From: Thermoanaerobaculum aquaticum | GTDB lineage: Bacteria > Acidobacteriota > Thermoanaerobaculia > Thermoanaerobaculales > Thermoanaerobaculaceae | Direction of reading: 5' to 3' | NCBI RefSeq assembly: GCF_000687145.1 | Contig: NZ_JMFG01000016.1 | Location: 138-64,137 of the forward strand | DNA: 64,000 bases | Program-made: the position numbers and the translations under genes | Shown: piece after piece, positions 1 to 64,000 of the stretch | How positions within the stretch are numbered: the first letter of the stretch is position 1 | How the letters are laid out: every line of letters starts with the position of its first letter | Notes under the pieces: generated by a model | Told to the model about the DNA's origin: nothing | The model's input: only the letters and a program-made list of their open reading frames with translations | Databases searched by the model: none

Positions 1-171
1 CGCCCAAACCCGCCAGGGGGAAGCAAAAAGGCCGCCGGTGGTGAGCACCAAAAAGCCCAAAAGCCAGCCCTGTATAGCGACCAAGCGGATCAGCGCGCGA
101 AAACGAGCGCTCCCTAAAACCAGGAAGTTAACCAGGCAAATGGCCAGGAGAATGGGCTCGCTTTCCAGCAT
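1..171 (-). CDS. hyfE: Hydrogenase-4-like membrane subunit HyfE (partial)
   Basis: The gene starts at ATG 171 on the minus strand, one base after the stop of the hyfC-like gene, and runs off the left edge. About 57 residues are visible, beginning MLESEPILLAICLVNFLVLG. They form two hydrophobic segments separated by a basic loop (SARFRALIRLVAIQGWLLG), as in the N terminus of HyfE, the longer NuoK-related subunit of hydrogenase-4 and formate hydrogenlyase-type complexes. The assignment rests on position after hyfB- and hyfC-like genes as much as on sequence. The catalytic and soluble subunits would lie outside the window, so whether this is a true hydrogenase is unknown. Confidence 0.6.
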   Translation of the reverse strand, partial: MLESEPILLAICLVNFLVLGSARFRALIRLVAIQGWLLGFLVLTTGGLFASPWRVWA

Positions 172-172
172 G

Positions 173-1084
173 CTAGCTCCTCACCAGAAGCAAGGCCGCC
201 AAAGCCAACACCAGGCCACCGGCTAAAAGATGGGGCACGCGAACAAGTCGCAGGCGGGCCATGATGGATTCAACGACGCCTACGGCCACAGCCACCAGCA
301 ACAAACCCACGGCAAAAACAGCCGCTTTCCAAGCCCCGGGGAGGCTGGCCCAGGGAACCACGAGGTCCACCAGCAACGTGGCAAAAAGCGCCATCTTCAC
401 CGCGACTGCCGCTTCCACCAGCGCCAGCAGGGGTCCCGAGTGGTCCAGCACCATCACCTCGTGCACCATGGTGAGCTCCAAATGGGTGGTGGGGTCATCA
501 AAGGGAACCCGCGCGTTTTCCGCAAGCGAAAGCAAAAACAGCACCGCGGCTAGCAAGACCAACGTGCTTCCCTGTTTGGACCAGAGCTCTCCGGAAACCC
601 CACCCGTCATGGCGGAAAGCGATGTTGCCTTGGTGCTCACCGCCATGGCCAAAAGCGAAAGGAAAAACGGGGCCTCCGACAAACTGGAAATAAACCCTTC
701 GCGGCTTGCCCCCATGCCCTCGAAGCTGGAGCCGGTGTCCCAAGCGGCCAGCATGGTGGCCACCCGACCCACCGCCAAAAGGGCCGCAAGCAGCAAAAAA
801 TCCCCGGGGAAAGCGATGGCTGCTTTTTCGCCGGCAATGGGCACGAGAAAAAACGCTGCTATTACCGCGGACAGGGAAAAGGCAGGTCCGGCAAAGAAAA
901 ACACCGTGGTGGTTTTGCTGAGAACCAAACCCTTGCGCACGAGCTTGGCCAAATCGAAGTAACGTTGGAGAAGCGGTGCTCCCCGGCGGCGACCCATCCA
1001 CGCTTTCACACGGCCTACCAAGCCCAAAAGCAAAGGGGCCACCAGCAGCACCAGCAACAGCCTGCCCAGCGAGGTCAGCGTCAC
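173..1084 (-). CDS. hyfC: Hydrogenase-4/formate hydrogenlyase membrane subunit (HyfC/HycD, NuoH-like)
   Basis: A 303-residue polytopic membrane protein, the usual length for HyfC/HycD. It is the NuoH-type anchor that joins a Ni-Fe hydrogenase or related module to the proton-pumping arm. The NuoH-family loop appears as DDPTTHLELTMVHEVMV, and RVKAWMGRRRGAPLLQRYFD near the N terminus matches the quinone-site region. I place the start at GTG 1084, which overlaps the hyfB stop as GTGA; the open frame extends farther upstream but that part is basic and proline-rich, unlike the family. It is translationally coupled in a four-gene minus-strand operon. Confidence 0.82.
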   Translation of the reverse strand: MTLTSLGRLLLVLLVAPLLLGLVGRVKAWMGRRRGAPLLQRYFDLAKLVRKGLVLSKTTTVFFFAGPAFSLSAVIAAFFLVPIAGEKAAIAFPGDFLLLAALLAVGRVATMLAAWDTGSSFEGMGASREGFISSLSEAPFFLSLLAMAVSTKATSLSAMTGGVSGELWSKQGSTLVLLAAVLFLLSLAENARVPFDDPTTHLELTMVHEVMVLDHSGPLLALVEAAVAVKMALFATLLVDLVVPWASLPGAWKAAVFAVGLLLVAVAVGVVESIMARLRLVRVPHLLAGGLVLALAALLLVRS

Positions 1085-3024
1085 CACAGAAAGACCTCCA
1101 GGAAAAGCAGCGCCACCAGCGTGAGCGCCACAAAAAGCACGTACAGCGAAACCTTCCCGGGTTTTCCCAGGGGGATGCGGGGCACCAGCTGCCAAGCCGT
1201 TTGCCGTAAGGTTGCCAAACTTTGCACCACGGGATCCCGGTAGCTCAGCGCCAAAGTGCGGGCGGTGGGGAAAAGCGTGCGGCTGGGGCGAGGGGGATCG
1301 GCGGGGACCAAAGGCTGCAAGAAGCGGAGCAAAGGTTGGCTGGAGGCGGTGGAGGTGTACTGCATCCGCGGCGAGGGCGCCAGGTAGCCGCACCCCCACG
1401 TGGCGGTCAAAACGGCCCGGCGCCGGAGGCCCAAGAACAACGCCCCAGTGGCTACGATCCCCACCAGCATGGCCGCCCCTGCCGTCAAAACCAAGGTGGA
1501 AAACAGGTGAAACAGCGAGGCGCTCACTCCTTCCACAGAAACGGATGTGGCAGCCTGCACGATGGGTGAAAACGCCTTTACCAGCCAGGGAGAGGCCAGT
1601 CCAAGAATGACCGCCAGCAACGCAAGCAGCAAAGTTGGCGCTTCCATGCTGGAGGGAAGGCTGTGGGGGCTGTGGCTCTTCTCGCTTCGCGGCTCACCGA
1701 GAAAGGTGGCGGCGTAAAGCTTGGCAAAGGCAAACGCGGCAACTCCGGCGGTGAGGGCCACCGAGCCCACCACCCACGTGCCCGAAAGCGTGCCACCGCT
1801 CAACACCGCCTGGACGCCGGCGTAAAGCAACAGGAACTCGCTGAAAAACGCCAAACTTGGCGGCAACCCGCTCATGGCCGTAGCCGCAAGCATCGCTGCC
1901 GTAGCTGTCGTCCCCAACGGTCGCCCCAGGCCTCCGAGCAGGTCGGGGTTACGGGTGCCTGTGGCGTGATCCAGGCAGCCGGCCAACAGGAAGAACGAGC
2001 CCTTGGCAAGGGCGTGGGAGAGAAGGTGGATCAAAACGGCAAAAAGTGCCATTGCGGCAATTTCGCGCTGGTCCGCCGCCGTTCCCCACACCCAAAGCCC
2101 CAACCCCAAGCTGGCCAGGCCCATGTTTTCCACCGAGGAGTAGGCCAAAGCCCGCTTCCAGTCGTCCTGGCCGTGAGCTTGGAGGATGGCAAAGAAGGCC
2201 GAAAAACCGCCTAAGGTCAGCAGTACCCAGGCCCACCAAGGGGCTGGCATTGAAAGCCAAGGGAGCGTGCGCAGCAAACCGTAGATGCCGAGCTTAATCA
2301 TGAGGCCAGAAAGCAAGGCCGACCCGTGAGACGGGGCTTCTGGATGCGCTTGCGGGAGCCAAAAGTGGCCGGGCACCAGACCAGCCTTTAAGCCAAAGCC
2401 CAAAAGCGCCAGGAAGAACGCTAAATTCTTGGTTGTTTCGGGCAAGGTTTGGGAGGCCAGCAGGGCAAAATCCAAGCTGGAGGCTTCCTGGCCCACCACA
2501 AAGAAAAAGCCCACCAGCGCTGCGCCGCTCACGTGCGATGCCACCAAAAAGCTCCAGGAGGCCGCTTGGGACTTTTCGCTGCCGGTGCTGCGCACCAGGA
2601 AAAACGCCGAAAGCGACATCAGCTCCCAGCCCAGGAGGAAAAGCACGCCGTTGGCGGCCAGCATGACCAGGCCCATGGCCACCACCAACCCGGTAAAGCA
2701 CGCCCAGATTTGGCGCTTTTGGGTTTCGTGCTGGTGTTGGGTGTACCCATAGCCGTACCAAGCGGCTAAAGCACTCAGGAGGAAAAGCAGTACGAGAAAA
2801 AAGCAAGCCAGTGGGTCAAGCGCCAGCGACAAAGAGGCAAACGGCAAGCCCCAGGGCCACCGCAAGGTGAGCGTTTCTCCCTCGATCCAATACCTGATGC
2901 TGACCGCCAAGCCAAAAAGCGCCGCAAGTTCGAACAAAGCTAAGCCCAAGCGCCGATTGGGCAACGCAACCATCACGGTGCCGGCGAGCAGAATCCCCAA
3001 AAGCGCGAGGAGAACCTCGCTCAC
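1081..3024 (-). CDS. hyfB: Hydrogenase-4-like proton-translocating subunit (HyfB/HycC, NuoL-like)
   Basis: A 647-residue multi-pass antiporter-like subunit of the NuoL/HyfB family. Family features include the pattern GFGLKAGLVPGHFWLPQAHP in the middle, the motif AYSSVENMG, the helix with HALAKGSFFLLAG, and the HyfB-type C terminus containing TWGCGYLAPSPRMQYTS. It would couple electron transfer in the soluble arm to proton or sodium movement. The GTG start at 3024 overlaps the stop of the upstream regulator (GTGA) and sits behind an AAGGGGGTG ribosome site. Distinguishing hydrogenase-4 from a related respiratory complex needs the missing catalytic genes to the left. Confidence 0.85.
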   Translation of the reverse strand: MSEVLLALLGILLAGTVMVALPNRRLGLALFELAALFGLAVSIRYWIEGETLTLRWPWGLPFASLSLALDPLACFFLVLLFLLSALAAWYGYGYTQHQHETQKRQIWACFTGLVVAMGLVMLAANGVLFLLGWELMSLSAFFLVRSTGSEKSQAASWSFLVASHVSGAALVGFFFVVGQEASSLDFALLASQTLPETTKNLAFFLALLGFGLKAGLVPGHFWLPQAHPEAPSHGSALLSGLMIKLGIYGLLRTLPWLSMPAPWWAWVLLTLGGFSAFFAILQAHGQDDWKRALAYSSVENMGLASLGLGLWVWGTAADQREIAAMALFAVLIHLLSHALAKGSFFLLAGCLDHATGTRNPDLLGGLGRPLGTTATAAMLAATAMSGLPPSLAFFSEFLLLYAGVQAVLSGGTLSGTWVVGSVALTAGVAAFAFAKLYAATFLGEPRSEKSHSPHSLPSSMEAPTLLLALLAVILGLASPWLVKAFSPIVQAATSVSVEGVSASLFHLFSTLVLTAGAAMLVGIVATGALFLGLRRRAVLTATWGCGYLAPSPRMQYTSTASSQPLLRFLQPLVPADPPRPSRTLFPTARTLALSYRDPVVQSLATLRQTAWQLVPRIPLGKPGKVSLYVLFVALTLVALLFLEVFLW

Positions 3025-3710
3025 GCTGCACCCCCTTGGCGGGACCGCAAGGTGGCGTCAATTTCTGCCGCTTGCGCGAGGATTTCCTGCCTGCCGGCGG
3101 CCGCCTGAATGAGCGACCGGAAGGCGTCCTGCTTGAGGGCGAAGGCAAGCTTTGCCAAGAGCTTCAGGTGTGTGGCCGAGGATGGCGCCAAGATGGCAAA
3201 AAGCGCAAACACGGGTTTGCCGTCCAAGGCCCCAAAATCCACGGGGTTTTGTAGGAAGGCCAGCGTCACCTGGGGCGGCGCTCCCGCCGCCAGGATTGGC
3301 GTTCGCGGGTGAGGTAGGGCAATGCCGTCGCCAATGCTGGTGGAAGCCAGAGCTTCCCGGGCTACCAGAACCTGGTACAGGAACTCCCGGTCAAGCCCTG
3401 GGGGAAGCGGCATGGCCGCCACCAGCTCCCGGAGCACTGCGGTTTTTTCGTGCCCCTGCAAGCGGTAGAGGATTCCGCCCTGTTGCAGCGCTTGCGCCAG
3501 CGATACTTCCTGGGCGGGAGAAGCCTCACCAAGCGCTTCCGGAGCGACCGTGAGCCGCTGGGCCTGCGCCCACTCTAAAACTTCGGCTTTGGAAAAGCGG
3601 TACTGGTCATGGAGGCGGTAGGCGGGGATTTTGCGCTCGGCAAGCCAACGGTAAATGGTCTTTTCGGAGACCCCCAAAAGCTTGGCCACATCCCGAACTT
3701 TGAGCTCCAT
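3021..3710 (-). CDS. DNA-binding protein with HTH and PTS EIIA (PtsN-like) domains
   Basis: A 229-residue protein. Residues 1-45 form an excisionase/MerR-type helix-turn-helix (MELKVRDVAKLLGVSEKTIY, with the wing YRFSKAEVLEWA). Residues about 75-220 form a PTS EIIA type-2 (fructose/PtsN) domain; the phosphorylatable histidine is H134 in IALPHPR. It probably senses phosphotransfer state and binds DNA, perhaps its own promoter. It is the first gene of the hyf-like operon. I chose ATG 3710 because an upstream in-frame TTG overlaps the -10 box of a good promoter. The gene is unusual in sitting at the head of a membrane energy-conversion operon rather than near rpoN. Confidence 0.78.
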   Translation of the reverse strand: MELKVRDVAKLLGVSEKTIYRWLAERKIPAYRLHDQYRFSKAEVLEWAQAQRLTVAPEALGEASPAQEVSLAQALQQGGILYRLQGHEKTAVLRELVAAMPLPPGLDREFLYQVLVAREALASTSIGDGIALPHPRTPILAAGAPPQVTLAFLQNPVDFGALDGKPVFALFAILAPSSATHLKLLAKLAFALKQDAFRSLIQAAAGRQEILAQAAEIDATLRSRQGGAA

Positions 3711-3727
3711 CCCTCCGCCCGGCGGCA

Positions 3728-3756
3728 AGGGTAGGCCTATTGTCCAAAAATGTCAA
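3728..3756 (-). promoter_or_regulatory. Promoter of the HTH-EIIA/hyf-like operon
   Basis: On the minus strand TTGACA (3756-3751) is followed after 17 bp by TACCCT (3733-3728). The predicted start of transcription lies about 10-12 nt before ATG 3710, leaving a short leader with GGCGGAGGG. The sequence TGTCCAAAAA lies in the spacer (3741-3750) and again at 3771-3780, so an operator here is possible. Confidence 0.6.
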
Positions 3757-3775
3757 ACGATGGGTAGGGATGTCC

Positions 3776-3805
3776 AAAAAAAGAGGGCGGCACTGAGTGC
3801 CGCCC
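3776..3805 (-). terminator. Rho-independent terminator of the cold-shock gene
   Basis: Stem GGGCGGCA (3785-3792) pairs with TGCCGCCC (3798-3805) around a five-base loop, followed on the minus strand by TCTTTTTTT. It lies 24 bp after the csp stop and separates csp from the downstream hyf-like operon. Confidence 0.85.
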
Positions 3806-3829
3806 GGTTGTGGTCTTAGCTTGGGGACG

Positions 3830-4030
3830 TCAGATGACGCGGGCGTTTGCCGCCTGCAGCCCCTTGGGGCCGCGCACCACGTCGAACTCCACCCTTGCGC
3901 CTTCGCGCAACGTGCGGAACCCGTCACCCTGAATCGCCGAGTAGTGAATGAACACATCCTCGCCGCTTTCCTGGGTGATGAAACCAAAACCCTTAGACTC
4001 GTTAAACCACTTCACCGTACCTTTAGCCAT
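3830..4030 (-). CDS. cspA: Cold-shock domain protein
   Basis: A 66-residue single CSD protein. Both RNA-binding motifs are intact: RNP1 as KGFGFI (residues about 13-18) and RNP2 as DVFIHY (about 25-30). It acts as a nucleic-acid chaperone that melts RNA structure; the window does not show whether this copy is cold-induced. ATG 4030 follows AAGGAGAG. The gene is monocistronic, with a strong terminator just downstream and a long untranslated leader upstream, the arrangement typical of csp genes that are regulated at the RNA level. Confidence 0.95.
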
Positions 4031-4339
4031 GCTGCTCTCCTTGCCGGCCTTCTTCGGCCGTGCTGCTTGCTGGGGCCTCCCAGCCTTTCACCAAAACCCC
4101 GGATGCGCTTTACCACCCGCGGTGTTCTACGCGCTCCAACCAATTTTGAAGCGGGCATCGCTTTTCGGCGAGGCACACCTAGCTTGACAGGTTTTTGGGG
4201 TTTGTCAAGTCCTGGGGTTTGCGTACGGTTTTCGGCCTGGGATACGGATGGGGCCGTCTTGATAGCCTTCAACCCCTCCCGCCGGCCTTGTCCGGTACCA
4301 TTTTCTGCCACGGAGGAACGGAATGCCAGGGGAGGTGAG
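4031..4339. other. 309-bp divergent intergenic region (csp leader, carbonic anhydrase upstream region)
   Basis: This gap holds the probable csp leader on the minus side and the carbonic anhydrase promoter region on the plus side. The notable element is an inverted repeat, CTTGACA-N13-TGTCAAG, at 4183-4209; each arm contains a TTGACA -35 hexamer, one per strand. If the minus-strand arm is the csp -35, the csp leader would be about 140 nt. I do not see a convincing -10 box for either direction, so the promoters are tentative. No gene is supported here apart from a six-codon reading frame at 4323-4343. Confidence 0.4.
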
Positions 4340-4343
4340 ATGA
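4323..4343 (+). other. Six-codon leader reading frame overlapping the carbonic anhydrase start
   Basis: ATG 4323 reads MPGEVR and stops with TGA 4341-4343, overlapping the anhydrase ATG at 4340 as ATGA. It has its own purine-rich site (GGAGGAACGG) just upstream. It could couple translation into the downstream gene, or be chance. Confidence 0.25.
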
Positions 4344-4945
4344 CGAACAAGCCACTGCCAACTTGGATTAGTGAGGGGTTCGAGGGCTTCTATCGGCGCT
4401 TCGTGTCGGGAGAAGATTCGAGCTTCAGGGAAGCGGTCCAGCACGGGCAAAAGCCCAGGGCCATGGTGATTGCCTGCGCCGACTCGCGGGTGGATCCGGC
4501 TTTGCTCTTTTCCGCTCGCCCTGGTGAGCTCTTCGTGGTGCGGAACGTAGCCGCGCTGGTTCCGCCGCCGGAAGAGGATTCGGGTCATCACGGTGTTAGT
4601 GCCGCCCTGGAGTTCGGCATCGTGACCCTGCAAGTCCCCCAGGTGCTCGTGGTTGGCCACGGTCTTTGCGGCGGAATTCGCGGCTTCATGGCCCAAAAAG
4701 CGCCAAACGCAAGCTCATACCTTGGCCGATGGCTGGAGCTCTTGCGTCCGCTGGACGAGCAGTTCCCGGAGCTTGCCACAGCGGACGAAAAGCAGGTCGG
4801 TCGCGCCGCGGTGAGGTTGTCGCTCCAGCGCTTGGCAACGTTTCCGTTTGTGGCGGAAAGGCTAGCTTGCGGGAAGCTCTCGGTCTTCGGGCTTTACTTT
4901 GAGCTGGCACCCCCAACTCTTGAGCTGGTGGAAACACTTCCGTAA
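4340..4945 (+). CDS. Beta-class carbonic anhydrase
   Basis: A 201-residue enzyme that interconverts CO2 and bicarbonate in the cytoplasm. The zinc ligands of the beta class are all visible: C46 and D48 in CADSRVDP, with R50 forming the Asp-Arg dyad, and H107 and C110 in GHGLCGG. Length fits the family. ATG 4340 follows GGAGGTGAG closely. The frame is open for 180 codons upstream, but that stretch overlaps the csp gene on the other strand and is not family-like. It stands alone between csp and asnS. Confidence 0.93.
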   Translation: MTNKPLPTWISEGFEGFYRRFVSGEDSSFREAVQHGQKPRAMVIACADSRVDPALLFSARPGELFVVRNVAALVPPPEEDSGHHGVSAALEFGIVTLQVPQVLVVGHGLCGGIRGFMAQKAPNASSYLGRWLELLRPLDEQFPELATADEKQVGRAAVRLSLQRLATFPFVAERLACGKLSVFGLYFELAPPTLELVETLP

Positions 4946-5064
4946 CCACGGACACCCGGAAAAGCACGCTCTGGCTGGAGTTCTGCTCCTCCGGAAAGCT
5001 CTTAGGGCTCGCACTGGCTGTGGTTTTGAAAGACCGACCGGACCTCGCGCTGGCTCCAGTTATT

Positions 5065-5088
5065 GGGCCTGCGGCTACCCGCAGGCCC
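5065..5088. other. Perfect 10-bp hairpin between the anhydrase and asnS
   Basis: GGGCCTGCGG (5065-5074) and CCGCAGGCCC (5079-5088) form a perfect stem around a four-base loop. No U-run follows on either strand, so it is not a classical terminator. It may stabilise the 3' end of the anhydrase transcript. Confidence 0.4.
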
Positions 5089-5135
5089 ACAATTCCCCAC
5101 CTGGTGTTGCCGCCCACCTGAGGGTTCCCGTGCCG

Positions 5136-5141
5136 TACAAT
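5136..5141 (+). promoter_or_regulatory. Candidate -10 box for asnS
   Basis: TACAAT lies 17 nt before ATG 5159, with the ribosome site GGGAGG in between. No good -35 is visible at 16-18 bp. Confidence 0.4.
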
Positions 5142-5158
5142 GCCGCCGGGAGGCAACG

Positions 5159-6454
5159 ATGCAGGACGCGGAAATTCGACAGCTCCCCGAGCTGGTGGGA
5201 CAAGAGGTGAGGGTTCGAGGGTGGCTTTTTAACAAGCGCTCTTCGGGCAAGCTGCAGTTCCTGATCGTGCGGGATGGCACGGGCTTCTTGCAGGCCGTGG
5301 TTTTCAAACCCGAGGTACCCCAAAAGGTTTGGGAGGACGCGGAAAAGCTCGGCCAGGAGTCCTCCCTTTGGGTGGTGGGAACGGTGCGGGAAGACAAACG
5401 GGCCCCCGGGGGCGTGGAGCTCACGGTGAAAGAGCTGGAGATTTACCAGCTTTGCCAGGATTACCCCATTACCCCCAAAGAACACGGGGTGGCCTTCCTC
5501 ATGGACAACCGCCACCTCTGGCTGCGCTCCCGCCGCCAGCACGCGATCATGCGGGTGCGCAACGAGCTGTGCTTTGCCATCCGCGAGTTCTTCTACAAGC
5601 GCGGTTTCGTGCTGATTGACTCGCCCATCCTCACGCCGGCCGCCTGCGAGGGCACCTCCACGCTTTTTCAAACCGACTACTTTGGGGAAAAGGCCTACCT
5701 TTCACAGTCCGGGCAGCTTTACCTGGAACCGGCTGCTGCTGCCCACGGCAAGGTGTACTGCTTTGGTCCTACTTTCCGCGCCGAGAAATCCAAGACCCGC
5801 CGCCATCTCATGGAGTTTTGGATGGTGGAGCCGGAAGTGGCATGGATGCGCTTTCCCGAGCTTCTGGATTTGGCGGAGGAGTTCGTCTCGGAGCTGGTGG
5901 CGCGGGTTTTGGATCGCTGTCAGGAGGAGCTGAAGCGCCTGGAGCGGGATACCTCCAAGCTGGAACCGGCCACCCGCAGGCCCTACCCACGTATTGACTA
6001 CGCCGACGCCATCGCCAAGCTGCAGGCCAAGGGGTTTTCCGTGCAGTTTGGAGATGATTTCGGCGGCGACGAGGAAACCGCCCTGGCCGATGAGTCGGGA
6101 AAGCCGGTGATGATCACCCGTTACCCCGCGCACATCAAGGCGTTTTACATGGAGCCGGACCCCCAGGACCCCACCCGTGCCCTGGCGGTGGACATGATTG
6201 CCCCCGAAGGCTACGGCGAAATCATCGGCGGCAGCGAGCGGATTTCCTCCTACGAGCTTTTGGAGCAGCGCATCCGCGAGCACAACCTGCCCCGGGAAGC
6301 CTTCGAATGGTACCTGGACATCCGCCGCTACGGGGCCTTCCCCCATTCCGGCTTTGGCATGGGCATCGAACGGGTAGTGGCGTGGCTTTGCGGCCTGGAC
6401 CACGTGCGCGAAACCATCCCCTACCCCCGCATGCTCTACCGGCTGTATCCGTAG
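5159..6454 (+). CDS. asnS: Asparaginyl-tRNA synthetase
   Basis: A 431-residue class IIb aminoacyl-tRNA synthetase that charges tRNA-Asn. The N-terminal OB-fold (residues about 15-105, [19 protein letters not shown]) binds the anticodon. The catalytic domain has class II motif 2 in [19 protein letters not shown] and motif 3 in [10 protein letters not shown] near the C terminus. Asn-type rather than Asp-type is supported by overall length, the absence of the GAD insertion of bacterial AspRS and the RHLMEFW context. The start at ATG 5159 follows GGGAGG; an upstream in-frame start would add an unrelated basic segment. Confidence 0.92.
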
Positions 6455-6617
6455 CTTCAACAAGGAAGCGGTTGCCCGCCCTCGCTCGGTTTGCGCACCC
6501 GGGTAGCTCCCTTTGTTCGGCAGCCCCGGTCTGGCTCCGGAAGGGTTTTCGTTGATACCGGAAAAGGTGCAAGCGCAGATGCTCAAGGGGTGGCACGAAA
6601 AGCGGCCAACGGTGAGG

Positions 6618-6623
6618 TAAGAT
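6618..6623 (+). promoter_or_regulatory. -10 box 6 nt before a GTG start (leaderless type)
   Basis: TAAGAT precedes GTG 6630 by six bases with no ribosome binding site between, so transcription would begin at or near the start codon. Confidence 0.45.
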
Positions 6624-6629
6624 GAGACC

Positions 6630-6827
6630 GTGAAAGCACGGCCAAGCCCGGTGGCGGAAAGTTTAAAAAAGCAAAAGCAGGCAGGTGAGGACGCTATCGC
6701 CGAGCTGCTGCGGATCTGGGAGGCAGCCAAGGTGTTGGGTTTCGACGACGAACGCCTAAGGGAGGTCCGGCGCCAGAGGCAGCTGGGGCGGCGGCGGAGC
6801 CCATGTCTCGAGGCGTTGGATCGCTAG
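6630..6827 (+). CDS. Small hypothetical protein upstream of nucleotidyltransferase
   Basis: A 65-residue charged, mostly helical protein (KKQKQAGEDAIAELLRIWEA) starting at GTG 6630. I do not recognise the family. The tail is strongly basic (RRQRQLGRRR). It overlaps the start of the nucleotidyltransferase gene by 25 bp in another frame, so the two are probably co-translated. Small helical partners commonly precede AbiEii/MNT-type nucleotidyltransferases in toxin-antitoxin pairs, which is the reason for calling it real; the sequence alone does not prove it. Confidence 0.55.
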   Translation: MKARPSPVAESLKKQKQAGEDAIAELLRIWEAAKVLGFDDERLREVRRQRQLGRRRSPCLEALDR

Positions 6828-7363
6828 CGCTTTTGGCCGATGCTGTGGGTTGGCTTACCCGGCGCAGGGTCAAATGCGGGCTTTTCGGCGCCTTCGCTAT
6901 GGCCACGTACGGGATTGCTCGGTTTACCGGCGATGCGGACCTCCTGGTGGTGGATGGGGGAATACTTTCCTCCGCTTTTTGGCGCGGTTTCCCGGGGGAG
7001 GCGCGGCTTGTTTGGGGCAACGGCGAGGACCCCTTTGCCGGTGCGGTGCAGCTTTCAAGGTCCCAGTGCATCACAGTGGACATCGTGATAGGGCGGTTTC
7101 CGTGGCAGTGCCGCCTGCTGGAGCGGGCCCAATGGCGCCAACTTGGGGGCTTGCGCCTTCAGGTCCTCCAGCTCCCCGATTTGATCTTGACCAAGCTCTT
7201 TGCCGGCGGGGTTCAGGACCGGGCGGATGTGCTGCTGCTGATGGGTGCCTTGGACGCTCGCCAGCGTCGGCAGCTGGCGGCCCGGATGCGGGTTTTACCC
7301 GAGGATGCCCGTAAGCTTTACCGGGAGCTCGTGGCGCTGGCGGCCTCCCGCCAACGGGTTTAG
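6803..7363 (+). CDS. Nucleotidyltransferase-fold protein (AbiEii/DUF6036-like)
   Basis: A 186-residue protein with the nucleotidyltransferase core: GAFAMATYGIARFTGDADLL (residues 29-48) provides acidic residues D44 and D46, and D93 in ITVDIVIG is the likely third carboxylate. This layout resembles AbiEii and DUF6036 families, many members of which are toxin components. A ribosome site (GGCGGAG) precedes ATG 6803. The C-terminal third is helical, with LPDLILTKLFAGG typical of the family. Substrate is unknown. It forms a two-gene unit with the small upstream protein. Confidence 0.72.
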   Translation: MSRGVGSLALLADAVGWLTRRRVKCGLFGAFAMATYGIARFTGDADLLVVDGGILSSAFWRGFPGEARLVWGNGEDPFAGAVQLSRSQCITVDIVIGRFPWQCRLLERAQWRQLGGLRLQVLQLPDLILTKLFAGGVQDRADVLLLMGALDARQRRQLAARMRVLPEDARKLYRELVALAASRQRV

Positions 7364-7395
7364 CGGCACTGCGGGGGGTGAGGGGGCGGTTCAGC

Positions 7396-7401
7396 TAGAA
7401 T
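7396..7401 (+). promoter_or_regulatory. -10 box 8 nt before rimO (leaderless type)
   Basis: TAGAAT is separated from ATG 7410 by eight bases (agcccgtt) that hold no ribosome binding site. Confidence 0.5.
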
Positions 7402-7409
7402 AGCCCGTT

Positions 7410-8813
7410 ATGGCGGGGAGGAGCCGTCCGCTGAAAGTAGGGGTTGTTTCCCTGGGCTGCGCCAAGAATTTGGTGGACAGCGAGGTTATGCTCGGGTTTC
7501 TGGTGCAGCAGGGTGCCCAACTCACCCCCAACGCCGAAGAAGCCGATGTGGTCATTGTGAACACCTGCGGGTTTGTGGAGGATGCCAAGCGGGAGTCCAT
7601 CGAAACCATCCTGGAGATGGCTCAGCTCAAGGAAACAGGACAGCTCAAGCGGCTGGTGGTGGCGGGCTGCATGGTGCAGCGGTACGCCCAGGAGCTGGCG
7701 GCGGAAATTCCGGAAATTGACGCCTTTGTGGGCTTGGACGAGCTGGAAAGAGCGCCAGAAGCGGTGTTTGGCAAGCTTTCCCGGGAGCACCTTCCCGATC
7801 AGGTGGCCTCCATGCGGCTTTACGACCACCGCGTTCCCAGACTTTTGGCCACCGGCGGGGTGTATGCCTACCTGAAGGTTGCCGAGGGCTGCAACAACCC
7901 CTGTGCTTTTTGCCACATTCCCCGGATGCGCGGGGCTTTCCGCTCCCGTCCGGTGGATTCGCTGGTGGCGGAAGCCCAGGCACTGGAGCGCAGCGGTGTG
8001 CGGGAGCTCATCCTCATCGCCCAGGACACCACCCGCTACGGTGAGGATTTGGGTTTGGGGCGCCTGGGGTTGCGCCAGCTCCTCAAGCGTTTGCTTTCGG
8101 AAACCGATTTCCCCTGGATTCGGGTCCTTTACGCCTACCCGGCCACCTTGGACGAGGGGATCTTCCAGCTCATGGCGGAAAACCCCCGGCTTGTGCCGTA
8201 CCTGGACATTCCCCTCCAGCACGCCTCCCGCAAGGTGCTCAAGCTCATGAAGCGAGGGGGGGATGGGGAAAGCTACCGGAACCTCATTGCCCACGCCCGG
8301 CAGGTGGTGCCGGGCCTGGCGGTGCGCACCACGTTCATCGTGGGCTTCCCCGGGGAAGGGGAGGAGGAGTTCGCCGAGCTTTGTCGCTTTGTGGAGGAAG
8401 TGGGCTTCGACCATTTGGGGGTCTTTGCCTACTCCTTCCAGGAGGAAAACCCCGGAGCCCATTTGGGAGACCCCATCCCGCAGGAGGTCAAAGAAGCCCG
8501 GAGAGATAAGCTCCTTTCCTTGCAGCGACGGCTTTCCCGTCGGCGGCTTCGGGCTTTTGTGGGGCGCGAGGCCACGGTGCTGGTGGACGGACCCTCCCCC
8601 GAGCACCCCTGGGTGATGCAGGGGCGGCTGGCCACCCAGGCGCCGGAAGTGGACGGCGTGGTGGTGCTTTCCGGCGGCCCGGCGGCCCCCGGCGATTTCG
8701 TGCGGGTGAGGATCACCTCCAGCGCCGATTACGACCTGGTGGGCGAGGTGCTGGAGGTGGTGGAGGGCAGAGCCCAAAAGCCGAGCCCCCGCCTGCCCGT
8801 GGTGGCCCGCTAG
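7410..8813 (+). CDS. rimO: Ribosomal protein S12 methylthiotransferase RimO
   Basis: A 467-residue radical-SAM methylthiotransferase that adds a methylthio group to an aspartate of ribosomal protein S12. The N-terminal MTTase domain carries its cluster cysteines in SLGCAKN (C17), VNTCGF and AGCMVQ. The radical-SAM cluster motif is C161-X3-C165-X2-C168 in GCNNPCAFC. A C-terminal TRAM domain follows (about residues 390-455). SLGCAKN and the AEGCNNPC context favour RimO over MiaB. It is followed after 3 bp by ribF. No Shine-Dalgarno is seen; see the -10 box just upstream. Confidence 0.95.
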   Translation: MAGRSRPLKVGVVSLGCAKNLVDSEVMLGFLVQQGAQLTPNAEEADVVIVNTCGFVEDAKRESIETILEMAQLKETGQLKRLVVAGCMVQRYAQELAAEIPEIDAFVGLDELERAPEAVFGKLSREHLPDQVASMRLYDHRVPRLLATGGVYAYLKVAEGCNNPCAFCHIPRMRGAFRSRPVDSLVAEAQALERSGVRELILIAQDTTRYGEDLGLGRLGLRQLLKRLLSETDFPWIRVLYAYPATLDEGIFQLMAENPRLVPYLDIPLQHASRKVLKLMKRGGDGESYRNLIAHARQVVPGLAVRTTFIVGFPGEGEEEFAELCRFVEEVGFDHLGVFAYSFQEENPGAHLGDPIPQEVKEARRDKLLSLQRRLSRRRLRAFVGREATVLVDGPSPEHPWVMQGRLATQAPEVDGVVVLSGGPAAPGDFVRVRITSSADYDLVGEVLEVVEGRAQKPSPRLPVVAR

Positions 8814-8816
8814 CCT

Positions 8817-9779
8817 ATGGAGGTCATCCGCGATCCCTCGCCGTGGACCGAGCTTCCCCAGGGCGGGGTGGTGAGCATCGGCAACTTCGATGGTGTGCAC
8901 CGCGGCCACCAGTTGCTCCTGACCACCGCGGTGGCCCGCGCTAGGCAGTTGGGTGTCCCGGCTCTAGGCGTGACCTTTTGGCCCCATCCGGAAAAGGTGC
9001 TGCGCCCGGATTCCGGCATGAAGCTTTTGACCACCCGGGAGCAAAAACTACAGCTTCTCGCGCAAACCGGCCTTGATGTGCTGGTGGAGCTCACGTTCAC
9101 CAGGGAGTTTGCCGCCACCTCCGCGGATCGCTTTGCGCGTGGTTTCCTTTATGACCGCCTTCACCCCCGGGAGGTCCACCTGGGCTTTAACTTCCGGTTT
9201 GGCCAGGGACGGGAAGGGGATGTGGCGTTTCTGCAAGCGGTGGGTGGAGAGTTGGGCTTTTCTGTGGTGGGGATGCCGCCGGTGGAGGATGCCAAGGGCC
9301 CCATTTCCTCTTCGCGGGTGCGCCGGGTGGTGGCGGAAGGGGCGGTGGAGGAAGCCAGGGAGCTTTTGGGGCGCTACCACTTTGTGGATGGCAAGGTCTC
9401 GGTGGGCAAGAGGCTAGGACGCAGGCTTGGGTTCCCCACCTTGAATTTGGAGCCGGAAAACGAGCTTTTGCCGGGCAAAGGGGTGTACGTCACCGCCACC
9501 TACATTGCCTCTTTTTCCCGCCTTTTCCCCGGGGTTACCAACGTGGGGGTGCGGCCCACGCTTTACGAAAACCACAGATTGATGGTTGAAACGCACCTTT
9601 TGGATTTCACCGCCGACGTTTACCGTGAACCGGTGCGGCTTTATTTTCTCAAAAGGCTTCGGGATGAGCAGCGTTTTCCCGATGTTCTGGCGTTGACCGC
9701 CCAGGTTCGTGCCGATATTGAACAGGCCCGTGCTTTTTTTGCTTCCGGTTTTGCCAAGGAGCTTTGCCTTTTGCCATGA
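8817..9779 (+). CDS. ribF: Bifunctional riboflavin kinase / FAD synthetase RibF
   Basis: A 320-residue enzyme that converts riboflavin to FMN and then to FAD. The N-terminal FAD-synthetase (nucleotidyltransferase) domain starts with IGNFDGVHRGHQ and has ISSSRVRR, the ISSTxIR-type motif, near residue 165. The C-terminal kinase domain (from about residue 185) shows GKRLGRRLGFPTLNL and FPGVTNVGVRPTL. Length is standard. It lies 3 bp after rimO and overlaps the next gene by ATGA, so rimO-ribF-membrane protein form one unit. Confidence 0.95.
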   Translation: MEVIRDPSPWTELPQGGVVSIGNFDGVHRGHQLLLTTAVARARQLGVPALGVTFWPHPEKVLRPDSGMKLLTTREQKLQLLAQTGLDVLVELTFTREFAATSADRFARGFLYDRLHPREVHLGFNFRFGQGREGDVAFLQAVGGELGFSVVGMPPVEDAKGPISSSRVRRVVAEGAVEEARELLGRYHFVDGKVSVGKRLGRRLGFPTLNLEPENELLPGKGVYVTATYIASFSRLFPGVTNVGVRPTLYENHRLMVETHLLDFTADVYREPVRLYFLKRLRDEQRFPDVLALTAQVRADIEQARAFFASGFAKELCLLP

Positions 9780-10660
9780 GCCAAGGATTTTCGCTGGTTT
9801 TGCCGTTTACGATCTTCCTTTTGGTGCTTCTGCTTTGCTTTTGGGAGCGCCGAGAAGCTGGGGATTTGGGCCCGCTGTGGTTGGGTTTGGCTGCCGGAGG
9901 CGTGGCGGGGGCTGCTGCCTTAGGGGCAGGGCGGCTTGCAAGCCTTGCGCCGCTTTTTTCCCGCTGGCCCTGGGCGGGAGGGGCTTTGAGCTCGCTTTTG
10001 AGCTTAGTGGTGCTTTGGCTTTTGGCCCGCTGGCCCCGGGTGGAAACCCCTTTGGACGCGGCGTGGATGGGCCTGGCCGTGGGTTCCGGTGTGGGGATGG
10101 TGGCGGGCCTGGGTGTCCTGCGCGGGCTTGCTGAACCCTGGTTGCCGATGGCTGGGCTTACGGCCGGGGCTGTGTTGGGAAGCCTTTTGGGACTGAGGTG
10201 GCTTTGGCCGGGGTTCGGGGGAAGGCTGGCTTCTGGTGCTCTTTCCCTGGGCCTGGCGCTGCCCTGGGCCTGGGGGTGGATGGCGGTTTTTGCGCAGGTG
10301 GGTTTGCTCTGGGTGCTTTGGCTTTTGGCCACCAGCGTGGTGCTTTTGGCTTTAGCGTTAGCCTTGTGGGTGGAGCAAAAGGTTTTGCAGCCGCAGCTTA
10401 CGGAAGAAGTGGGTTTTGGGCTTTTGCCCGCGTGGGTGGCCGAGGCGGGAGCGCGCTTCTGGCGGAGGTTTTCCCGGAGGTGGGCTTCTCGGCGGGATGA
10501 ACGCAAGGCCATGGTGAGGCTGGTGGTGCGGCTCGCGGCGTGCAAAGCGTACCTGCAAGGAAAAGGCAAACACCGCAGCACCGCGGCGGTGGAACTGGGG
10601 CGCTTGCGGGAGCGGGCCCGCCGGCTTTTTGACGAAACCGGGTCGGGGTTAGAATCTTAG
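9776..10660 (+). CDS. Hypothetical multi-pass membrane protein
   Basis: A 294-residue protein with about seven to eight hydrophobic helices in residues 1-200, rich in Leu, Ala, Trp and Gly. A soluble, strongly basic C-terminal tail follows from about residue 220 (RFWRRFSRRWASRRDERKAM). I see no catalytic motif and do not recognise the family. The start at ATG 9776 overlaps the ribF stop as ATGA, with AAGGAG upstream. The tail looks suited to contact nucleic acid, ribosomes or acidic lipid, but that is speculation. It ends 36 bp before metK. Confidence 0.7.
   Translation: MSQGFSLVLPFTIFLLVLLLCFWERREAGDLGPLWLGLAAGGVAGAAALGAGRLASLAPLFSRWPWAGGALSSLLSLVVLWLLARWPRVETPLDAAWMGLAVGSGVGMVAGLGVLRGLAEPWLPMAGLTAGAVLGSLLGLRWLWPGFGGRLASGALSLGLALPWAWGWMAVFAQVGLLWVLWLLATSVVLLALALALWVEQKVLQPQLTEEVGFGLLPAWVAEAGARFWRRFSRRWASRRDERKAMVRLVVRLAACKAYLQGKGKHRSTAAVELGRLRERARRLFDETGSGLES
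10629..10655 (+). promoter_or_regulatory. Candidate metK promoter
   Basis: TTGACG (10629-10634) is followed after a short 15-bp spacer by TAGAAT (10650-10655). It lies at the end of the preceding gene and 41 nt before the metK start, which has its own strong ribosome site. The short spacer lowers confidence. Confidence 0.35.
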
Positions 10661-10696
10661 GTCCGGAAGTGAGGTTTTCCTGGAAGGAGGAACCAC

Positions 10697-11923
10697 ATGA
10701 ACGCTCACGGGATTCACGTTTTCACCTCAGAGTCGGTGACCGAAGGTCACCCGGATAAGGTTTGTGATCAAATTTCCGACGCGGTTTTGGATGAGGTCTT
10801 AAAGTTCGACAACGCTTACGAAGCTGAGCATCCAGGGGAAGACCCATGGAAAACCCGCTCCCGGGTGGCCTGTGAGACCTTCATCACCGTGGGCTTGGTC
10901 ATAGTCGGAGGGGAAATCACCACCAAGGCCTGGGTGGATGTGCAGGACCTGGTGCGGCAGGTGATTCGGGAAATTGGCTACACCGACGCCAAGTACGGTT
11001 TCAACTACTCAACTTGCGGCATCCTCAACGCCATTGGGCGTCAGTCTCCCGACATTGCCCAGGGGGTGGACCAGGGGGGCGCCGGGGACCAGGGCCTTAT
11101 GGTGGGCTACGCCTGCGATGAAACCCCCGAGCTCATGCCCACCCCCATCGCCCTGGCCCATGCGCTCACCAAGAGGCTTGCGGAGGTGCGGCGCAAGCAA
11201 ATCCTCCCGTACCTGGGGCCCGACGGCAAGACGCAGGTGACCGTGGAGTACCGGGAAGGGCGTCCCTACCGGCTGGACACCGTGGTGATTTCCTGCCAGC
11301 ACACCGAGGACATCCTGGGTCCTGACGGTAAGCATATAACCGAGGAGGCAAGGCAGGAAATCATTGAAAAGGTGGGCCGGGCGGTGCTCCCCAAAGAGCT
11401 TTTAGATGTGGAAAAGCCCACCCTCTTTTACGTGAACCCCACGGGCAAGTTCGTGGTGGGCGGTCCTCAGTCCGACACCGGTATGACCGGGCGCAAGATC
11501 ATCGTGGACACCTACGGAGGCTGGGCGCCCCACGGCGGTGGTGCGTTTTCGGGGAAGGACCCCACCAAGGTGGACCGTTCCGCCACCTACATGGCCCGCC
11601 ACATCGCCAAGAACATCGTTGCTGCGGGTCTTGCCCGCCAGGCGCTGGTGCAGCTGGCTTACGCCATCGGAATTTGTAAGCCGGTGTCAGTCATGGTGGA
11701 CACCTTCGGTAGTGGCGTGATTCCCGATGAGCAGCTGACCAAGGTCGTCAAGGAGGTTTTCGACCTTACCCCCCGCGGCATTATCAAAGAGCTGGACCTG
11801 TGGCGGCCCATTTACCGTAAGACCGCTGCGTACGGTCACTTCGGCCGCACGGAACCGGAGTTCACCTGGGAAAGCACGCACCACGTGGAGGATCTCAAAA
11901 GAGAAGCGAAGCGTTTGGCTTAG
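10697..11923 (+). CDS. metK: S-adenosylmethionine synthetase
   Basis: A 408-residue enzyme that makes S-adenosylmethionine from ATP and methionine. The signature [16 protein letters not shown] is at residues about 17-32; [16 protein letters not shown] and [17 protein letters not shown] are the ATP- and phosphate-binding loops. It is slightly longer than the E. coli enzyme because of an acidic insertion near residue 40 ([13 protein letters not shown]). ATG 10697 follows GGAAGGAGG. The gap to the upstream gene is 36 bp, too short for a SAM riboswitch. Confidence 0.97.
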
Positions 11924-11941
11924 TCAGGCCAAGAAGCGAGC

Positions 11942-12352
11942 CTAAAGGTCCAGCGTCAGAACCGCTGCAAGCCCCCCTTTGCCTCTTGCCTGCGGCCGCA
12001 GCGCGTGAAAGGTTACCGCTTTGATCTCGAAGTGCGGGGTGGAACGGGGGCTCAAGGGGCGAAGGTGCAGCTCCGCGTCCTGGCCTTCCAGCCTCACGTC
12101 CACAGTAACCTGCCCTTTGGCAAAGAGCCAGAAGACCACCTCGTTGCCCACCCGCACAAGGCGCGCTGCTAAGTCGTCCTGGGGCAGGGGAAAATGGTGG
12201 GAGGATTTGGGTGGTCCCTGAGGGGTGCGCCCCAGCACCAGGTGGCCGATGCCCAAGGCCAGGTGGCGCATGAGCTCTTCCTCGTTTTGCCCGTAAACCG
12301 CCAGCCGCACATCGGCGGTGTGAGGTAACTGCCGGAACCGCACGGCTCCCAT
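11942..12352 (-). CDS. Archease
   Basis: A 136-residue protein of the archease family (MTH1598/TM1083), which activates the RNA ligase RtcB and other RNA-modifying enzymes. The family start FRQLPHTADVRLAVYG is at residues about 6-21, with the metal-binding Asp in HTAD, and the C-terminal core reads FEIKAVTFHAL...VLTLDL. ATG 12352 is chosen because the longer open frame is antisense to the gene on the other strand. There is no ribosome site, and a TACACT box sits 7 nt upstream. No rtcB gene is in the window. It converges on metK. Confidence 0.88.
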   Translation of the reverse strand: MGAVRFRQLPHTADVRLAVYGQNEEELMRHLALGIGHLVLGRTPQGPPKSSHHFPLPQDDLAARLVRVGNEVVFWLFAKGQVTVDVRLEGQDAELHLRPLSPRSTPHFEIKAVTFHALRPQARGKGGLAAVLTLDL

Positions 12353-12359
12353 GCGCCTA

Positions 12360-12369
12360 AGTGTAAACT
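12360..12369. promoter_or_regulatory. Interleaved bidirectional -10 boxes
   Basis: The ten bases AGTGTAAACT contain TACACT for the minus strand (12365-12360, 7 nt before the archease ATG) and TAAACT for the plus strand (12364-12369, 10 nt before ATG 12380). The entire divergent gap is 27 bp. Both transcripts would be leaderless or nearly so. Confidence 0.55.
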
Positions 12370-12379
12370 CAGGCCCAGA

Positions 12380-13747
12380 ATGCGGGTGGCTCGCTGGAAG
12401 CTGGCGCTGGGGTTGGCAGTTCTCGCGGGGGTGGGGGCTTTCTTGTATACCCTCCAGGTCAACCGCCCTCACCGCCAGCCGGCCACCCTGGTGCCGCTGG
12501 CCACGCGTTTTTCGGAAGAGCTTGGCTTCCCGCCGGGTCCCGTTGGCGATACCGTGTACCAAACCAGCCAGGGCCTCCTTTGGGCTTGGGACTGGGCCAC
12601 CCAGGGTCTGGAGCGCTTTCGCCCCCGGGAGCCGGTGGCCACGGTGCGCTTCCTTGGTGGCGGCGAGGTGGCCGTGGAAGGGGAAAAGCTGGTGCGGTTC
12701 CGCCGCCCGTTGCCCACGGATCCGGGTTTGGCCATCCCGCCGGCCCTGGTGGAGGAGCACCTTCGGCGAAAGCTTTCCCCGGTCATCCCGGAGTTTTACG
12801 CCTTTTCCCTGCGACGTTTGGCCTCCCGAGTGGACGCTGGAATCACCTGGCACCGGGCGCACTGGGTAGTGCGTGGGGAGCCTCTACCCCCGGGGTGGCA
12901 GGAGGAGCTGGAGGTGGAGGTGGCGGGAAGCACGGTGGTGGCGCTTTCCCGGAGGTTGATCCCGGATCCCGACCCCATGGGCGTGGTGGTGGGGAGGGTG
13001 GCGGAGCTCCAGCGGGCCCGGTGGCTTGCTTTTTTTGCTGCCGCGTTGAGCGTTCTGGGGCTTTTCGTGGCCACCGCCGAGGCGTTCTGGTTTCGCTTGC
13101 GTTTGCCCTGGCTTTCGGCTTTTGTGCTGGCTATCGGCTGCTGGGCTTTGGGCAGGAGCACCGCTCATTCCCTTCCCGTTTCCGGTTTTTGGGCCGTTTC
13201 GGTTTTCTTTTCGGTGTTGGTTTTGGGAGGCTTGGCGCCCAGGGCCTCCGGGGGGAGGAGGGCCTATGCAGTTTTGGGCCTCTTTCTGGCTTCCTGGAGC
13301 CTGCTGTGGCCGGAGCTGGTGCGAGCCGCCGGCGGCTGGCTTCCCAGGACCGGCACGGTCCTCAACGAGCCTTGGCCTTTGGTCCTGGCCGAAGCGGGCT
13401 TTCGGGCGCTGGGCGAAGAGCCCCTGCTGCGCGGCGGGATCCCCTGGCTTTTGCGGCCCTTTCTGGGCCCTGGAGCGGCCTATGTGCTTGCCGCAGCGGT
13501 GGGCAGCTTGCTGCACCCGTTGCCGGCCGTGCCGCTTCCCGCTGGGGTTTTGGGGGAGCTTTCCGCCCAATCGGTTTTGGGGTGGTTGGCGTGGCGTTAC
13601 GGTTGGGGTTGGGCGGTGGGGAGCCGGTTGGTCTGGGAGCTGGTGCGGCTTGGCTACTTTGCCCCTCAGTTTCCCTGGGGTGAGGCTTGGAATGTGCTGT
13701 TTCTCTGGGCTTTCGGGAGCCTCTTGTGGCCTGGCAAAGGGCGGTAA
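12380..13747 (+). CDS. CPBP-like intramembrane protease family protein
   Basis: A 455-residue protein: one N-terminal membrane segment, an extracytoplasmic domain (residues about 30-215), then about eight membrane helices. The CPBP (Abi) motif is present as E346-E347-x3-R351 in GEEPLLRGG, with H379 in SLLHPLP as the second motif. CPBP proteins are putative intramembrane glutamic proteases involved in prenyl-protein processing, bacteriocin immunity or other membrane tasks. The extracytoplasmic half is not recognised. It overlaps the next membrane gene by about 22 bp. Confidence 0.68.
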   Translation: MRVARWKLALGLAVLAGVGAFLYTLQVNRPHRQPATLVPLATRFSEELGFPPGPVGDTVYQTSQGLLWAWDWATQGLERFRPREPVATVRFLGGGEVAVEGEKLVRFRRPLPTDPGLAIPPALVEEHLRRKLSPVIPEFYAFSLRRLASRVDAGITWHRAHWVVRGEPLPPGWQEELEVEVAGSTVVALSRRLIPDPDPMGVVVGRVAELQRARWLAFFAAALSVLGLFVATAEAFWFRLRLPWLSAFVLAIGCWALGRSTAHSLPVSGFWAVSVFFSVLVLGGLAPRASGGRRAYAVLGLFLASWSLLWPELVRAAGGWLPRTGTVLNEPWPLVLAEAGFRALGEEPLLRGGIPWLLRPFLGPGAAYVLAAAVGSLLHPLPAVPLPAGVLGELSAQSVLGWLAWRYGWGWAVGSRLVWELVRLGYFAPQFPWGEAWNVLFLWAFGSLLWPGKGR

Positions 13748-14952
13748 AGGTCGCCGTTGTGGTTGCCCCCATGGTGGTGGCTGGTTTTGTTGTTCCCACC
13801 AGGGAACCGGCCGGGCCACCGGCCTGGGCGGTGCAGCGGGCGGAAAGCCAGGGTCCGTCTTTGGGTGTGCTGTGGGGCAAGCTGCGGGCGTTTTCCCGGG
13901 AAGCCCAGGGCTGGCGGCTTTTTTACCAACCCGCCCATGGGGCCTGGGTGGTTACCGTGCGCGTGCCGGATTTGCAAAGGCCGGAAAGGCCTTCGCTGGA
14001 GGCTGCCTCATGGCTGCCCGGGGGGCGGCTTTCGGTAAGCGCGGTCCGGCGTCTTTCCGGCGAGGAGCCGCTGGGTTTTGTGGAGGGTTTAGCCCGCCGG
14101 GACTGGTGGCTGCGGGAGGGCATGGTGGTGGGCACGCTTCTCGTGGGTAAACCCCCAGCTCGCAAGGCCCTGGCGCCGGCGGTTTCCTGGCCGCTGGAAG
14201 TGGCCGCGGGCCTGCTTTTGGCCGGGGCGGTGGCCCGCCGCATCCGCCCTCAGCCCCGGGCTTTGGGTTTGCGGCGGGCGGTGATGCTGGGCTGTGTTTT
14301 TCTGGTGTTTGCGGTTATGGGCGCCAGCCGGTGGGCCTGGCCGGTTTTTGCACCGGGGGTCCGCCCCTTTGTCAGCTTGCTGCTCTTTCAAGCCTTTGCC
14401 ACCCTGGTGCTGGCCACGGTGGCTGCTTCCGCCTTTGTTCTTCCAGCTTTTGCCCACAAGCCGAGCTGGTGGTCGCTGGGCTTGGGGTTCTGCGGGGGGT
14501 GGGTGATGGGTCTTTGGACCGCTCCTCACTGGGCGGTGGTGGCCGCCGCCGTGCCTTCCCGCTGGATCCTGATGCTGGCAGCGCCGGTGGTGGCCGGCTA
14601 CCTGGCCGATCTTGCGGCCGCCGGGGGCCGCCTGCTCCTTTCGCCCCTGCGAAGGCTTGCGCCCTGGATGGCGGTGGTGGCCGCCGGGGCCGGCCTGGCG
14701 GTGGGCGGCTGGGGTGCAGCGTTGGCCGCCCTGTTGCTGGTCACCGCGTGGCCGCCGGCCCAGGCTTTCTGGTTTGCCACGGCGCTGGTTTTTGGCTTTT
14801 TGCCGGGAGCGTGGTGGGGCAGCGTGGGGTGGTGGGGCCCGCTGCGGGACAGCGTGTTGCTTTCGCTTTTGGTTTGGGCTGGGCTGTTAGTTTGGGCGCT
14901 AGCCGAGCGGCGGTCAGCCAGTGCCAAGGCTACAATCGCCGGGTGCGCGTGA
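13726..14952 (+). CDS. Hypothetical multi-pass membrane protein
   Basis: About 408 residues from GTG 13726, which has GGGAG six bases upstream; ATG 13771 is an alternative start. The architecture repeats that of its neighbour: one N-terminal membrane segment, a soluble domain (residues about 35-150), then about nine helices. The soluble part contains YQPAHGAWVVTVRVPDLQ. I see no CPBP glutamates. It may be a diverged partner or duplicate of the upstream gene. It overlaps the permease gene by 10 bp. Confidence 0.65.
   Translation: MAWQRAVKVAVVVAPMVVAGFVVPTREPAGPPAWAVQRAESQGPSLGVLWGKLRAFSREAQGWRLFYQPAHGAWVVTVRVPDLQRPERPSLEAASWLPGGRLSVSAVRRLSGEEPLGFVEGLARRDWWLREGMVVGTLLVGKPPARKALAPAVSWPLEVAAGLLLAGAVARRIRPQPRALGLRRAVMLGCVFLVFAVMGASRWAWPVFAPGVRPFVSLLLFQAFATLVLATVAASAFVLPAFAHKPSWWSLGLGFCGGWVMGLWTAPHWAVVAAAVPSRWILMLAAPVVAGYLADLAAAGGRLLLSPLRRLAPWMAVVAAGAGLAVGGWGAALAALLLVTAWPPAQAFWFATALVFGFLPGAWWGSVGWWGPLRDSVLLSLLVWAGLLVWALAERRSASAKATIAGCA
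14931..14936 (+). promoter_or_regulatory. -10 box 6 nt before a GTG start (leaderless type)
   Basis: TACAAT is six bases before GTG 14943, inside the end of the preceding gene. It could give the permease its own transcript. Confidence 0.4.
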
Positions 14953-16118
14953 CCTGGCTCTTGGCCTTTCGCTTTTTGCGCCGGCGGTCAAGCCCGCTTC
15001 TTGCGGCCTCTTCCCGGGCAGCGTTGGTGGCGGTGGCTTTGGGCGTGGCTGCGCTGGTGGTGGTGCTGGCGCTCATGTCCGGCTACCGGGCGGCCTTAAC
15101 CCAGGGCATCTTGGCCGCCAGCGGTCATGTGCTGGTGGTTCCCGCTCCCGGTGAGTCCGAGGAGGAGCTGGCGCGCCTGTTTTCTTCGCGCCAGGGGGTG
15201 GCGGCTGTGGGGAGGACGCTGTTCGTTCCCGGTCTTGCGGCAACCTCCCCCCAGGCCCAGGGCGAGGTGATCACGCTGAAAGCCGCTGACCAGCTGCCGC
15301 CGTTCGTACCCGAGCTTTCGCCGAGTGGCGCGGGTCCTATGCCGGTGGCGGTGGGGGAGGGGCTTTCGGCCAGGCTCAAGGTAAAGGTTGGGGACGTGGT
15401 TTTTCTGCAGCTGGCGCAGCCCTCGGGGCGGCTTGCTTACGTTCCGGCGCGGGTGGCAGCGGTTTTTTCCACGGGGTTTTCCGAGTTTCGGGACAGTTGG
15501 CTTTTCTGCCGTTTTCAGGAGATGACGAAGCACGGACGCGGGTGGGGGAGCGCCCTGGTGGAGGTTTACCTCAAAAACCCCGATGATGCCGAGCGCTTTG
15601 CCGAGGCGTGGGGGCAGGAGCTGGGCCCAAGGGCGTTGCTGCGCAGCTGGTCAGAGATGAACCGGGAGCTGTTTGCCGCGCTGCGCTGGCAAAAGATCAC
15701 GCTGGCGCTGGTTTTGTCGCTCATCGTTGGGGTGGGCGCCTTTGAGGTGGCTTCGGCGTTAGTGGTGCTGATCACCGAAAAGCGCCGTGAGTTGGGCATC
15801 CTTTTGGCCATGGGCGCTTCTCCCTCCCTGGTGCGCCGCACGGTGGTCGCGGCCGGGGGGCTTTTGGGGGTTGGTGGGGTGGTGGTGGGGACCGTGTTTG
15901 GGCTCGGGCTGGTGGGGGTGCTGGCTGCCTTGGGGATTCCCCGCTTTTCCTCTGAGCTGGCCAGCATTTACATGGTCAGCCGCATCCCCTGGCAGGTGCG
16001 GCTGGGGGATGTGCTGTGGGTGGTGGCGGCCGGGGCTTTTGAGGTCCTTTTGGCGAGCGTAGCGGCGGCGCGGCCGCTGGCTTCCCGCCAGCCGGCGGAG
16101 GTGCTCCGGTGGGTGTAG
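14943..16118 (+). CDS. LolC/LolE-type ABC transporter permease (FtsX superfamily)
   Basis: A 391-residue permease of the MacB/LolC type: one membrane helix near residue 30, a large periplasmic domain (about 50-245), then three helices (about 255-385). The segment RRELGILLAMGASPSLVRR is the coupling loop typical of FtsX-superfamily permeases, and FRFLRRRSSPLLAASSRAAL is a LolC-like N terminus. LolCDE extracts lipoproteins toward the outer membrane. No LolD-like ATPase lies beside it. The next gene is a LytM protein overlapping by 10 bp, so a role in activating envelope hydrolases is another possibility. Confidence 0.8.
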   Translation: MRVTWLLAFRFLRRRSSPLLAASSRAALVAVALGVAALVVVLALMSGYRAALTQGILAASGHVLVVPAPGESEEELARLFSSRQGVAAVGRTLFVPGLAATSPQAQGEVITLKAADQLPPFVPELSPSGAGPMPVAVGEGLSARLKVKVGDVVFLQLAQPSGRLAYVPARVAAVFSTGFSEFRDSWLFCRFQEMTKHGRGWGSALVEVYLKNPDDAERFAEAWGQELGPRALLRSWSEMNRELFAALRWQKITLALVLSLIVGVGAFEVASALVVLITEKRRELGILLAMGASPSLVRRTVVAAGGLLGVGGVVVGTVFGLGLVGVLAALGIPRFSSELASIYMVSRIPWQVRLGDVLWVVAAGAFEVLLASVAAARPLASRQPAEVLRWV

Positions 16119-17122
16119 GGAGCGAGCCGCTCTGGGAGGTGCAGTGGCACGGCTGGCGGGGAGGAAAAGTGCGCCGCTTTTACCTCACCCGCCGGCGCCT
16201 CTGGCAGCTCCGGGTCGTGACGGTTTTGCTTGTGCTACTGGTTCTGGCGGTGCTGGGCGCGTTGCCGGTGGGGGTGCGGGGCTACCTGGAAAAGTTCACG
16301 GTGAAGACGGCCAAGCAGGAAAACAAGCGCCTGAAACAGGCTCGCGAAAGCCTCTGGGAGCAAGCACGGGAGCTCACCCTGGAGCTTGCCGCCCGGGCCA
16401 ACCGCGGCTCGCGCCTGGCCTGGATGCTGGGCGTGCCGGCAGCGTCTTTTGACCCACCCCCCGCCGCTGAAGCGGGAGCGGAAGAAACCCTCCAGTGGCT
16501 CTTGCGGGAAAGCGGGAAGCTCGTGGAGCTCGGTGGCGCTTTGGCCAACGCGCCGCAACCTCCCTGTCCTTTGGGTAACTTACCCACCGGTATGCCGTTG
16601 GATTTGCGGCAAGCGGTCCCGGTGGGGCTTTTTGGGATTCGCATTTCGCCGTTCACCGGAAGGGAGGAGCCACACCTGGGCTTGACCTGGGCTGCCCCGG
16701 CGGGGACGCGGGTGCTGGCCGCCGGCAGCGGCCTGGTGGCCTTTGCCGGCACCCCCAGGGAACGCAAAACCAACCTCTGGACCCGCCTGGGAACCATCGT
16801 GGTCTTGGATCACGGCGGAGGCGTGTGGAGCCTTTACGGGCATTTGGGCAGCGTGCAGGTGCGCCCCGGGCAGAGGGTGCTGCGGTCGCAACCCCTGGGT
16901 ACCGTAGGGACCAGCGGCTGGACGCGGGTTTCCGCTCTGTACTTTGAGGTCCGCTGGCCCTACCAGGGCGTGAGTCGGCCGGTGGACCCGCTTTTGGTGC
17001 AGCTATCGCTGCTTTTGCCCGAGCTTGACCAGCGCCTGGCGAATCCTTCTGCCAGCCTCGAGGCCCACGCGGTGCCTTTGACCACGCTTGCCGGTGTCAA
17101 GGGCGGGCGGGAGGCCTTTTAG
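16109..17122 (+). CDS. M23/LytM-domain protein, probably non-catalytic
   Basis: A 337-residue protein with one membrane segment (about 35-55), a coiled coil (about 62-105) and a C-terminal LytM fold (about 165-300). Compared with active LytM enzymes, the first zinc ligand H189 and the active-site H245 (LYGHLG) remain. The aspartate ligand is replaced by T193 (HLGLT), and the HxH pair is A-L-Y (276-278). Such loss resembles EnvC/NlpD-like activators of amidases. GTG 16109 overlaps the upstream permease stop by 10 bp, suggesting a functional pair. Confidence 0.78.
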   Translation: MGVGSEPLWEVQWHGWRGGKVRRFYLTRRRLWQLRVVTVLLVLLVLAVLGALPVGVRGYLEKFTVKTAKQENKRLKQARESLWEQARELTLELAARANRGSRLAWMLGVPAASFDPPPAAEAGAEETLQWLLRESGKLVELGGALANAPQPPCPLGNLPTGMPLDLRQAVPVGLFGIRISPFTGREEPHLGLTWAAPAGTRVLAAGSGLVAFAGTPRERKTNLWTRLGTIVVLDHGGGVWSLYGHLGSVQVRPGQRVLRSQPLGTVGTSGWTRVSALYFEVRWPYQGVSRPVDPLLVQLSLLLPELDQRLANPSASLEAHAVPLTTLAGVKGGREAF

Positions 17123-17127
17123 CGTGA

Positions 17128-17157
17128 TTGTCATTTTTCCGGGAAAAGTGATAGCCT
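17128..17157 (+). promoter_or_regulatory. Glycine-cleavage operon promoter
   Basis: TTGTCA (17128-17133), an 18-bp spacer and TAGCCT (17152-17157). The gcvT start is 34 nt after the -10 box and has a strong ribosome site. The leader is too short for a glycine riboswitch. Confidence 0.55.
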
Positions 17158-17191
17158 TCACAACCGGCGCCGGGAGCGCCAGGAGGAGTGT

Positions 17192-18298
17192 ATGACACCC
17201 ACTCCAGCGAAGAAAACCCCGCTTTACCCCGTGCACCTCGAGGCTGGCGCCAAGATGGTGGAGTTCGCCGGTTGGGAAATGCCGGTGCAGTACAAGGGGG
17301 TTTTGGAGGAGCACCGGGCGGTGCGCACCCGCGTGGGCCTTTTTGACGTTTCCCACATGGGAGAGCTGGAGGTCGTGGGGAAAAGGGCGCTGGATTTCGT
17401 GCAGTACGTCACCTGCAACGATGCGTCTCGCCTGACCCCGGGTCGCGCTCAGTACTCGGGGCTCATGACCCCTCGCGGCACCTTCGTGGACGATCTTTTG
17501 GTACACATGCTTTCGCCGGAGCGCTTCCTCTTGGTGGTAAACGCCGCCAACAAAGATAAGGACTACGCCTACCTCTGCGCCCAGGCCCCCGCTTTTGACG
17601 ACGTGGACGTTTTCGACCGCTCAGCCCATTACGCGCAGCTGGCCATCCAGGGTCCGCTGGCGGAAAAGGTGCTGCAAAAGCTCACCGCTGAAAACCTTTC
17701 GGAGATCAAGTACTACCGGTTTGTGCAAGGAGAGGTGGCGGGAGTGCCGGCCATTATTGCCCGCACCGGCTACACCGGGGAAGACGGCTTCGAGGTGTAC
17801 ATCGCCCCGGATGCCGCGGGGAAGCTGTGGCGGTCCATTATGGAGGCAGGCGCCGAGTTTGAAATTCAGCCCTGCGGTCTGGGAGCCCGGGACACCCTGC
17901 GGTTTGAAGCGTGCATGCCGCTTTACGGCAACGACATTGACGACAGCACCACGCCCTTCGAGGCCGGTCTGGATTGGATTGTGAAGTTCGAAAAGGGACC
18001 CTTCCTGGGTCGCGATGCCCTGCTCCACCAGAGGGCTGCCGGCATCAAGCGCAAGCTGGTGGGGTTCGAAATGGTGGGGAAGGGGATCCCGCGCCACGGC
18101 TACCCCATCTTTGACGCCACCAGGGAGGTGGGGTTTGTGACCTCGGGGACCATGTCGCCCACCCTGGGCAAACCCTTAGGGTTGGGGTATGTCCCGGTGG
18201 AGCTTTCGGCGGAGGGCAGCGAAATTTTTGTGGACATCCGCGGCCAGAAGGTCCCGGCGCGGGTGATACCAACGCCGTTTTACCGGCGGGCGAAGTAA
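17192..18298 (+). CDS. gcvT: Glycine cleavage system T protein (aminomethyltransferase)
   Basis: A 368-residue tetrahydrofolate-dependent aminomethyltransferase. It takes the aminomethyl group from lipoyl-GcvH and releases ammonia and 5,10-methylene-THF. Family features are VSHMGELEV near residue 55, IARTGYTGEDGFEVY near 190 and the C-terminal GFVTSGTMSPTLGKPLGLGY. ATG 17192 follows AGGAGG. It is the first gene of the four-gene gcvT-H-PA-PB operon; gcvL is not present here. Confidence 0.96.
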   Translation: MTPTPAKKTPLYPVHLEAGAKMVEFAGWEMPVQYKGVLEEHRAVRTRVGLFDVSHMGELEVVGKRALDFVQYVTCNDASRLTPGRAQYSGLMTPRGTFVDDLLVHMLSPERFLLVVNAANKDKDYAYLCAQAPAFDDVDVFDRSAHYAQLAIQGPLAEKVLQKLTAENLSEIKYYRFVQGEVAGVPAIIARTGYTGEDGFEVYIAPDAAGKLWRSIMEAGAEFEIQPCGLGARDTLRFEACMPLYGNDIDDSTTPFEAGLDWIVKFEKGPFLGRDALLHQRAAGIKRKLVGFEMVGKGIPRHGYPIFDATREVGFVTSGTMSPTLGKPLGLGYVPVELSAEGSEIFVDIRGQKVPARVIPTPFYRRAK

Positions 18299-18315
18299 GA
18301 AAAAGGGAGGTAAGA

Positions 18316-18702
18316 ATGGCACGACCGGAAAACCTTCTCTACAGCAAGACCCACGAATGGGTGCGGGTAGATGGGGACATCGCCACGGTGGGGATTACCG
18401 ACTACGCCCAGGAGCAGCTGGGCGACGTGGTGATGGTGGATTTCCCCGCCGTGGGCAAGGCGGTGCAAGCCGGGCAGGAAATGGGCACGGTGGAGTCGGT
18501 AAAGGCGGTTTCCGAGGTGTTTTCGCCGGTTTCGGGGGAAGTGGTGGAGGTCAACGGCGAACTGGAAGCGCACCCCGAGCTGGTCAACCAGGACCCCTTT
18601 GGCTCCGGATGGCTGGTCAAGATTAAGGTGAGCCAGGTCCCTTCGGACCTCATGGATGCCAAAGCCTACGAGCAGTTTGTCCAGGAGGAAGGGGGTCATT
18701 GA
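18316..18702 (+). CDS. gcvH: Glycine cleavage system H protein
   Basis: A 128-residue lipoyl carrier protein that shuttles the aminomethyl intermediate between P, T and L proteins. The lipoylation site is K63 in VESVKAVSEV. The N terminus (LLYSKTHEWVRVDGDIATVG) is diagnostic. It lies 17 bp after gcvT with AGGGAGG as ribosome site, and its stop overlaps the gcvPA start (TGATG). Confidence 0.97.
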   Translation: MARPENLLYSKTHEWVRVDGDIATVGITDYAQEQLGDVVMVDFPAVGKAVQAGQEMGTVESVKAVSEVFSPVSGEVVEVNGELEAHPELVNQDPFGSGWLVKIKVSQVPSDLMDAKAYEQFVQEEGGH

Positions 18703-20036
18703 TGCACCGGTACCAGCCGGGGGCGGGGGATCGCCAGCGCATCCTTCAGTTTCTTGGCTTGAAATCCCCGGAAGAGCTCTTCGCGGCCATTCCCCAGGAG
18801 GTCAGAGTTGGCGAGCTGCCCTTGCCTTTGGGCATGGCGGAGGAGGAAGTCCGCAGGGTTTTCCGGGAGTGGGCGGCAGCCAACGTCACCGCCGAAGAGA
18901 AGGTGAGCTTCCTGGGCGCCGGGGTTTACCGGCACGTGGTGCCGGCGGTGATGGACGCGGTGCTTTCCCGGGCTGAGTTCTTCACGGCGTACACCCCTTA
19001 CCAGCCCGAGGTCAGCCAGGGCACGCTGCAGGCCATTTTCGAGTTTCAAACCTACGTGTGTTTGCTCACCGAAATGCCGGTGGCCAACGCTTCCCTTTAC
19101 GACGGTGCCACCGCCGTGGTGGAAGCCGTGCTCATGGCCGCCCGCCTGCGGCCGGAAAAGCGCAAGGTTTTTGTTTCCCGGCTTATCCACCCCGATTACC
19201 TGGCCACCCTGCGCACCTACGCGGAAGCGGCGGAGCTGGAGCTTTTAGAGCTTCCCTGGGATGGGGCCGGTCGCACTGACCTGAGCCAGATTCATCCTGA
19301 AGAAGCGGTGGCGGTGGTGGTGCAGTCCCCCAACGTTTTGGGGGTCGTTGAGGATCTGGCGGCGGTGAAGAAGGCTTCCGGTGAGGCGCTTTCGGTGCAG
19401 GTGGTGGCGGAAGCCACCTCCCTGGGGCTTTTGGCCCCCGGCGGCCGCTTTGGTTTTGACGTGGTTTGTGGGGACATGCAGGCCTTTGGGCTGCCTCCCT
19501 CCTTTGGTGGCCCCCATGTGGGCTTTTTTGCCACCCGTAAAGAGTACCTCCGGCAAATGCCGGGAAGGCTGGTAGGGCAGACCGTGGACGCCGACGGACA
19601 GAGGGCGTTTGTGCTCACGCTTTCCACCCGCGAGCAACACATCCGCCGCGCCAAGGCCACCTCAAACATCTGCACGAACCATTCCCTCATGGCCCTGGGG
19701 GTTACGGTGGTGCTTTCGCTTCTGGGCAAAAAGGGGGTCCGCGAGCTGGCGTTGGCCTCCCACGCCAAGGCCGAGTACCTGAAGAAGCGCCTGGCCTCGC
19801 TGGCCCCCAAGGTGCAGCTGGCCTTCCCTGAAAGCCCCACGTACAACGAGTTTTTGCTCCTCCATGGGGAGCCGGAAAAGCTTTTGGCGCGGCTTTCCGA
19901 GGAAGGGATCCTGGGGGGCGTGGCCACCAGCCGGCTGGCTTCCTACCTGCCCCCGGGTGTCTTGGTGGCCGTCACCGAAAAGAACACCAGGGAGGAGTGC
20001 GATCGTTTGGTGGACGCATTGGGGAGGCTGGCATGA
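18702..20036 (+). CDS. gcvPA: Glycine dehydrogenase (decarboxylating) subunit 1
   Basis: A 444-residue subunit of the two-part P protein, the pyridoxal-phosphate decarboxylase of the glycine cleavage system. The N-terminal half of the P protein is a separate gene here, as in Gram-positives, Thermus and archaea. Features include YTPYQPEVSQGTLQAIFEFQ and the glycine-rich PPSFGGPHVG. The PLP lysine is in the partner subunit. ATG 18702 overlaps the gcvH stop. Split P protein is normal for the family and not a frameshift. Confidence 0.95.
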   Translation: MHRYQPGAGDRQRILQFLGLKSPEELFAAIPQEVRVGELPLPLGMAEEEVRRVFREWAAANVTAEEKVSFLGAGVYRHVVPAVMDAVLSRAEFFTAYTPYQPEVSQGTLQAIFEFQTYVCLLTEMPVANASLYDGATAVVEAVLMAARLRPEKRKVFVSRLIHPDYLATLRTYAEAAELELLELPWDGAGRTDLSQIHPEEAVAVVVQSPNVLGVVEDLAAVKKASGEALSVQVVAEATSLGLLAPGGRFGFDVVCGDMQAFGLPPSFGGPHVGFFATRKEYLRQMPGRLVGQTVDADGQRAFVLTLSTREQHIRRAKATSNICTNHSLMALGVTVVLSLLGKKGVRELALASHAKAEYLKKRLASLAPKVQLAFPESPTYNEFLLLHGEPEKLLARLSEEGILGGVATSRLASYLPPGVLVAVTEKNTREECDRLVDALGRLA

Positions 20037-21520
20037 AGGGGAAATCCTTGCGGGCCCGGGAAGCCCTGATCTTTGAGCGTTCCACGCCGGGAACCGTGGG
20101 TTACCAGCTTCCGGCCTTCGACGTGGAGCCGGTGGACCCCGCCAAGACGCTAGGTGCCGAGCTGGTGCGCGGGGAAATTGCAGACCTCCCCGAAGTTTCG
20201 GAGGTGGAGGTGGTCCGTCACTTCCACCGCCTCTCCCAGTGGAACTACGCCGTGGATGAGGGACTTTACCCCCTGGGCTCCTGCACCATGAAGTACAACC
20301 CCCGCATCAACGAGGAGCTGGCCCGGCTTTCCGGCTTTGCCCAGGTGCACCCCCTGCAACCGGAAAGCGAGGTGCAGGGTGCCTTGCGGCTCATGTGGGA
20401 GCTGGAGCAGGCGCTCATTGGCATAACCGGCATGGCCCGGGTCACCCTGCAGCCAGCAGCCGGTGCTCACGGTGAGCTCGCCGGCATGCTCATGATCCGC
20501 AAGGCGCTGGAAGACCGGGGTGAGGGCCGGCGCACGGTGCTGATCCCCGACTCCGCCCACGGCACCAACCCCGCTTCGGCGGTTTTTGCCGGGTTCAAGG
20601 TCAAAGAAATTGCCTCCACTTCAGCGGGAACTCTGGATGTGGACGCCCTGAGGCGGGAGCTGGAAAGCGGGGACGTAGCGGCGCTCATGATTACGGTGCC
20701 CAACACGTTGGGGGTTTTTGAGCCGGAAATTGCCAAAGCTGCCGCCATGCTGCACGAAAAGGGCGCCTTTCTTTACATGGATGGTGCCAACCTCAACGCC
20801 TTCGTGGGGGTTGCTTCCCCAGGGAAAATGGGCGCTGACGCCCTGCACATTAATCTGCACAAGACCTTTTCCACCCCTCACGGTGGAGGGGGGCCGGGAG
20901 CGGGACCGGTGGCGGTTTCCCGCCTTTTGGAGCCGTACCTGCCGGTACCGGTGGTGGAAAAGCGCCAGGGCGTGTTCACCCTGGACTACGACCGCCCCAA
21001 GAGCATTGGCAAGGTTCGCTCCTTTTACGGCAACTTCGGCATCATGGTGCGGGCCCTGGCCTATATCCTCTCCCTGGGGCGGAACGGGCTTAAGGCCATG
21101 ACCGAAGCGGCGGTCCTGAACGCCAACTACCTGCGGCGGGCCCTTGCGGAGCACTACCACCTGCCCTACCAAAGCCCCACCTTGCACGAAGTGGTGTTTG
21201 ACGACTCCCGGCAAAAGCCCTTCGGTGTTTCCAACATTGACATTGCTAAAAGGCTTCTGGACTACGGTTTCCACGCACCCACCGTGTCCTTCCCGCTCAT
21301 CGTGCACGGGGCGCTGATGATCGAACCCACCGACAGCGAAAGCTTGGCCGAGCTGGAGGCTTTTGTGGAAGCCATGAAGGCCATTGCCCAGGAAGCCAGG
21401 GAAAACCCCGAGCTTTTGAAAACCGCGCCCCACACCACGCCGGTGCGCCGCTTGGACGAGGTCCGGGCCGCCCGGCAACCGATCCTGCGCTGGTACCCCC
21501 AGGGCGCGGAAAGCCCCTAA
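20033..21520 (+). CDS. gcvPB: Glycine dehydrogenase (decarboxylating) subunit 2
   Basis: A 495-residue catalytic subunit. The PLP lysine is K277 in NLHKTFSTPHGGGGPG. Other P-protein hallmarks are LGSCTMKYNPRIN near residue 95 and PDSAHGTNPAS near 180. ATG 20033 overlaps the gcvPA stop as ATGA, so the two subunits are made in a coupled, probably equimolar way. It ends the operon; 128 bp separate it from queD. Confidence 0.96.
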   Translation: MKGKSLRAREALIFERSTPGTVGYQLPAFDVEPVDPAKTLGAELVRGEIADLPEVSEVEVVRHFHRLSQWNYAVDEGLYPLGSCTMKYNPRINEELARLSGFAQVHPLQPESEVQGALRLMWELEQALIGITGMARVTLQPAAGAHGELAGMLMIRKALEDRGEGRRTVLIPDSAHGTNPASAVFAGFKVKEIASTSAGTLDVDALRRELESGDVAALMITVPNTLGVFEPEIAKAAAMLHEKGAFLYMDGANLNAFVGVASPGKMGADALHINLHKTFSTPHGGGGPGAGPVAVSRLLEPYLPVPVVEKRQGVFTLDYDRPKSIGKVRSFYGNFGIMVRALAYILSLGRNGLKAMTEAAVLNANYLRRALAEHYHLPYQSPTLHEVVFDDSRQKPFGVSNIDIAKRLLDYGFHAPTVSFPLIVHGALMIEPTDSESLAELEAFVEAMKAIAQEARENPELLKTAPHTTPVRRLDEVRAARQPILRWYPQGAESP

Positions 21521-21626
21521 CGGGCTGGTTTCGCGCCGGGGTGCCAAGGGGTTGTTTTCTTAAAAGGGGTTTCGGCGGGGCCGGCAAAAAAACGGCGCGG
21601 TGATCGTGTGCGCTGAAGCGGTTCGC

Positions 21627-21632
21627 TACACT
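21627..21632 (+). promoter_or_regulatory. Candidate -10 box for queD and the downstream operon
   Basis: TACACT lies 16 nt before ATG 21649, with a purine-rich ribosome site (GGAACGGAGAGG) between. No strong -35 is seen. Confidence 0.4.
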
Positions 21633-21648
21633 GAGGAACGGAGAGGCT

Positions 21649-22110
21649 ATGGGAAGCTTTCGGGTTGCCAAGCAGTTCACCTTTGACGCCGGGCATCGGC
21701 TCGTTTCCCACCCCGAGCTTTGCCGCCACCTGCACGGCCACACCTATCGGGTGGAGGTGGTGCTGGAGGCGCCCTCTTTGGACCCCAACGCCATGGTTTG
21801 CGACTACAAGGCCCTTTCGCTATTGGTGCGTTCGGTCCTGGCCCCCCTGGATCACGCCATGATCCTTTGGCGGGAGGACCCCCTTCGCGGGGTTCTGGAG
21901 CAAGCCGGGGAAAGGGTGGTTGTCCTGGATGCGGAGCCCAGCGCCGAGGTTTTAGCTCAGCACCTCTTTTCCGAGATCAAAAAGGTGCTGGCCCAGGCTG
22001 CCGCCGAGCCGCAGCGGGTGGCCCCCTACCGCTGGCGCCCGGAAATCCGACTGGTTTCGGTTCGCCTTTGGGAAACCCCCACCACCTGGGCGGAGTACAG
22101 CGAAGCATGA
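21649..22110 (+). CDS. queD: 6-carboxytetrahydropterin synthase (QueD/PTPS family)
   Basis: A 153-residue PTPS-family enzyme. Zinc ligands are H16, H29 and H31; the catalytic cysteine is C25 in the C-X3-HGH motif (CRHLHGH) that marks QueD. QueD converts dihydroneopterin triphosphate to 6-carboxytetrahydropterin on the route to queuosine. No queC, queE or queF lies nearby. It overlaps the next gene by ATGA, so it is co-transcribed with the putative sphingolipid genes, perhaps by chance of operon packing. Confidence 0.88.
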   Translation: MGSFRVAKQFTFDAGHRLVSHPELCRHLHGHTYRVEVVLEAPSLDPNAMVCDYKALSLLVRSVLAPLDHAMILWREDPLRGVLEQAGERVVVLDAEPSAEVLAQHLFSEIKKVLAQAAAEPQRVAPYRWRPEIRLVSVRLWETPTTWAEYSEA

Positions 22111-23165
22111 GCGCAAGCCTGGAAAAAAGCCTTCCCCCTCCGCTGGACGTGCAGGACCTGACGGCCCTTTGCGCGGCCATCCCTCAGCCCATTGGCGTCA
22201 CGGGTGCTACAGGGTTCGTGGGTAGCCACCTTCTTGAAGCGCTGGTGGCCGGCGGTGCAGCGGTACGGCTTTTGGTGCGGGACCCCAAGAAGCTGCCCAC
22301 GGCTTTGGCTTCCCAGGTGGAAGTGGTGGTGGGCGATTTGGGCGATGACGCTGCTTTGCAGCAGTTTGCGGCGGGTTTGGGGACGGTGCTGCACCTGGCC
22401 GGGCTGGTGCGTGCCCGGCGGGAGGAGCAGTTCGTTGCGGCCAACGCGGTGGGGACAGCCAAGTTAGTGGCTGCTCTCGAAAAAACCGCAGCAAAACCCC
22501 GCTTTGTTTACGTTTCCTCGCTGGCCGCTGCCGGTCCTTCGCCAAATCCTGAGGGTCGCGCCCCGGAAGACCCGCCGGCCCCCATTTCCGCTTACGGGCG
22601 CTCCAAGCTTGCGGGGGAAAGGGCGGTGGCCGGGTATGGGGGGAGCTGGGTCATCCTGCGCCCTCCGGCCATTTACGGGCCCCGCGACCGCGATGTTTTG
22701 CAGTTTTTCAAGATGGCCAGCCAGGGTTGGCTCTTTTACCCGCGGGGGGAACGCTACATTACGGTGGCCTTTGTGGGGGACGTGGTCCTGGCGGTGCTGC
22801 GGGCGGCGGCAAGCTCACGTTCCGGCAGCATCTTCCACCTGGGTGAGCCCACACCGTACCCCATGGGGGTTTTGCTGCAAACCTTGGTGGAAGCGGGCAA
22901 GGTGCGGGCCAGGGTGGTGCCTCTTCCGGGCCTCATTTTCCGCGTGGCGGGTCTGGTGGGCGACGGGCTTCACCTATTAGGCTTTCGCGATGTACCCATG
23001 ACGTCGGATAAAGCCAGCGAGCTGCTGGCCCGCCACTGGACGGCGCAGACCCGTTCTTCCCTTTCGGCCCTTGAGCTCCCGGAGCCGGTACCCTTCCGTC
23101 AAGGTGCCGTGCTGACCTGGGCCTGGTACCGGAGGGAAGGATGGTTACCGCATGGTAAGATTTGA
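22107..23165 (+). CDS. NAD(P)-dependent epimerase/dehydratase-family reductase (CerR candidate)
   Basis: A 352-residue extended short-chain dehydrogenase. The Rossmann motif is GATGFVGSH (residues about 32-40). The catalytic region has VSSLAAAG and the Y-x3-K pair in SAYGRSKLAGE. Next to a serine-palmitoyltransferase-like gene, the best-supported role is reduction of the 3-keto group of 3-ketoceramide or 3-ketosphinganine, as done by CerR in Caulobacter; this is inference from context. Sterol or sugar substrates remain possible. ATGA overlap with queD. Confidence 0.8.
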   Translation: MSASLEKSLPPPLDVQDLTALCAAIPQPIGVTGATGFVGSHLLEALVAGGAAVRLLVRDPKKLPTALASQVEVVVGDLGDDAALQQFAAGLGTVLHLAGLVRARREEQFVAANAVGTAKLVAALEKTAAKPRFVYVSSLAAAGPSPNPEGRAPEDPPAPISAYGRSKLAGERAVAGYGGSWVILRPPAIYGPRDRDVLQFFKMASQGWLFYPRGERYITVAFVGDVVLAVLRAAASSRSGSIFHLGEPTPYPMGVLLQTLVEAGKVRARVVPLPGLIFRVAGLVGDGLHLLGFRDVPMTSDKASELLARHWTAQTRSSLSALELPEPVPFRQGAVLTWAWYRREGWLPHGKI

Positions 23166-24387
23166 CACGATGACGGACGGAGCGCGCGAAAGGGGTAAAA
23201 GCGTGGACATTTTTCAAAAGTGCTACGACTTCCGCGATGCCGATGAGGTAAAACAGGCCGGGCTTTACAGCTACTTTCGCATGATCTCCTCGGCCCAGGA
23301 ACCGGTGGTGATGATGAACGGCCGGGAGGTGGTAATGCTGGGCTCCAACAACTACCTGGGGCTCACCAACCACCCGGAGGTGAAAAAGGCGGCTCAGGAA
23401 GCCGTGGCCAAGTACGGCACGGGTTGTGCCGGGTCACGGTTTTTGAACGGCACCCTGGATATTCACGTGCAGCTGGAGGAAAAGCTGGCGCAGTTCATGC
23501 GCAAGGAAGCAGCTTTGACCTTTTCCACCGGCTTTCAGGTGAATCTCGGCACGGTTTCCTGCCTGGTGGAGCGGGGGGACATCGTTTACCTCGACAAGCT
23601 GGACCACGCCTGCATCATTGACGGGGCGCGGCTGGGTTTTGGCACCGTGGTGAAGTACGAGCACAACGACGTGGCCGATTTGGACCGCCGCTTGTCCCTC
23701 AAGGACCCTTCCCGCGGCGCTCTGGTGGTGGTGGATGGTGTTTTCTCCATGGAGGGCGACATCGTCAACCTCCCGGGCCTGGTAGAGGTTTGCCAAAAGC
23801 ACGGCGCCCGCCTCATGGTGGACAACGCCCACGGCATTGGCGTTTTGGGGGAGCACGGGCGCGGCACCGCCGAGCACTTTGGCCTTGAGGACAAGGTGGA
23901 CCTCATCATGGGCACCTTCTCCAAGTCGCTGGCTTCGGTGGGAGGGTTCATTGCCGGCGAGGAGAGGGTCATCAACTGGATCAAGCACCGCGCCCGCTCG
24001 TTGATCTTTTCGGCGGCTCCCCCACCGGCCTCGGTGGCGGCGGTGCTCAAAGCCGTGGAGATCATCGAGCGCGAGCCGGAACGCCGGGCCAAGCTGTGGG
24101 AAAACACCGCCTTCATGAAGCGTGAGCTGGCCAACTTGGGTTTTGACACCGGCGACTCCCAAACCCCGGTGATTCCGGTGGTGGTGGGTGAAGACCGCCT
24201 GGCGTTCTTCATGGCCAAACGCCTGGAGGAGGAAGGGGTGTTTGTGAACCCCGTGATTTCCCCGGCGGTGCCTCCCGGCCGCGCGTTGCTCCGCACCTCC
24301 TACATGGCCACCCACACCCGGGAGCATTTGGAAAGAGCGTTGGCGGCGTTTGCCAAAGTGGGCCGCGAGGTGGGCTTGATCCCATGA
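23152..24387 (+). CDS. Serine palmitoyltransferase-like alpha-oxoamine synthase
   Basis: A 411-residue PLP enzyme of the alpha-oxoamine synthase family (KBL, BioF, SPT). The PLP lysine is K258 in GTFSKSLASVGG; H-bonding motifs DNAHGIGVLG and GSNNYLGLTNHP are present. The family condenses an amino acid with an acyl thioester. The N terminus VDIFQKCYDF, the RTSYMATHT region and the neighbours favour serine palmitoyltransferase over KBL or BioF. ATG 23152 follows GGAGGGAAGG; ATG 23170, with TAAGAT 8 nt upstream, is a credible alternative. It overlaps genes on both sides. Confidence 0.8.
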   Translation: MVRFDTMTDGARERGKSVDIFQKCYDFRDADEVKQAGLYSYFRMISSAQEPVVMMNGREVVMLGSNNYLGLTNHPEVKKAAQEAVAKYGTGCAGSRFLNGTLDIHVQLEEKLAQFMRKEAALTFSTGFQVNLGTVSCLVERGDIVYLDKLDHACIIDGARLGFGTVVKYEHNDVADLDRRLSLKDPSRGALVVVDGVFSMEGDIVNLPGLVEVCQKHGARLMVDNAHGIGVLGEHGRGTAEHFGLEDKVDLIMGTFSKSLASVGGFIAGEERVINWIKHRARSLIFSAAPPPASVAAVLKAVEIIEREPERRAKLWENTAFMKRELANLGFDTGDSQTPVIPVVVGEDRLAFFMAKRLEEEGVFVNPVISPAVPPGRALLRTSYMATHTREHLERALAAFAKVGREVGLIP

Positions 24388-25520
24388 GCGTACTGCCCCT
24401 CCGCCTGGAGCCGGTCCAAAGCCGCGAGCAGTGGCGGCACTTCCTGGACCTGCCCTGGCGGATTTATCGTGGCGACCCTTGCTGGGTGCCACCGCTCAAA
24501 AAGCAAGTCAGGGGTTACCTGGACCTCAGCCACCCGTTTTACGCTTACGGACGGGCGGAACGCGAGGTCTTCCTGGCCTACCGCGGGAGCCGGCCGGTGG
24601 GGCGCATTGCCGCCATCCTCAACCGCGCCCACAACCAGTTCCACGGGGATCGCTGGGGCTTTTTTGGCTTTTTTGAGTGCGAGGACGACCCCGAAGCCGC
24701 CGGTGAGTTGCTGGCGGCAGCGGCCCGCTGGCTTAAGGAAAAGGGTTGCGAGGCCATGGTGGGGCCGGTCAACCCCTCCACCAACTACGAGTGTGGTTTG
24801 CTGGTGGAGGGCTTTGACACCCCGCCCACGGTGATGATGACCTACAACCCGCCGTACTACGCTTCGCTTTTGGAAAGCTGGGGGCTCGTCAAAGCCAAAG
24901 ACCTTTACGCCTACTGGTCCCCGGTGCATCCCGGCTCGTTGGATCGGCTCCGCCGCTTTTCGGAGCGCACCCAGGAGCGGGAGCCCAGCCTCACCGTTCG
25001 TGCCGTCAACCTCAAGGACTTTGCCAACGAGGTGCGGATCATCCAGGACATTTACAACAAGGCCTGGGAAAAGAACTGGGGGTTTGTGCCTACCTCCGAC
25101 GAGGAGTTCGCCTGGCTGGCCCGGGAGCTGAAGCCTTTAGTGGACCCCAAGCTGCTCTACATTGCCTTTTACGACGGGGACCCTGCGGGCTTTTTGCTTG
25201 CCCTCCCCGATGTCAACCCCGCCCTGGCCGAGCTCAACGGCAGCATGGCTAACCCCTTCCGGCTCTTGCGGGCCTACTGGGTGGGGCGCAAACCAGTGGG
25301 CTTGCGCCTCATCACCATGGGGGTCAAGCAGCAGTACCGCTTGCGGGGCATTGAGGGCGTGATGTTCTACCACGGGCTGCAAGCCGCTTTGGATCGCGGC
25401 TACCGCTGGTGCGAGTACTCCTGGATTCTGGAGGACAACGAGCTGGCCAAGCGCACGGTGCGGCTCATGGATGCCAAGCTCACCAAGGTGTACCGGCTTT
25501 ACAGCAAGCCGCTGGCGTAA
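24384..25520 (+). CDS. GNAT-like acyltransferase (bacterial ceramide synthase candidate)
   Basis: A 378-residue protein resembling large GNAT-fold proteins often found beside serine palmitoyltransferase genes. The central block GPVNPSTNYECGLLVEGFD and the C-terminal acyltransferase-like region (LRLITMGVKQQYRLRGIEG) are its clearest features. A proposed role is N-acylation of the sphingoid base or its 3-keto precursor, as by the unrelated-to-eukaryotic enzyme bCerS of Caulobacter. That assignment comes from context. ATG 24384 overlaps the upstream stop (ATGA), ending a tightly coupled four-gene run from queD. Confidence 0.7.
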   Translation: MSVLPLRLEPVQSREQWRHFLDLPWRIYRGDPCWVPPLKKQVRGYLDLSHPFYAYGRAEREVFLAYRGSRPVGRIAAILNRAHNQFHGDRWGFFGFFECEDDPEAAGELLAAAARWLKEKGCEAMVGPVNPSTNYECGLLVEGFDTPPTVMMTYNPPYYASLLESWGLVKAKDLYAYWSPVHPGSLDRLRRFSERTQEREPSLTVRAVNLKDFANEVRIIQDIYNKAWEKNWGFVPTSDEEFAWLARELKPLVDPKLLYIAFYDGDPAGFLLALPDVNPALAELNGSMANPFRLLRAYWVGRKPVGLRLITMGVKQQYRLRGIEGVMFYHGLQAALDRGYRWCEYSWILEDNELAKRTVRLMDAKLTKVYRLYSKPLA

Positions 25521-25542
25521 GCTCCAAGGGGCCCAAAGGAGC

Positions 25543-25571
25543 AAAAAAGATGCGGGACCGAAGTCCCGCAT
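25543..25571 (-). terminator. Rho-independent terminator with UUCG loop
   Basis: On the minus strand ATGCGGGAC (25571-25563) pairs perfectly with GTCCCGCAT (25558-25550) around a TTCG tetraloop, followed by C and six Ts. It terminates the candidate small RNA and any read-through from the aldehyde dehydrogenase gene. Confidence 0.9.
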
Positions 25572-25654
25572 TGCGGTGGGTTCCCCGGAGTGGTGCACCG
25601 GGTCTCCTCACCGCGCTGGGGGGAGCAAGCGCAAACGAGCGCCAGGTGCGCTCT
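25543..25654 (-). ncRNA. Candidate orphan small RNA (about 112 nt)
   Basis: A complete-looking RNA gene on the minus strand: promoter (25689-25661), predicted start near 25654, and a strong terminator ending at 25543. From the 5' end it folds into hairpin GAGCGC/GCGCTC (25653-25637), a longer stem GCGGTG/CACCGC enclosing CCCGG/CCGGG, and the terminator hairpin. No open frame is evident. I checked for signal-recognition RNA (no GGAA apical tetraloop with its conserved flanks), tmRNA and 6S features and saw none. Function unknown. Confidence 0.5.
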
Positions 25655-25660
25655 AAGAAA

Positions 25661-25689
25661 AATATGTGACTGAAAACGCTCTGTGTCAA
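25661..25689 (-). promoter_or_regulatory. Promoter of the candidate small RNA
   Basis: TTGACA (25689-25684), a 17-bp spacer and CATATT (25666-25661) on the minus strand. It lies in the gap between the aldehyde dehydrogenase stop and the terminator, where no protein gene follows. Confidence 0.55.
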
Positions 25690-25732
25690 CAGAGTGTCGA
25701 GCAAGCGTAAGCGCCGGCTTGCTTCCCGGCTC

Positions 25733-27166
25733 CTACGCACCCGGGGGCTTGGTAAGCACCAGAAGCCGAAGCTCAGTCATTTCTTCAAAGGCCCAAGCCG
25801 GGCCCTCCCGCCCAAACCCCGATTGCTTCACGCCGCCGTAGGGCATGGGGTCGGTACGCCAGGAGGGGATGTCGTTGGCAATGACCGCCCCCACCTCGAT
25901 GCCCTCCCAAGCTTGCTGGATCTTGCCCCAATCGCGGGTGAACACCCCGCACTGTAAGCCAAAGCGCGAGTCGTTTACCTTGGCAATGGCTTCCGCAAAG
26001 TCCTCAAAAGGCTCCAGGACCGCCACCGGCGCGAACGCTTCCTCGCACCAAAGGGGGTGGTCGTGGGGCACGTTTTCCAGAAGCGCGGGCCAAACCACCG
26101 AGCCTTCCCGTCGAAAGCGGGTTAAAAGCGTGGCGCCACGGGTGCGGGCGCTTTCAATCCAGTCCACGATGCGTTGGGCATCGTAAGCGGAAATCATGGG
26201 TCCGCAGAGGACCTGGCTGTCGGTGGGGTTGCCGGTGGGAAAGCGTTCGGCGGCGGCCACCAGGGCCTCTCGCATGGTTTGGTAAAGCTCTTTGGCCACC
26301 AGCACCCGCTGCACGGAAATGCAGGACTGCCCGGCGTAGGCAAAGGCCCCCAGGGCAATGCGGTGGGCGATGACCTCGGGATCACCGGCGTCCTTTTCCA
26401 CGATCACCGCCGCATTGCCCCCCAGCTCCAGAGTGACCCGCTTGTCCCAGCACTGCTTCTTGAGGTTCCATCCCACCGCTGCCGAGCCGGTGAAGGTTAA
26501 AAGTCGCACCTCGGGCGCTTCCAGCAGCTGCTGAACCGCGTCCCCGGCACAAGGAAGCACGGAAATCGCCTCCGGCGGAAGCCCCGCCTCCACCAAGATG
26601 CGGCCCAGGTGCAAAGCCGGCGAGGGCGTTTGCGAAGCTGGCTTGAGGATGATGGGGCAGCCCGCCGCCACCGCCGGCGCCATCTTGTGGGCCACCAGGT
26701 TCAGGGGAAAGTTGAACGGGGTAATGCCCACCACCACCCCAACGGGCACCCGGCGAAGCAAGCCCCAGCGGCCCTCCCCGGAGGGGAACCCGGAAAGGTC
26801 CAAGAGCCTGGCTTGCGCACTGCGGGCCACCCGCGCCGACTCCAGCAGGGTTTCCACGCAGCGGTCAGCTTCAATGCGGGCCAGCGCCAGCGGCTTTCCC
26901 GCTTCCTCCACCAGAAGCTGGGCCAAAAACTCCCGCTCTTGCTGCACCCGCGCTGCGGCGTTTTCCAGAATCGCCGCCCGCCGGTGGGGGGGGAGGCTGG
27001 CGATGGAGGTGCGGGCGTCTTTGGCCGCCTCCAGCGCCAGGCGCAACTGCTCGCCTTCGGCCTGCGCCACCTCCGCCACCACGGCCCCATCGAAAGGGGA
27101 GAGGATTTTCCTTGCGGTTTTGCCCTTCGTCACTGTGCCGGCCAGGAGCAAACCTTCTTTGCGCAT
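25733..27166 (-). CDS. NAD(P)-dependent aldehyde dehydrogenase
   Basis: A 477-residue ALDH-superfamily enzyme that oxidises an aldehyde to the acid. The catalytic cysteine is C282 in GQSCISVQRV and the general base is E247 in TLELGGN. The cofactor region ITPFNFPLNLVAHK is near residue 150. The substrate cannot be read from sequence; the form resembles glyceraldehyde-3-phosphate, lactaldehyde or succinate-semialdehyde dehydrogenase groups. The ATG at 27166 follows GGAGGG. A strong terminator hairpin lies only 24 nt upstream of the start, an arrangement that may attenuate expression. Confidence 0.92.
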   Translation of the reverse strand: MRKEGLLLAGTVTKGKTARKILSPFDGAVVAEVAQAEGEQLRLALEAAKDARTSIASLPPHRRAAILENAAARVQQEREFLAQLLVEEAGKPLALARIEADRCVETLLESARVARSAQARLLDLSGFPSGEGRWGLLRRVPVGVVVGITPFNFPLNLVAHKMAPAVAAGCPIILKPASQTPSPALHLGRILVEAGLPPEAISVLPCAGDAVQQLLEAPEVRLLTFTGSAAVGWNLKKQCWDKRVTLELGGNAAVIVEKDAGDPEVIAHRIALGAFAYAGQSCISVQRVLVAKELYQTMREALVAAAERFPTGNPTDSQVLCGPMISAYDAQRIVDWIESARTRGATLLTRFRREGSVVWPALLENVPHDHPLWCEEAFAPVAVLEPFEDFAEAIAKVNDSRFGLQCGVFTRDWGKIQQAWEGIEVGAVIANDIPSWRTDPMPYGGVKQSGFGREGPAWAFEEMTELRLLVLTKPPGA

Positions 27167-27190
27167 GGTCCCTCCACTGCCATGGTAGCC

Positions 27191-27228
27191 AAAAAAAACC
27201 GGGCCGCTTCCCCCCCGAAAAGCGGCCC
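27191..27228 (-). terminator. Terminator or attenuator upstream of aldehyde dehydrogenase
   Basis: On the minus strand GGGCCGCTT (27228-27220) pairs with AAGCGGCCC (27209-27201), followed by GG and eight Ts. Two smaller hairpins precede it: GGAGGC/GCCTCC around 27263-27249 and CCCGAGC/GCTCGGG at 27247-27230. It follows the EamA gene by 108 bp and precedes the aldehyde dehydrogenase ATG by 24 nt, with no room for a complete promoter in between. Confidence 0.8.
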
Positions 27229-27336
27229 GCCCGAGCGGAAGCTCGGGGGAGGCAAAGCCTCCGCTTCCTCAAAACCATCCCAGCGGCCGGATTTGTTCCC
27301 TCCTGGGCGCTCCCGCTACATCGCGACGCAGTAACG

Positions 27337-28239
27337 CTACCGTCGCGCGGTTCGGGTGATGATGACGCCGGTGAGCACCAGGACCGCACCCACCAGCTGC
27401 CCCGGGCTCCACCGCTCACCCAGGGTAAGCCAGGCAGTAACCGCGGCCACCACCGGGGTGGCGTTGGAGTACACGGCGGTGCGCGTGGATCCCAGCTGGC
27501 GAAGGGCGAAGTTCCATCCCAAGTAGCCCAGCCCAATGGCAAGCACTCCGGAAAAGGCCAGGGCTCCCCAGGCCGGAAGCGGGAGCTCCTGCCACGGCTG
27601 GGAGGTGAGCTCGGGGAGAGCCACCAGCACCAGCGGTGGAGCCCCCGCGAGAAACCCAACGGCAGTGGCTTTCATGGCGGGGACGCGGGCCAGCAGGGGA
27701 TCGGCGTAAAGCGTGTAGCACGCCCAGGTAAAGGCCCCCGCCAACATCAGCCCGTCCCCTCCCAGGTGGCGAAGGTCCAGGCTCACCCCCTGGCGGAGGA
27801 CGATGAGCATGGCGAGCCCGCCGGTGGCTAGAGCCACCCCGAACCAGGCTCGCAGCGAAAGCCGTTCCCGCCCCAAAAGGTGGCTTAAGACCGCTACCTG
27901 CATGGGCATGGTGGCCTGGATCAGGGCGGCGTTGCCGGCGGTGGTGCGAGCCAAACCCAGGATGAAGAAGAGCTGATACACGGTATTGGCCAAAAGGCCG
28001 GCAATGACGGCCTGTTTGCGCTCTTGCGGTGGTAGCCGCAGGCTTTGCCCGGAAAGCTTGACCAGCACCAACACCGTGAGGGTAGCCAAGGTGAAACGGG
28101 CTGCGTTAAAGGCCAGAGGGGAGAAGAAGCGAAAAGAGGCTTTGATGACCGAGTAGTTGGCACCCCAGATGACGATAAGCGTGGCCAGCACCAGATCGGC
28201 CACGCCAAAGGGGGAACGCGGGCGGGGCGGCATGGTCAT
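27337..28239 (-). CDS. EamA/DMT-family transporter
   Basis: A 300-residue permease of the drug/metabolite transporter superfamily, with ten predicted helices in two EamA repeats (residues about 12-145 and 155-298). The second repeat contains the usual GYLGWNFALRQLGSTRTAVY and the C-terminal WLTLGERWSPGQLVGAVLVL. It probably exports a small metabolite or amino acid; the substrate is unknown. The start at ATG 28239 overlaps the upstream stop as ATGA; a second ATG lies two codons later. Confidence 0.9.
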   Translation of the reverse strand: MTMPPRPRSPFGVADLVLATLIVIWGANYSVIKASFRFFSPLAFNAARFTLATLTVLVLVKLSGQSLRLPPQERKQAVIAGLLANTVYQLFFILGLARTTAGNAALIQATMPMQVAVLSHLLGRERLSLRAWFGVALATGGLAMLIVLRQGVSLDLRHLGGDGLMLAGAFTWACYTLYADPLLARVPAMKATAVGFLAGAPPLVLVALPELTSQPWQELPLPAWGALAFSGVLAIGLGYLGWNFALRQLGSTRTAVYSNATPVVAAVTAWLTLGERWSPGQLVGAVLVLTGVIITRTARR

Positions 28240-28658
28240 GCTTTCCCGCCAATGCTTTCCAAAAAAGCCCGCACCAACGCCACCGCCTGGGTAGGGCTGG
28301 AGTAGCGGGCCAAGGTCAGGCCCGGAAGCCCCGCCAGTAACCGCGAAACCCGCACCTCTTCCCGGGCCATGGCCAAAACCGGCTTGCCCACGCTTACGGC
28401 TGCCATGACCTCGATTCCCACGCCGTGGGAAGGGGTGGAGACCTCCGCCACCAGGCAGTCCGCTTGGGAAAGCCACGCCAGGTCCCGCTGGGCCAGCTCC
28501 CGGTCGGACAGCAGGTGGTCCGATGCTTGTTCCACCTCGCCAACCACGTGGGGTGTGAGCACCTCATGGCCCGAGGCGGTCAAGGCCCGCAACACCTCTT
28601 CCACGGCCGTGGTGTCCCTGTGGGGGTTGGTCATGGCGCAGGCCAGGTACACGCGCAT
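28236..28658 (-). CDS. DNPH1/Rcl-like nucleoside 2-deoxyribosyltransferase-fold hydrolase
   Basis: A 140-residue protein of the nucleoside 2-deoxyribosyltransferase superfamily. Like DNPH1 (Rcl), which hydrolyses the N-glycosidic bond of 2'-deoxynucleoside 5'-monophosphates, it has YLACAMTNPHRD at the N terminus, DLAWLSQADCLVAEVS near 59-74, and the catalytic glutamate E83 in GVGIE. It may cleanse modified deoxynucleotides. It is followed by the EamA gene (ATGA overlap). ATG 28658 has no ribosome site and a TAGACT box 6 nt upstream. Confidence 0.82.
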   Translation of the reverse strand: MRVYLACAMTNPHRDTTAVEEVLRALTASGHEVLTPHVVGEVEQASDHLLSDRELAQRDLAWLSQADCLVAEVSTPSHGVGIEVMAAVSVGKPVLAMAREEVRVSRLLAGLPGLTLARYSSPTQAVALVRAFLESIGGKA

Positions 28659-28664
28659 GCGGTA

Positions 28665-28688
28665 AGTCTAGCCGGCTGCTGGTAAACT
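28665..28688. promoter_or_regulatory. Back-to-back -10 boxes of a divergent promoter
   Basis: Minus strand: TAGACT (28670-28665), 6 nt before ATG 28658. Plus strand: TAAACT (28683-28688), 8 nt before GTG 28697. The boxes face away from each other with 12 bp between them, and neither gene has a ribosome binding site. Confidence 0.5.
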
Positions 28689-28696
28689 CCAAGCCC

Positions 28697-29419
28697 GTGG
28701 CGGAAGAACCTTTGGTGATTGCCATTGATGGCCCGGCAGGGGCCGGAAAGTCAGCAGCGGCAAGGCTTTTGGCCGCGCGCTTGGGTCTTCCCTACGTGGA
28801 TACCGGTGCCATGTACCGGGCCGTAGCGCTTTTGGCCCTGGAGCAAGGGATTGCCCTGCCTCCCGATGAGCAGGGCAAGGCCCGTTTGGTTTTGCTCGCC
28901 CGGCATTTGGACGTGCGGTTTGGCGGAACGCCAGCGTCGCCTAGGGTCTTCCTGGGCGCCAGAGAGGTGACCTCCGCCCTGCGGCGGGAGGAGGTTTCCC
29001 GGGCCGCATCGCTGGTTTCGGCTGTGCCTGAGGTGCGGGAAGAGCTGGTGAGGCGTCAGCGGGCCCTGGGTCAGGCGGGTGCGGTGATGGAGGGACGGGA
29101 CATTGGCACCGTGGTTTTTCCCCAGGCCAGGGTGAAGTTTTTCCTCACCGCTCGCCCGGAAGTGCGAGGAAAGCGGCGCTACGACGAGCTGGCAAAACAA
29201 GGGGTGAAGGCTGATTTGGAAGCTATTGTCAGCGAAATCCGCGAGCGAGACTTGCGTGATTCCACCCGGAAGGTTTCGCCCTTGCGGCCGGCCGATGATG
29301 CCATGGTGGTGGATACTTCCGACCTGAACCTGGAGCAGGTGGTGGAAGAGCTTTTGAAGCTCACCCACCAGCGGCTGCGCGGCTCCGCGCGCCCTGACTT
29401 ACCAGCAAACAAAACTTGA
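28697..29419 (+). CDS. cmk: Cytidylate kinase
   Basis: A 240-residue P-loop kinase that phosphorylates CMP and dCMP. The P-loop is IDGPAGAGKSAAARLL (residues about 10-25); VDTGAMYRAVALLAL and GRDIGTVVFPQA are the CMP-binding and catalytic regions, and RDLRDSTRKVSPLRPADDA is the LID. GTG 28697 is the only good start near the -10 box. Its stop codon lies inside the -35 hexamer of rpsA. cmk-rpsA-ihfB order is widely conserved. Confidence 0.95.
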   Translation: MAEEPLVIAIDGPAGAGKSAAARLLAARLGLPYVDTGAMYRAVALLALEQGIALPPDEQGKARLVLLARHLDVRFGGTPASPRVFLGAREVTSALRREEVSRAASLVSAVPEVREELVRRQRALGQAGAVMEGRDIGTVVFPQARVKFFLTARPEVRGKRRYDELAKQGVKADLEAIVSEIRERDLRDSTRKVSPLRPADDAMVVDTSDLNLEQVVEELLKLTHQRLRGSARPDLPANKT

Positions 29420-29445
29420 CAGCAAAAGCCAGAAACCGCTAACCT
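29416..29445 (+). promoter_or_regulatory. rpsA promoter
   Basis: TTGACA (29416-29421), an 18-bp spacer and TAACCT (29440-29445). The -35 overlaps the cmk stop codon. The predicted leader is about 50 nt and ends with a strong ribosome site. Confidence 0.65.
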
Positions 29446-29503
29446 TACGCGCTTGTGGAGCAAGCATCGCGGTGCCGGCCGGCATCGCTCGAAGGAGGCA
29501 TGA

Positions 29504-31291
29504 GTGGGCACCATCAGCAACGACGAAGCCAAGACGGGGCGAGGGCCTGTCAAGGAGGAAGCGAGCAAGCTGAACCGGGAAACCCTGCAAGAGCTCATGG
29601 CGGAGTCCTTTGGTCACCTGCAAGCCGGTGACGTGGTTACCGGCGTGGTGGTGGCCATCACGGACGACGACGTGGTGGTGGACGTTTCCTTTAAAACCGA
29701 AGGCGTAATCCCACGCTCGGAGTTTTTGGATCGGGACGGCAACCTCACGGTAAAGGTGGGCGACGAGGTGGATGTGCTCGTGGAGAAGTTCGACCCTACC
29801 ACCGGTGAGATCAAGCTTTCCCGGGAGCGGGCGGCGCGCATCCGCATTTGGGAGGTCTTGGAAACCGCCTATCGGGAAAAGACCCCGGTGCGCGGGCGGG
29901 TGGTGGAGCGGGTGAAGGGCGGCCTGTCCGTGGACATTGGGGTGCGGGCGTTTTTGCCCGGCTCTCTGGTGGACGTGCGCCCCATCCGGCGGCTGGAGGA
30001 TTACATCGGCCAGGATGTGGAGGCCCGCATCATCAACTTTGACCGTCGGCGCAACAACGTGGTGATTTCCCGTAAGGCCATTTTGGAAGAGCAGTTGGCC
30101 GCCCAGCGGGAAGAGACCCTGGCCAAGCTGGAAGAGGGGATGATCGTCACCGGCACCGTCAAGAACGTGACCGATTACGGCGTGTTCATTGACGTGGGCG
30201 GTATTGACGGGCTTTTGCACGTCACCGACATCTCCTGGGGCCGGGTGGGGCACCCCAGCGAGTACTTCAAGGTGGGCGACGAGGCCAAGGTGGTGGTGCT
30301 CAAGGTGGACCGCGAAAAGGGCCGGGTTTCTTTGGGCTACCGCCAGCGCTTCGAAGACCCCTGGACCCATGTGGAAGCCAAGTACCCCGTGGGGAAAAAG
30401 GTGCGGGGGAAGGTCACTTCCCTTGCTGATTACGGTGCTTTCGTGGAGCTGGAAGAAGGGGTCGAGGGCTTGGTGCACGTTTCCGAGCTTTCTTGGACCA
30501 AGAAGGTGAAGAGCCCCAAGGGCTTTTTGCACGTTGGTCAAGAGGTGGAAGTGGTGGTAACGGAAGTGGACGTGGAGAGAAGACGCTTGTCGCTTTCGCT
30601 GCGCCAAGCTGAGCCCAACCCGTGGGAGGACTTCGCCGCCACCCACCGGGTGGGGCAAAAGGTCACCGGCAAGGTGCGCAACCTCACGGAGTTTGGAGCG
30701 TTTGTGGAGCTGGCCCCGGGGGTGGATGGTCTGGTGCACATTTCCGATATGAGTTGGAGCCGCCGCATTTCCCATCCTTCCGAGATCCTGCAAAAAGGCC
30801 AGGAGGTGGAAGCCATCATCACCGCGCTGGACGTGGTGAACCAGCGGATTTCCCTGTCCATGAAGGAGCTGCTGCCCAACGAGTGGGATTCCTTTGCGTC
30901 CGCGCACCAAGTGGGCGACGAGGTGGACGGGTACATCACTAACGTCACGGATTTTGGTTTGTTTGTGGAGCTGGCGCCGGGCGTGGAGGGTTTGTGCCAC
31001 GTCTCGGAGGTGGAGAGGCTGTCTTCGGGACCGCTGGCGGAGGAGTTTCCCAAGGGGCGCAAGGTGCGCTGCCGGTTGATCCGGCTGGATTTCGCTGAGC
31101 GGCGCATCGGGCTTTCGCTGCGCGGTATCACTCAGCCGGACGGAAGCGAGGAGTCAGCTGCCGCGCCGGAGGCGCAAGCGGAAGAGGTGCAGGAAGCGGC
31201 AACCCCAGAGCTGGGCGAGGAGCCTGAAGACCTGGTGGCACCAGGGGAGGAATCGGTTGTCCCTGAGGCCGAAGGTAAGGAGGAGGCATGA
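29504..31291 (+). CDS. rpsA: 30S ribosomal protein S1
   Basis: A 595-residue protein with six S1 OB-fold repeats (roughly 37-105, 122-190, 208-278, 293-364, 380-449, 467-538), as in E. coli S1. Repeats show the G.V..V..YG.FV.....GLVH.S pattern. An acidic tail rich in Glu and Ala follows from about residue 545. S1 brings mRNA to the 30S subunit and helps unfold leaders. GTG 29504 follows GAAGGAGG; an out-of-frame ATG at 29500 is bypassed. It overlaps the HU-like gene by ATGA. Confidence 0.95.
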   Translation: MGTISNDEAKTGRGPVKEEASKLNRETLQELMAESFGHLQAGDVVTGVVVAITDDDVVVDVSFKTEGVIPRSEFLDRDGNLTVKVGDEVDVLVEKFDPTTGEIKLSRERAARIRIWEVLETAYREKTPVRGRVVERVKGGLSVDIGVRAFLPGSLVDVRPIRRLEDYIGQDVEARIINFDRRRNNVVISRKAILEEQLAAQREETLAKLEEGMIVTGTVKNVTDYGVFIDVGGIDGLLHVTDISWGRVGHPSEYFKVGDEAKVVVLKVDREKGRVSLGYRQRFEDPWTHVEAKYPVGKKVRGKVTSLADYGAFVELEEGVEGLVHVSELSWTKKVKSPKGFLHVGQEVEVVVTEVDVERRRLSLSLRQAEPNPWEDFAATHRVGQKVTGKVRNLTEFGAFVELAPGVDGLVHISDMSWSRRISHPSEILQKGQEVEAIITALDVVNQRISLSMKELLPNEWDSFASAHQVGDEVDGYITNVTDFGLFVELAPGVEGLCHVSEVERLSSGPLAEEFPKGRKVRCRLIRLDFAERRIGLSLRGITQPDGSEESAAAPEAQAEEVQEAATPELGEEPEDLVAPGEESVVPEAEGKEEA

Positions 31292-31560
31292 CCCGCGCGG
31301 AAATCGTGGAGGCCCTCACCAACCATTTGGGTTTGCCGCTCAAAAGCGCCAACGAAGCGGTGAACGTGGTGCTGGAAGCCATGGTGCAAGCGTTGCGACG
31401 GGGGGAGGAAATCGAGCTGCGGGGGTTTGGGTGCTTCCGTTTCCGGCAGCGGAAACCCCGCACCGGGCGTAACCCCCGCACCGGAGAAAAGGTGGCCGTG
31501 GCGGCAAAAAAGGTCGTTTACTTCAAGCCCGGAAAGGAGCTGAAGGAGCAACTGGGTTGA
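31288..31560 (+). CDS. HU/IHF-family DNA-binding protein
   Basis: A 90-residue histone-like protein that bends and packages DNA as a dimer. It shows the family signature: an N-terminal helical dimer region, then ELRGFGCFRFRQRKPRTGRNPRTGE, with the DNA-intercalating proline in RNP. The position after rpsA matches ihfB of proteobacteria, but HU and IHF cannot be separated from this sequence alone. ATG 31288 overlaps the rpsA stop. Confidence 0.93.
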   Translation: MTRAEIVEALTNHLGLPLKSANEAVNVVLEAMVQALRRGEEIELRGFGCFRFRQRKPRTGRNPRTGEKVAVAAKKVVYFKPGKELKEQLG

Positions 31561-32066
31561 GTTCGGGGCGGCTCGCTCACCTCTTTGCTCCTTGGCGTTT
31601 CGCGTACGTGTCCAAGGCCAGTGAAGTACCCGGTACCTGCATCTTTTGCGCTGCCATCTCCGGCGGGCGCGAAACCCTCACGGTGGCGGTGGGGGAAAGG
31701 GTCTTTGCCCTCCTCAACCGCTACCCCTACACCGCCGGCCACGTGATGGTGGCCCCCAAGGCGCACACCGGCGACCTCACCGCGCTGGATCGCGAAACCC
31801 TGGCGGAGCTCATGGAGCTAGGGCAAAAGCTGGTGCGGGCCTTAGACCGCGTGTACCACCCCCACGGCTACAACCTGGGCTTCAATCTTGGTGAGGCAGC
31901 GGGAGCCGGCATTGCCGACCACCTGCACCTGCACATCGTTCCCCGCTTTCGGGGGGACACCAACTTCATGACCACCAACGCTGCCGTGAGGGTGGTTCCC
32001 GAAGATCTGGAGGTCACCTGGGAAAAACTCACCCGCGCTTTGGAGGGTAACGATGCCGGCCGCTAG
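31557..32066 (+). CDS. HIT-family nucleotide hydrolase/phosphorylase
   Basis: A 169-residue histidine-triad protein. The triad is in DHLHLHIVPRF near residue 124, and a C-x2-C-like start (CIFCAA) belongs to the zinc-containing Fhit/Ap4A-phosphorylase-type branch. It probably splits a nucleoside-phosphate bond of diadenosine polyphosphates or adenylylated compounds. The best start is TTG 31557, overlapping the HU stop (TTGA); it keeps the conserved HLFAPWRFAYV segment, which any later start would lose. Confidence 0.87.
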   Translation: MSSGRLAHLFAPWRFAYVSKASEVPGTCIFCAAISGGRETLTVAVGERVFALLNRYPYTAGHVMVAPKAHTGDLTALDRETLAELMELGQKLVRALDRVYHPHGYNLGFNLGEAAGAGIADHLHLHIVPRFRGDTNFMTTNAAVRVVPEDLEVTWEKLTRALEGNDAGR

Positions 32067-32448
32067 CGAACGCCCAACGCCTGTGTCTCCCACTTTGGCC
32101 GTGGTGGCGGCCTGGCTGGTGCCGGGGCTGGCCCATCTGCTTCTGGGTCGCAAGCAGCGCGCCGCGGTTTTTGCTCTGGTGGTGGTGGTGAGCTTCGTGG
32201 TGGGGATCCTCTGCCAGGGGGAGCTGATCCTGCCCAAGCCCGGTGATCCCCTTTCCTACTTTGCCACGCTAGCCACCCTGGGCAACGGCGTTTTGTTTTT
32301 TGTTGCCAAGTTTTTGGGCCTGGGGGATGGAGTGCCCACGGCGGTGACCTACGAGTACGGCAACGCGTTCCTGCTCACCGCTGGGGTGATGAACCTGCTT
32401 TTGATGCTGGACGCTTACGATATTGCGGTGGGCAAAAAGGAGTGGTGA
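32053..32448 (+). CDS. Small membrane protein (DUF6677-like)
   Basis: A 131-residue protein with three or four hydrophobic segments and the opening VVAAWLVPGLAHLLLGRKQRA, a pattern found in small membrane proteins of the DUF6677 type. Function is unknown. It overlaps the HIT gene by 14 bp and the next small membrane gene by one base, so it belongs to the same transcript. Confidence 0.72.
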   Translation: MPAASERPTPVSPTLAVVAAWLVPGLAHLLLGRKQRAAVFALVVVVSFVVGILCQGELILPKPGDPLSYFATLATLGNGVLFFVAKFLGLGDGVPTAVTYEYGNAFLLTAGVMNLLLMLDAYDIAVGKKEW

Positions 32449-32627
32449 TGGCTGACCACTTCACGCTCATGACCCTGCACGCTTTGCTGTTGGCGGCGTT
32501 TTTTTCCTTCCTCTGGAAGCGGGATGCCGCCGAGCGACGCCGCTACTTCCTGAAGGTCTTTTTGATTTTGCTCTTGGGTGCGGTGGGGGTGGGTTGGCTC
32601 ATGTACCCGTTTCCCCGCCCTTCCTAG
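32448..32627 (+). CDS. Small membrane protein
   Basis: A 59-residue protein with two hydrophobic helices separated by a basic loop (WKRDAAERRRYFLKV). ATG 32448 shares a base with the preceding stop (TGATG). I do not recognise it. Tight coupling and codon use like its neighbours suggest that it is real. Confidence 0.65.
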   Translation: MADHFTLMTLHALLLAAFFSFLWKRDAAERRRYFLKVFLILLLGAVGVGWLMYPFPRPS

Positions 32628-32628
32628 C

Positions 32629-32964
32629 GTGGGCCTCAAGGTGGTCACAAAACGCCAATACCTGGTGCTTTCGCTGGTTTTAGCGGCCGTTTACCTGTGG
32701 GTCGGCACGCGCCCGCGGCTTCCCCATGCCCTGGGAGTTTTCCCCGATTGGCTGGGCCACGGGTTGGCTTACGGGGTGCTGGCGTGGGTGCTGCGGCGGG
32801 GCATGGACGCTTTTGTTCCGGCGGCTATTGGTGCCACGGGCCACGGGATGCTCCTCGAATGGCTTCAGAGGAGCGTCCCCGGCCGCTCGGCGGAAGTTAC
32901 GGACGTGCTGGCTGATGCTTTGGGCGCCATCCTGGGCGCATGGCTTGTACGTCGCCCATGGTGA
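32629..32964 (+). CDS. VanZ-like membrane protein
   Basis: About 111 residues from GTG 32629, one base after the previous stop; GTG 32641 or 32644 are alternatives. It has four short hydrophobic segments. FPDWLGHGLAYGVLAWVLRR and LLEWLQRSVPGRSAEVTDVLADALGAILG match the VanZ family pattern. The molecular function of VanZ is unclear; related proteins affect glycopeptide sensitivity. It overlaps the lpxB start. Confidence 0.75.
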   Translation: MGLKVVTKRQYLVLSLVLAAVYLWVGTRPRLPHALGVFPDWLGHGLAYGVLAWVLRRGMDAFVPAAIGATGHGMLLEWLQRSVPGRSAEVTDVLADALGAILGAWLVRRPW

Positions 32965-34061
32965 GGGTTTTCCTTTCCGCTGCTGAGGCTTCCGCCGATC
33001 AGCACGGCGCCCATCTCCTCCGGGAGCTGCAAGCGTTGACGACCGTGGAGGCCTGTGGGGTGGGCGGCCAGCGCCTCCGGGAGCAAGGCTTAAAGCCCCT
33101 GGCCACCGCTGAGGAGCTCTCGGTGATGGGGCTTTTCGAGGTGCTGCAGCACCTCCCGCGCTTATGGCGGCTGGCCCGCTACGTGCGGCGGGAGGCTCTG
33201 AGGTTTCGCCCGGATGTGGCGGTGCTCATTGACTCCCCGGACTTCCACTTGCCCCTGGCCCGCCATTTGTCCCGGGCCGGCATCCCGGTGGTGCTTTACG
33301 TTTCCCCGCAGCTTTGGGCTTGGCGTTCCGGGCGGGTGAAGCTCATCCGCCGGGTGGTGCGCAAGGTCCTCTGCATTCTGCCCTTTGAGGTTGACTTTTA
33401 CCGCCAGCACGGGGTGAACGCCAGCTTCGTGGGCCACCCTCTGGTGGACGAGTTGGCGTCTATCCCCCCTGTGGTGGGCCAGGAGCGCAAGCACGCCCTG
33501 GCGCTTTTGCCTGGCTCCCGGCGGCACGAGGTGGAAGCGCTTTTGCCGGTGATGCTGGAAGCTTTTCACCGCCTGCGTGATGAAGATCCGCAGCTTGCGG
33601 GCAAGGTCATCGTGGCCCCCGGTCTTTCTACTGGAGATTTGCAGGCCCTGGCCGGCCCTGACGGCTCCGGCCTGGAGTTCGTGGAAAACCACCGCTACCA
33701 GGAGCTGGCCCAATGTGAGGCAGCCTTCGTGGCTTCCGGAACGGCCACCCTGGTGTGCGCGCTCTTGGGGGTCCCCATGGTGGTGACCTACCGTCTTCAC
33801 CCGTTGTCCTTTGCCCTGGCCTCCTTGCTGGTGAAGGTTCCCCACGTGGGTTTGGTGAACCTGGTAGCCGGGGAGCGGGTGGCTCCGGAGCTGGTGCAGG
33901 ATGCGCTGGATGCCACCTCGCTGGCGGCCGCGGGGCGGGCCCTGCTTGGCGAGGAAGGGGAAATCCAGCGGCGTAAACTGTCGCTGGTGAGGGAAAAGCT
34001 GGGTGGTCCTGGTGCCTCTCGCCGGGCTGCCGAAGAAGTCCTCGAGGTGGCTGGCCGGTGA
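32958..34061 (+). CDS. lpxB: Lipid-A-disaccharide synthase
   Basis: A 367-residue GT19 glycosyltransferase that joins UDP-2,3-diacylglucosamine and lipid X to form the lipid A disaccharide at the inner membrane. Hallmarks are the N terminus VRVFLSAAEASADQHGA, IDSPDFHLPLA near residue 85, YVSPQLWAW near 115, and LLPGSRRHEVE near 185. The first ATG of the frame (32940) is passed over for 32958, which gives the family N terminus. It shows that the organism makes lipid A. Overlaps vanZ-like by 7 bp and msbA by GTGA. Confidence 0.95.
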   Translation: MVRVFLSAAEASADQHGAHLLRELQALTTVEACGVGGQRLREQGLKPLATAEELSVMGLFEVLQHLPRLWRLARYVRREALRFRPDVAVLIDSPDFHLPLARHLSRAGIPVVLYVSPQLWAWRSGRVKLIRRVVRKVLCILPFEVDFYRQHGVNASFVGHPLVDELASIPPVVGQERKHALALLPGSRRHEVEALLPVMLEAFHRLRDEDPQLAGKVIVAPGLSTGDLQALAGPDGSGLEFVENHRYQELAQCEAAFVASGTATLVCALLGVPMVVTYRLHPLSFALASLLVKVPHVGLVNLVAGERVAPELVQDALDATSLAAAGRALLGEEGEIQRRKLSLVREKLGGPGASRRAAEEVLEVAGR

Positions 34062-35911
34062 AGGTCCTTTTGCGTCTTTTGCGCTACACGCGGCCGCATA
34101 TGGGGTGGGCGGCAGTGGCGGTGGTGGGCATGGCTGGGGTGGCGCTGGCCACGGTTTTCCTCATGTACCTGGTGGTGCCGCTTTTTGACAACATGCTGGG
34201 GGCAGGGGCAGCCCAGCAGATCCTGGGCAAGACCGTGGCCGGACAAGCTTCGGCAGCGCCCAAGAAGGCGCCTAACCCCGTCGTGCGCGCGCTCCAGCAC
34301 CAGTTTGAGCGAGCGAGGGACCTGCTTTCCGCCCATTTGCCCTCCGACCGCTGGTCGCTGGCGGTGCTGGTGTTGCTCACGGTTTTTGTAAAGAACGCCC
34401 TCACCTACTTTGGGCATTACGCCTTTTACCGAACGGGTCTGGCCACCGTCAAGGACTTGCGGGACCAGCTGGTGGATGCCCTGTTGCGGCAATCCCCGGC
34501 GTACTTTCAAAAGCAACCCACAGCGGTGCTCATGTCCCGCGTCACCAACGACGTGGAGCAAATCACCGCGGCGATTTCTGATCGCTTCGGGGATCTCTTC
34601 CAGGATTCCTTCACGGTGGTGGGGCTTTTGGTGTACGCCTTTTCGTTGAACTTCCGCTTTGCCCTGGCGGCGCTGGTGGTGGCCCCGCTGCTCATTGCCC
34701 CCATTTGGCACTTTTCCCGCAAGCTCCGCAAGCGCTCCCACCAAAGCCAGCAGCGCTTGGGGGAGATGAACACCGTTTTGGACGAGGTGTTCAAGGGCCA
34801 TCGGGTGGTGCAAGCCTTTGGCATGGAGCGCTTCGAATCGGCCCGTTTCCGCGAGGCCACCCGCCGCCACTTCAAGGCCAACCTCAAAGCCCGCAAGGTG
34901 CAAGCGCTTAACGCGCCGGTGATGGAGGTGCTGGGGGTGGCCGGCGCCATGGCCCTCATTGGATACGCTTCGCACCTGATTTCCCGCGGGGAGATGACCG
35001 TAGGGCTCTTCACCTCGTTTTTGTTTGCCCTCTACGGGATGTACAACCCCATCAAGCGGCTGAACAAGCTCAACCTGGCGATGCAAATGGCCATTGCCGC
35101 CGGCGAGCGGGTCTTTGCGGTGGTGGACGCGCCGGTGCTCATTGCTGACAAACCCGGCGCCAGGCCGTTTACGGGTTTGCGAGAGGCTATCCGCTTCGAG
35201 GGCGTTTCCTTTGCCTACGAGCCGGAAAAACCGGTGCTGCGGGACTTCAACCTGGTGATTCCCGCCGGCAAGGTGGTGGCCCTGGTGGGCCCTTCGGGGG
35301 CGGGAAAGTCCACCGTGGCCCAGCTTTTGCCGCGGTTTTGGGATGTGGATTCAGGCGTGATCACCGCCGATGGTGTGGACATCCGCGAGTTTACGCTGGC
35401 CTCCTGGCGGGCGGCTATCGGCTTGGTTACGCAAGAGACGGTGCTCTTCAACACCACCATTCGCGCCAACATCGCCTACGGTCAGGAGCGCGTTGACGAA
35501 GAAAGGCTTCGGGCCTGCGCTCGCGCGGCTTTTGCCGAGGAGTTCATCCTGGAGTTCCCCGAGGGCTACGACACGGTGGTGGGGGAAGCGGGGGTCAAGC
35601 TCTCCGGCGGCCAGCGGCAGCGCATTGCCGTGGCCCGGGCGCTCTACAAGGACCCACCGATCCTCATCCTCGACGAGGCCACCTCGGCTTTGGATGCGGA
35701 AGCCGAGGCGGTGGTGCAAAAGGCGTTGGAGAACCTCATGCGCGGCCGCACCACGCTGGTCATCGCCCACCGCTTGGCCACCGTCCGCAACGCCGATTGG
35801 ATTGCGGTGATGGATCAAGGCAAGGTGGTGGAGGAAGGCACACACGGGGAGCTTATGGCCCGGGGCGGGCTTTACGCCCGCTTGGCGGAGCTGCAGGGGC
35901 TTTCCGAATGA
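34058..35911 (+). CDS. msbA: Lipid A export ABC transporter MsbA-like
   Basis: A 617-residue type IV ABC exporter with fused domains. The membrane domain (about 1-340) has six helices and an insertion around residues 50-100 (an Ala-Pro-rich loop then a helix) between helices 1 and 2. The ATPase has Walker A GPSGAGKST at 411-419, signature LSGGQ at 515-519 and Walker B ILDEATSALD with D539-E540. Position right after lpxB supports flipping of lipid A core across the inner membrane, though related exporters carry other lipids. GTG 34058 start. Confidence 0.88.
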   Translation: MKVLLRLLRYTRPHMGWAAVAVVGMAGVALATVFLMYLVVPLFDNMLGAGAAQQILGKTVAGQASAAPKKAPNPVVRALQHQFERARDLLSAHLPSDRWSLAVLVLLTVFVKNALTYFGHYAFYRTGLATVKDLRDQLVDALLRQSPAYFQKQPTAVLMSRVTNDVEQITAAISDRFGDLFQDSFTVVGLLVYAFSLNFRFALAALVVAPLLIAPIWHFSRKLRKRSHQSQQRLGEMNTVLDEVFKGHRVVQAFGMERFESARFREATRRHFKANLKARKVQALNAPVMEVLGVAGAMALIGYASHLISRGEMTVGLFTSFLFALYGMYNPIKRLNKLNLAMQMAIAAGERVFAVVDAPVLIADKPGARPFTGLREAIRFEGVSFAYEPEKPVLRDFNLVIPAGKVVALVGPSGAGKSTVAQLLPRFWDVDSGVITADGVDIREFTLASWRAAIGLVTQETVLFNTTIRANIAYGQERVDEERLRACARAAFAEEFILEFPEGYDTVVGEAGVKLSGGQRQRIAVARALYKDPPILILDEATSALDAEAEAVVQKALENLMRGRTTLVIAHRLATVRNADWIAVMDQGKVVEEGTHGELMARGGLYARLAELQGLSE

Positions 35912-36792
35912 GCGGGCGGCTTTACTCCATGACCGGCCTGGGGGAAGCGGCAGGTGCCGTTTCCCCGCGGCTTTCCGCGCGGGTGCGGGTGTGGTCGGTG
36001 AACTCCAGGGGCTTGGAGATCAACCTGCGCTTTCTGCCCCGGGGCGATTACCCCGAGCTGGAGCTGGCCTGCCGGCGGGAGGTCGGCACCCGGATCAGCC
36101 GCGGCCGGGTGAGCCTGGTCTTGGAGCTTAAGCGCACCGACTGGCAGCAGGCTCTGCGGTTGAACTGGGAGGTGGCGAAGGCCTTGGCCCAGCAGCTGCA
36201 GGCTAAGCCTGCCGAGCTGGAGCTGGCGCCCCTGCACTTTGGGGAGCTTTTGGCGGTTCCCGGTTTTGTGGAGGCGAGCGAGGAGGCACTGACCCCCGAA
36301 GAGCAGGAGGGGGTGCTGGGCCTGTTGGGCGAAGCGCTTGAGGCGCTTGCCGCCGCCCGCGCCCGGGAAGCGGAGCTTTTGCTTCCCTCCTTGCAAAGGG
36401 AGCTGGCGGTGGTGGAGGGGTTTGCGGAGTTTCTGGCCAGGGAAGGGGAGGGTCTGCGCCAGGCCCTGTACCGGCGGCTTTTGGAGCGGGTTTCAGGTTT
36501 GCGTTCGGAAGGGGTGGACGAGCTGCGGCTGGCGCAGGAAGCGGCGCTGTTGGCGGAGCGCAGCGATGTGGCCGAGGAGCAGAGCAGGCTTCTGGCCCAT
36601 GTGGCGCACTTTCGCGGGCTTCTGGCGGAAGGAGGCGCGGTGGGCCGCAAGCTGGATTTTTTGGTGCAGGAAATGCTGCGGGAGCTGAACACCGCCGGCT
36701 CCAAGCTGCGGGAAGTGGGAGTGGGCGAAAGGCTGGTGGAGGCCAAGGCGGCGGTGGAGCGCCTGCGGGAGCAGTGCGCCAACCTCGAGTAG
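35908..36792 (+). CDS. yicC: YicC-family endoribonuclease
   Basis: A 294-residue YicC/YloC-family protein. The start MSGRLYSMTGLGEA, the early VNSRGLEINLRF segment and the C-terminal DUF1732 region (VGRKLDFLVQEMLRELNTAGSK) are diagnostic. YicC of E. coli is a cation-dependent RNase that affects sRNA turnover. Overlap with msbA is ATGA. Often this family lies before gmk and rpoZ; here the plus-strand operon ends and two hairpins follow. Confidence 0.92.
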   Translation: MSGRLYSMTGLGEAAGAVSPRLSARVRVWSVNSRGLEINLRFLPRGDYPELELACRREVGTRISRGRVSLVLELKRTDWQQALRLNWEVAKALAQQLQAKPAELELAPLHFGELLAVPGFVEASEEALTPEEQEGVLGLLGEALEALAAARAREAELLLPSLQRELAVVEGFAEFLAREGEGLRQALYRRLLERVSGLRSEGVDELRLAQEAALLAERSDVAEEQSRLLAHVAHFRGLLAEGGAVGRKLDFLVQEMLRELNTAGSKLREVGVGERLVEAKAAVERLREQCANLE

Positions 36793-36857
36793 GGGCGACC
36801 GGCAGGTCGCCCACAACGATAAGGGGTACAGCGTGGGGGCGACTGGCGGGTCGCCCC
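36793..36857. repeat. Pair of near-identical GGGCGAC hairpins
   Basis: Hairpin 1: GGGCGACC (36793-36800), loop GGCA, GGTCGCCC (36805-36812). Hairpin 2: GGGGCGAC (36836-36843), loop TGGCGG, GTCGCCCC (36850-36857) followed by TTTCT. They lie between convergent genes yicC and the TonB receptor. They may be REP-like repeat units that also serve as a weak terminator. Confidence 0.6.
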
Positions 36858-36866
36858 TTTCTCCCA

Positions 36867-39056
36867 TCAAAAAACCAGCTGGTACCGCACCGACACGTTG
36901 CGCCCGGGTAGCGGGCTTTTTTCTTTGAAAAACGAGGTGTGGTTGAGGGCCTTGGCGTCGGTGAGGTTAGCCCCCTGCAGCCAGAGGATGTGGGCGGTGC
37001 GTTGGCCGGCCAGGCGAAAGCCCACGGCGGCATCCACAAGGGTGTAGCCGGGCGTTAGTGTTTCCCACTGGGAAATGCGCGTGGCCGCCAGCACCCTTTG
37101 CAGGCCCAACCGCAGGTTCCAGGGATCGACGTGCCACTCCAGGCGGGCAAACAGGCGCGCCGGAGGTATCCTCGGCAGGTTTCCACCCCTTCCTTGCAGC
37201 TCGCCGCGGACCATATCGCCACCGTAGGTGAGCTCCAGGTGGGATGCGGGGTCGGTGAGGAGGTCCCAATGGCCGGAAAGCTCCGCACCCCAGAAACGGG
37301 CATCGGCCTGGCGGAAGACAGCTACCGGAAGGTCCTCTACAACTTCACCGGTGAGGTTCTGGAACGTGAAGTTGGCCACCTCAGCGCGGAACAGGTTGAG
37401 CTGCAGGGAATGGCGGGCGATGGACCAGCGCACCCCCACTTCCCCGTGCCGGTTTCGTTCCAACTGCAAGCGGTCATCGCCCACCTCAAAAAGGCCGGTA
37501 GCGGCATGGGGGCCGTGGGAGTAAAGCTCTTCCGGATTGGGGGCCTTGCCGGTGTAACCTAGCGAGGCGTAAAGCTTGAGGTTGTCCGAAAGCTTGAAAG
37601 TGGCCGAGGTGGTGAGGCTGGCAAAATCAAAACCGCGACGGGGGTTTTCTCCCCGGGGGTCGTGGCGCACGTGATCCCACCGGGCTCCCAGCTCCCAGTG
37701 AACCCGCCCCGCATCGCCGTGTTCCCAGAGGAAAACCGCGGCTTTCTGGGATTGGGTGTGAGGCAGATAGCTCTCCTCGCCTTTAACCTGTAAATCCCGG
37801 CTTTGCCCTTCCCACCCGAGGATGCCGGAAAAGCCGAAAATAGCGTCATGGTGCAGCTCCAGACGAGCGGAGGTTTGCTGGTTTTGCACGCGGGTTCCCA
37901 CCTCGTCCCCTTCGTACTCCTGGTGGTGGTAGTCCACCTGTGCCACACCGAAGCGCACGCGGGTTAGCGCTCCCCAGGATAACGGCAGCTCCCCCCGCGC
38001 TTCCCACCTTTGCCGGAAAAGCGCCACGTGGACGTTTTCTTCCACGGGGCTGCCGTAGGTGCTCTGGTGGCGATCGAAGCCTACGCCTAAAAACCCGCCG
38101 TCCGTGAAGCGGGCAAGGCCGATGCTGGCATCGTCGCTGTCGGCAAAGCTGTTTTTGACCTTTCCCCAGGCGCTGCGGTAATCGTTTTGACGTTGGCTGC
38201 TGCCGGTGGCTTGCCAGCTCCATGCTCCTCGCTGGCCCTGGAGGTTGGCCGCGAGCGCCCTTTGCCAGCCGTTGGAGCCCACCGACCACCAGGTTTGCCC
38301 CAAAAGCGGGGCATCGGCGGGGGATTGCGGTACCGGGCCACCCACGGTGTTCACCACGCCACCCAGGGTTTCGGTGCCGTAAAGCAGGGCGGCGGGACCC
38401 CGCAGCACCTCCACCCGGTCGAGACCGAAGGGGGTGAGTGCCACGCCGTGATCCGGGCTGGTGTCGGAAGCATCGCCCACGTCCAGCCCCGACTGCAGGA
38501 TGCGCACCCGGTCACCCCCTTGCCCGCGCAAAAGCGGGCGGCTGGCCCCGGGGGCGTAGAAGCTTGCGGTCACCCCTGGCTGCTCCCGTAACGTCTCGCC
38601 CAGGCTGGGCTGGGCTGCCAAAAGCAGCGTATCGCCGGTCAAGACCGAAACCGGCCTTGCGGTTTCCGTCATCTTTTCGGGATGGGCGGCGGAAACCAAA
38701 ACCTCCTCGTGGAAGGTGGCCGGCTGTACCTGCAGGACCAAGAAAAGCTCGCCACCCGGCGTGACTGCTTGCTCTTGGGAGGCGGTTTCCCCGGTGGGTG
38801 TGGTTGCCTGCACCAGGTAGCGCCCGGGCTTGAGACCCTCAAGCCGCGCTTGGCCCTGGGAGTTGGTACGGGCGCGGAAAGGCATTCCCACGATGGTGAC
38901 TTCCGCGTCGGCCACCGCTTGCTTTTGAGCGGTGACCACCGTGACCACCAGCGTGGCGGTTTCTCTGGCGGTAGGGTTCGCCACCGCGTGGCTCTCGCTG
39001 ACAACGAACATCAACAAACATGCCAAGAGGCATGAAATCAAAGGCTTTCGTTTCAT
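36867..39056 (-). CDS. TonB-dependent outer-membrane receptor (ZnuD-like)
   Basis: A 729-residue receptor with a signal peptide (1-26, ending ESHAVA), a carboxypeptidase-like regulatory domain (about 34-112), a plug domain (about 125-240: LLRGQGGDRVRIL, LDRVEVLRGPAALLYG) and a 22-strand barrel ending in Phe (RYQLVF). It imports a metal or metal complex using TonB energy. The His-containing loops (YDHHQEYEGDE-like region near 370) and the upstream Cys/His protein suggest zinc or copper rather than siderophore, by analogy with ZnuD; this is inference. Confidence 0.88.
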   Translation of the reverse strand: MKRKPLISCLLACLLMFVVSESHAVANPTARETATLVVTVVTAQKQAVADAEVTIVGMPFRARTNSQGQARLEGLKPGRYLVQATTPTGETASQEQAVTPGGELFLVLQVQPATFHEEVLVSAAHPEKMTETARPVSVLTGDTLLLAAQPSLGETLREQPGVTASFYAPGASRPLLRGQGGDRVRILQSGLDVGDASDTSPDHGVALTPFGLDRVEVLRGPAALLYGTETLGGVVNTVGGPVPQSPADAPLLGQTWWSVGSNGWQRALAANLQGQRGAWSWQATGSSQRQNDYRSAWGKVKNSFADSDDASIGLARFTDGGFLGVGFDRHQSTYGSPVEENVHVALFRQRWEARGELPLSWGALTRVRFGVAQVDYHHQEYEGDEVGTRVQNQQTSARLELHHDAIFGFSGILGWEGQSRDLQVKGEESYLPHTQSQKAAVFLWEHGDAGRVHWELGARWDHVRHDPRGENPRRGFDFASLTTSATFKLSDNLKLYASLGYTGKAPNPEELYSHGPHAATGLFEVGDDRLQLERNRHGEVGVRWSIARHSLQLNLFRAEVANFTFQNLTGEVVEDLPVAVFRQADARFWGAELSGHWDLLTDPASHLELTYGGDMVRGELQGRGGNLPRIPPARLFARLEWHVDPWNLRLGLQRVLAATRISQWETLTPGYTLVDAAVGFRLAGQRTAHILWLQGANLTDAKALNHTSFFKEKSPLPGRNVSVRYQLVF

Positions 39057-39122
39057 GGCTTGCTCCTTATCTGCTTAGCAAAAGCGGCTTTTTCGTGCGT
39101 TAGGAGTGAAAAAAGCTAGAGG

Positions 39123-39431
39123 CTAAGCAGGAGGAGCACGGGGTTGGCCGGGAAAGCGGAAGGCCGCCGGAGCTGGCGTGAAGCTTTCCCCATGGAAGGG
39201 CGAAACCAGCGGTGGAAGCCCGAGGGAGAAGGTGCTTTCGGGCGCCAGAGCCTGGCCGTGGGGTATGGAGCAGTGAAAACAGCGATGCACCGGCGAGGAG
39301 GAAGAGGGCGTGGCCTTGAAAGAGCAGCTACTGGCTTGGGCGTGAATATGGGGCAGCGCCTGCACGCTCCCGTACAGCAGGAAAAGCGCGGCCAAACCGA
39401 GCCGGAAGCGGCGCAACGCGACCTGCATCAC
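39123..39431 (-). CDS. Small exported Cys/His protein upstream of the TonB receptor
   Basis: About 102 residues: a signal peptide (RFRLGLAALFLLYGSVQA) then HIHAQASSCSFKAT, VHRCFHCSIPHG and a proline-rich tail. The His and Cys spacing (HxH, C-x2-C-like RCFHC, PHG) looks able to bind a metal such as copper or zinc. It resembles in organisation the small DUF2946-type proteins that precede metal TonB receptors, but I cannot assign the family. It lies 66 bp upstream of the receptor on the same strand. The first codon may be either of two adjacent ATGs (39431 or 39428). Confidence 0.6.
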   Translation of the reverse strand: MMQVALRRFRLGLAALFLLYGSVQALPHIHAQASSCSFKATPSSSSPVHRCFHCSIPHGQALAPESTFSLGLPPLVSPFHGESFTPAPAAFRFPGQPRAPPA

Positions 39432-39631
39432 GATCTCAAGTTTAACACCTGCCCTCGGTTGTCCAGCCCCAACGGGGCAGTATGGCGACCCTGGCGACCC
39501 CCGAGGCCGGCTGGCGGGAGAAAGAAGGCGAGCGGTCGATGGTGTTGCAGAAATATCGAAAACAGGATCGTTACGACCATTGGTGTCTCATTTCGATTTT
39601 TCCCTAAATGTGATTTTGCGACTCGAAACCA

Positions 39632-39660
39632 TTGACAACAATTTTCCGTCTCGCTAGCAT
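39632..39660 (+). promoter_or_regulatory. Promoter of the respiratory (act-cox) operon
   Basis: TTGACA (39632-39637), a 17-bp spacer and TAGCAT (39655-39660): a near-consensus promoter. GTG 39669 is 8 nt after the -10 box, so the operon mRNA would start at or next to the first codon. The region from 39432 to here holds no other gene. Confidence 0.7.
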
Positions 39661-39668
39661 GCGCGATC

Positions 39669-40334
39669 GTGAGCGAACACGGGCGGTCTCGGTGGGTTTT
39701 CCCCTCTTGGACAAACCAGCTGCGGGTGGTGGTGGGCGTGGCTCTGGTGGTGGTCCCGGTGTACCTGGTGGTGCTGGTGGGCTACGGGGCTTCCCCGCGT
39801 ACCACCGATGTGGGCTATGCCCCGGAGCAACCGGTTCCCTACAGCCACGCCTTGCACGTGGGTCAGCTGGGTTTGGATTGCAGGTACTGCCACAACACCG
39901 TGGAGGTGGCGGCCAAAGCCGCCATCCCTCCCACCCAAACCTGCATGAACTGCCATGCGCGGGTGCGGGCCACCAGCCCCAAGCTGATTTCGGTGCGGGA
40001 GAGCTACGCCACCGGTATGCCCATCCCCTGGGTGCGGGTCCACGACTTGCCGGACTACGTGTACTTTGACCATTCGGCCCACGTGCGACGGGGTGTGGGG
40101 TGTGTGTCCTGCCACGGGCGGGTGGACACCATGGAGGTGGTGCGGCAGGTGGAGCCGCTCTCCATGGGCTGGTGTTTGGATTGCCACCGCAACCCTGAAC
40201 CCCACCTGCGGCCACCGGAGCTGGTCACCAGCATGGATTGGGTTCCCCCTGAAAAGCCGGAGGTTTACGGACGGCGCTTACGGGAGCAGCTGGGCGTTCG
40301 CCCCTCCACCGACTGCTGGACCTGTCACCGCTAG
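39669..40334 (+). CDS. actA: Alternative complex III subunit ActA (pentaheme cytochrome c)
   Basis: A 221-residue multiheme cytochrome with a single N-terminal membrane anchor (about residues 18-40). Five CxxCH heme sites start at C71 (CRYCH), C92 (CMNCH), C145 (CVSCH), C169 (CLDCH) and C216 (CWTCH), the count expected for ActA. It passes electrons within alternative complex III, which oxidises menaquinol and reduces cytochrome c or the oxidase. GTG 39669 is favoured by the promoter position; there is no ribosome site. Confidence 0.93.
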   Translation: MSEHGRSRWVFPSWTNQLRVVVGVALVVVPVYLVVLVGYGASPRTTDVGYAPEQPVPYSHALHVGQLGLDCRYCHNTVEVAAKAAIPPTQTCMNCHARVRATSPKLISVRESYATGMPIPWVRVHDLPDYVYFDHSAHVRRGVGCVSCHGRVDTMEVVRQVEPLSMGWCLDCHRNPEPHLRPPELVTSMDWVPPEKPEVYGRRLREQLGVRPSTDCWTCHR

Positions 40335-40345
40335 GAGGAAACGGC

Positions 40346-43267
40346 GTGAGCAAGGCGTACTGGCGCAGCTTAAGCGAACTGGAAGATAGCCCGGAGTTTC
40401 GGGAAAAGGTAGCGCAAGAGTTCCCGCTCCTGGCCGAAGCGTTGACCGATCCCCGCACCCGCCGGGATTTCCTGAAGCTGGCGGGGGCTTCTCTGGGCCT
40501 TTTGGGCCTGGCTTCCTGCCGCTGGCCTAAGGAAACCATCCTCCCCTTTGCCGGGCAGCCTGAGGGGCGAATCCCCGGAGTGCCGCAGTACTTTGCCACC
40601 GCCATGTCGCTGTTTGGCAACGCCCTGGGGTTGCTGGTGACCAGCTACGACGGGCGCCCCATCAAGGTGGAAGGCAACCCCCTGCACCCGGAAAGCCTGG
40701 GAGCGACGCATCTGTGGGCGCAGGCTGCGGTGCTGGAGCTGTACGATCCCGACCGCTCCCGGGTGGTGGTGGAAAGGCAGGCGGGGCAGCGGGTGGTTTC
40801 CAGCTGGGAGAACTTCCGGCAAGCTTTGGCTTCCTCGTTGGCCCGGCCACAGGCGCGAGGAGGTCGCGGGTTGTGGGTGCTGGCCGATGGCACGCCCTCG
40901 CCCACCCGGGAGCGTTTGCGCCAGGCGCTTTCCCAGCGTTTCCCTCAGGCCTCCTGGGTGGACTGGGACCCCTTGCTTAACGTGCGGGAAGCCGAAGGTT
41001 TGGCGCTGGCCACGGGGGTGCGGGCGGCCGGCAAGCCCAGGCTGGAAAACGCCGGCGTTATTGCCAGCTTCGGCGCTGACATTCTCCTCCGCCATCCCTC
41101 GGCGGTGGCCAACGCCCGGGGGTTTGCCCAGAGGCGGCGGGAGGGGAAAAACCGCCTTTACGTGGCCGAACCGCTGCCCACGGTCACCGGAGCGGCGGCG
41201 GATTATCGTTTGGCGGCCCGGCCCGAGCGGCTTTTGCCTTTGCTTCTGGCTTTGGCCCGCGAGCTGGCGAGCTCCGGGCTTGCCCTTTCCTTGCCCTTGC
41301 CGGCCGCGGGCGAGCTTGCTCCTGAAGAGAGGGAGTTTGTAAGCCGGCTGGCCCGAGACTTGCGGCAGGCCGGCAGGGAAGCTCTGGTGTTAGCTGGGGA
41401 AAGCCTTCCTGCGGCGGCCCACGCTATGGTGTTTGCCTTGAACCGTGCCCTGGGGGCCGAAGGGCACACGGTGCTTTACTTTTCAGCCCCGCCGGTGCAG
41501 GGGAGTCTTGCCCAGTTGCAACAGGCTCTGGAAGCCGGGGAGGTGGAGCTTTTGCTCATCCTCGGCGGCAATCCCGTAGTTACCGCACCCCACGTGCCCT
41601 GGTCTTCGCTTTTTTCCAGGGCCGAAGTGGTGCGGCTGGGGCTTTTTGAGGACGAAACCTCGCGCCTCTCTCGCTGGCACCTGCCTCAGGCTCACTTTTT
41701 GGAAGCCTGGGGGGACTTGCAAGCCCTCACCGGCGAGTACTCGGTGGTGCAGCCGCTCATTGCCCCTCTGTACGAGGGGAAAACCGCCGAGGAGGTGCTG
41801 GCCCTGGTCCTGGGCTACGACAGCGCAGGCTATCACCTGGTGCGGGAAACCTTTGCAAAGCTTACCGGCGGGGTTTTCCAGGAGGAGCTCTGGCGTCAGA
41901 CCCTCCACGATGGGCTCTGGAAGGGCGAGGGGGCTTCGCCTTTAACCTTGCCGGCCAAAGACGCCCGCTGGGTCAACGAGCTCGGGCACGCTCCTGCCGG
42001 CGATGGTCTTACCGCCTGCCTCACCTGCGACACCAAGGTGCTGGACGGGCGGTTTGCCAACAACCCCTGGCTGCAGGAGCTTCCCGAGCCCTTGACCAAG
42101 CTCACCTGGGGGAACGCTGCGCTTCTGGCTCCAAAAACGGCGTCCCAGCTGGGGGTGCGACACGGCGAGCTGGTGCGGGTCACGGCTTCCGGCAAGGAGG
42201 TGCTGCTGCCCTGCTTTGTGCTGCCGGGGACCGCGGAAAACACCGTGGGTCTGGTGGCCGGGTACGGCCGGAAGGCCGCCGGGCGGGTGGCGGACAACGT
42301 GGGGGTGGATGTGCTCCCGCTCTTTGCTGGAAGCTGGACCACCTCGGTGCGCCTGGAACCCACCGGCAAGCGCGGGGACCTGGCCTCCACCCAGGACCAG
42401 CAGGCCATTGACCGTATTGGCCTGGAAGCGCTGGGCCATCGGGTGGGAGAGCTCGTCCGGGAGGTGTCGGCTTCGTCACTGGCTGCAGGCTTGGAACCGG
42501 TGGCCAAGGGGGAGGAGCTTCGTCCGCCCATGCCCTGGAAGGAGCGAGGGTTTACCGGCGAGTACCAGTGGGGGATGGTGGTGGATTTGGCCTCCTGCAT
42601 TGGCTGCGGCGCCTGCGTGGTGGCGTGCCAGGCGGAAAACAACATCCCGGTGGTGGGCAAAAAGCAGGTGCAAAAGGGTCGGCAAATGCACTGGATCCGG
42701 GTGGACCGCTACTTTGCCGGCAAACCCGAAAACCCCAAGTTTGCCTTTCAGCCCATGCTTTGCCAGCACTGTGAAAACGCCCCCTGCGAGCAGGTGTGCC
42801 CGGTGGCGGCCACCGTGCACAGCGAGGAAGGGCTCAACGAAATGGTTTACAACCGCTGTGTGGGCACCCGTTACTGCTCCAATAACTGCCCCTACAAGGT
42901 GCGCCGCTTTAACTTCTTCAACTACTTCAAGGACGTGACCCCCACCCGCAAGATGCAGTTCAACCCCGAGGTAACTGTGCGCGGGCGAGGGGTCATGGAA
43001 AAGTGCACCTTTTGCATTCAGCGCATTGAAAAAGCCAAGATTGCCGCGCACAACGAGCACCGGCCCCTCAAGGACGGCGATGTGGTGCCCGCGTGCGCGC
43101 AGGTTTGCCCCACGCAGGCCATCGTTTTCGGCAACTTGAACGACAGCTCAAGCCGCGTGGCCAAGCTCTTCCAGGACCCCCGGGCCTACGGTGTTCTGAC
43201 CGAGCTGAATACCCGGCCCCGGGTGCTTTACCTGGCCAAGGTTACTAACTCCGAGGAGGCGAGCTGA
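40346..43267 (+). CDS. actB: Alternative complex III subunit ActB (molybdopterin-like and Fe-S protein)
   Basis: A 973-residue fusion: a Tat motif (RRDFLKLAG, residues 39-47) with a lipobox-like LASC (C58), a molybdopterin-oxidoreductase-like domain that in ActB has no cofactor (about 80-690), and a four-cluster ferredoxin domain from C751 ([39 protein letters not shown]...CAQVC). It is the large periplasmic electron-transfer subunit. GTG 40346 follows GGAGG. The stop shares a base with the actC start. Confidence 0.94.
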
Positions 43268-44739
43268 TGTCGCAGCCGGCCATTTGGGACAACTCCCACG
43301 ACCAACCGGGCCAGCGGGCCCCTTTGGTGCTGGGGGACGATAGCTTCGCGGCCATCACCGAACGGGTGGCAAGCATTGCCGAACGGCCTAAACCGCCGCG
43401 GTGGTGGACCGTCACCTTTTCCATTTCGCTAGCCCTCACCGTGGTGCTTTTGGCCATGCTTGCCTACCTCTTCACGGTGGGCGTGGGGGTTTGGGGCTTG
43501 AACGTCCCGGTGGCCTGGGGCTTTGACATCACCAACTTTGTGTTTTGGGTGGGTATTGGCCACGCCGGGACGCTCATTTCGGCGATTCTCTTTCTTTTCC
43601 GGCAAAAGTGGCGGACATCCATTAACCGCTTTGCCGAAGGCATGACGATTTTTGCGGTGATTTGCGCTGGGATTTTTCCAGCCATTCACACCGGTCGTCC
43701 CTGGTTTGATTACTGGCTTTTCCCGTACCCCAACCAGATGCAAATGTGGCCGAACTTCCGCTCGCCGTTGATGTGGGACGTTTTTGCGGTGAGCACCTAC
43801 TTCACGGTTTCGCTGATGTTTTGGTACGTGGGCATGATTCCCGACCTGGCCACCTTGCGGGATCGCGCCAAGACCAAGCTGCGGCAAATTGTTTACGGGG
43901 TCCTAGCGCTGGGCTGGCGGGGTTCAGCGCGGCACTGGCATCGCTACGAGAGGGTTTACCTGCTTTTGGCAGCCCTGGCTACGCCGCTGGTGCTCTCCGT
44001 GCACTCGGTGGTGAGCTTTGACTTTGCCGTTTCGCAGCTGCCCGGCTGGCACGCCACGATTTTCCCACCTTACTTCGTGGCCGGCGCCATCTTTTCGGGC
44101 TTTGCCATGGTGCTTACGCTGCTCATCCCCATCCGCAAGGCCTTCCATTTGGAAGAGCTGGTGACCACCCGTCATCTGGACAACATGGCCAAGATCCTGC
44201 TGGCCACCAGCCTTATGGTGGGCTACGCGTACGGCATTGAGTTTTTCACCGCCTGGTATTCGGGAAACCACTTTGAGGCCTTTACCTTTTACAACCGCGC
44301 CCTGGGACCTTACGCCTGGGCTTACTGGATCATGGTGTTCTGCAACGTGGTGGTTCCGCAGATCTTTTGGTTTAAGAAGGCGCGGACCACGCCGTGGATT
44401 TTGCTGGTGGGCTCGCTTCTGGTGAACGTGGGCATGTGGTTTGAGCGCTTTGTGATCGTGGTGACCACGCTATCCCGGGACTTCCTGCCGGGGAACTGGG
44501 GGATTTACAAGCCCACCTGGGTGGAGCTGTTGACGCTTGCCGGTAGCTTCGGGCTTTTCCTCACGTTGTTCCTGCTGTTCCTGCGGTTCTTGCCCATGGT
44601 GGCCATGGCCGAGGTGAAAAGCGTGGTGCCGCGGGCGGGGCTGGAGCGGGGACCGCACCGCGGGCACGGGCAGTACTGGGGCGAAATCCCGCACCAGCAC
44701 GAGGAAATCTTGGGAGGGGAAAACCATGACCGGCGGTGA
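43267..44739 (+). CDS. actC: Alternative complex III subunit ActC (NrfD-like quinol-binding)
   Basis: A 490-residue integral membrane protein with ten predicted helices, of the NrfD/PsrC type. ActC carries the quinol site of the complex. Conserved family stretches include [18 protein letters not shown] near residue 95 and [25 protein letters not shown] near 245. It is paired with ActF, a related ten-helix subunit. ATG 43267 overlaps the actB stop by one base. Confidence 0.94.
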
Positions 44740-45289
44740 GTTGCGGGTGGTTTCCGAGCCCAAGCTGTGGGGCCTGGCGGCGGAGTTTTCCACCGTGGAG
44801 GCCTTTCTGTCGGCGGTGGAGGCGTGCCGTAAGGCCGGCTACACCCACTTCGATGCCCACGCCCCCATCCCCGTCCATGGGTTGGACGAGGCCATGGAAA
44901 TTAAGCCCAGTCGGCTGCCCAAGCTGGTGTTTCTCGGTGGGCTTTCCGGTTGCGCCCTGGGCCTGGCTTTGCAGTGGTGGACCAACGCCGTGGACTACCC
45001 GTTTCGCATTTCCGGAAAGCCGCTCTTTGCTTTGCCCCCGGCCATTCCGGTGGTCTTTGAGCTTACCGTGCTGCTTTCTGCTGTCACCGCCGTGATCGGG
45101 CTTTTGGTGGCCAACCGGCAACCGGAGTTTTACCACCCGCTCTTTGAGCTTCCCGCCTTTGCCAAGGGCAGCGACGACCGCTTTTTCGTGGTGGTGGAAG
45201 CCCGCGATCCCCGCTTTGACCCCCGGGGTACGAGGGAGTTCCTCCAGGGGCTGGGGGCGGAGGCGGTACACCCGGTGGAGGTGAGCTGA
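44726..45289 (+). CDS. actD: Alternative complex III subunit ActD (DUF3341)
   Basis: A 187-residue subunit with two membrane helices (about 70-90 and 115-135) between short soluble ends. The start ([20 protein letters not shown]) and [17 protein letters not shown] match DUF3341, the ActD family. It is a structural subunit of alternative complex III. It overlaps actC by 14 bp and touches actE. Confidence 0.9.
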
Positions 45290-45957
45290 TGCCCCGCGCC
45301 CTCAAGTACGCGTTGATCATCCTGGCAACCCTTGCGCTGGTGCCGCTGGCCCTGGTGGTGCGGGCCCGGGTCACCACCTCCACCTCTCCCCGTGTGCACT
45401 TGATCTTCGACATGGACAACCAGCCCAAGTTCAAAGCCCAGGCGGCAAACCCCATCTTTGCCGACGGGCGGGCCATGCGGCTGCCGGTCCCTGGAACGGT
45501 TCCCCGGGGAAGCCTTCTGCCTCCGGAAGTGGCCACCGGCCGTAAGGGCAACCAGTGGCTGGAGGTCATCCCGGTGCCGGTGACCCGCTCGCTTTTGCTG
45601 CGGGGGCAGGAGCGCTACAACATCTTCTGCTCACCGTGCCATGGGTATTCCGGCTACGGGGATGGCGTGGTGAACCGCCGGGCGGAGCGGCTGGAAGAGG
45701 GGACCTGGACACCGGTGGCTTCCTTCCATACCGAAACCGCCAGGTCCCGGCCGGTGGGCTACATCTTCAACGCCATTACCAACGGCGTGCGAACGATGCC
45801 GCCTTACGGTGCGCAAATTCCCGTGGAAGACCGGTGGGCCATCGTGGCCTACGTGAAGGCCCTCCAGCGATCGCAGTTTGCCACGCTGGCGGACGTCCCA
45901 CCGGAGGTAAGGCCACAGCTGGAAGCGAGGATTACGGGTCATGACGGCAATCGTTGA
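45289..45957 (+). CDS. actE: Alternative complex III subunit ActE (monoheme cytochrome c)
   Basis: A 222-residue cytochrome c with an N-terminal anchor (residues about 7-22). The heme site is C114-x2-C117-H118 (CSPCHGYSGYGDG); TMPPYGAQI near residue 165 supplies the axial methionine. ActE is thought to hand electrons from the complex to the oxidase. ATG 45289 shares its first base with the actD stop, and the gene overlaps actF by 17 bp. Confidence 0.93.
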   Translation: MPRALKYALIILATLALVPLALVVRARVTTSTSPRVHLIFDMDNQPKFKAQAANPIFADGRAMRLPVPGTVPRGSLLPPEVATGRKGNQWLEVIPVPVTRSLLLRGQERYNIFCSPCHGYSGYGDGVVNRRAERLEEGTWTPVASFHTETARSRPVGYIFNAITNGVRTMPPYGAQIPVEDRWAIVAYVKALQRSQFATLADVPPEVRPQLEARITGHDGNR

Positions 45958-47143
45958 GCTGATGTTGGACCGCCGCAGTCTGGGCGAGGTGGGAGCCAAG
46001 CTGGCGCGGGCTTCCCTGGGGTTTGGCGGGGTCTGTGTGGCCCTGGCAGCAATTGGGGCTTGGCTCTGGGAGCCCTGGCGGGAGCGCTTTTTCCCCGCCT
46101 ACCTTACGGCTTTTTCCTGGGTTTTGTCGCTGACCTTAGGTGCGCTTTTCTTTGTGATCCTTCAGCACCTGGTGCGGGCGGGGTGGAGCGTGGTGGTTCG
46201 GCGTTTGGCCGAGTTTTTTGCGGCCCAGGGGCCGCTGCTGGTGGTTTTGGCGCTGCCTTTGCTTCTGGGCTTGCACGAGCTTTACCACTGGACTCACCCC
46301 GAAGTCGTAGCGGCGGACCCCGTGCTTTTGGGCAAAAAGCCCTACTTGAACCTTCCGTTTTTCCTGCTGCGTCTGGTTTTTTACTTTGCCTTTTGGAGCT
46401 GGGCTGGCCGCTATTACTATCGGACTTCGGTGCAGCAGGATGAAACCGGCGATGTGGCGCTCACCGAAACCATGCAGAGGCGCGCCGCTCCGGTGATGTT
46501 GCTGTACGCCTTGACCGTCACTTTTGCTGCTTTTGATTTGCTCATGAGCCTGAACCCCCACTGGTACAGCACGATTTTTGGCGTTTACTACTTTTCCGGG
46601 GCAGTGGTGGGTGCTTTTGCGCTGCTGATTTCCGCTGGGGTTTTGTTGCAACGGGCGGGGTATTTGCGGCGCACCGTTACCCGCGAGCACTACCACGACC
46701 TGGGTAAACTGCTCTTCGCTTTTGTGGTGTTCTGGGCCTACATTGCCTTTTCCCAGTTCATGCTCATCTGGTACGGCAACATCCCCGAGGAAACCACCTG
46801 GATCCTCAAGCGCACCGCTGGGGGCTATGGGATCATTGGCTTGATCTTGCTGTTCGGCCATTTCATTGTGCCGTTTGCGGTGCTTCTTCCCAGGTCGGTC
46901 AAGCGAGCTCCCGGAACGTTGTTTTACCCGGCGCTCTGGCTCCTGGTGGTTCATTACCTCGATCTTTACTGGCTGGTGATGCCGGAGTTTGGCAGCGCCA
47001 CCCCGCACCTGGTGGATGTGCTGCTGGCCCTAGGTTTGGGCGGGCTGTGGCTTTCCGGGGCGGCTCGCTTGAGCAGTCGCCACGCCCTGGCCCCGCAAAA
47101 GGATCCACGTCTGGTGGAGTCCTTAACCTTTGAAAACGCGTGA
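45941..47143 (+). CDS. actF: Alternative complex III subunit ActF (membrane)
   Basis: A 400-residue integral membrane protein with about ten helices, the second NrfD-related subunit of alternative complex III. Features include NPHWYSTIFGVYYFSGAVVGAF near residue 205 and QFMLIWYGNIPEETTW near 270. ATG 45941 lies inside the end of actE. It is followed by a small unknown membrane gene and the SCO/oxidase genes. Confidence 0.92.
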   Translation: MTAIVELMLDRRSLGEVGAKLARASLGFGGVCVALAAIGAWLWEPWRERFFPAYLTAFSWVLSLTLGALFFVILQHLVRAGWSVVVRRLAEFFAAQGPLLVVLALPLLLGLHELYHWTHPEVVAADPVLLGKKPYLNLPFFLLRLVFYFAFWSWAGRYYYRTSVQQDETGDVALTETMQRRAAPVMLLYALTVTFAAFDLLMSLNPHWYSTIFGVYYFSGAVVGAFALLISAGVLLQRAGYLRRTVTREHYHDLGKLLFAFVVFWAYIAFSQFMLIWYGNIPEETTWILKRTAGGYGIIGLILLFGHFIVPFAVLLPRSVKRAPGTLFYPALWLLVVHYLDLYWLVMPEFGSATPHLVDVLLALGLGGLWLSGAARLSSRHALAPQKDPRLVESLTFENA

Positions 47144-47150
47144 GGTGTCC

Positions 47151-47438
47151 ATGGAATCCTACGAGCCGAAAAGCGGTTTAGTAGCAATGGTGGGGGTGGT
47201 GAGCGCGGTATTCTTGGTAGCCGTCATCATCCTCCTCCAGGCCCTTTACTACCGCGCAGCGGCCAAGGAAGACCTGACCAAGGCGGTGATGGTTCGCCCG
47301 GAAGCCAAAGCGGTGTTTGCGGAGCAGATGGGGCAGCTGGAAGGCTACCGCGTCGTGGATCCCCAAAAGGGCGTCGTCACCATCCCCATTAGCCGCGCCA
47401 TGGAGCTGGTGGTGGCGGAGCAGGGAGGGCGGCCATGA
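47151..47438 (+). CDS. Small membrane protein between actF and SCO
   Basis: A 95-residue protein: one membrane helix (about 13-33, LVAMVGVVSAVFLVAVIILL) and a soluble part of about 60 residues (EQMGQLEGYRVVDPQKGVVTIPI...). The last part resembles small subunits found between alternative complex III and oxidase genes, which carry a similar IPI-x-A motif. It may be an accessory subunit of the supercomplex. ATG 47151 was chosen; an upstream in-frame TTG overlaps actF. It overlaps the SCO start by ATGA. Confidence 0.7.
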   Translation: MESYEPKSGLVAMVGVVSAVFLVAVIILLQALYYRAAAKEDLTKAVMVRPEAKAVFAEQMGQLEGYRVVDPQKGVVTIPISRAMELVVAEQGGRP

Positions 47439-48229
47439 GGGTTTCGGTTTTGGCGGTTTTGACGTTGGCGCTGGCGGTCCCGGCGGGGGCCCAGCGGGCC
47501 GAACCTCTGCCCAAGGAGTTAGAAGGCGTGGGCATTGAGGAACGGCCGGGGGCGCAGGTGCCTCTTGATGCGGTTTTCCTGGACGAGGACGGCAGGGAAG
47601 TCAGGCTGGGCGAGCTCTTGAACGGAAAACCGACGATTCTGACCTTGGTTTACTACCGTTGCCCCATGCTCTGCGGTTTGGTGCTGCAGGGGGTTCTGGA
47701 GGGGCTGAAGGGGCTTCCGGCCACGGTGGGGGATGAGTTCAACGTGGTGACCATTTCCATAGACCCCCTGGAAACCCCAACTTTGGCCAAGCTGAAAAAG
47801 CAAACGTATCTCGCGGAATACGGGCGTTCCGGGGCAGCCGCTGGCTGGCATTTTCTCACCGGAAAGCAGGAGCAAATTCAGCGGGTGACCAACAGCGTGG
47901 GCTTCTTTTATAAGTGGAACGAGGAGCGGCAGGAATACGCTCACGGCGCCGGCATTTTCGTCCTCACCCCCCAAGGCAAGGTCGCGCGCACGCTTTACGG
48001 GGTCCTTTACGAGCCGAGAACCTTGAAGCTGGCGCTTTCCGAGGCCAGGGAGGGGAAAAGCTCCCTGGGCGAAAAGATCATCCTTTACTGCTTCCATTAC
48101 GACGCTAACGAGGGGCGTTACGTGATGGCCGCCTCCCGCATCATGAGGGCGGGCGGGGCGCTTACGGCATTGACCCTGGGAGGGTGGCTTTTGGTTTCCT
48201 GGCGGCGGTCGCGGCGGGAGGCATCGTGA
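47435..48229 (+). CDS. SCO1/SenC-family copper chaperone
   Basis: A 264-residue exported thioredoxin-fold protein that delivers copper to the CuA centre of oxidase subunit II. The signal peptide ends near AGAQ (residue 20). The copper ligands are CPMLC (near 76-80) and the His in YAHGAGIFVL. An additional C-terminal membrane helix (about 238-256) anchors it, which is unusual for the family but common in this operon type. The start overlaps the preceding gene by ATGA; the stop overlaps ctaC by one base. Confidence 0.92.
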   Translation: MRVSVLAVLTLALAVPAGAQRAEPLPKELEGVGIEERPGAQVPLDAVFLDEDGREVRLGELLNGKPTILTLVYYRCPMLCGLVLQGVLEGLKGLPATVGDEFNVVTISIDPLETPTLAKLKKQTYLAEYGRSGAAAGWHFLTGKQEQIQRVTNSVGFFYKWNEERQEYAHGAGIFVLTPQGKVARTLYGVLYEPRTLKLALSEAREGKSSLGEKIILYCFHYDANEGRYVMAASRIMRAGGALTALTLGGWLLVSWRRSRREAS

Positions 48230-49239
48230 TGGTGGGGCTTTTGCTTACGGAAAACGGGGTCATGCTGCCGCCCCAGGCGTCCTCAGTGGCGCCGGCGGTG
48301 GACTCTCTCTTTAAGTTCATCTTCTGGATTTCCGCCTTTTTCTTCCTGCTAATTGTGGGGCTGATGCTGGCCTTTGTCATCCGCTTTCGCAAACGCCCAG
48401 GTCATCAAAAGGCGGCGCATCCCCCTACCCACAACACGCTTTTAGAGCTCACCTGGAGCGGTATCCCCCTGATTTTGGTGATGATTATGGGGGTGTGGGG
48501 CTTTAAGGTCTTTTTGGACATCAATACGCCCCCGGCCAACGCCTACGAGGTGCAGGTCACCGGACAAAAGTGGAAGTGGCTTTTTACCTATCCCAACGGC
48601 TACGTGGATGAGGTCTTGCACGTGCCTGTGGATCAGCCGGTGCGCCTGGTCATGACCTCCGAAGACGTGATTCATAGCTTTTTTGTGCCGGCCTTTCGCA
48701 TCAAAAGGGACGTGGTTCCCGGTCGCTACACCAAACTTTGGTTTCGCGCCACCAAGACCGGCAAATTCCAGGTTTTTTGCGCGGAGTACTGCGGCACCAG
48801 CCATTCCGACATGCTGACCTTTGTGGAGGTCCATGAGCCGGGAGGCTTTGAGCGCTGGTTGGAGGCGGCTTCCAACCTGCTCAACACCTTGCCGCCGGCG
48901 GAGGCGGGGCGGCGGCTCTATCAATCCAGAGGCTGCTCCCAGTGCCACTCGGTGGATGGCAGCGGGGGCATTGGGCCCACGTTCCAAAAGCTCTTTGGGC
49001 ACGAGGTAGTGCTTAAGGGCGGCGCGCGCACCACGGCGGATGAGAACTACATCCGCGAATCAATTTTGGAGCCCATGGCCAAGATCGTGGCCGGCTTCGA
49101 ACCAGTCATGCCCACCTACAAAGGCAGGCTGAAGGACCAGGAAATCACCGCGCTGGTGGCCTACATTAAGTCCTTGAGCGGTGAGGCGCAGCCTGAAGGT
49201 GGGCAGCAGGGAGGAAACCATGGCAGTACCGGTCGGTAA
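48229..49239 (+). CDS. ctaC: Cytochrome c oxidase subunit II with fused cytochrome c (caa3-type)
   Basis: A 336-residue subunit: two membrane helices (about 30-95), a cupredoxin domain with the CuA ligands C184, C188, H192 and M195 ([13 protein letters not shown]), and a C-terminal cytochrome c domain with heme site C236-x2-C239-H240 (CSQCH) and a MPTYKG axial methionine. The heme domain marks a caa3-type oxidase that can take electrons straight from alternative complex III. ATG 48229 shares a base with the SCO stop; ctaD starts inside its last 20 bp. Confidence 0.94.
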
Positions 49240-50884
49240 CGCGCTTTTCGGCGATAACTACTTATCCCACGCCAAGGGATGGAAGTCGTGGCTTTTTACG
49301 CTGGATCACAAGCGCATTGGGGTGATGTATCTGGTTTCTATCCTGGCCTCTTTTCTTCTGGGCGGGGTTTTTGCGCTTTTGATCCGAATGGAGCTGTGGA
49401 CGCCCCAGCGCACCATCATGGACGCCAACACCTACAACCAGATGTTCACGCTGCACGGGGCCGCCATGATTTTCCTCTTCATTATTCCCGGTATTCCCGC
49501 GGCGTTAGGAAACTTCGTGCTGCCGTTGATGCTTGGCGCCAAAGACGTGGCGTTTCCGCGCTTGAACCTGCTTTCGTACTACCTCTGGGTGGCGGGAGCG
49601 GTGCTGGCTCTGGTTTCCATCGTCACCGGGGCGGTGGACACCGGTTGGACGTTTTACACCCCGTACTCCACCACCACCAACACCTCGGTCATTTCCATGA
49701 CCCTGGGTGCTTTTATCCTGGGTTTTTCCTCGATTTTCACCGGGCTTAACTTCATCGTCAGCATTCACAAACTGCGGCCGCCCACCATGACCTGGTTCAA
49801 GATGCCGCTTTTCCTCTGGGGGCTTTACGGCACCGCCATCATTCAAATCCTCGCCACTCCCGTGCTCGGCATCACGCTTTTGCTGCTCATTGCCGAAAGG
49901 GCTCTGGGCGTGGGGATTTTTGACCCCGCGTTGGGTGGTGATCCCGTGCTCTTCCAGCATTTCTTCTGGTTTTACTCGCACCCTGCGGTGTACATCATGA
50001 TCCTGCCGGCCATGGGGGTCATTTCGGAGCTGGTTTCTACTTTTTCTCATCGCCACATCTTCGGCTACCGCTTTATTGCCATGAGCTCCATTGCCATTGC
50101 GGTGATTTCCTTTTTGGTATGGGGCCACCATATGTTCGTGTCAGGTCAGTCGAACCTGGCCAGCCTCATTTTTTCCATTTTGACCTTTTTGGTGGCCATT
50201 CCTTCGGCGGTGAAGGTGTTTAACTGGGTGGCCACCATGTACAAAGGTGAGGTGGAGCTGGCCACCCCCATGCTTTACGCGTTATCGTTTCTCTTCCTTT
50301 TTGGCATTGGTGGGCTGACCGGGCTGTTCCTGGGGGCTCTGGCCACCGACGTGCATTTGACCGACACGTACTTTGTGGTGGCGCACTTCCATTACACGAT
50401 GTTTGGTGGCACAGCCATCGCCTTTTTTGGTGGCCTGTTTTACTGGTGGCCCAAGATCACTGGCCGGATGTACCGGGAAGCGTGGGCCAAATTAGGGGCT
50501 TTTCTCATCTTCATTGGCTTTAACACCACGTTTTTGGCGCAGTTCATCATGGGTGCTCAAGGCATGCCGCGTCGTTATTACAACTACCTGCCGGAGTTTG
50601 CGCCCTATCACAAGGTTTCCACCATTGGGGCTTTTATCCTGGCCATTGGCTTTGTGATTGCAGCGGGTGTTCTCCTGCATTCTCTCTTTGCCGGTGAACC
50701 GGCCCCGGCGAACCCCTGGGGCGCGGCGACGCTGGAATGGCAAACCACCTCACCGCCTCCCCACGACAACTTCGAGACCCAGCCGATCCCCGGCGATCCC
50801 TACGATGTGGACCGGTGGGTGTTTGACCGCGAAGCAGGCGGGTATGTGTTAGCCCCCAGCGGTGCAGCCGGTGGCAGAGTTTGA
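49220..50884 (+). CDS. ctaD: Cytochrome c oxidase subunit I (type A2)
   Basis: A 554-residue catalytic subunit with twelve helices and the heme a/a3-CuB centre. HHMF and HFHYTMFGG are the usual histidine motifs. In helix VI, where most oxidases have GHPEVY, this protein reads FYSHPAVYI: the D-channel glutamate is absent and a Tyr-Ser pair occurs upstream, the signature of A2-type oxidases such as that of Rhodothermus. GGAGG precedes ATG 49220. It overlaps ctaC by 20 bp. Confidence 0.95.
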
Positions 50885-50894
50885 GGAGGTCAAG

Positions 50895-51674
50895 GTGCAC
50901 GGCGCTGAATCCCACGTTGCTCATCACTTCCCCGATGCCAAAGCCCAGGTGGAGGCCGGTAAGCTGGGGATGTGGATTTTCCTGGCCACGGAAATCCTGC
51001 TTTTTGGCGGCCTCTTTTGCGCGTACGCGGTGTACCGGGCCAACCACCCGGAGATTTTCGTGTATGCCCATCACTTTTTGAACAAGATCCTGGGCGGTAT
51101 CAACACCGTGGTGCTGATCTTTTCCAGCTTTACCATGGCCTGGGCGGTAAGGGCGGCCCAGCTTTCCCAGCAGAAAAAGCTCGTGCGTTTGCTGGCGGCG
51201 ACCATTTTCTGCGGCTTCGTTTTCCTGGGCATCAAGTACGTGGAGTACGAGCACAAGTGGAAGGAGGGCTTGCTGTGGGGCAAGCGCTACAAGCCCGCCC
51301 ATGCCGAAGTGAGCAAGCCCAAGGACGTGCCTCCCCCCAAGCCTTTGATTTCGGTGAACCCCGAGGAGCGGAGCACCCTGCCACCACCGGCGGTGCCTCC
51401 CCAGGGCTTAAGCTGGGAGGTTCGGGCAGCTTCGCAGGAAACGGTGGTTCCCCAAAACGTGCAGCTGTTCTTCAGCGTTTACTTCGTGATGACCGGCTTG
51501 CACGGCCTCCACGTGGTGGCGGGGATGGTGGTGCTGTTTTGGATTTTGCTTCGGGCCCGTCGCGGCGAGTTTTCCTCCGCGTACTTTACGCCGGTGGATT
51601 TGGCGGGTCTTTACTGGCACTTGGTGGACTTGATTTGGATTTACCTTTTCCCGCTTTTGTATTTGATTCACTGA
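50895..51674 (+). CDS. ctaE: Cytochrome c oxidase subunit III
   Basis: A subunit III of about 259 residues from GTG 50895, which has AGGAGGT four bases upstream. GTG 50871 or 50862, inside the ctaD end, would add 8-11 residues. The start HHFPDAKAQVEAGKLGMWIFLATE is typical. A long soluble loop of about 70 residues (roughly 140-195, Pro-rich: KDVPPPKPLISV, TLPPPAVPPQG) separates helices 3 and 4. The C-terminal helices (GLHGLHVVAGM, LYWHLVDLIWIYLFPLLYL) are conserved. Confidence 0.92.
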   Translation: MHGAESHVAHHFPDAKAQVEAGKLGMWIFLATEILLFGGLFCAYAVYRANHPEIFVYAHHFLNKILGGINTVVLIFSSFTMAWAVRAAQLSQQKKLVRLLAATIFCGFVFLGIKYVEYEHKWKEGLLWGKRYKPAHAEVSKPKDVPPPKPLISVNPEERSTLPPPAVPPQGLSWEVRAASQETVVPQNVQLFFSVYFVMTGLHGLHVVAGMVVLFWILLRARRGEFSSAYFTPVDLAGLYWHLVDLIWIYLFPLLYLIH

Positions 51675-51685
51675 GGGGAGCGAGC

Positions 51686-52030
51686 ATGGAAGAACACGGC
51701 AACGCAAGCGCAGTCCATGTGGTACCCATGAAGGTATTGGTGGCCGTGTGGCTTTCGCTGATGGTTTTAACCGTGATTACCGTGGCCGCCACCTGGGTGG
51801 ATTTGGGTTCTTTGAACCTGTGGCTGGCTCTGGCCATTGCCACGCTTAAGGCAAGCTTGGTGTTGCTTTACTTCATGCACATGCGCTATGACCATCCCTT
51901 TAACGCCATCGTGTTTATCGGTGCGCTTTTGTTCGTGATGCTCTTTGTGGTGCTGGCGCTGATGGACACCAGGGCCTACCAGCCGGAGCTCATTCCGGGC
52001 TATGCTCCGGGGATGGGGGTTAAGCCTTGA
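51686..52030 (+). CDS. Cytochrome c oxidase subunit IV (prokaryotic, CyoD/CtaF-like)
   Basis: A 114-residue protein with three helices. The motif LKASLVLLYFMHMRYD (about residues 52-67) is characteristic of small CyoD/COX4-like subunits, and HHxP-type ends are lacking. A His-rich N terminus (EEHGNASAVHVVPM) precedes helix 1. It assists oxidase assembly or stability. GGGGAG precedes ATG 51686. Confidence 0.9.
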   Translation: MEEHGNASAVHVVPMKVLVAVWLSLMVLTVITVAATWVDLGSLNLWLALAIATLKASLVLLYFMHMRYDHPFNAIVFIGALLFVMLFVVLALMDTRAYQPELIPGYAPGMGVKP

Positions 52031-52581
52031 ACGAAGAGAAAAGCTCAGCGGCTGGCCGGTTGGGCATGCGGCTTTTTTTGCTTTCGTTGAGCGTGCTTTT
52101 TACCGCCAGCATGGTGGGGATCTTGGTGGTACGCGCTAAAGCTGCCACCTGGCCACCGGAGGGAGCGCCGCCGCTGCCCGCGGGTTTGTGGTTGTCCACG
52201 GGGCTCATCCTTTTGAGCTCCTGGACGTTGAGCGCCGGTTCCAGGCGTTTTTCCCAGGGGGCGGGTAAGGTTGCGGCCAACTACCTGCTGGTGACCAACG
52301 TTTTGGCGCTGGTGTTTCTGGCCAACCAGGTGCTCAACTGGCAAGCGCTGTGGCCGGCGTTTGCCGCCCGCGCTACCGCCCTTTACGCTTTTAGCTTTTT
52401 CCTTTTGACGGTCCTTCACGCTCTGCACGTGCTTGGCGGGGTTGTGAGCTTGGCCGTGGTGACCGTCAAGGCCCGCCGCGCCCGTCTGACCCTCCAGGGG
52501 CTTTCCTACGCCGCCACCTACTGGCACTTTTTGACCGTGGTCTGGCTGGTTATCTTCGCCCTGCTGCAGGTTCTCTTTTAA
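52027..52581 (+). CDS. Second subunit-III-like protein of the oxidase operon
   Basis: A 184-residue protein with five hydrophobic segments, resembling a short heme-copper oxidase subunit III (AFSFFLLTVLHALHVLGGVVSL, AATYWHFLTVVWLVIFALLQVLF). It begins with TTG 52027, overlapping the previous stop (TTGA); ATG 52066 is an alternative. It is the last gene of the operon. Having both a full subunit III and a short III-like protein is uncommon; it may be an accessory subunit of the caa3 or of the supercomplex. Confidence 0.8.
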   Translation: MNEEKSSAAGRLGMRLFLLSLSVLFTASMVGILVVRAKAATWPPEGAPPLPAGLWLSTGLILLSSWTLSAGSRRFSQGAGKVAANYLLVTNVLALVFLANQVLNWQALWPAFAARATALYAFSFFLLTVLHALHVLGGVVSLAVVTVKARRARLTLQGLSYAATYWHFLTVVWLVIFALLQVLF

Positions 52582-52640
52582 GCTCTTCGCGCTTTTTCCC
52601 GCTCGTTCTTTCGAGAAAACCCCAGCCTTCCTCTCGCCTG

Positions 52641-52646
52641 TAGAAT
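52641..52646 (+). promoter_or_regulatory. Candidate -10 box for the pseudouridine synthase gene
   Basis: TAGAAT lies 27 nt before GTG 52674 in the short gap after the oxidase operon. No good -35 is visible. Confidence 0.35.
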
Positions 52647-52673
52647 GAGTCGGCGGGAAAGGCGGAAAGCGCA

Positions 52674-53342
52674 GTGGTGGTAAGCGTGCTGTTCGCAGAT
52701 GAACAGGTGGTGGTGGTGAACAAACCACCGGGGGTTTCGGTGGTGTTCGATCGCCACCGTCGGCAAGAGGCCAGCTTCTGGCAGGAGGTTTGGGAGCAAT
52801 TGGGTCCGGTTTTTGTGGTGCACCGCTTGGACCGTGACACCACCGGGACGTTGCTCTTTGCCCGTACCTCCGAAACGCAAAAAGTCCTGTCGCAGGCGTT
52901 TTCAAAGCATCGGGTGCGCAAGGTTTACCACGCTGTGGTGAGCGGGGTTCCGTCCTGGGAGCATATGACCGTGGAGCACCCTCTACGGGAAAACGGTGAC
53001 CGCCTCCACCGCACGGTGGTGGATTGGGAGCGGGGAAAGCCAGCCCGCACCGAGTTGCGGCTTCTCCGGGTTTTTTCGCCGGAAAAAGCCCTGGTGGAGG
53101 CCTGTCCGGTGACCGGCCGCCGCCACCAGATACGGGCCCATTTGGCGGCTTTGGGTTTGCCTCTTTTAGGCGACACGCTTTACGGCGGAAACCCCGCTGC
53201 CCCCCGCCCCCTGCTGCATGCCCGCCTTTTGGTTTTTCCCCACCCCTGGCATGGGCACTTTGTGGAGGTGGAGGCCCCGTATCCGGAGGATTGGGAAAGC
53301 CTTTTAAACCCGGCAACCGCAGGCGCTGCCACCCAGCAATAG
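52674..53342 (+). CDS. RluA-family pseudouridine synthase
   Basis: A 222-residue enzyme that isomerises uridine to pseudouridine in rRNA or tRNA. The catalytic aspartate is D53 in HRLDRDTTG; PVTGRRHQIRAHL near residue 148 is the RluA-family motif. There is no S4 domain, so it resembles RluA/TruC rather than RluC/D. The target is unknown. GTG 52674 is the first credible start; another GTG follows directly. Confidence 0.88.
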   Translation: MVVSVLFADEQVVVVNKPPGVSVVFDRHRRQEASFWQEVWEQLGPVFVVHRLDRDTTGTLLFARTSETQKVLSQAFSKHRVRKVYHAVVSGVPSWEHMTVEHPLRENGDRLHRTVVDWERGKPARTELRLLRVFSPEKALVEACPVTGRRHQIRAHLAALGLPLLGDTLYGGNPAAPRPLLHARLLVFPHPWHGHFVEVEAPYPEDWESLLNPATAGAATQQ

Positions 53343-53402
53343 CTGGAAACTCGAAGGAATCTGGATGAAGGCTCCGAGCCGGTGAGGCTTTTCGCGGACT
53401 GG

Positions 53403-54278
53403 CTAACGCGGCGCCAAAACGCTGAGGGCCCGGGGCAGCACCGACACCTCGATCCCGGGTGGGTCGCAGCGGAATGGGTTGCCATCCAGGTGCACATCGA
53501 GGGGTTGTTGGCAGGAAAGGCGCAAGCGCTGGAAGCGCAAAAAGTGGGATTTGGGCCAGCGGTGCAGGCTGCCCCGGAGAGCTGCGAGCAAACGGGGAAA
53601 GCGCCCCGCGATCCCCACACCTTCCACCAGACAAGCCTCCAGCTGGCCGTCGTCGGGCACCGCTCCGGGGGCGAGCCGGAAGCCGCCACCGGTGGTGGGT
53701 CCGTTGTGAATGGCCAGGATCGTCATGGCTCCGCGGTAGCGGAAGCCCTCACTTTCCAGCTCCACGGTGGGCGGTCGGTAACGGAAAAGCGTGTGCACGG
53801 CTGCCAAAAGGTAGGCCGTAAGGCCTCGCACCTTTTTGAGGCCGGCGGCTTTCACGTTGATGGCTCCCAACATCCCCATCCCCACGGCGTTGACCACCAC
53901 CCGGGAGCCCACCCGCATGAGGTCCACCTCCCGCAGCTGCGGCTGGTGCAGGGTGGCAATGGCGGCTTTGAGCTTGCGGGGGATTCCCAAAGTTCGCGCG
54001 GTGTCGTTGCCGGTGCCCAGGGGAAGAATACCCAAAACGCCGCCGCCCGCTTGATGCAGACCCTCCACCACCTCGCAAATGGTGCCGTCTCCTCCCACCG
54101 CCACCACCGCCTCGGTACCCTTGGCCACCGCTTCGGCGGCCAGCTCGGTGGCGTGGCCTGGGGCGCGGGTAAACGCCTGGGGGACCTTCAACCCAACGCT
54201 TTCCAACAAGCTACGCACCCGCGGCCACTGTTTGCCCAACCTGCCTCCTGCCGCCGCTGGGTTCACGATCAAAAGCAC
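53403..54278 (-). CDS. Diacylglycerol/lipid kinase (DagK-like)
   Basis: A 291-residue kinase of the DAGK/YegS/sphingosine-kinase superfamily. The ATP-binding motif is GGDGT at residues 62-66, preceded by LLIVNPAAAGG. It phosphorylates a lipid hydroxyl such as diacylglycerol or, given the sphingolipid genes in this window, possibly a sphingoid base. GTG 54278 has no ribosome site and a TAGAGT box 6 nt upstream. It is converging with rluA. Confidence 0.86.
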   Translation of the reverse strand: MLLIVNPAAAGGRLGKQWPRVRSLLESVGLKVPQAFTRAPGHATELAAEAVAKGTEAVVAVGGDGTICEVVEGLHQAGGGVLGILPLGTGNDTARTLGIPRKLKAAIATLHQPQLREVDLMRVGSRVVVNAVGMGMLGAINVKAAGLKKVRGLTAYLLAAVHTLFRYRPPTVELESEGFRYRGAMTILAIHNGPTTGGGFRLAPGAVPDDGQLEACLVEGVGIAGRFPRLLAALRGSLHRWPKSHFLRFQRLRLSCQQPLDVHLDGNPFRCDPPGIEVSVLPRALSVLAPR

Positions 54279-54284
54279 GGGGAA

Positions 54285-54290
54285 ACTCTA
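54285..54290 (-). promoter_or_regulatory. -10 box 6 nt before the lipid kinase start (leaderless type)
   Basis: On the minus strand TAGAGT is followed by six bases (ttcccc) and GTG 54278. Confidence 0.45.
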
Positions 54291-54325
54291 CCAGCTTTGC
54301 TGGTGGTTCTGTAGGCTTTTCCGTG

Positions 54326-54331
54326 TAGACT
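54326..54331 (+). promoter_or_regulatory. Candidate -10 box for the DUF1579 gene
   Basis: TAGACT lies 21 nt before ATG 54353, with GAGGAGG between. It is divergent from the lipid-kinase box at 54285-54290. Confidence 0.4.
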
Positions 54332-54352
54332 CGGCCCGAGGAGGATGACCAC

Positions 54353-54949
54353 ATGTCGCACGGAAGGGGAAAGATGATTGTGTCTTTGGCGCTAACGACT
54401 GCCGCCTTGAGCGTTTTTGCTGTGTCGGTGGTGGCCCAGTCTTCACAGCAGGAGATGATGGAAGCGTGGCTGAAGCTGGCTCGCCCCGGTGAGCAGCACA
54501 AGCTTTTGGAGCCGCTGGTGGGGACCTTTTCCGCGGAGGTGACCACCTGGGAGGCCCCTGGAGCCGCCCCGGTGAAGTCCACGGCTACCTCGGAAAACCG
54601 GTGGGTGCTGGGTGGGCGCTTTGTTTACCAGGTGGTTAAGGGAACTTTTGCCGGCGAACCGTTTGAAGGCATCGGCTATTTGGGCTACGACAACGCCAAA
54701 AAAACCTACGTGGGCGTGTGGATGGACTCTCTGGGGACCGGTTTTATGACCAGTGAGGGAACGGTGGACAGCACCGGCAAGCTTTTCACCTTTACGTCCG
54801 AGGTGGATGATCCCGTCAGTGGCAAAAAGCTCAAGTTCAGGGAAACGCTTCGGGTGTTGGAAGGCGGAAAGCTGGTTTCGGAGATGTTCCTCACCGGTCC
54901 CGACGGCAAGGAATTCAAGAACATGGAGATTCACTACACCCGCCGGTAA
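54353..54949 (+). CDS. Exported DUF1579 protein
   Basis: A 198-residue protein with a signal peptide (to VVAQ, residue 29) and a DUF1579 domain: GEQHKLLEPLVGTFSAEVTTW, then RWVLGGRFVYQVVKG and EGIGYLGYDNAKKTYVGVWMDS. Members are thought to form a lipocalin-like barrel; the function is unknown. GAGGAGG precedes ATG 54353. It converges on the SDR gene with a short hairpin between. Confidence 0.85.
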   Translation: MSHGRGKMIVSLALTTAALSVFAVSVVAQSSQQEMMEAWLKLARPGEQHKLLEPLVGTFSAEVTTWEAPGAAPVKSTATSENRWVLGGRFVYQVVKGTFAGEPFEGIGYLGYDNAKKTYVGVWMDSLGTGFMTSEGTVDSTGKLFTFTSEVDDPVSGKKLKFRETLRVLEGGKLVSEMFLTGPDGKEFKNMEIHYTRR

Positions 54950-54951
54950 AG

Positions 54952-54970
54952 TGCCGGCTGCTAGCCGGCA
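54952..54970. other. Hairpin between converging genes
   Basis: TGCCGGCT (54952-54959) and AGCCGGCA (54963-54970) form an 8-bp stem around a three-base loop. It overlaps the SDR stop codon. No U-run follows, so termination is uncertain. Confidence 0.35.
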
Positions 54971-55686
54971 AACAAGCGACGGCCGGCATCCACGGTGAGG
55001 ACCTCACCGGTGACCGTGGGGGCTTCAAACAGCAAGAAACGCACGGCCCGGGCGATTTCCTCGGGACTGCCCGCTTTTTTGAGCAGCGTGCGGGCGATAA
55101 GCCGTTCGCGTGTTTCCTGGTCGTAGCTTTCGGGAAAGGCGGCAATGCCCGGGGCCACGGCGTTCACCCGTACCTCCGGGGCCAGCTCCACCGCCAGCTG
55201 GCGGGTGGTTGCCACCAGGGCTGCCTTGGAAACGACGTAAGCGGTGAAGTTTTTCAAAGGCAAGAAAGCGTAAACGTCCGCGACGTTGACGATGGCGCCT
55301 TGGCCTCGACGCAAGGCATCGGCAAGGTCGCGGGAGAGAAAAAGGGGTGCCTCCAGGTTCACGGCCAGGGTTTGGCGGAAGCTCTCTACCGTGAGCTCTG
55401 CCAGCGGAGTGCGGGGAAACACCGCCGCGTTGTGGACCAGCGCCGAAAGGTGGGGGAAAAGCTCTTGCACCCGGGCTACCAGCTGCGCCCGAGCTTCGGG
55501 CTCTTCCAGCGGGCAACGCAGGGCAATAGCCTGGCCAGGGTGGGCTGCCTCCAGCGCCCTGGCTTCCGCTTCCGAGTGCCAGTAGGTAAAGGCCACGGTG
55601 GCCCCGTGGGCAATCAACTCCTGGACGATGGCCTTTCCCACGCGGCGGGCGCCACCGGTGACCAGGGCGGTGAGTGCTTTAGGCAC
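54961..55686 (-). CDS. SDR-family pteridine reductase-like protein (FolM-like)
   Basis: A 241-residue short-chain dehydrogenase. The cofactor motif TGGARRVGKAI (about residues 10-20) with two arginines is typical of pteridine reductases and FolM, which are NADPH-dependent. The catalytic Y-x3-K is in FTAYVVSKAAL. With folB and folK next door, reduction of dihydrofolate or dihydromonapterin is likely. I prefer GTG 55686, which has GGAGGA five to six bases upstream, over TTG 55710, deep in folK. The overlap with folK is 8 bp. Confidence 0.85.
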   Translation of the reverse strand: MPKALTALVTGGARRVGKAIVQELIAHGATVAFTYWHSEAEARALEAAHPGQAIALRCPLEEPEARAQLVARVQELFPHLSALVHNAAVFPRTPLAELTVESFRQTLAVNLEAPLFLSRDLADALRRGQGAIVNVADVYAFLPLKNFTAYVVSKAALVATTRQLAVELAPEVRVNAVAPGIAAFPESYDQETRERLIARTLLKKAGSPEEIARAVRFLLFEAPTVTGEVLTVDAGRRLFAG

Positions 55687-56173
55687 GGGCTTCCTCCGGA
55701 AGCGGCTCAATGCCTTCGGCCTTGAGGCTAGCTGCTAATTCGGCCAGTGGTTTTTTCAGTACTGGATGGAGCCATTGGGGAGCCACTTCGGCGGCGGGCA
55801 CCAGCACGAACGCCTCCCGGGAAAGTAGCGGGGAGGGGAGCTGCAACGAACCGAAGAGCCCTACTTCCTGGTTGTAAAGCAAGAGGTCCAGGTCCAGGGT
55901 GCGGGGGCCGCAGGGACGAGCGGGGTCCCGCACCCTTCCGTGCCGGGTTTCCAGGAGGGCCAGCTGGTGCTGCAGTTCCTCCACGGAAAGGGGGGTTTTC
56001 CCTTTGGCGGCTAAGTTCCAAAACGGAGGCTGATGGGGGTCTCCCACCGGCGCGGTGAGGTAGGTACGCGAAAAGACGCAATCCGCAAGAAGCTGCTGGA
56101 GCTCTGCCTTGGCCTGAGGGATGTGCCGTTCCGGCTCAATGTTGGAGCCCAAAAGCACCAGAACCGGTTTCAC
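55679..56173 (-). CDS. folK: 6-hydroxymethyl-7,8-dihydropterin pyrophosphokinase
   Basis: A 164-residue HPPK that transfers pyrophosphate from ATP to 6-hydroxymethyldihydropterin in folate synthesis. The start VLVLLGSNIEPERHI and the motifs ETRHGRVRDPARPCGPRTLDLDLLLY (residues about 85-110) are diagnostic. GTG 56173 overlaps the folB stop (GTGA). Confidence 0.95.
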   Translation of the reverse strand: MKPVLVLLGSNIEPERHIPQAKAELQQLLADCVFSRTYLTAPVGDPHQPPFWNLAAKGKTPLSVEELQHQLALLETRHGRVRDPARPCGPRTLDLDLLLYNQEVGLFGSLQLPSPLLSREAFVLVPAAEVAPQWLHPVLKKPLAELAASLKAEGIEPLPEEARA

Positions 56174-56553
56174 TGTGGCTTTTCCCTTTCCCGCCGAATG
56201 CGCACGCCCACCTCCTGGGCAAAGCGCACCGCCCCGGGCTTGGACACCGTGACGGTCACCGCCTGAACCCTGGGCTGCACCTCGAGGATCAACTTGGCTA
56301 CCGCCTCAGCGAGCGCTTCCACCAGGTAAAAACGGGAGTTCGTGACCAAATCCAACACGGCTTTGGCCACCGCGCGGTAGTCCACGGCTTTGGCCATATC
56401 GTCATCGGCGGCCGCTTCCCGAGTGGAGCAGTCCATGACGATGTCCAGGCAAACCTTTTGCTGAACCTCCCGCTCCCAGGGGTTGACGCCCACGATGCAG
56501 TAGGTTTCCAAGCGGTGGATGAAGACATGGTCCAAGGTGCCCTCCGTGGCCAT
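56170..56553 (-). CDS. folB: Dihydroneopterin aldolase (FolB/FolX family)
   Basis: A 127-residue tunnelling-fold enzyme that cleaves dihydroneopterin to hydroxymethyldihydropterin. HRLETYCIVGVNPWEREVQQ at the N terminus and VDYRAVAKAVLDLV in the middle are typical. The family also includes the epimerase FolX; the operon with folK favours FolB. It is the first gene of the minus-strand folB-folK-SDR unit. Confidence 0.9.
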   Translation of the reverse strand: MATEGTLDHVFIHRLETYCIVGVNPWEREVQQKVCLDIVMDCSTREAAADDDMAKAVDYRAVAKAVLDLVTNSRFYLVEALAEAVAKLILEVQPRVQAVTVTVSKPGAVRFAQEVGVRIRREREKPQ

Positions 56554-56575
56554 TTTACCGGCCGGCGGACGGGTT

Positions 56576-56581
56576 TACACT
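56576..56581 (+). promoter_or_regulatory. -10 box 6 nt before a small gene (leaderless type)
   Basis: TACACT is followed by six bases (cacgcc) and ATG 56588, in a 34-bp divergent gap with folB. Confidence 0.45.
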
Positions 56582-56587
56582 CACGCC

Positions 56588-56869
56588 ATGGCCTTATGGG
56601 TTTCGCTGGTGGCGCAGGTGGTGTTCTACGCCGGCGGCCGCGGTCATGAAAAACCGCGCTGGCTTATCTTTGGCCAAACGCGCTGGCCTCTGGAGGTGCT
56701 GCAGGAGGTGGAGGTGGGTGGCACCAGAGCGGACAGGCCCGTGGAGAGGTTTTGGCTGGTGCGTGCGGAGGCCGGTTTTTTCCGGGTGCGGGCCAGCGGC
56801 GAAAGGGTGATGGTGGAGCGGTGGGATGGTGAGGAGCCGCCCGCCAGCCTGGCCGATCTGTTAGCATGA
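56588..56869 (+). CDS. Hypothetical 93-residue protein
   Basis: It starts MALWVSLVAQVVFYAGGRGHEK and reads RWLIFGQTRWPLEVLQEVEVGG, then RFWLVRAEAGFFRVRASGERVMVERW: a small beta-rich protein without a recognised motif. It sits between divergent folB and the site-2 protease gene on the plus strand and is likely part of the latter's transcript (gap 7 bp). The family is not recognised; the coding call rests on the promoter-like box, codon bias and close spacing. Confidence 0.55.
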   Translation: MALWVSLVAQVVFYAGGRGHEKPRWLIFGQTRWPLEVLQEVEVGGTRADRPVERFWLVRAEAGFFRVRASGERVMVERWDGEEPPASLADLLA

Positions 56870-56876
56870 GCCCGTT

Positions 56877-57566
56877 ATGGAGACCTTTTTCCTGCGTTTG
56901 CCTGAAATCGTCATTCAGCTGGTGGCTTTAGGTTTTGCCATTGCCATCCACGAGTCCGCCCACGCCTGGACCGCCGATCGCCTGGGGGATCCCACCGGCC
57001 GCTGGCTGGGACGGGTGTCGCTAAACCCCTTGCGTCACGTGGATCCCATTGGCACCGTGATTTTCCCGTTGCTTTTGGCCATCATGGGGGCGCCGGTGCT
57101 GGGTTGGGCCAAACCCGTGCCTTACGTGCCCCGCAACCTCCGCAACCCTCGTCGGGACCCCATGCTGGTGGCGCTGGCAGGCCCTGCCTCCAACGTGCTT
57201 TTGGCCACCGGCGCGGTGCTGGTTTTGCTGGTGATCCGGGCGTTTGTCCCTGACTTCCGGCAGCTGCTGGTGGCGGTGGTGAACGCTGGGGCGCTGGGGG
57301 CTTCGGGAGTTCTGGCGCCGATCCTTTACCTGTTGTTTTCCCTGGCCATGATCAACACGGTTTTGGCGGTTTTTAACCTGATCCCCATTCCGCCGTTGGA
57401 TGGCTCCCACGTGTTGGAGTTCCTCCTCCCCCGGCGGTGGGCATGGCACTTTGTGCAGCTCCGCCAGTACGGCATGATTTTGCTGTTCGCGTTGCTGTGG
57501 ACAGGGTTTTTCAGCCTCATCCTAAGGCCGTTTATTCGGGTCCTGTCGTGGGTGCTGCTGCACTGA
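56877..57566 (+). CDS. Site-2 protease family zinc metallopeptidase (M50)
   Basis: A 229-residue intramembrane protease with six hydrophobic segments. The zinc site is H25-E26-x2-H29 (HESAH) with D175 in PLDGS as third ligand. This short form without PDZ domain is widespread in bacteria and its substrates are mostly unknown. A TAGCAT box lies 9 nt upstream, inside the previous gene's end. Its end overlaps scpA by 19 bp. Confidence 0.9.
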   Translation: METFFLRLPEIVIQLVALGFAIAIHESAHAWTADRLGDPTGRWLGRVSLNPLRHVDPIGTVIFPLLLAIMGAPVLGWAKPVPYVPRNLRNPRRDPMLVALAGPASNVLLATGAVLVLLVIRAFVPDFRQLLVAVVNAGALGASGVLAPILYLLFSLAMINTVLAVFNLIPIPPLDGSHVLEFLLPRRWAWHFVQLRQYGMILLFALLWTGFFSLILRPFIRVLSWVLLH

Positions 57567-58312
57567 CCGAACCCCAGGGTCCGGCGGTGGTGTTGCCGGT
57601 TTTCCAGGGTCCCCTGGACCTCCTCCTGTACCTGGTGCGGGAAAACCGGGTTTCCATTTGGGACATCCCGGTGGCCACCATTTGCGACCAGTACCAGGCT
57701 TGGCTGCGGGCCATGGAGGAGCTGGACCTGGCGGTAGCGGGGGAGTACCTGGTGTGCGCAGCCTGGCTTTTGGCCATCAAGTCGCGGATGCTGCTGCCCC
57801 GCCGGGAAAAGGGCGAGGAGGACCCGCGCGCCGAGCTGGTGGAAAGGCTTTTGGCCTACGAAAAGGTCAAGAGGCAGGCGGCGGAGCTTTCAGGCCTGCT
57901 TTCCCTTCGCGACGGCATTTGGCCGGTGCGGGTGAGCTACGGTGAGGCGGTAGCTGAAGCCGACGTGGCCGTGGAGGATGTGGATTTGGCAGCGCTAGGT
58001 CGGGCCATGCGGGACGTCTTAGAGCGGTTTCGCCGGGAACACCCTCCCGGCTTGGTGCTTGCCCCCTTGCGTCACACGGTTGAGGAGAAGATGAAGGAGC
58101 TTTTGACCTTCTTAACCGAACATCGCAGCTTTCCGCTTTTGAGCCACATGCTCACGCGGCCCGACCGCCTGGAGGCCGTAACCTGTTTTCTGGCAGCGCT
58201 GGAGCTGGTTTGGCTGAAGGCCGCCCGGGTCCACCAGCGCTTGCCGTTTGCTGAGATTTACCTCACCCCTACGGGACAGAGGCCCGCTCTTGAGGGTGTC
58301 GCCCATGCCTGA
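57548..58312 (+). CDS. scpA: Segregation and condensation protein A
   Basis: A 254-residue kleisin that links the SMC heads in the chromosome-condensing complex. The opening VFQGPLDLLLYLVRENRVSIWDIPVATI is diagnostic, as is the C-terminal winged helix with VKAARVHQRLPFAEIYL. GTG 57548 is chosen because it lies just before the conserved start and inside the protease end. It overlaps scpB by 8 bp. Confidence 0.93.
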   Translation: MGAAALTEPQGPAVVLPVFQGPLDLLLYLVRENRVSIWDIPVATICDQYQAWLRAMEELDLAVAGEYLVCAAWLLAIKSRMLLPRREKGEEDPRAELVERLLAYEKVKRQAAELSGLLSLRDGIWPVRVSYGEAVAEADVAVEDVDLAALGRAMRDVLERFRREHPPGLVLAPLRHTVEEKMKELLTFLTEHRSFPLLSHMLTRPDRLEAVTCFLAALELVWLKAARVHQRLPFAEIYLTPTGQRPALEGVAHA

Positions 58313-58853
58313 TCGCGAGCTTTTAGCTGCAGCGTGCGAGGCCATTTTGGCGGTGGCCGGGGAGCCGGTGAGCGAGGCTTCGCTGGTGAAGGCTTTGGGC
58401 CCCGAGGTTACCGAAGCTGAGGTGCGGGAGGCGCTTTCCCTGGTGCAGTCGCGCCACGAAGCGGCCACTTCCGGCATGAGGTTGGAAAAGGTGGCGGGGG
58501 GGTACCGTTTGGCCACCAAACCCGAGCTTGCGGAGTTTGTGGCTTCCTTTCTCGGCGTTCGCGCGCAAACCCGCCTCTCCCAGGCGGCGCTGGAGACCCT
58601 GGCCATCATTGCCTACCGTCAGCCGGTGACGCTTCCTGAGATTAACTTCTTGCGGGGTGTAAACTCTTCGGGGGTGGTGCGGACGCTTCTGGAGCGCAAG
58701 CTGATCCGGGTGGCCGGCCGCAAGCAGGTGGTGGGCACGCCGCTTCTCTACCGCACGACCAAGGAGTTTCTGGTGCTTTTGGGACTGCATAGCTTGTCGG
58801 AGCTCCCCTCTTTGGAGGAGCTGGGGGAAACGGAGGCACCCGTTGGCTCTTGA
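58305..58853 (+). CDS. scpB: Segregation and condensation protein B
   Basis: A 182-residue protein with two winged-helix domains, the partner of ScpA in the SMC complex. AACEAILAVAGEPVSEASLVKAL at the N terminus and ALETLAIIAYRQPVTLPEINFLRGVNS near residue 100 are diagnostic. ATG 58305 is in the scpA end. The stop overlaps the rluB start. Confidence 0.94.
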   Translation: MPDRELLAAACEAILAVAGEPVSEASLVKALGPEVTEAEVREALSLVQSRHEAATSGMRLEKVAGGYRLATKPELAEFVASFLGVRAQTRLSQAALETLAIIAYRQPVTLPEINFLRGVNSSGVVRTLLERKLIRVAGRKQVVGTPLLYRTTKEFLVLLGLHSLSELPSLEELGETEAPVGS

Positions 58854-59739
58854 ACGGGTTCAAAAGATTTTGGCCCGCGCCGGCCTGGCTTCCCGCCGGG
58901 AGGCGGAGGAGTGGATCCGCGAGGGCCGGGTGACCGTGAACGGCCAGGTGGTTTCGCTGGGCGCCAAAGCCGATCCTGAAAAGGACGCCATTAAGGTTGA
59001 TGGCAAAAGGGTCAAGCTCGACAGCCGCTTGCGCTACGTGCTGCTTTACAAACCCACCGGTGTGGTCACCACCAGCGAAGACCCCGAGGGGCGGACCACG
59101 GTTCTCGATTTGGTGAGGACCAAGGTGAGCGAGCGGGTGTTTCCGGTGGGAAGGCTGGATTACCACTCCGAGGGGCTGTTGCTGCTCACCAACGACGGGG
59201 AGCTGGCGTACCGCCTGGGCCACCCCCGCTATGGGATCCTCCGGGAGTACCTGGTAAAGGTGAAGGGCCTCCCTGACGAAAAGGACGTGGCCAAGCTGAA
59301 AAAGGGAACCGTGATCGAAGGGAAAAGGGTGGTTCCCAAAGAGGTGCAGCTGGTGCGGACGACACCCAAGCAGCTCAACTCCTGGTGGCGGGTGGTGGTG
59401 GGGGAGGGGAAAACCCACGAGGTGCGCGAGTTCTTTCTGCGGATTGGCCATCCGGTGCAGCGGCTGATCCGGGTAGGCATCGGACCCCTCCGCGACGAAA
59501 AGCTCAAAGCGGGCGCTTTCCGCGAGCTCGCCGCGGAGGAAGTGGAGGCGCTGTACAGGGCCGTGGGCTTAAAGCCGGCAAAGGAGGCGCGCCATGGGCG
59601 GACCACAGGTACCGGACTACATCAGAAGGCTGGCGGTGTACGTGCCGGGAAAACCTATCGAGGAAGTGCAGCGGGAGCTGGGCGTTCGGGACATCGTCAA
59701 GCTGGCCTCAAACGAAAACCCTCTGGGCACCTCGCCTAA
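58843..59739 (+). CDS. rluB: RluB/RsuA-family 23S rRNA pseudouridine synthase
   Basis: A 298-residue enzyme: S4 RNA-binding domain (1-55), catalytic domain with D106 in GRLDYHSEGLLLL, and a basic Gly/Arg/Lys-rich tail (from about 250). It probably makes a pseudouridine in helix 90 of 23S rRNA, the RluB site. TTG 58843 has GGAGG six bases upstream. The tail is encoded in the same DNA as the first 48 codons of hisC in another frame, a 146-bp overlap. scpA-scpB-rluB order is widely conserved. Confidence 0.88.
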   Translation: MALERVQKILARAGLASRREAEEWIREGRVTVNGQVVSLGAKADPEKDAIKVDGKRVKLDSRLRYVLLYKPTGVVTTSEDPEGRTTVLDLVRTKVSERVFPVGRLDYHSEGLLLLTNDGELAYRLGHPRYGILREYLVKVKGLPDEKDVAKLKKGTVIEGKRVVPKEVQLVRTTPKQLNSWWRVVVGEGKTHEVREFFLRIGHPVQRLIRVGIGPLRDEKLKAGAFRELAAEEVEALYRAVGLKPAKEARHGRTTGTGLHQKAGGVRAGKTYRGSAAGAGRSGHRQAGLKRKPSGHLA

Positions 59740-60703
59740 GGCCCTGGAGGCCATTCGCCAGGCGCTTCCGGAGCTGAACCGCTACCCGGACGGCAGCGGC
59801 TACAAGCTCCGCAAGGCCTTGGCCCAACGCTTGGCGGTGGATATGGACCAAATCATCCTGGGAAACGGCTCCTGCGAGCTCATCGAGATGCTGGCCCGCG
59901 CCTACCTTGCCGATGGGGATGAGGCCGTTATTTCGCAGCAGTCCTTCGTGATGTACGAGCTGGCGGTTAACCAGGTGAACGGTCGAGCCATTGCCGTGCC
60001 CACAGCCCCGGGGCGTCGCCACGATGTGGTGGCCATGGCGAAAGCCGTGGGCGAGCGCACCAAGCTCGTGTACATTGCCAACCCCTGCAACCCCACGGGC
60101 ACCTATGTCACCCGCCGGGAGCTGGACGAGTACTTCGAAATCGTGGGGGACCGGGTTTTAACCGTCTTGGACCAGGCCTACCAGGAGTACGTGGACCGAG
60201 CGGACTACCCGGATGGTTTGGACGACCTTCGGAAAGGGCGCAACGTCATCGTCTTGCGCACGTTTTCAAAGATTTACGGTCTGGCCGGGATTCGCATTGG
60301 TTACGCCGTTTCCTCGCCCGAGGTGATTGCCACCCTCAACCGTGTGCGTTCACCCTTCAACACCTCTTCCTTGGCGCAAGCGGCGGCCCTGGCAGCCTTA
60401 GACGACGAGGAGTGGGCCACGGCATCCCGCACCCACAATTTGCAGGAGCTTAAGTTTTTGGAAGCGGAGCTTTCCCGGCGGGGCGTGAAGTTTACCCCTT
60501 CGGTGACCAACTTCGTGCTCATCGAGTTTGACGAGGACGTGCAAAAGCTCTTCCTGGAATTTCAAAAGCGTGGGGTGATCATCCGTCCGGTGGGTGGGCC
60601 GGGTTTGGTGAACTGCGCCCGGGTTTCGGTGGGCACCCGCAAGGAAAACCTCCGTTTCCTGCAGGCCCTGGATTCCCTGGTGCTGGCAGCCACCGCCGGC
60701 TAG
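59594..60703 (+). CDS. hisC: Histidinol-phosphate aminotransferase
   Basis: A 369-residue PLP aminotransferase of fold type I that converts imidazole acetol phosphate to histidinol phosphate; some paralogues act on aromatic amino acids. The start DYIRRLAVYVPGKPIEEV and KLASNENPLGTSPKA are HisC hallmarks; the PLP lysine is K226 in TFSKIYGLAG. ATG 59594 is needed to keep this conserved N terminus, so the long overlap with rluB is likely genuine. No other his genes are nearby. Confidence 0.92.
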   Translation: MGGPQVPDYIRRLAVYVPGKPIEEVQRELGVRDIVKLASNENPLGTSPKALEAIRQALPELNRYPDGSGYKLRKALAQRLAVDMDQIILGNGSCELIEMLARAYLADGDEAVISQQSFVMYELAVNQVNGRAIAVPTAPGRRHDVVAMAKAVGERTKLVYIANPCNPTGTYVTRRELDEYFEIVGDRVLTVLDQAYQEYVDRADYPDGLDDLRKGRNVIVLRTFSKIYGLAGIRIGYAVSSPEVIATLNRVRSPFNTSSLAQAAALAALDDEEWATASRTHNLQELKFLEAELSRRGVKFTPSVTNFVLIEFDEDVQKLFLEFQKRGVIIRPVGGPGLVNCARVSVGTRKENLRFLQALDSLVLAATAG

Positions 60704-60711
60704 CGTACAAT
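60683..60711 (+). promoter_or_regulatory. Candidate promoter of the DUF2914 gene
   Basis: CTGGCA (60683-60688), a 17-bp spacer and TACAAT (60706-60711). It lies across the hisC end, and ATG 60732 follows with AGGAGGAG as ribosome site. Confidence 0.45.
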
Positions 60712-60731
60712 TTCGCCAGGAGGAGCTGATC

Positions 60732-61112
60732 ATGGCAAAAAAGGGCCTTTTGGCGGTAGCTTGCGGTGTTCTTCTGGCCACCGGGCTGTGGGCGGCGGAG
60801 CCTCAAGCCACGGCGGTGGTTGGCACCGGCGTGGAAAACCGCCAACCGCAGGGGGTGGGGGAGGAGTTTCCCAGCCAGGTTGGTGCGCTTTTTTGCTTTT
60901 CCGAGGTGAAAAACTACGAGGGGACTCTCCTCCACGTGTGGTTTCACGGTGAAAAGGAGGTTGCCCGCATTGAGCTTCCAGTAAAGGGCGAGCGCTTCCG
61001 CACGTGGTCTAAAAAACGCATCCCTGCCTCCTGGACCGGCCCCTGGCGGGTGGAGGTGCAAACTGCTGACGGAAAGGTGCTGGCCGAGGCCAAATTCACC
61101 GTGAAGGACTAG
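60732..61112 (+). CDS. Exported DUF2914 protein
   Basis: A 126-residue protein with a signal peptide (to WAAE, residue 22) and a DUF2914 domain: GTGVENRQPQG, then VGALFCFSEVKNY, HVWFHGEKEVARIELPV and the C-terminal GPWRVEVQTADGKVLAEAKFTV. The family has an immunoglobulin-like look and unknown function, often in envelope context. It converges on the cation transporter gene. Confidence 0.82.
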   Translation: MAKKGLLAVACGVLLATGLWAAEPQATAVVGTGVENRQPQGVGEEFPSQVGALFCFSEVKNYEGTLLHVWFHGEKEVARIELPVKGERFRTWSKKRIPASWTGPWRVEVQTADGKVLAEAKFTVKD

Positions 61113-61185
61113 CGTCGCAAAGCCTTTTTGAACAACCAACAGGGGGCAACTGAGCAGCGGGCCAGGGCCTCGACCACAAGCGCCC

Positions 61186-62088
61186 TTAGCTTTTGGGGTA
61201 CACGGGAAGCAAGTTGGTCCGTGGGCTTGGCCGGCGCTCCAGCTGCACCGTTGAGTGGTGAATATCGAACTTCTCAGCCAGCAGCTTGCGTACCTGCCAA
61301 AGCAAAGAATCGTCGGCGGAATCGCTGACCTCAAGGTGAACCGAAGCCGCCACAAAATCGGAGGCAATGAGCCACACGTGCAGGTCGTGGACCCCCACCA
61401 CCCCTTCCACCGCCAGCAAGCTCTGCCGCAGCTGGTCGAGGTCAATTTGGGCGGGTGTGCCTTCCATGAGGATGAAGACGGTTTCCCGAAGTACGCGGTA
61501 GCCGGAAAACATCACCAAACCGGAAAGCAACATCGAGGCTACCGGGTCCGCCCAGGCCCAGCCAAACCACATCATGGCCAGCGCCGCCAGGATGACCTGC
61601 ACCGATCCCAGGGTGTCCGTGAGTACGTGGAAGAAGGCCGCCCGCACGTTGAGGTTTTTTTGCCCACCACCGTGAAGTACCGCTGCCATGGCCAAGTTCA
61701 CCACCAGCCCCGGCACCGCCACCGCCAGCATCACCCCTGAAGCCACCTGGGGTGGGTGGGCCAGTCGGCGGAAGGCTTCCACCAGGATGGAAAGCCCCAC
61801 GGCCAGCAGCGTGGCGGCGTTGAGGGTGGCGGCCAGAATTTCCGCCCGGTGATAGCCGTAGGTGAGCTTCTTGCTGGGGGGCCTGAGGGAAAGCCTGGCC
61901 GCAAAAAGCGCAAGACCAATGGAGCCGGCGTCAGCCAGCATGTGCCCGGCGTCGGCCAAAAGCGCCAGGGAGTTTGCCAAGAATCCCCCCACCAGCTCCA
62001 CGGTCATGTACGCCAAGCACAGGCCGAAAGCCAGCTTCAACCGGCGGGAGGCTACCGAGGGATCGGGCGTGGGGTGAGCAGCGCCCAT
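61186..62088 (-). CDS. Cation diffusion facilitator (zinc/iron efflux)
   Basis: A 300-residue CDF transporter with six helices. The metal site is in ADAGHMLADAGS (helix 2) and FHVLTDTLGS (helix 5), an H-x3-D and H-x3-D layout favoring Zn or Cd. The C-terminal cytoplasmic domain (about 210-290) contains VEGVVGVHDLHVWLI, the usual HDLH dimer site. It exports zinc or a similar divalent ion in exchange for protons. ATG 62088 has no ribosome site and a TAGGCT box 6 nt upstream. Confidence 0.92.
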   Translation of the reverse strand: MGAAHPTPDPSVASRRLKLAFGLCLAYMTVELVGGFLANSLALLADAGHMLADAGSIGLALFAARLSLRPPSKKLTYGYHRAEILAATLNAATLLAVGLSILVEAFRRLAHPPQVASGVMLAVAVPGLVVNLAMAAVLHGGGQKNLNVRAAFFHVLTDTLGSVQVILAALAMMWFGWAWADPVASMLLSGLVMFSGYRVLRETVFILMEGTPAQIDLDQLRQSLLAVEGVVGVHDLHVWLIASDFVAASVHLEVSDSADDSLLWQVRKLLAEKFDIHHSTVQLERRPSPRTNLLPVYPKS

Positions 62089-62094
62089 GGCGTG

Positions 62095-62100
62095 AGCCTA
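62095..62100 (-). promoter_or_regulatory. -10 box 6 nt before the cation transporter (leaderless type)
   Basis: On the minus strand TAGGCT is followed by six bases (cacgcc) and ATG 62088. Confidence 0.45.
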
Positions 62101-62147
62101 GCACGGATCGTGGGGGAGGCGGGGTACCATTGGCATGGAGGTAGGCG

Positions 62148-62774
62148 ATGGCAAGGCGTTTTTTAGGCCCGTGGCTGGTTTTGGTTTGGTTTGCTGGCAG
62201 CACCGCGTGGGCGCAGGCAGACGCGGCTTCGGCGGGCAAGGTGGAGCAGGCGGTTTCCCAGGCACTGGAAAAAGCCCGCGCCGCCGCAACCGCGCTCACC
62301 CAGGCGCTCATGGGTGAGCTTATGAAGCATATGCGGGAAGGGGGGCCGGAGGCAGCCGTTTCGGTTTGCTCCGCCAAGGCCCAGGAAATCACCAAAGCTC
62401 AGCAACAGGAAGGGGTTCTGGTGCGGCGGGTGACGGCCCGTCCCAGGAACCCGCAAAACCGCCCGGATGACTACGAGCAAGCCATGCTGGTCCTGATGGA
62501 GCACCGGTACCGGAAAGACAAAACCGCCAGCGAGGTTTCCGATTGGTACCTGGAGGGGGAAACGCTCACGGTGCGCTACCTTCGGCCCATCGTCATTGGC
62601 GAGATGTGCCTGGCCTGCCATGGGGATCGGCAGCGCATGAAGCCGGCGGTCCGGGAGTTCTTGACCCAGCACTATCCGGAGGATCAAGCGGTGGGTTACC
62701 AGGCCGGGGATTTTCGCGGGGCGGTGTCGGTCACCGTAAAGACCACCCTGCCACCTGAACCCCAGAAGCCATGA
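62148..62774 (+). CDS. Exported DUF3365 (Tll0287-like) heme protein
   Basis: A 208-residue protein with a signal peptide (to WAQA, residue 23), a helical first half (residues 28-75) and a Tll0287-like domain. One heme-c site CLACH (near residue 161) follows YLRPIVIGEMC. The family is a PAS/GAF-like c-type cytochrome and is often a sensor or electron-transfer protein. GGAGG lies upstream of ATG 62148, and a TACCAT box is 17 nt before the start. It overlaps the next gene by ATGA. Confidence 0.87.
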   Translation: MARRFLGPWLVLVWFAGSTAWAQADAASAGKVEQAVSQALEKARAAATALTQALMGELMKHMREGGPEAAVSVCSAKAQEITKAQQQEGVLVRRVTARPRNPQNRPDDYEQAMLVLMEHRYRKDKTASEVSDWYLEGETLTVRYLRPIVIGEMCLACHGDRQRMKPAVREFLTQHYPEDQAVGYQAGDFRGAVSVTVKTTLPPEPQKP

Positions 62775-63937
62775 GCGGGGTGCAGGTGGGCTTGGGGAGG
62801 CTGGCGGAAAACCCCGCCTTAGTGCGGGGCCGCCGGGTGGCTCTCCTGTGCAACCAGGCGGCGGTGACCGAGCAGCTCGAACCGGCGTGGGAGCTTCTTC
62901 CCCGCTTGGGGGCCCAGCTGGTGCGCATCTTTGCCCCGGAACACGGTTTGTTTGGCCTGGCCCAGGACATGGAAGCGGTGGGATCGGAGAGCTTTGCCGG
63001 CGTTCCAGTGGTTTCGCTTTACGGCCAAAGCCCCGAAAGCTTGCACCCGGCGCCGGAGGCTCTGGCGGATCTCGAGGCGCTGGTGGTGGATCTCCCCGAC
63101 ATTGGGTGCCGCTACTACACCTTTGCCGCCACCATGGCGTACTGCTTGGGCGCCTGCCAGCAGGCGGGGGTGGAGGTCATCGTGTGTGACCGGCCCAACC
63201 CCCTGGGCGGTGAGCTCTTGGAAGGGGGGCCGGTGGAAGAGGGGTACCGCTCCTTCGTTTCTGAGCTGCCGGTGCCGGTGCGGCACGGCATGACCCTCGG
63301 GGAGCTTTCGCTTTTGTTGCAGCGGGAGCGCTACCCCAACGCCGCGGTGACGGTGCTGACCTGTCAGGGTTGGCAGCGGCACCAGTGGTGGGATGAAACC
63401 GGTCTTCCCTGGGTGGCGCCCTCCCCGAATATGCCCACCCTGGCAACGGCCACCGTGTACCCGGGGGCTTGCCTGGTGGAGGCCACCAACCTCTCCGAGG
63501 GCCGGGGAACCACCCGCCCCTTCCTGCTCACCGGAGCACCGTGGCTGGATGGACAAGCTCTGGCCCGGCGCTTGAACGCCCTGGAGCTTCCGGGGGTGCG
63601 GTTTCGCTTCACGATGTTCCGGCCGGAGTTTCAAAAGTACGCCGGGCAGGTGTGTTCGGGGGTGGAATGGCACGTCACCCACCGCCTTGGCTTCCGCCCG
63701 TTAGCTTGCGGGTTGGTAGTGCTGCGGGAAATCCGCAAGCTCCATCCCGAGCATTTTGCATGGCGCAGCGAGCCTTATGAATTCGTGGCCGATGTGCCGG
63801 CCATTGACCTGCTCACCGGCTCGCCCCAGGCTCGGCTGGTGGTGGAAGGAAAGTTGTCCCTGGAGGAAGTCATCAGCGGTTGGGAAACGTACTCCCGGGA
63901 GTTTGAGCTTTTGAGACGGCCTTTTCTCCTCGCCTAA
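62771..63937 (+). CDS. DUF1343 protein, NamZ-type exo-beta-N-acetylmuramidase family
   Basis: A 388-residue protein of the DUF1343/GH171 family. Conserved blocks are LLCNQAAV and RIFAPEHGLFG near the N terminus, VDLPDIGCRYYTFAATM (residues about 98-114), CDRPNPLGGELLEGG and TNLSEGRGTTRPF. NamZ of Bacillus subtilis releases N-acetylmuramic acid from muropeptides in wall recycling. No signal peptide is evident, so it may act in the cytoplasm. ATG 62771 overlaps the heme-protein stop. Confidence 0.88.
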   Translation: MSGVQVGLGRLAENPALVRGRRVALLCNQAAVTEQLEPAWELLPRLGAQLVRIFAPEHGLFGLAQDMEAVGSESFAGVPVVSLYGQSPESLHPAPEALADLEALVVDLPDIGCRYYTFAATMAYCLGACQQAGVEVIVCDRPNPLGGELLEGGPVEEGYRSFVSELPVPVRHGMTLGELSLLLQRERYPNAAVTVLTCQGWQRHQWWDETGLPWVAPSPNMPTLATATVYPGACLVEATNLSEGRGTTRPFLLTGAPWLDGQALARRLNALELPGVRFRFTMFRPEFQKYAGQVCSGVEWHVTHRLGFRPLACGLVVLREIRKLHPEHFAWRSEPYEFVADVPAIDLLTGSPQARLVVEGKLSLEEVISGWETYSREFELLRRPFLLA

Positions 63938-64000
63938 ACCGGTGCGGGCAACCCAAAAATAGGGTAAAGTTCGCGGCAAAGCCGGGGTATCCGGCGGCGG

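Follow-up and report, generated by a model that had tools for sequence, protein, structure and literature searches.

Do Acidobacteriota make sphingolipids? A 2023 study of soil lipidomes, having detected a correlation between ceramides and a sequence variant from Acidobacteriota, asked this question of the phylum (PMC9969633), and it arises again from a 64,000-nucleotide stretch of the Thermoanaerobaculum aquaticum genome (contig NZ_JMFG01000016.1; hereinafter, the window), for which an earlier note had proposed a ceramide pathway encoded in three overlapping genes. The analysis of this locus and of the 2.66 Mb assembly that contains it (96% complete) indicates that the three genes comprise one translationally coupled operon for the synthesis of the ceramide backbone; we put the probability of this reading at about 0.85.

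The genes in question belong to a run of four consecutive genes on the forward strand (positions 21649-25520 of the window). The run starts with a queD-like gene of the 6-carboxytetrahydropterin synthase family (21649..22110; PF01242, 105 bits), the product of which scores 82 bits against the TIGR03367 QueD model, where the cut-off is 89. It continues with a gene for an extended SDR in the position of CerR (22107..23165, 352 aa; PF01370, 112 bits), the spt gene for a putative serine palmitoyltransferase (23152..24387, 411 aa), and the gene for a tandem GNAT N-acyltransferase of the YghO/CC_1154 family, a predicted bacterial ceramide synthase, or bCerS (24384..25520, 378 aa). The coordinates of the three latter genes (22107-25520) and their overlaps of 4-14 bp reported previously were reproduced, and so was the placement of queD upstream: queD and the SDR gene overlap by 4 bp (ATGA), as do spt and the GNAT gene (ATGA), whereas the overlap between the SDR gene and spt is 14 bp if spt starts at the ATG at 23152 and disappears if the ATG at 23170 is used instead. 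The SDR, Spt and GNAT proteins are 37-95% identical to their counterparts in relatives at the levels of genus, family, order and class, and the gene order is conserved, so these frames are real genes. The block is presumably co-transcribed, with queD apparently the first gene of the transcript, albeit probably functionally unrelated to the ceramide genes. The queD gene is immediately preceded, in the same orientation, by a complete glycine cleavage set, gcvT, gcvH, gcvPA and gcvPB (17192-21520); a role for this set in serine supply is unsupported, given that, among the relatives examined, it adjoins the operon only within the genus.

The PLP-dependent enzyme scores 580 bits (579.9) against NF047600, the NCBIfam model of the Bacteroidota-type serine palmitoyltransferase, and its nearest homolog of known structure is the Spt of Sphingobacterium multivorum (PDB 3a2b, 8guh), which is matched over nearly the whole length with 472 bits. 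The GTFSKSL motif, in which the earlier note had located the PLP lysine, is present, with K258 as that lysine. From the structures of the S. multivorum enzyme (PMC10196870), 19 positions in the active site and the pocket were compared, and 18 of them are identical in the window Spt, including N66, S95, H152, S199, D224, H227, T255, S257, K258 and R381 (numbering of the window protein); at the single mismatched position, M271 of the S. multivorum enzyme, which acts via its main chain, is replaced by an isoleucine that is also found in 64 of the 80 Spts compared. The shortfall of the profile score relative to the curated cut-off of this best-matching model (580 vs 640) counts against the ceramide reading. 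Taken together, the profile scores, the best solved match, the phylogenetic tree and the active-site residues favor Spt, as had been suggested, and we consider the protein to be a Bacteroidota-type serine palmitoyltransferase, judging from these comparisons. Matches to Spt with E <= 1e-100 were found in 109 of the 297 genomes sampled from the phylum; KBL-like proteins may account for the weaker matches.

The GNAT protein aligns with E. coli YghO over 99% of its length (33.8% identity, E 5e-59). The connection to the ceramide synthase of Caulobacter, CC_1154, was made through YghO, the gene for which (ECD_02850) has been grouped with CC_1154 (PMC9386255). The AlphaFold model of the protein (mean pLDDT 93) matches tandem GNAT structures; a sequence search yielded no convincing solved bCerS homolog in the PDB. 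Among named relatives, the closest are those from 'Acidobacteria bacterium RBG_13_68_16' (72% identity) and 'Thermoanaerobaculia bacterium' (63%). The genome encodes no YghO-family protein other than this one; in some relatives (G010, G013, G015), there is a second family member that is 35-38% identical to the window protein and near which spt was not found. Thus, the GNAT protein falls within the bCerS family rather than outside of it, the outcome that the earlier note had considered adverse, and its full-length homology and location beside spt agree with the function proposed there; the protein is predicted to be a bacterial ceramide synthase. In an E. coli record, yghO is similarly located beside spt, along with genes for an acyl carrier protein, an epimerase-family protein and a fatty acyl-AMP ligase.

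The neighborhood of these genes is conserved well beyond the genus. The SDR-spt-GNAT block is retained at the levels of the family, the order and the class; queD adjoins the SDR gene in most relatives of the order, but not in the other families of the class, and outside the genus it is the only one of the window genes tested that relatives have in common at the expected place. Among the 80 best GTDB homologs of the GNAT protein, 60 are accompanied by spt within the stretch retrieved, and in 45 of these cases a related SDR gene is present as well; some of the remaining loci end at contig ends. These clusters come from Acidobacteriota, Zixiibacteriota, Gemmatimonadota, Elusimicrobiota, Myxococcota, Bdellovibrionota, Planctomycetota, Nitrospirota and other phyla, and the same trio is found on plasmids of Rubrobacter, Streptomyces and Aureispira.

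The SDR is a member of the epimerase/3beta-HSD superfamily and shares 27-39% identity with the SDRs encoded together with spt and the GNAT gene in E. coli, Rubrobacter, Streptomyces and Aureispira; in a phylogenetic tree, the window protein is placed with SDRs that are encoded in spt clusters across many phyla. Both this superfamily assignment and the position of the gene, on which the inferred role of the protein as a reductase rests, are as previously noted; orthology with the proteobacterial CerR, which had been implied as well, is neither shown nor rejected by the trees. The CerR of Caulobacter was found to be periplasmic. By eye, no obvious signal peptide is seen at the N-terminus of the window SDR. 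It is conceivable, although we are inclined to doubt it, that the cluster SDRs represent a separate, cytoplasmic lineage of reductases distinct from the periplasmic, NDUFA9-like CerR of Proteobacteria, in which case NAD(P)H-dependent keto reduction would take place in the cytoplasm in Acidobacteriota and numerous other phyla, possibly before N-acylation as in eukaryotes.

Under the ceramide reading, Spt would condense L-serine with a long-chain acyl thioester to yield 3-ketodihydrosphingosine, the YghO-family GNAT protein would add the second acyl chain to the amine of this intermediate, and the SDR would then reduce the 3-keto group with NAD(P)H, producing dihydroceramide. The substrates and the succession of the two final steps are those that we infer, and any head group or membrane location of the product is likewise proposed conditionally; whether N-acylation precedes reduction is disputed in the literature.

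Three other explanations have to be weighed against this scheme. That the presumed Spt is in fact a KBL or a BioF, involved in threonine degradation or biotin synthesis and merely adjacent to lipid genes, is suggested by its membership in the same superfamily, by the scores of 426 and 407 bits with the KBL and BioF profiles, respectively, and by the presence in the genome of only one other, distant superfamily member. This second alpha-oxoamine synthase (G000:C2:28379-29422, outside the window) is 32% identical to Spt, contains the motif GTFGKAFG and is best matched by KBL models, but well below their cut-offs. Against a KBL or BioF identity, both the best model and the best solved match of the window protein are Spts, the second-nearest solved protein, the Thermus BioF/KBL, trailing at 362 bits. 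In a tree of 44 sequences, the window Spt is placed among the Spts of such clusters, by a split with 97 per cent support and with long outgroup branches, and apart from E. coli KBL, BioF, the Thermus BioF/KBL and the paralog from its own genome; the enzyme therefore groups with Spts, not with the families that the earlier note had named as the contrary outcome. Furthermore, the residue preceding the PLP lysine is serine in the window protein and glycine in E. coli KBL and BioF as well as in the paralog, and spt is constantly associated with the bCerS family. Finally, in a profile search of the genome, neither biotin synthase (bioB) nor threonine dehydrogenase (tdh) scored over the cut-off; given that the BioF or KBL readings would call for these enzymes, this result strengthens the operon reading. 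On the strength of the profiles, the tree, the residue before the lysine and the result for bioB and tdh, we rule out this extremely improbable identity. It is also distinctly unlikely that the same series of three steps leads to a related amino lipid instead, be it a 1-deoxyceramide derived from alanine or glycine or a sulfonolipid derived from cysteate. Spts do accept alanine and glycine at a low rate (PMC10196870), Spt-like enzymes have been tied to 1-deoxyceramides (PMC11334938), and a homologous enzyme is used in sulfonolipid synthesis (PMC9304779); nevertheless, all the serine-contacting residues of the S. multivorum Spt (N52, S81, H138, K244 and their neighbors) are retained, and the solved cysteate acyltransferase matches with 272 bits, compared to 472 for Spt.

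The remaining alternative accepts Spt and bCerS but assigns the reduction to a different protein, the SDR encoded on contig C8 (G000:C8:197946-198560), which from its sequence alone is taken to be NDUFA9-like. CerR is related to NDUFA9 (PMC11087976), and when E. coli CerR was used as the query, the window SDR was the first match in the genome with 79 bits, closely followed by the C8 protein with 70 bits; moreover, in one SDR tree, E. coli CerR joins the C8 paralog (SH-aLRT 89, long branches). However, the adjacent SDR gene is linked to spt throughout the class and in other phyla, and a topology uniting all cluster SDRs with E. coli CerR had the higher likelihood; in topology tests, the cluster SDRs were compatible with a single clade both with CerR (p-AU 0.70) and without it (p-AU 0.75), neither arrangement being rejected. 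We consider it unlikely that the C8 protein performs this step, and prefer the ceramide operon in which the adjacent SDR does.

The lipid context of the putative pathway can be sketched from the rest of the genome. The presence of LpxC makes it likely that lipid A is synthesized, and replacement of lipid A by sphingolipids, as in Sphingomonas, is accordingly unlikely; ceramide might reside in the outer membrane beside lipid A, as the earlier note had suggested. The sole LptF and LptG domains of the genome are found in one 877 aa open frame on contig C15 (G000:C15:39839-42124, outside the window), an apparent LptF-LptG fusion, and no second transporter of the Caulobacter LptF2/LptG2 type was found in the genome. 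The gene that had been noted as a member of the DAGK/sphingosine-kinase family does encode a lipid kinase of the YegS/Rv2252/BmrU family (53403-54278, reverse strand; TIGR00147 over the cut-off), but the suggested connection to the operon is unsupported: its neighbors are genes for cytochrome oxidase, a pseudouridine synthase, a DUF1579 protein and an SDR, and we rejected it as a member of the pathway. A comparison of the window genes with those of relatives revealed no conserved head-group gene beside the operon. Elsewhere, a gene of the diacylglycerol kinase family is located divergently next to spt in a plasmid record of Parabacteroides distasonis (L039:5771-8128), and another is part of a Roseomonas sphingolipid cluster (L031:6790-7737); these are possible ceramide kinases.

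The pathway and its wide spread among bacteria have been published before, and the operon is a well-supported new occurrence of a published gene set, not a new kind of system. Conservation of the three-gene operon in the class provides named genes with which the question of sphingolipids in Acidobacteriota can be tested, and an operon lacking AcpR and AasR would also lend itself well to testing whether N-acylation or reduction comes first, which is a matter of dispute.

Among the known systems, the rhodobacterial set consists of aasR, cerR, acpR, spt and cerS (CC_1165-CC_1162 plus CC_1154 in Caulobacter; ECD_02850-02854 in E. coli BL21), with cerR corresponding to CC_1164 and ECD_02852, respectively. 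All three proteins of the operon have counterparts in this set: the identity to the respective E. coli proteins is 40% for Spt, 27% for the extended SDR and 34% for the N-acyltransferase of the YghO/CC_1154 family; the Spt, unlike its rhodobacterial counterpart, is of the Bacteroidota type, and acpR and aasR are missing from the operon, the best match to AasR in the genome (28% identity, 82 bits) being encoded on another contig. With no dedicated acyl carrier protein or acyl-ACP synthetase accompanying spt, the operon lies outside the five-gene rhodobacterial set; hence the earlier description of a compact form of the Caulobacter genes holds for the three families but not for the type of Spt or the full complement of genes. 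Furthermore, cerS is described as always belonging to an operon separate from the de novo genes (PMC11324152), whereas in the window all three genes are joined in one operon. On a Roseomonas plasmid, the gene for the YghO homolog follows two LptF/LptG permease genes and immediately precedes one for a nucleotidyltransferase, an order resembling that of CC_1153-1156 in Caulobacter (PMC11324152). The S. multivorum Spt has GTFSKS and the active-site residues in common with the window enzyme and differs at Met271, the isoleucine in its place being shared with most Spts of such clusters. Bacteroidota usually keep the genes for Spt, bCerS and CerR apart, whereas among bacteria at large homologs of the three are often clustered and have been reported in 9 and subsequently in about 40 phyla (PMC11334938). 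Further parallels are the compact clusters of the Rubrobacter, Streptomyces and Aureispira plasmids and of Myxococcota, Gemmatimonadota, Zixiibacteriota and other phyla, in which the same three families adjoin one another, with gene order and strand that vary, and with queD joined to them mainly in the order to which the window belongs.

Follow-up and report, generated by a model that had tools for sequence, protein, structure and literature searches.

In the genome of Thermoanaerobaculum aquaticum (Acidobacteriota), a short intergenic element very probably represents a real and previously uncatalogued small RNA gene, whose promoter, 5′ hairpin, C-rich strand, second hairpin and terminator recur as a unit at the same place, with nearly equal length, in the other two Thermoanaerobaculum species compared (G001 and G002; T. 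aquaticum is G000). Somewhat less firmly, we favour the reading that the element encodes a genus-restricted, ~112-nt, trans-acting regulatory sRNA with a C-rich seed and its own transcription. From the letters of a 64,000-nucleotide stretch of DNA (the window), an orphan gene for a small RNA, equipped with a promoter and a terminator of its own, had originally been predicted here, and the presence of all its parts at the same place in both relatives supports that proposal. T. aquaticum MP-01 is a strictly anaerobic hot-spring isolate of Acidobacteria subdivision 23 (PMC4056298), and the host genome comprises 2.66 Mb in 68 contigs (96%-complete).

Organization of the locus

The RNA element lies within a 212-bp gap separating a GNAT-type gene on the plus strand from a convergent aldehyde dehydrogenase gene on the minus strand. 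Both flanking genes adjoin the RNA in all three genus members, and each genome carries one clear copy of the RNA gene. The features of the locus are as follows.

24384-25520, plus strand: GNAT-type acetyltransferase gene (Pfam PF00583, weak, above the cut-off), convergent with the RNA gene
25543-25654, minus strand: predicted small RNA of ~112 nt, conserved in three species, with the start inferred ~7 nt past the -10 element
25543-25548, minus strand: terminator U-run of 6 U (CTTTTTT after the stem), longer in both relatives
25550-25571, minus strand: intrinsic terminator with a perfect 9-bp stem and a UUCG loop, ATGCGGGAC-TTCG-GTCCCGCAT
25573-25614, minus strand: second hairpin, with outer stem GCGGTG/CACCGC, inner stem CCCGG/CCGGG and loop TGCACCACT
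25615-25628, minus strand: C-rich stretch UUGCUCCCCCCAGC, proposed seed
25637-25653, minus strand: 5′ hairpin GAGCGC-ACCTG-GCGCTC, helix kept and sequence variable
25661-25666, minus strand: -10 element CATATT, separated by 17 nt from the -35 element
25684-25689, minus strand: -35 element TTGACA, identical in G001 and G002
25733-27166, minus strand: aldehyde dehydrogenase gene (Pfam PF00171), upstream of the RNA and on the same strand

The description of the RNA as three successive hairpins is fair when the terminator is counted as the third, behind the 5′ hairpin and a longer second one. The ~112 nt of structured RNA close at 25571-25543 with the terminator, whose UUCG-capped 9-bp stem is perfect and is followed by the U-run. 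The predicted fold has an energy of -54.5 kcal/mol, as compared with a mean of -40.1 kcal/mol for shuffled sequences (z-score, -3.9); with z-scores of -4.4 and -2.8 for the two relatives, all three RNAs beat their shuffles.

Conservation within the genus

In the three-way alignment, 65 of the 79 core RNA columns are invariant, whereas the corresponding shares of four-fold degenerate sites are only 26% and 29% for the flanking genes. This difference (P about 1e-22 in a binomial test that treats sites as independent) indicates strong purifying selection on the core. By region, all 14 columns of the C-rich strand are invariant, as are 21 of 22 in the terminator and 30 of 43 in the second hairpin region, as against 8 of 27 in the 5′ hairpin region. 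An 18-nt segment located 40-57 nt ahead of the terminator, TTGCTCCCCCCAGCGCGG, is conserved as well as the terminator itself, and the near-invariant sequence of the terminator stem, as judged from the alignment, exceeds the needs of termination. Chance is ruled out mainly by this conservation and not by the consensus scans, which are not decisive alone because the terminator scan found 2 terminators against 3.6 expected, a count not above chance.

The stems, on whose conservation in close relatives the original prediction had staked its claim, are kept in both species. Two compensatory pairs were identified, one in the 5′ hairpin, where A-U becomes G-C, and one in the outer stem of the second hairpin, where U-A becomes C-G. 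Pairing is kept in 97% of the alignment cells that make up the stems, a share that drops to 33-49% once the stems are slid. The covariation is suggestive only, since three sequences were available and the score was reached by 49 of 500 shuffles, and the small number of species likewise limits every statement on structure made here.

Predicted promoter and the upstream gene

The predicted minus-strand TTGACA-17-CATATT is present at 25689-25661, and the two boxes match the consensus at 10 of 12 positions. The -10 element reads CATATT in G000 and G002 and TATATT in G001, the spacer measures 17 nt in all three species, and the GTCA immediately upstream of the -10 element is invariant too. In a scan of 2.5 kb for sigma-70-like sequences, this predicted promoter was the sole match, with 0.2 given by shuffles. 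In our reading, a sigma-70-type promoter would start the RNA just past the aldehyde dehydrogenase gene, the end of which is 43 bp from the -35 element, and the RNA's own UUCG terminator would end it ahead of the convergent GNAT gene. Separately, a 6-bp inverted repeat, CTCTGTTGACACAGAG, spans the -35 element (25679-25694, minus strand) in the window species only and is absent from the relatives.

The same arrangement could also yield a real RNA that is mainly processed from the 3′UTR of the aldehyde dehydrogenase mRNA, with the promoter-like boxes minor or unused. Downstream of the aldehyde dehydrogenase stop codon (25733), a sequence scan found no convincing terminator ahead of the RNA; read-through transcripts would hence end at the terminator of the RNA, and the adjacency of the two genes is kept in three species. 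However, TTGACA-17-YATATT is kept with exact spacing while the rest of the intergenic spacer has diverged, and read-through alone needs no such boxes; we regard 3′UTR processing as an unlikely main source of the RNA. A read-through transcript from the aldehyde dehydrogenase gene may nevertheless exist besides the RNA's own transcript.

The C-rich strand, Hfq and possible targets

In the mechanism that we propose for a trans-acting sRNA, the 5′ and second hairpins would present the invariant C-rich strand UUGCUCCCCCCAGC, which would base-pair in trans with G-rich Shine-Dalgarno leaders and thereby block or change translation. UUGCUCCCCCCAGC is the complement of G-rich Shine-Dalgarno sequences and the most constrained unpaired element of the RNA, and seed pairing would involve mRNA leaders complementary to UUGCUCCCCCC. 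Binding of Shine-Dalgarno regions through unpaired C-rich seeds is established for several other sRNAs; in Staphylococcus IsrR, single-stranded C-rich regions pair with Shine-Dalgarno sequences, and FsrA has been named in the same context (PMC9410917). The candidate resembles IsrR in being a small RNA with stem-loops, a C-rich region that may be single-stranded and could pair with Shine-Dalgarno sequences, and a Rho-independent terminator, but the Rfam search revealed no sequence relation to IsrR, and its host is a GC-rich, Hfq-bearing acidobacterium, in which G-rich sites are far less selective. An accessible C-rich region for target binding is used by PmaR of Agrobacterium tumefaciens, which binds its targets mostly away from ribosome-binding sites (PMC6234868); PmaR differs in forming one spoon-like stem-loop, and a sequence relation to it was sought through the Rfam search only.

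The sRNA would probably act with Hfq, and its terminator U-tail would serve as an Hfq-binding site, as Hfq binds terminator U-tails in other bacteria. Each of the three genus genomes contains two Hfq-family matches, of which one is strong and the other weaker, at about 37 bits; in G000 they are located at C5:96637-96813 and C24:16329-16487.

In the target search, only generic G-rich sites were obtained, with no target standing out. The seed complement is about 4-5 times commoner than the reversed control, probably because of G-rich Shine-Dalgarno sites. Of the long complementary stretches inspected, most lack a plausible start codon just downstream. Sites of the form GGGGGGAG-N-ATG precede frames that were judged by eye to be GAPDH-like, NuoD-like, CcmD-like (in G000 and G002) and others; these genes are not claimed as targets, the sites being ordinary G-rich Shine-Dalgarno sequences.

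This outcome of the target search would also fit an RNA that acts not by mRNA pairing but as a structural RNA or by binding a protein (as a decoy or scaffold, for example via the C-rich strand), as would the near-invariance of the C-rich strand and even of the terminator sequence. Against such a function, neither 6S, SRP nor any other Rfam family matches the RNA, and beyond the paired terminator stem the three-species alignment shows no conserved GGA motifs of the kind found in CsrA decoys. We assign protein binding or a structural role a low probability, and retain mRNA pairing by the C-rich seed as the preferred mode of action.

Two further conserved sequences came to light. The sequence GGGGGGAG[A/C]AGTTCGGTCATG is kept in three genomes (G000:C24:38163-38183, G002:C28:84654-84674 and G001:C77:5342-5362; loci L136-L138) and is followed by a similar start, LLSQT..IVT..FHVERG, with different frame lengths (72, 203 and 51 aa). 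In genus g5 of the same family, the loci L019, L022, L023 and L032 have a terminator-like hairpin and T-run, AAAGTGGGACTCCGGTCCCACTTTTTTTT, with TTGCTGCTTTCGA before the hairpin; this hairpin lies shortly ahead of the start codon of a gene that looks by eye like rimP and is possibly a leader attenuator conserved in several species.

Predicted accessibility of the seed

The mean predicted unpaired probability of UUGCUCCCCCCAGC at 37 °C is 0.60 in G000, 0.69 in G001 and 0.38 in G002, so that two of the three predicted folds leave the strand mainly unpaired. In the predicted fold of G002, the C-rich strand is paired to its own downstream G-rich strand. The same pattern among the species is predicted at 60 °C, less strongly, and G001 has a 7-bp equivalent of this masking hairpin by eye. 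The masking in G002 could be an artefact of prediction or a switch. As a two-state riboregulator, the RNA would have its seed free when the GCGGUG/CACCGC stem is formed and masked when paired to the downstream G-rich strand. Since the masking hairpin is dominant in G002 and has its equivalent in G001, exposure of the seed in this thermophile could be brought about by a ligand, a protein or temperature, although we hold this model, which derives from the predicted folds, to be quite improbable.

Comparison with known RNA families and distribution

Rfam searches returned no family for the RNA, either at the gathering threshold over the whole window or at E-values up to 10 over the RNA region, RF01685 included. 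The covariance models of Acido-1 (RF01686) and Acido-Lenti-1 (RF01687), noncoding RNA candidates described from Acidobacteria (PMC2864571), likewise gave no match at E-values up to 10. The original prediction had set the RNA apart from SRP RNA, tmRNA and 6S RNA, and this distinction holds: the SRP RNA (RF00169) of the genome is encoded elsewhere (G000:C2:160429-160527), the window contains no tRNA or tmRNA, and RF00013 (6S) has no match in the window or in the G000 genome. A divergent 6S RNA was considered, since the genome has no RF00013 match and 6S RNA is also an independent small RNA gene. However, 6S RNA forms a long rod of 150-200 nt with a central open-promoter-like bubble, whereas the candidate, with ~112 nt, separate hairpins and a terminator, lacks a long closing stem with a central bubble, and a 6S identity was rejected. 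The RF00013 search matches 5 of 14 control genomes; a 6S RNA of G000 is either absent or too divergent.

The RNA gene is most likely restricted to the genus, as far as sequence comparison reaches. A DNA search of 100 relatives revealed no convincing relative beyond the genus; the blastn match in G021 was rejected as a homologue, being 29 nt only and falling where a glycosyltransferase-like reading frame ends. The exact 18-nt motif TTGCTCCCCCCAGCGCGG occurs among 149 genomes in the genus only, and a covariance-model search of 149 class genomes with strict filters yielded no convincing relative, the matches, inspected by eye around the locus centres, looking like unrelated UUCG-type terminators or unrelated sequence. 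A terminator-free model run against 37 order genomes gave only weak matches, never with promoter, C-rich strand and terminator together. A short-query DNA search of 396 genomes sampled from the phylum brought no further case; such a search would miss diverged copies, and even G001 was absent from its matches. Phage, plasmid and viral collections gave no match. Within the order, the GNAT gene is widespread, and RNA-like sequence is absent downstream of it in the other family genomes read (G003 and G004 left out).

The resemblance of the inspected R1-model matches outside the genus to other UUCG-type terminators or unrelated sequence would fit a conserved terminator of the convergent gene pair, with the remainder of the element due to chance, and convergent genes commonly share a terminator. 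Yet the stem has no U-run on the plus strand, and TTGCTCCCCCCAGCGCGG, the second hairpin and the promoter boxes are conserved too; because the promoter and the region upstream of the terminator are both conserved, a shared terminator alone is a very improbable explanation of the locus. That the locus encodes a short protein is still less credible: in each species some frames continue uninterrupted across the terminator, but no reading frame is conserved in the three-species alignment, in which there is no common start and indels shift the frames, and the likeness of the peptides just mirrors the invariant nucleotides.

Implications

The literature search found no sRNA work on Thermoanaerobaculum and no paper on Acidobacteria in which Hfq, sRNA and start-site mapping come together. 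The gene described here is a further example of a common kind and overturns nothing. As a conserved and mapped candidate with a defined possible seed in the cultivated T. aquaticum MP-01, it would provide a starting point for the study of Hfq- and sRNA-dependent regulation in the phylum, and it may bear on what keeps a C-rich seed selective when the genome is rich in GC.
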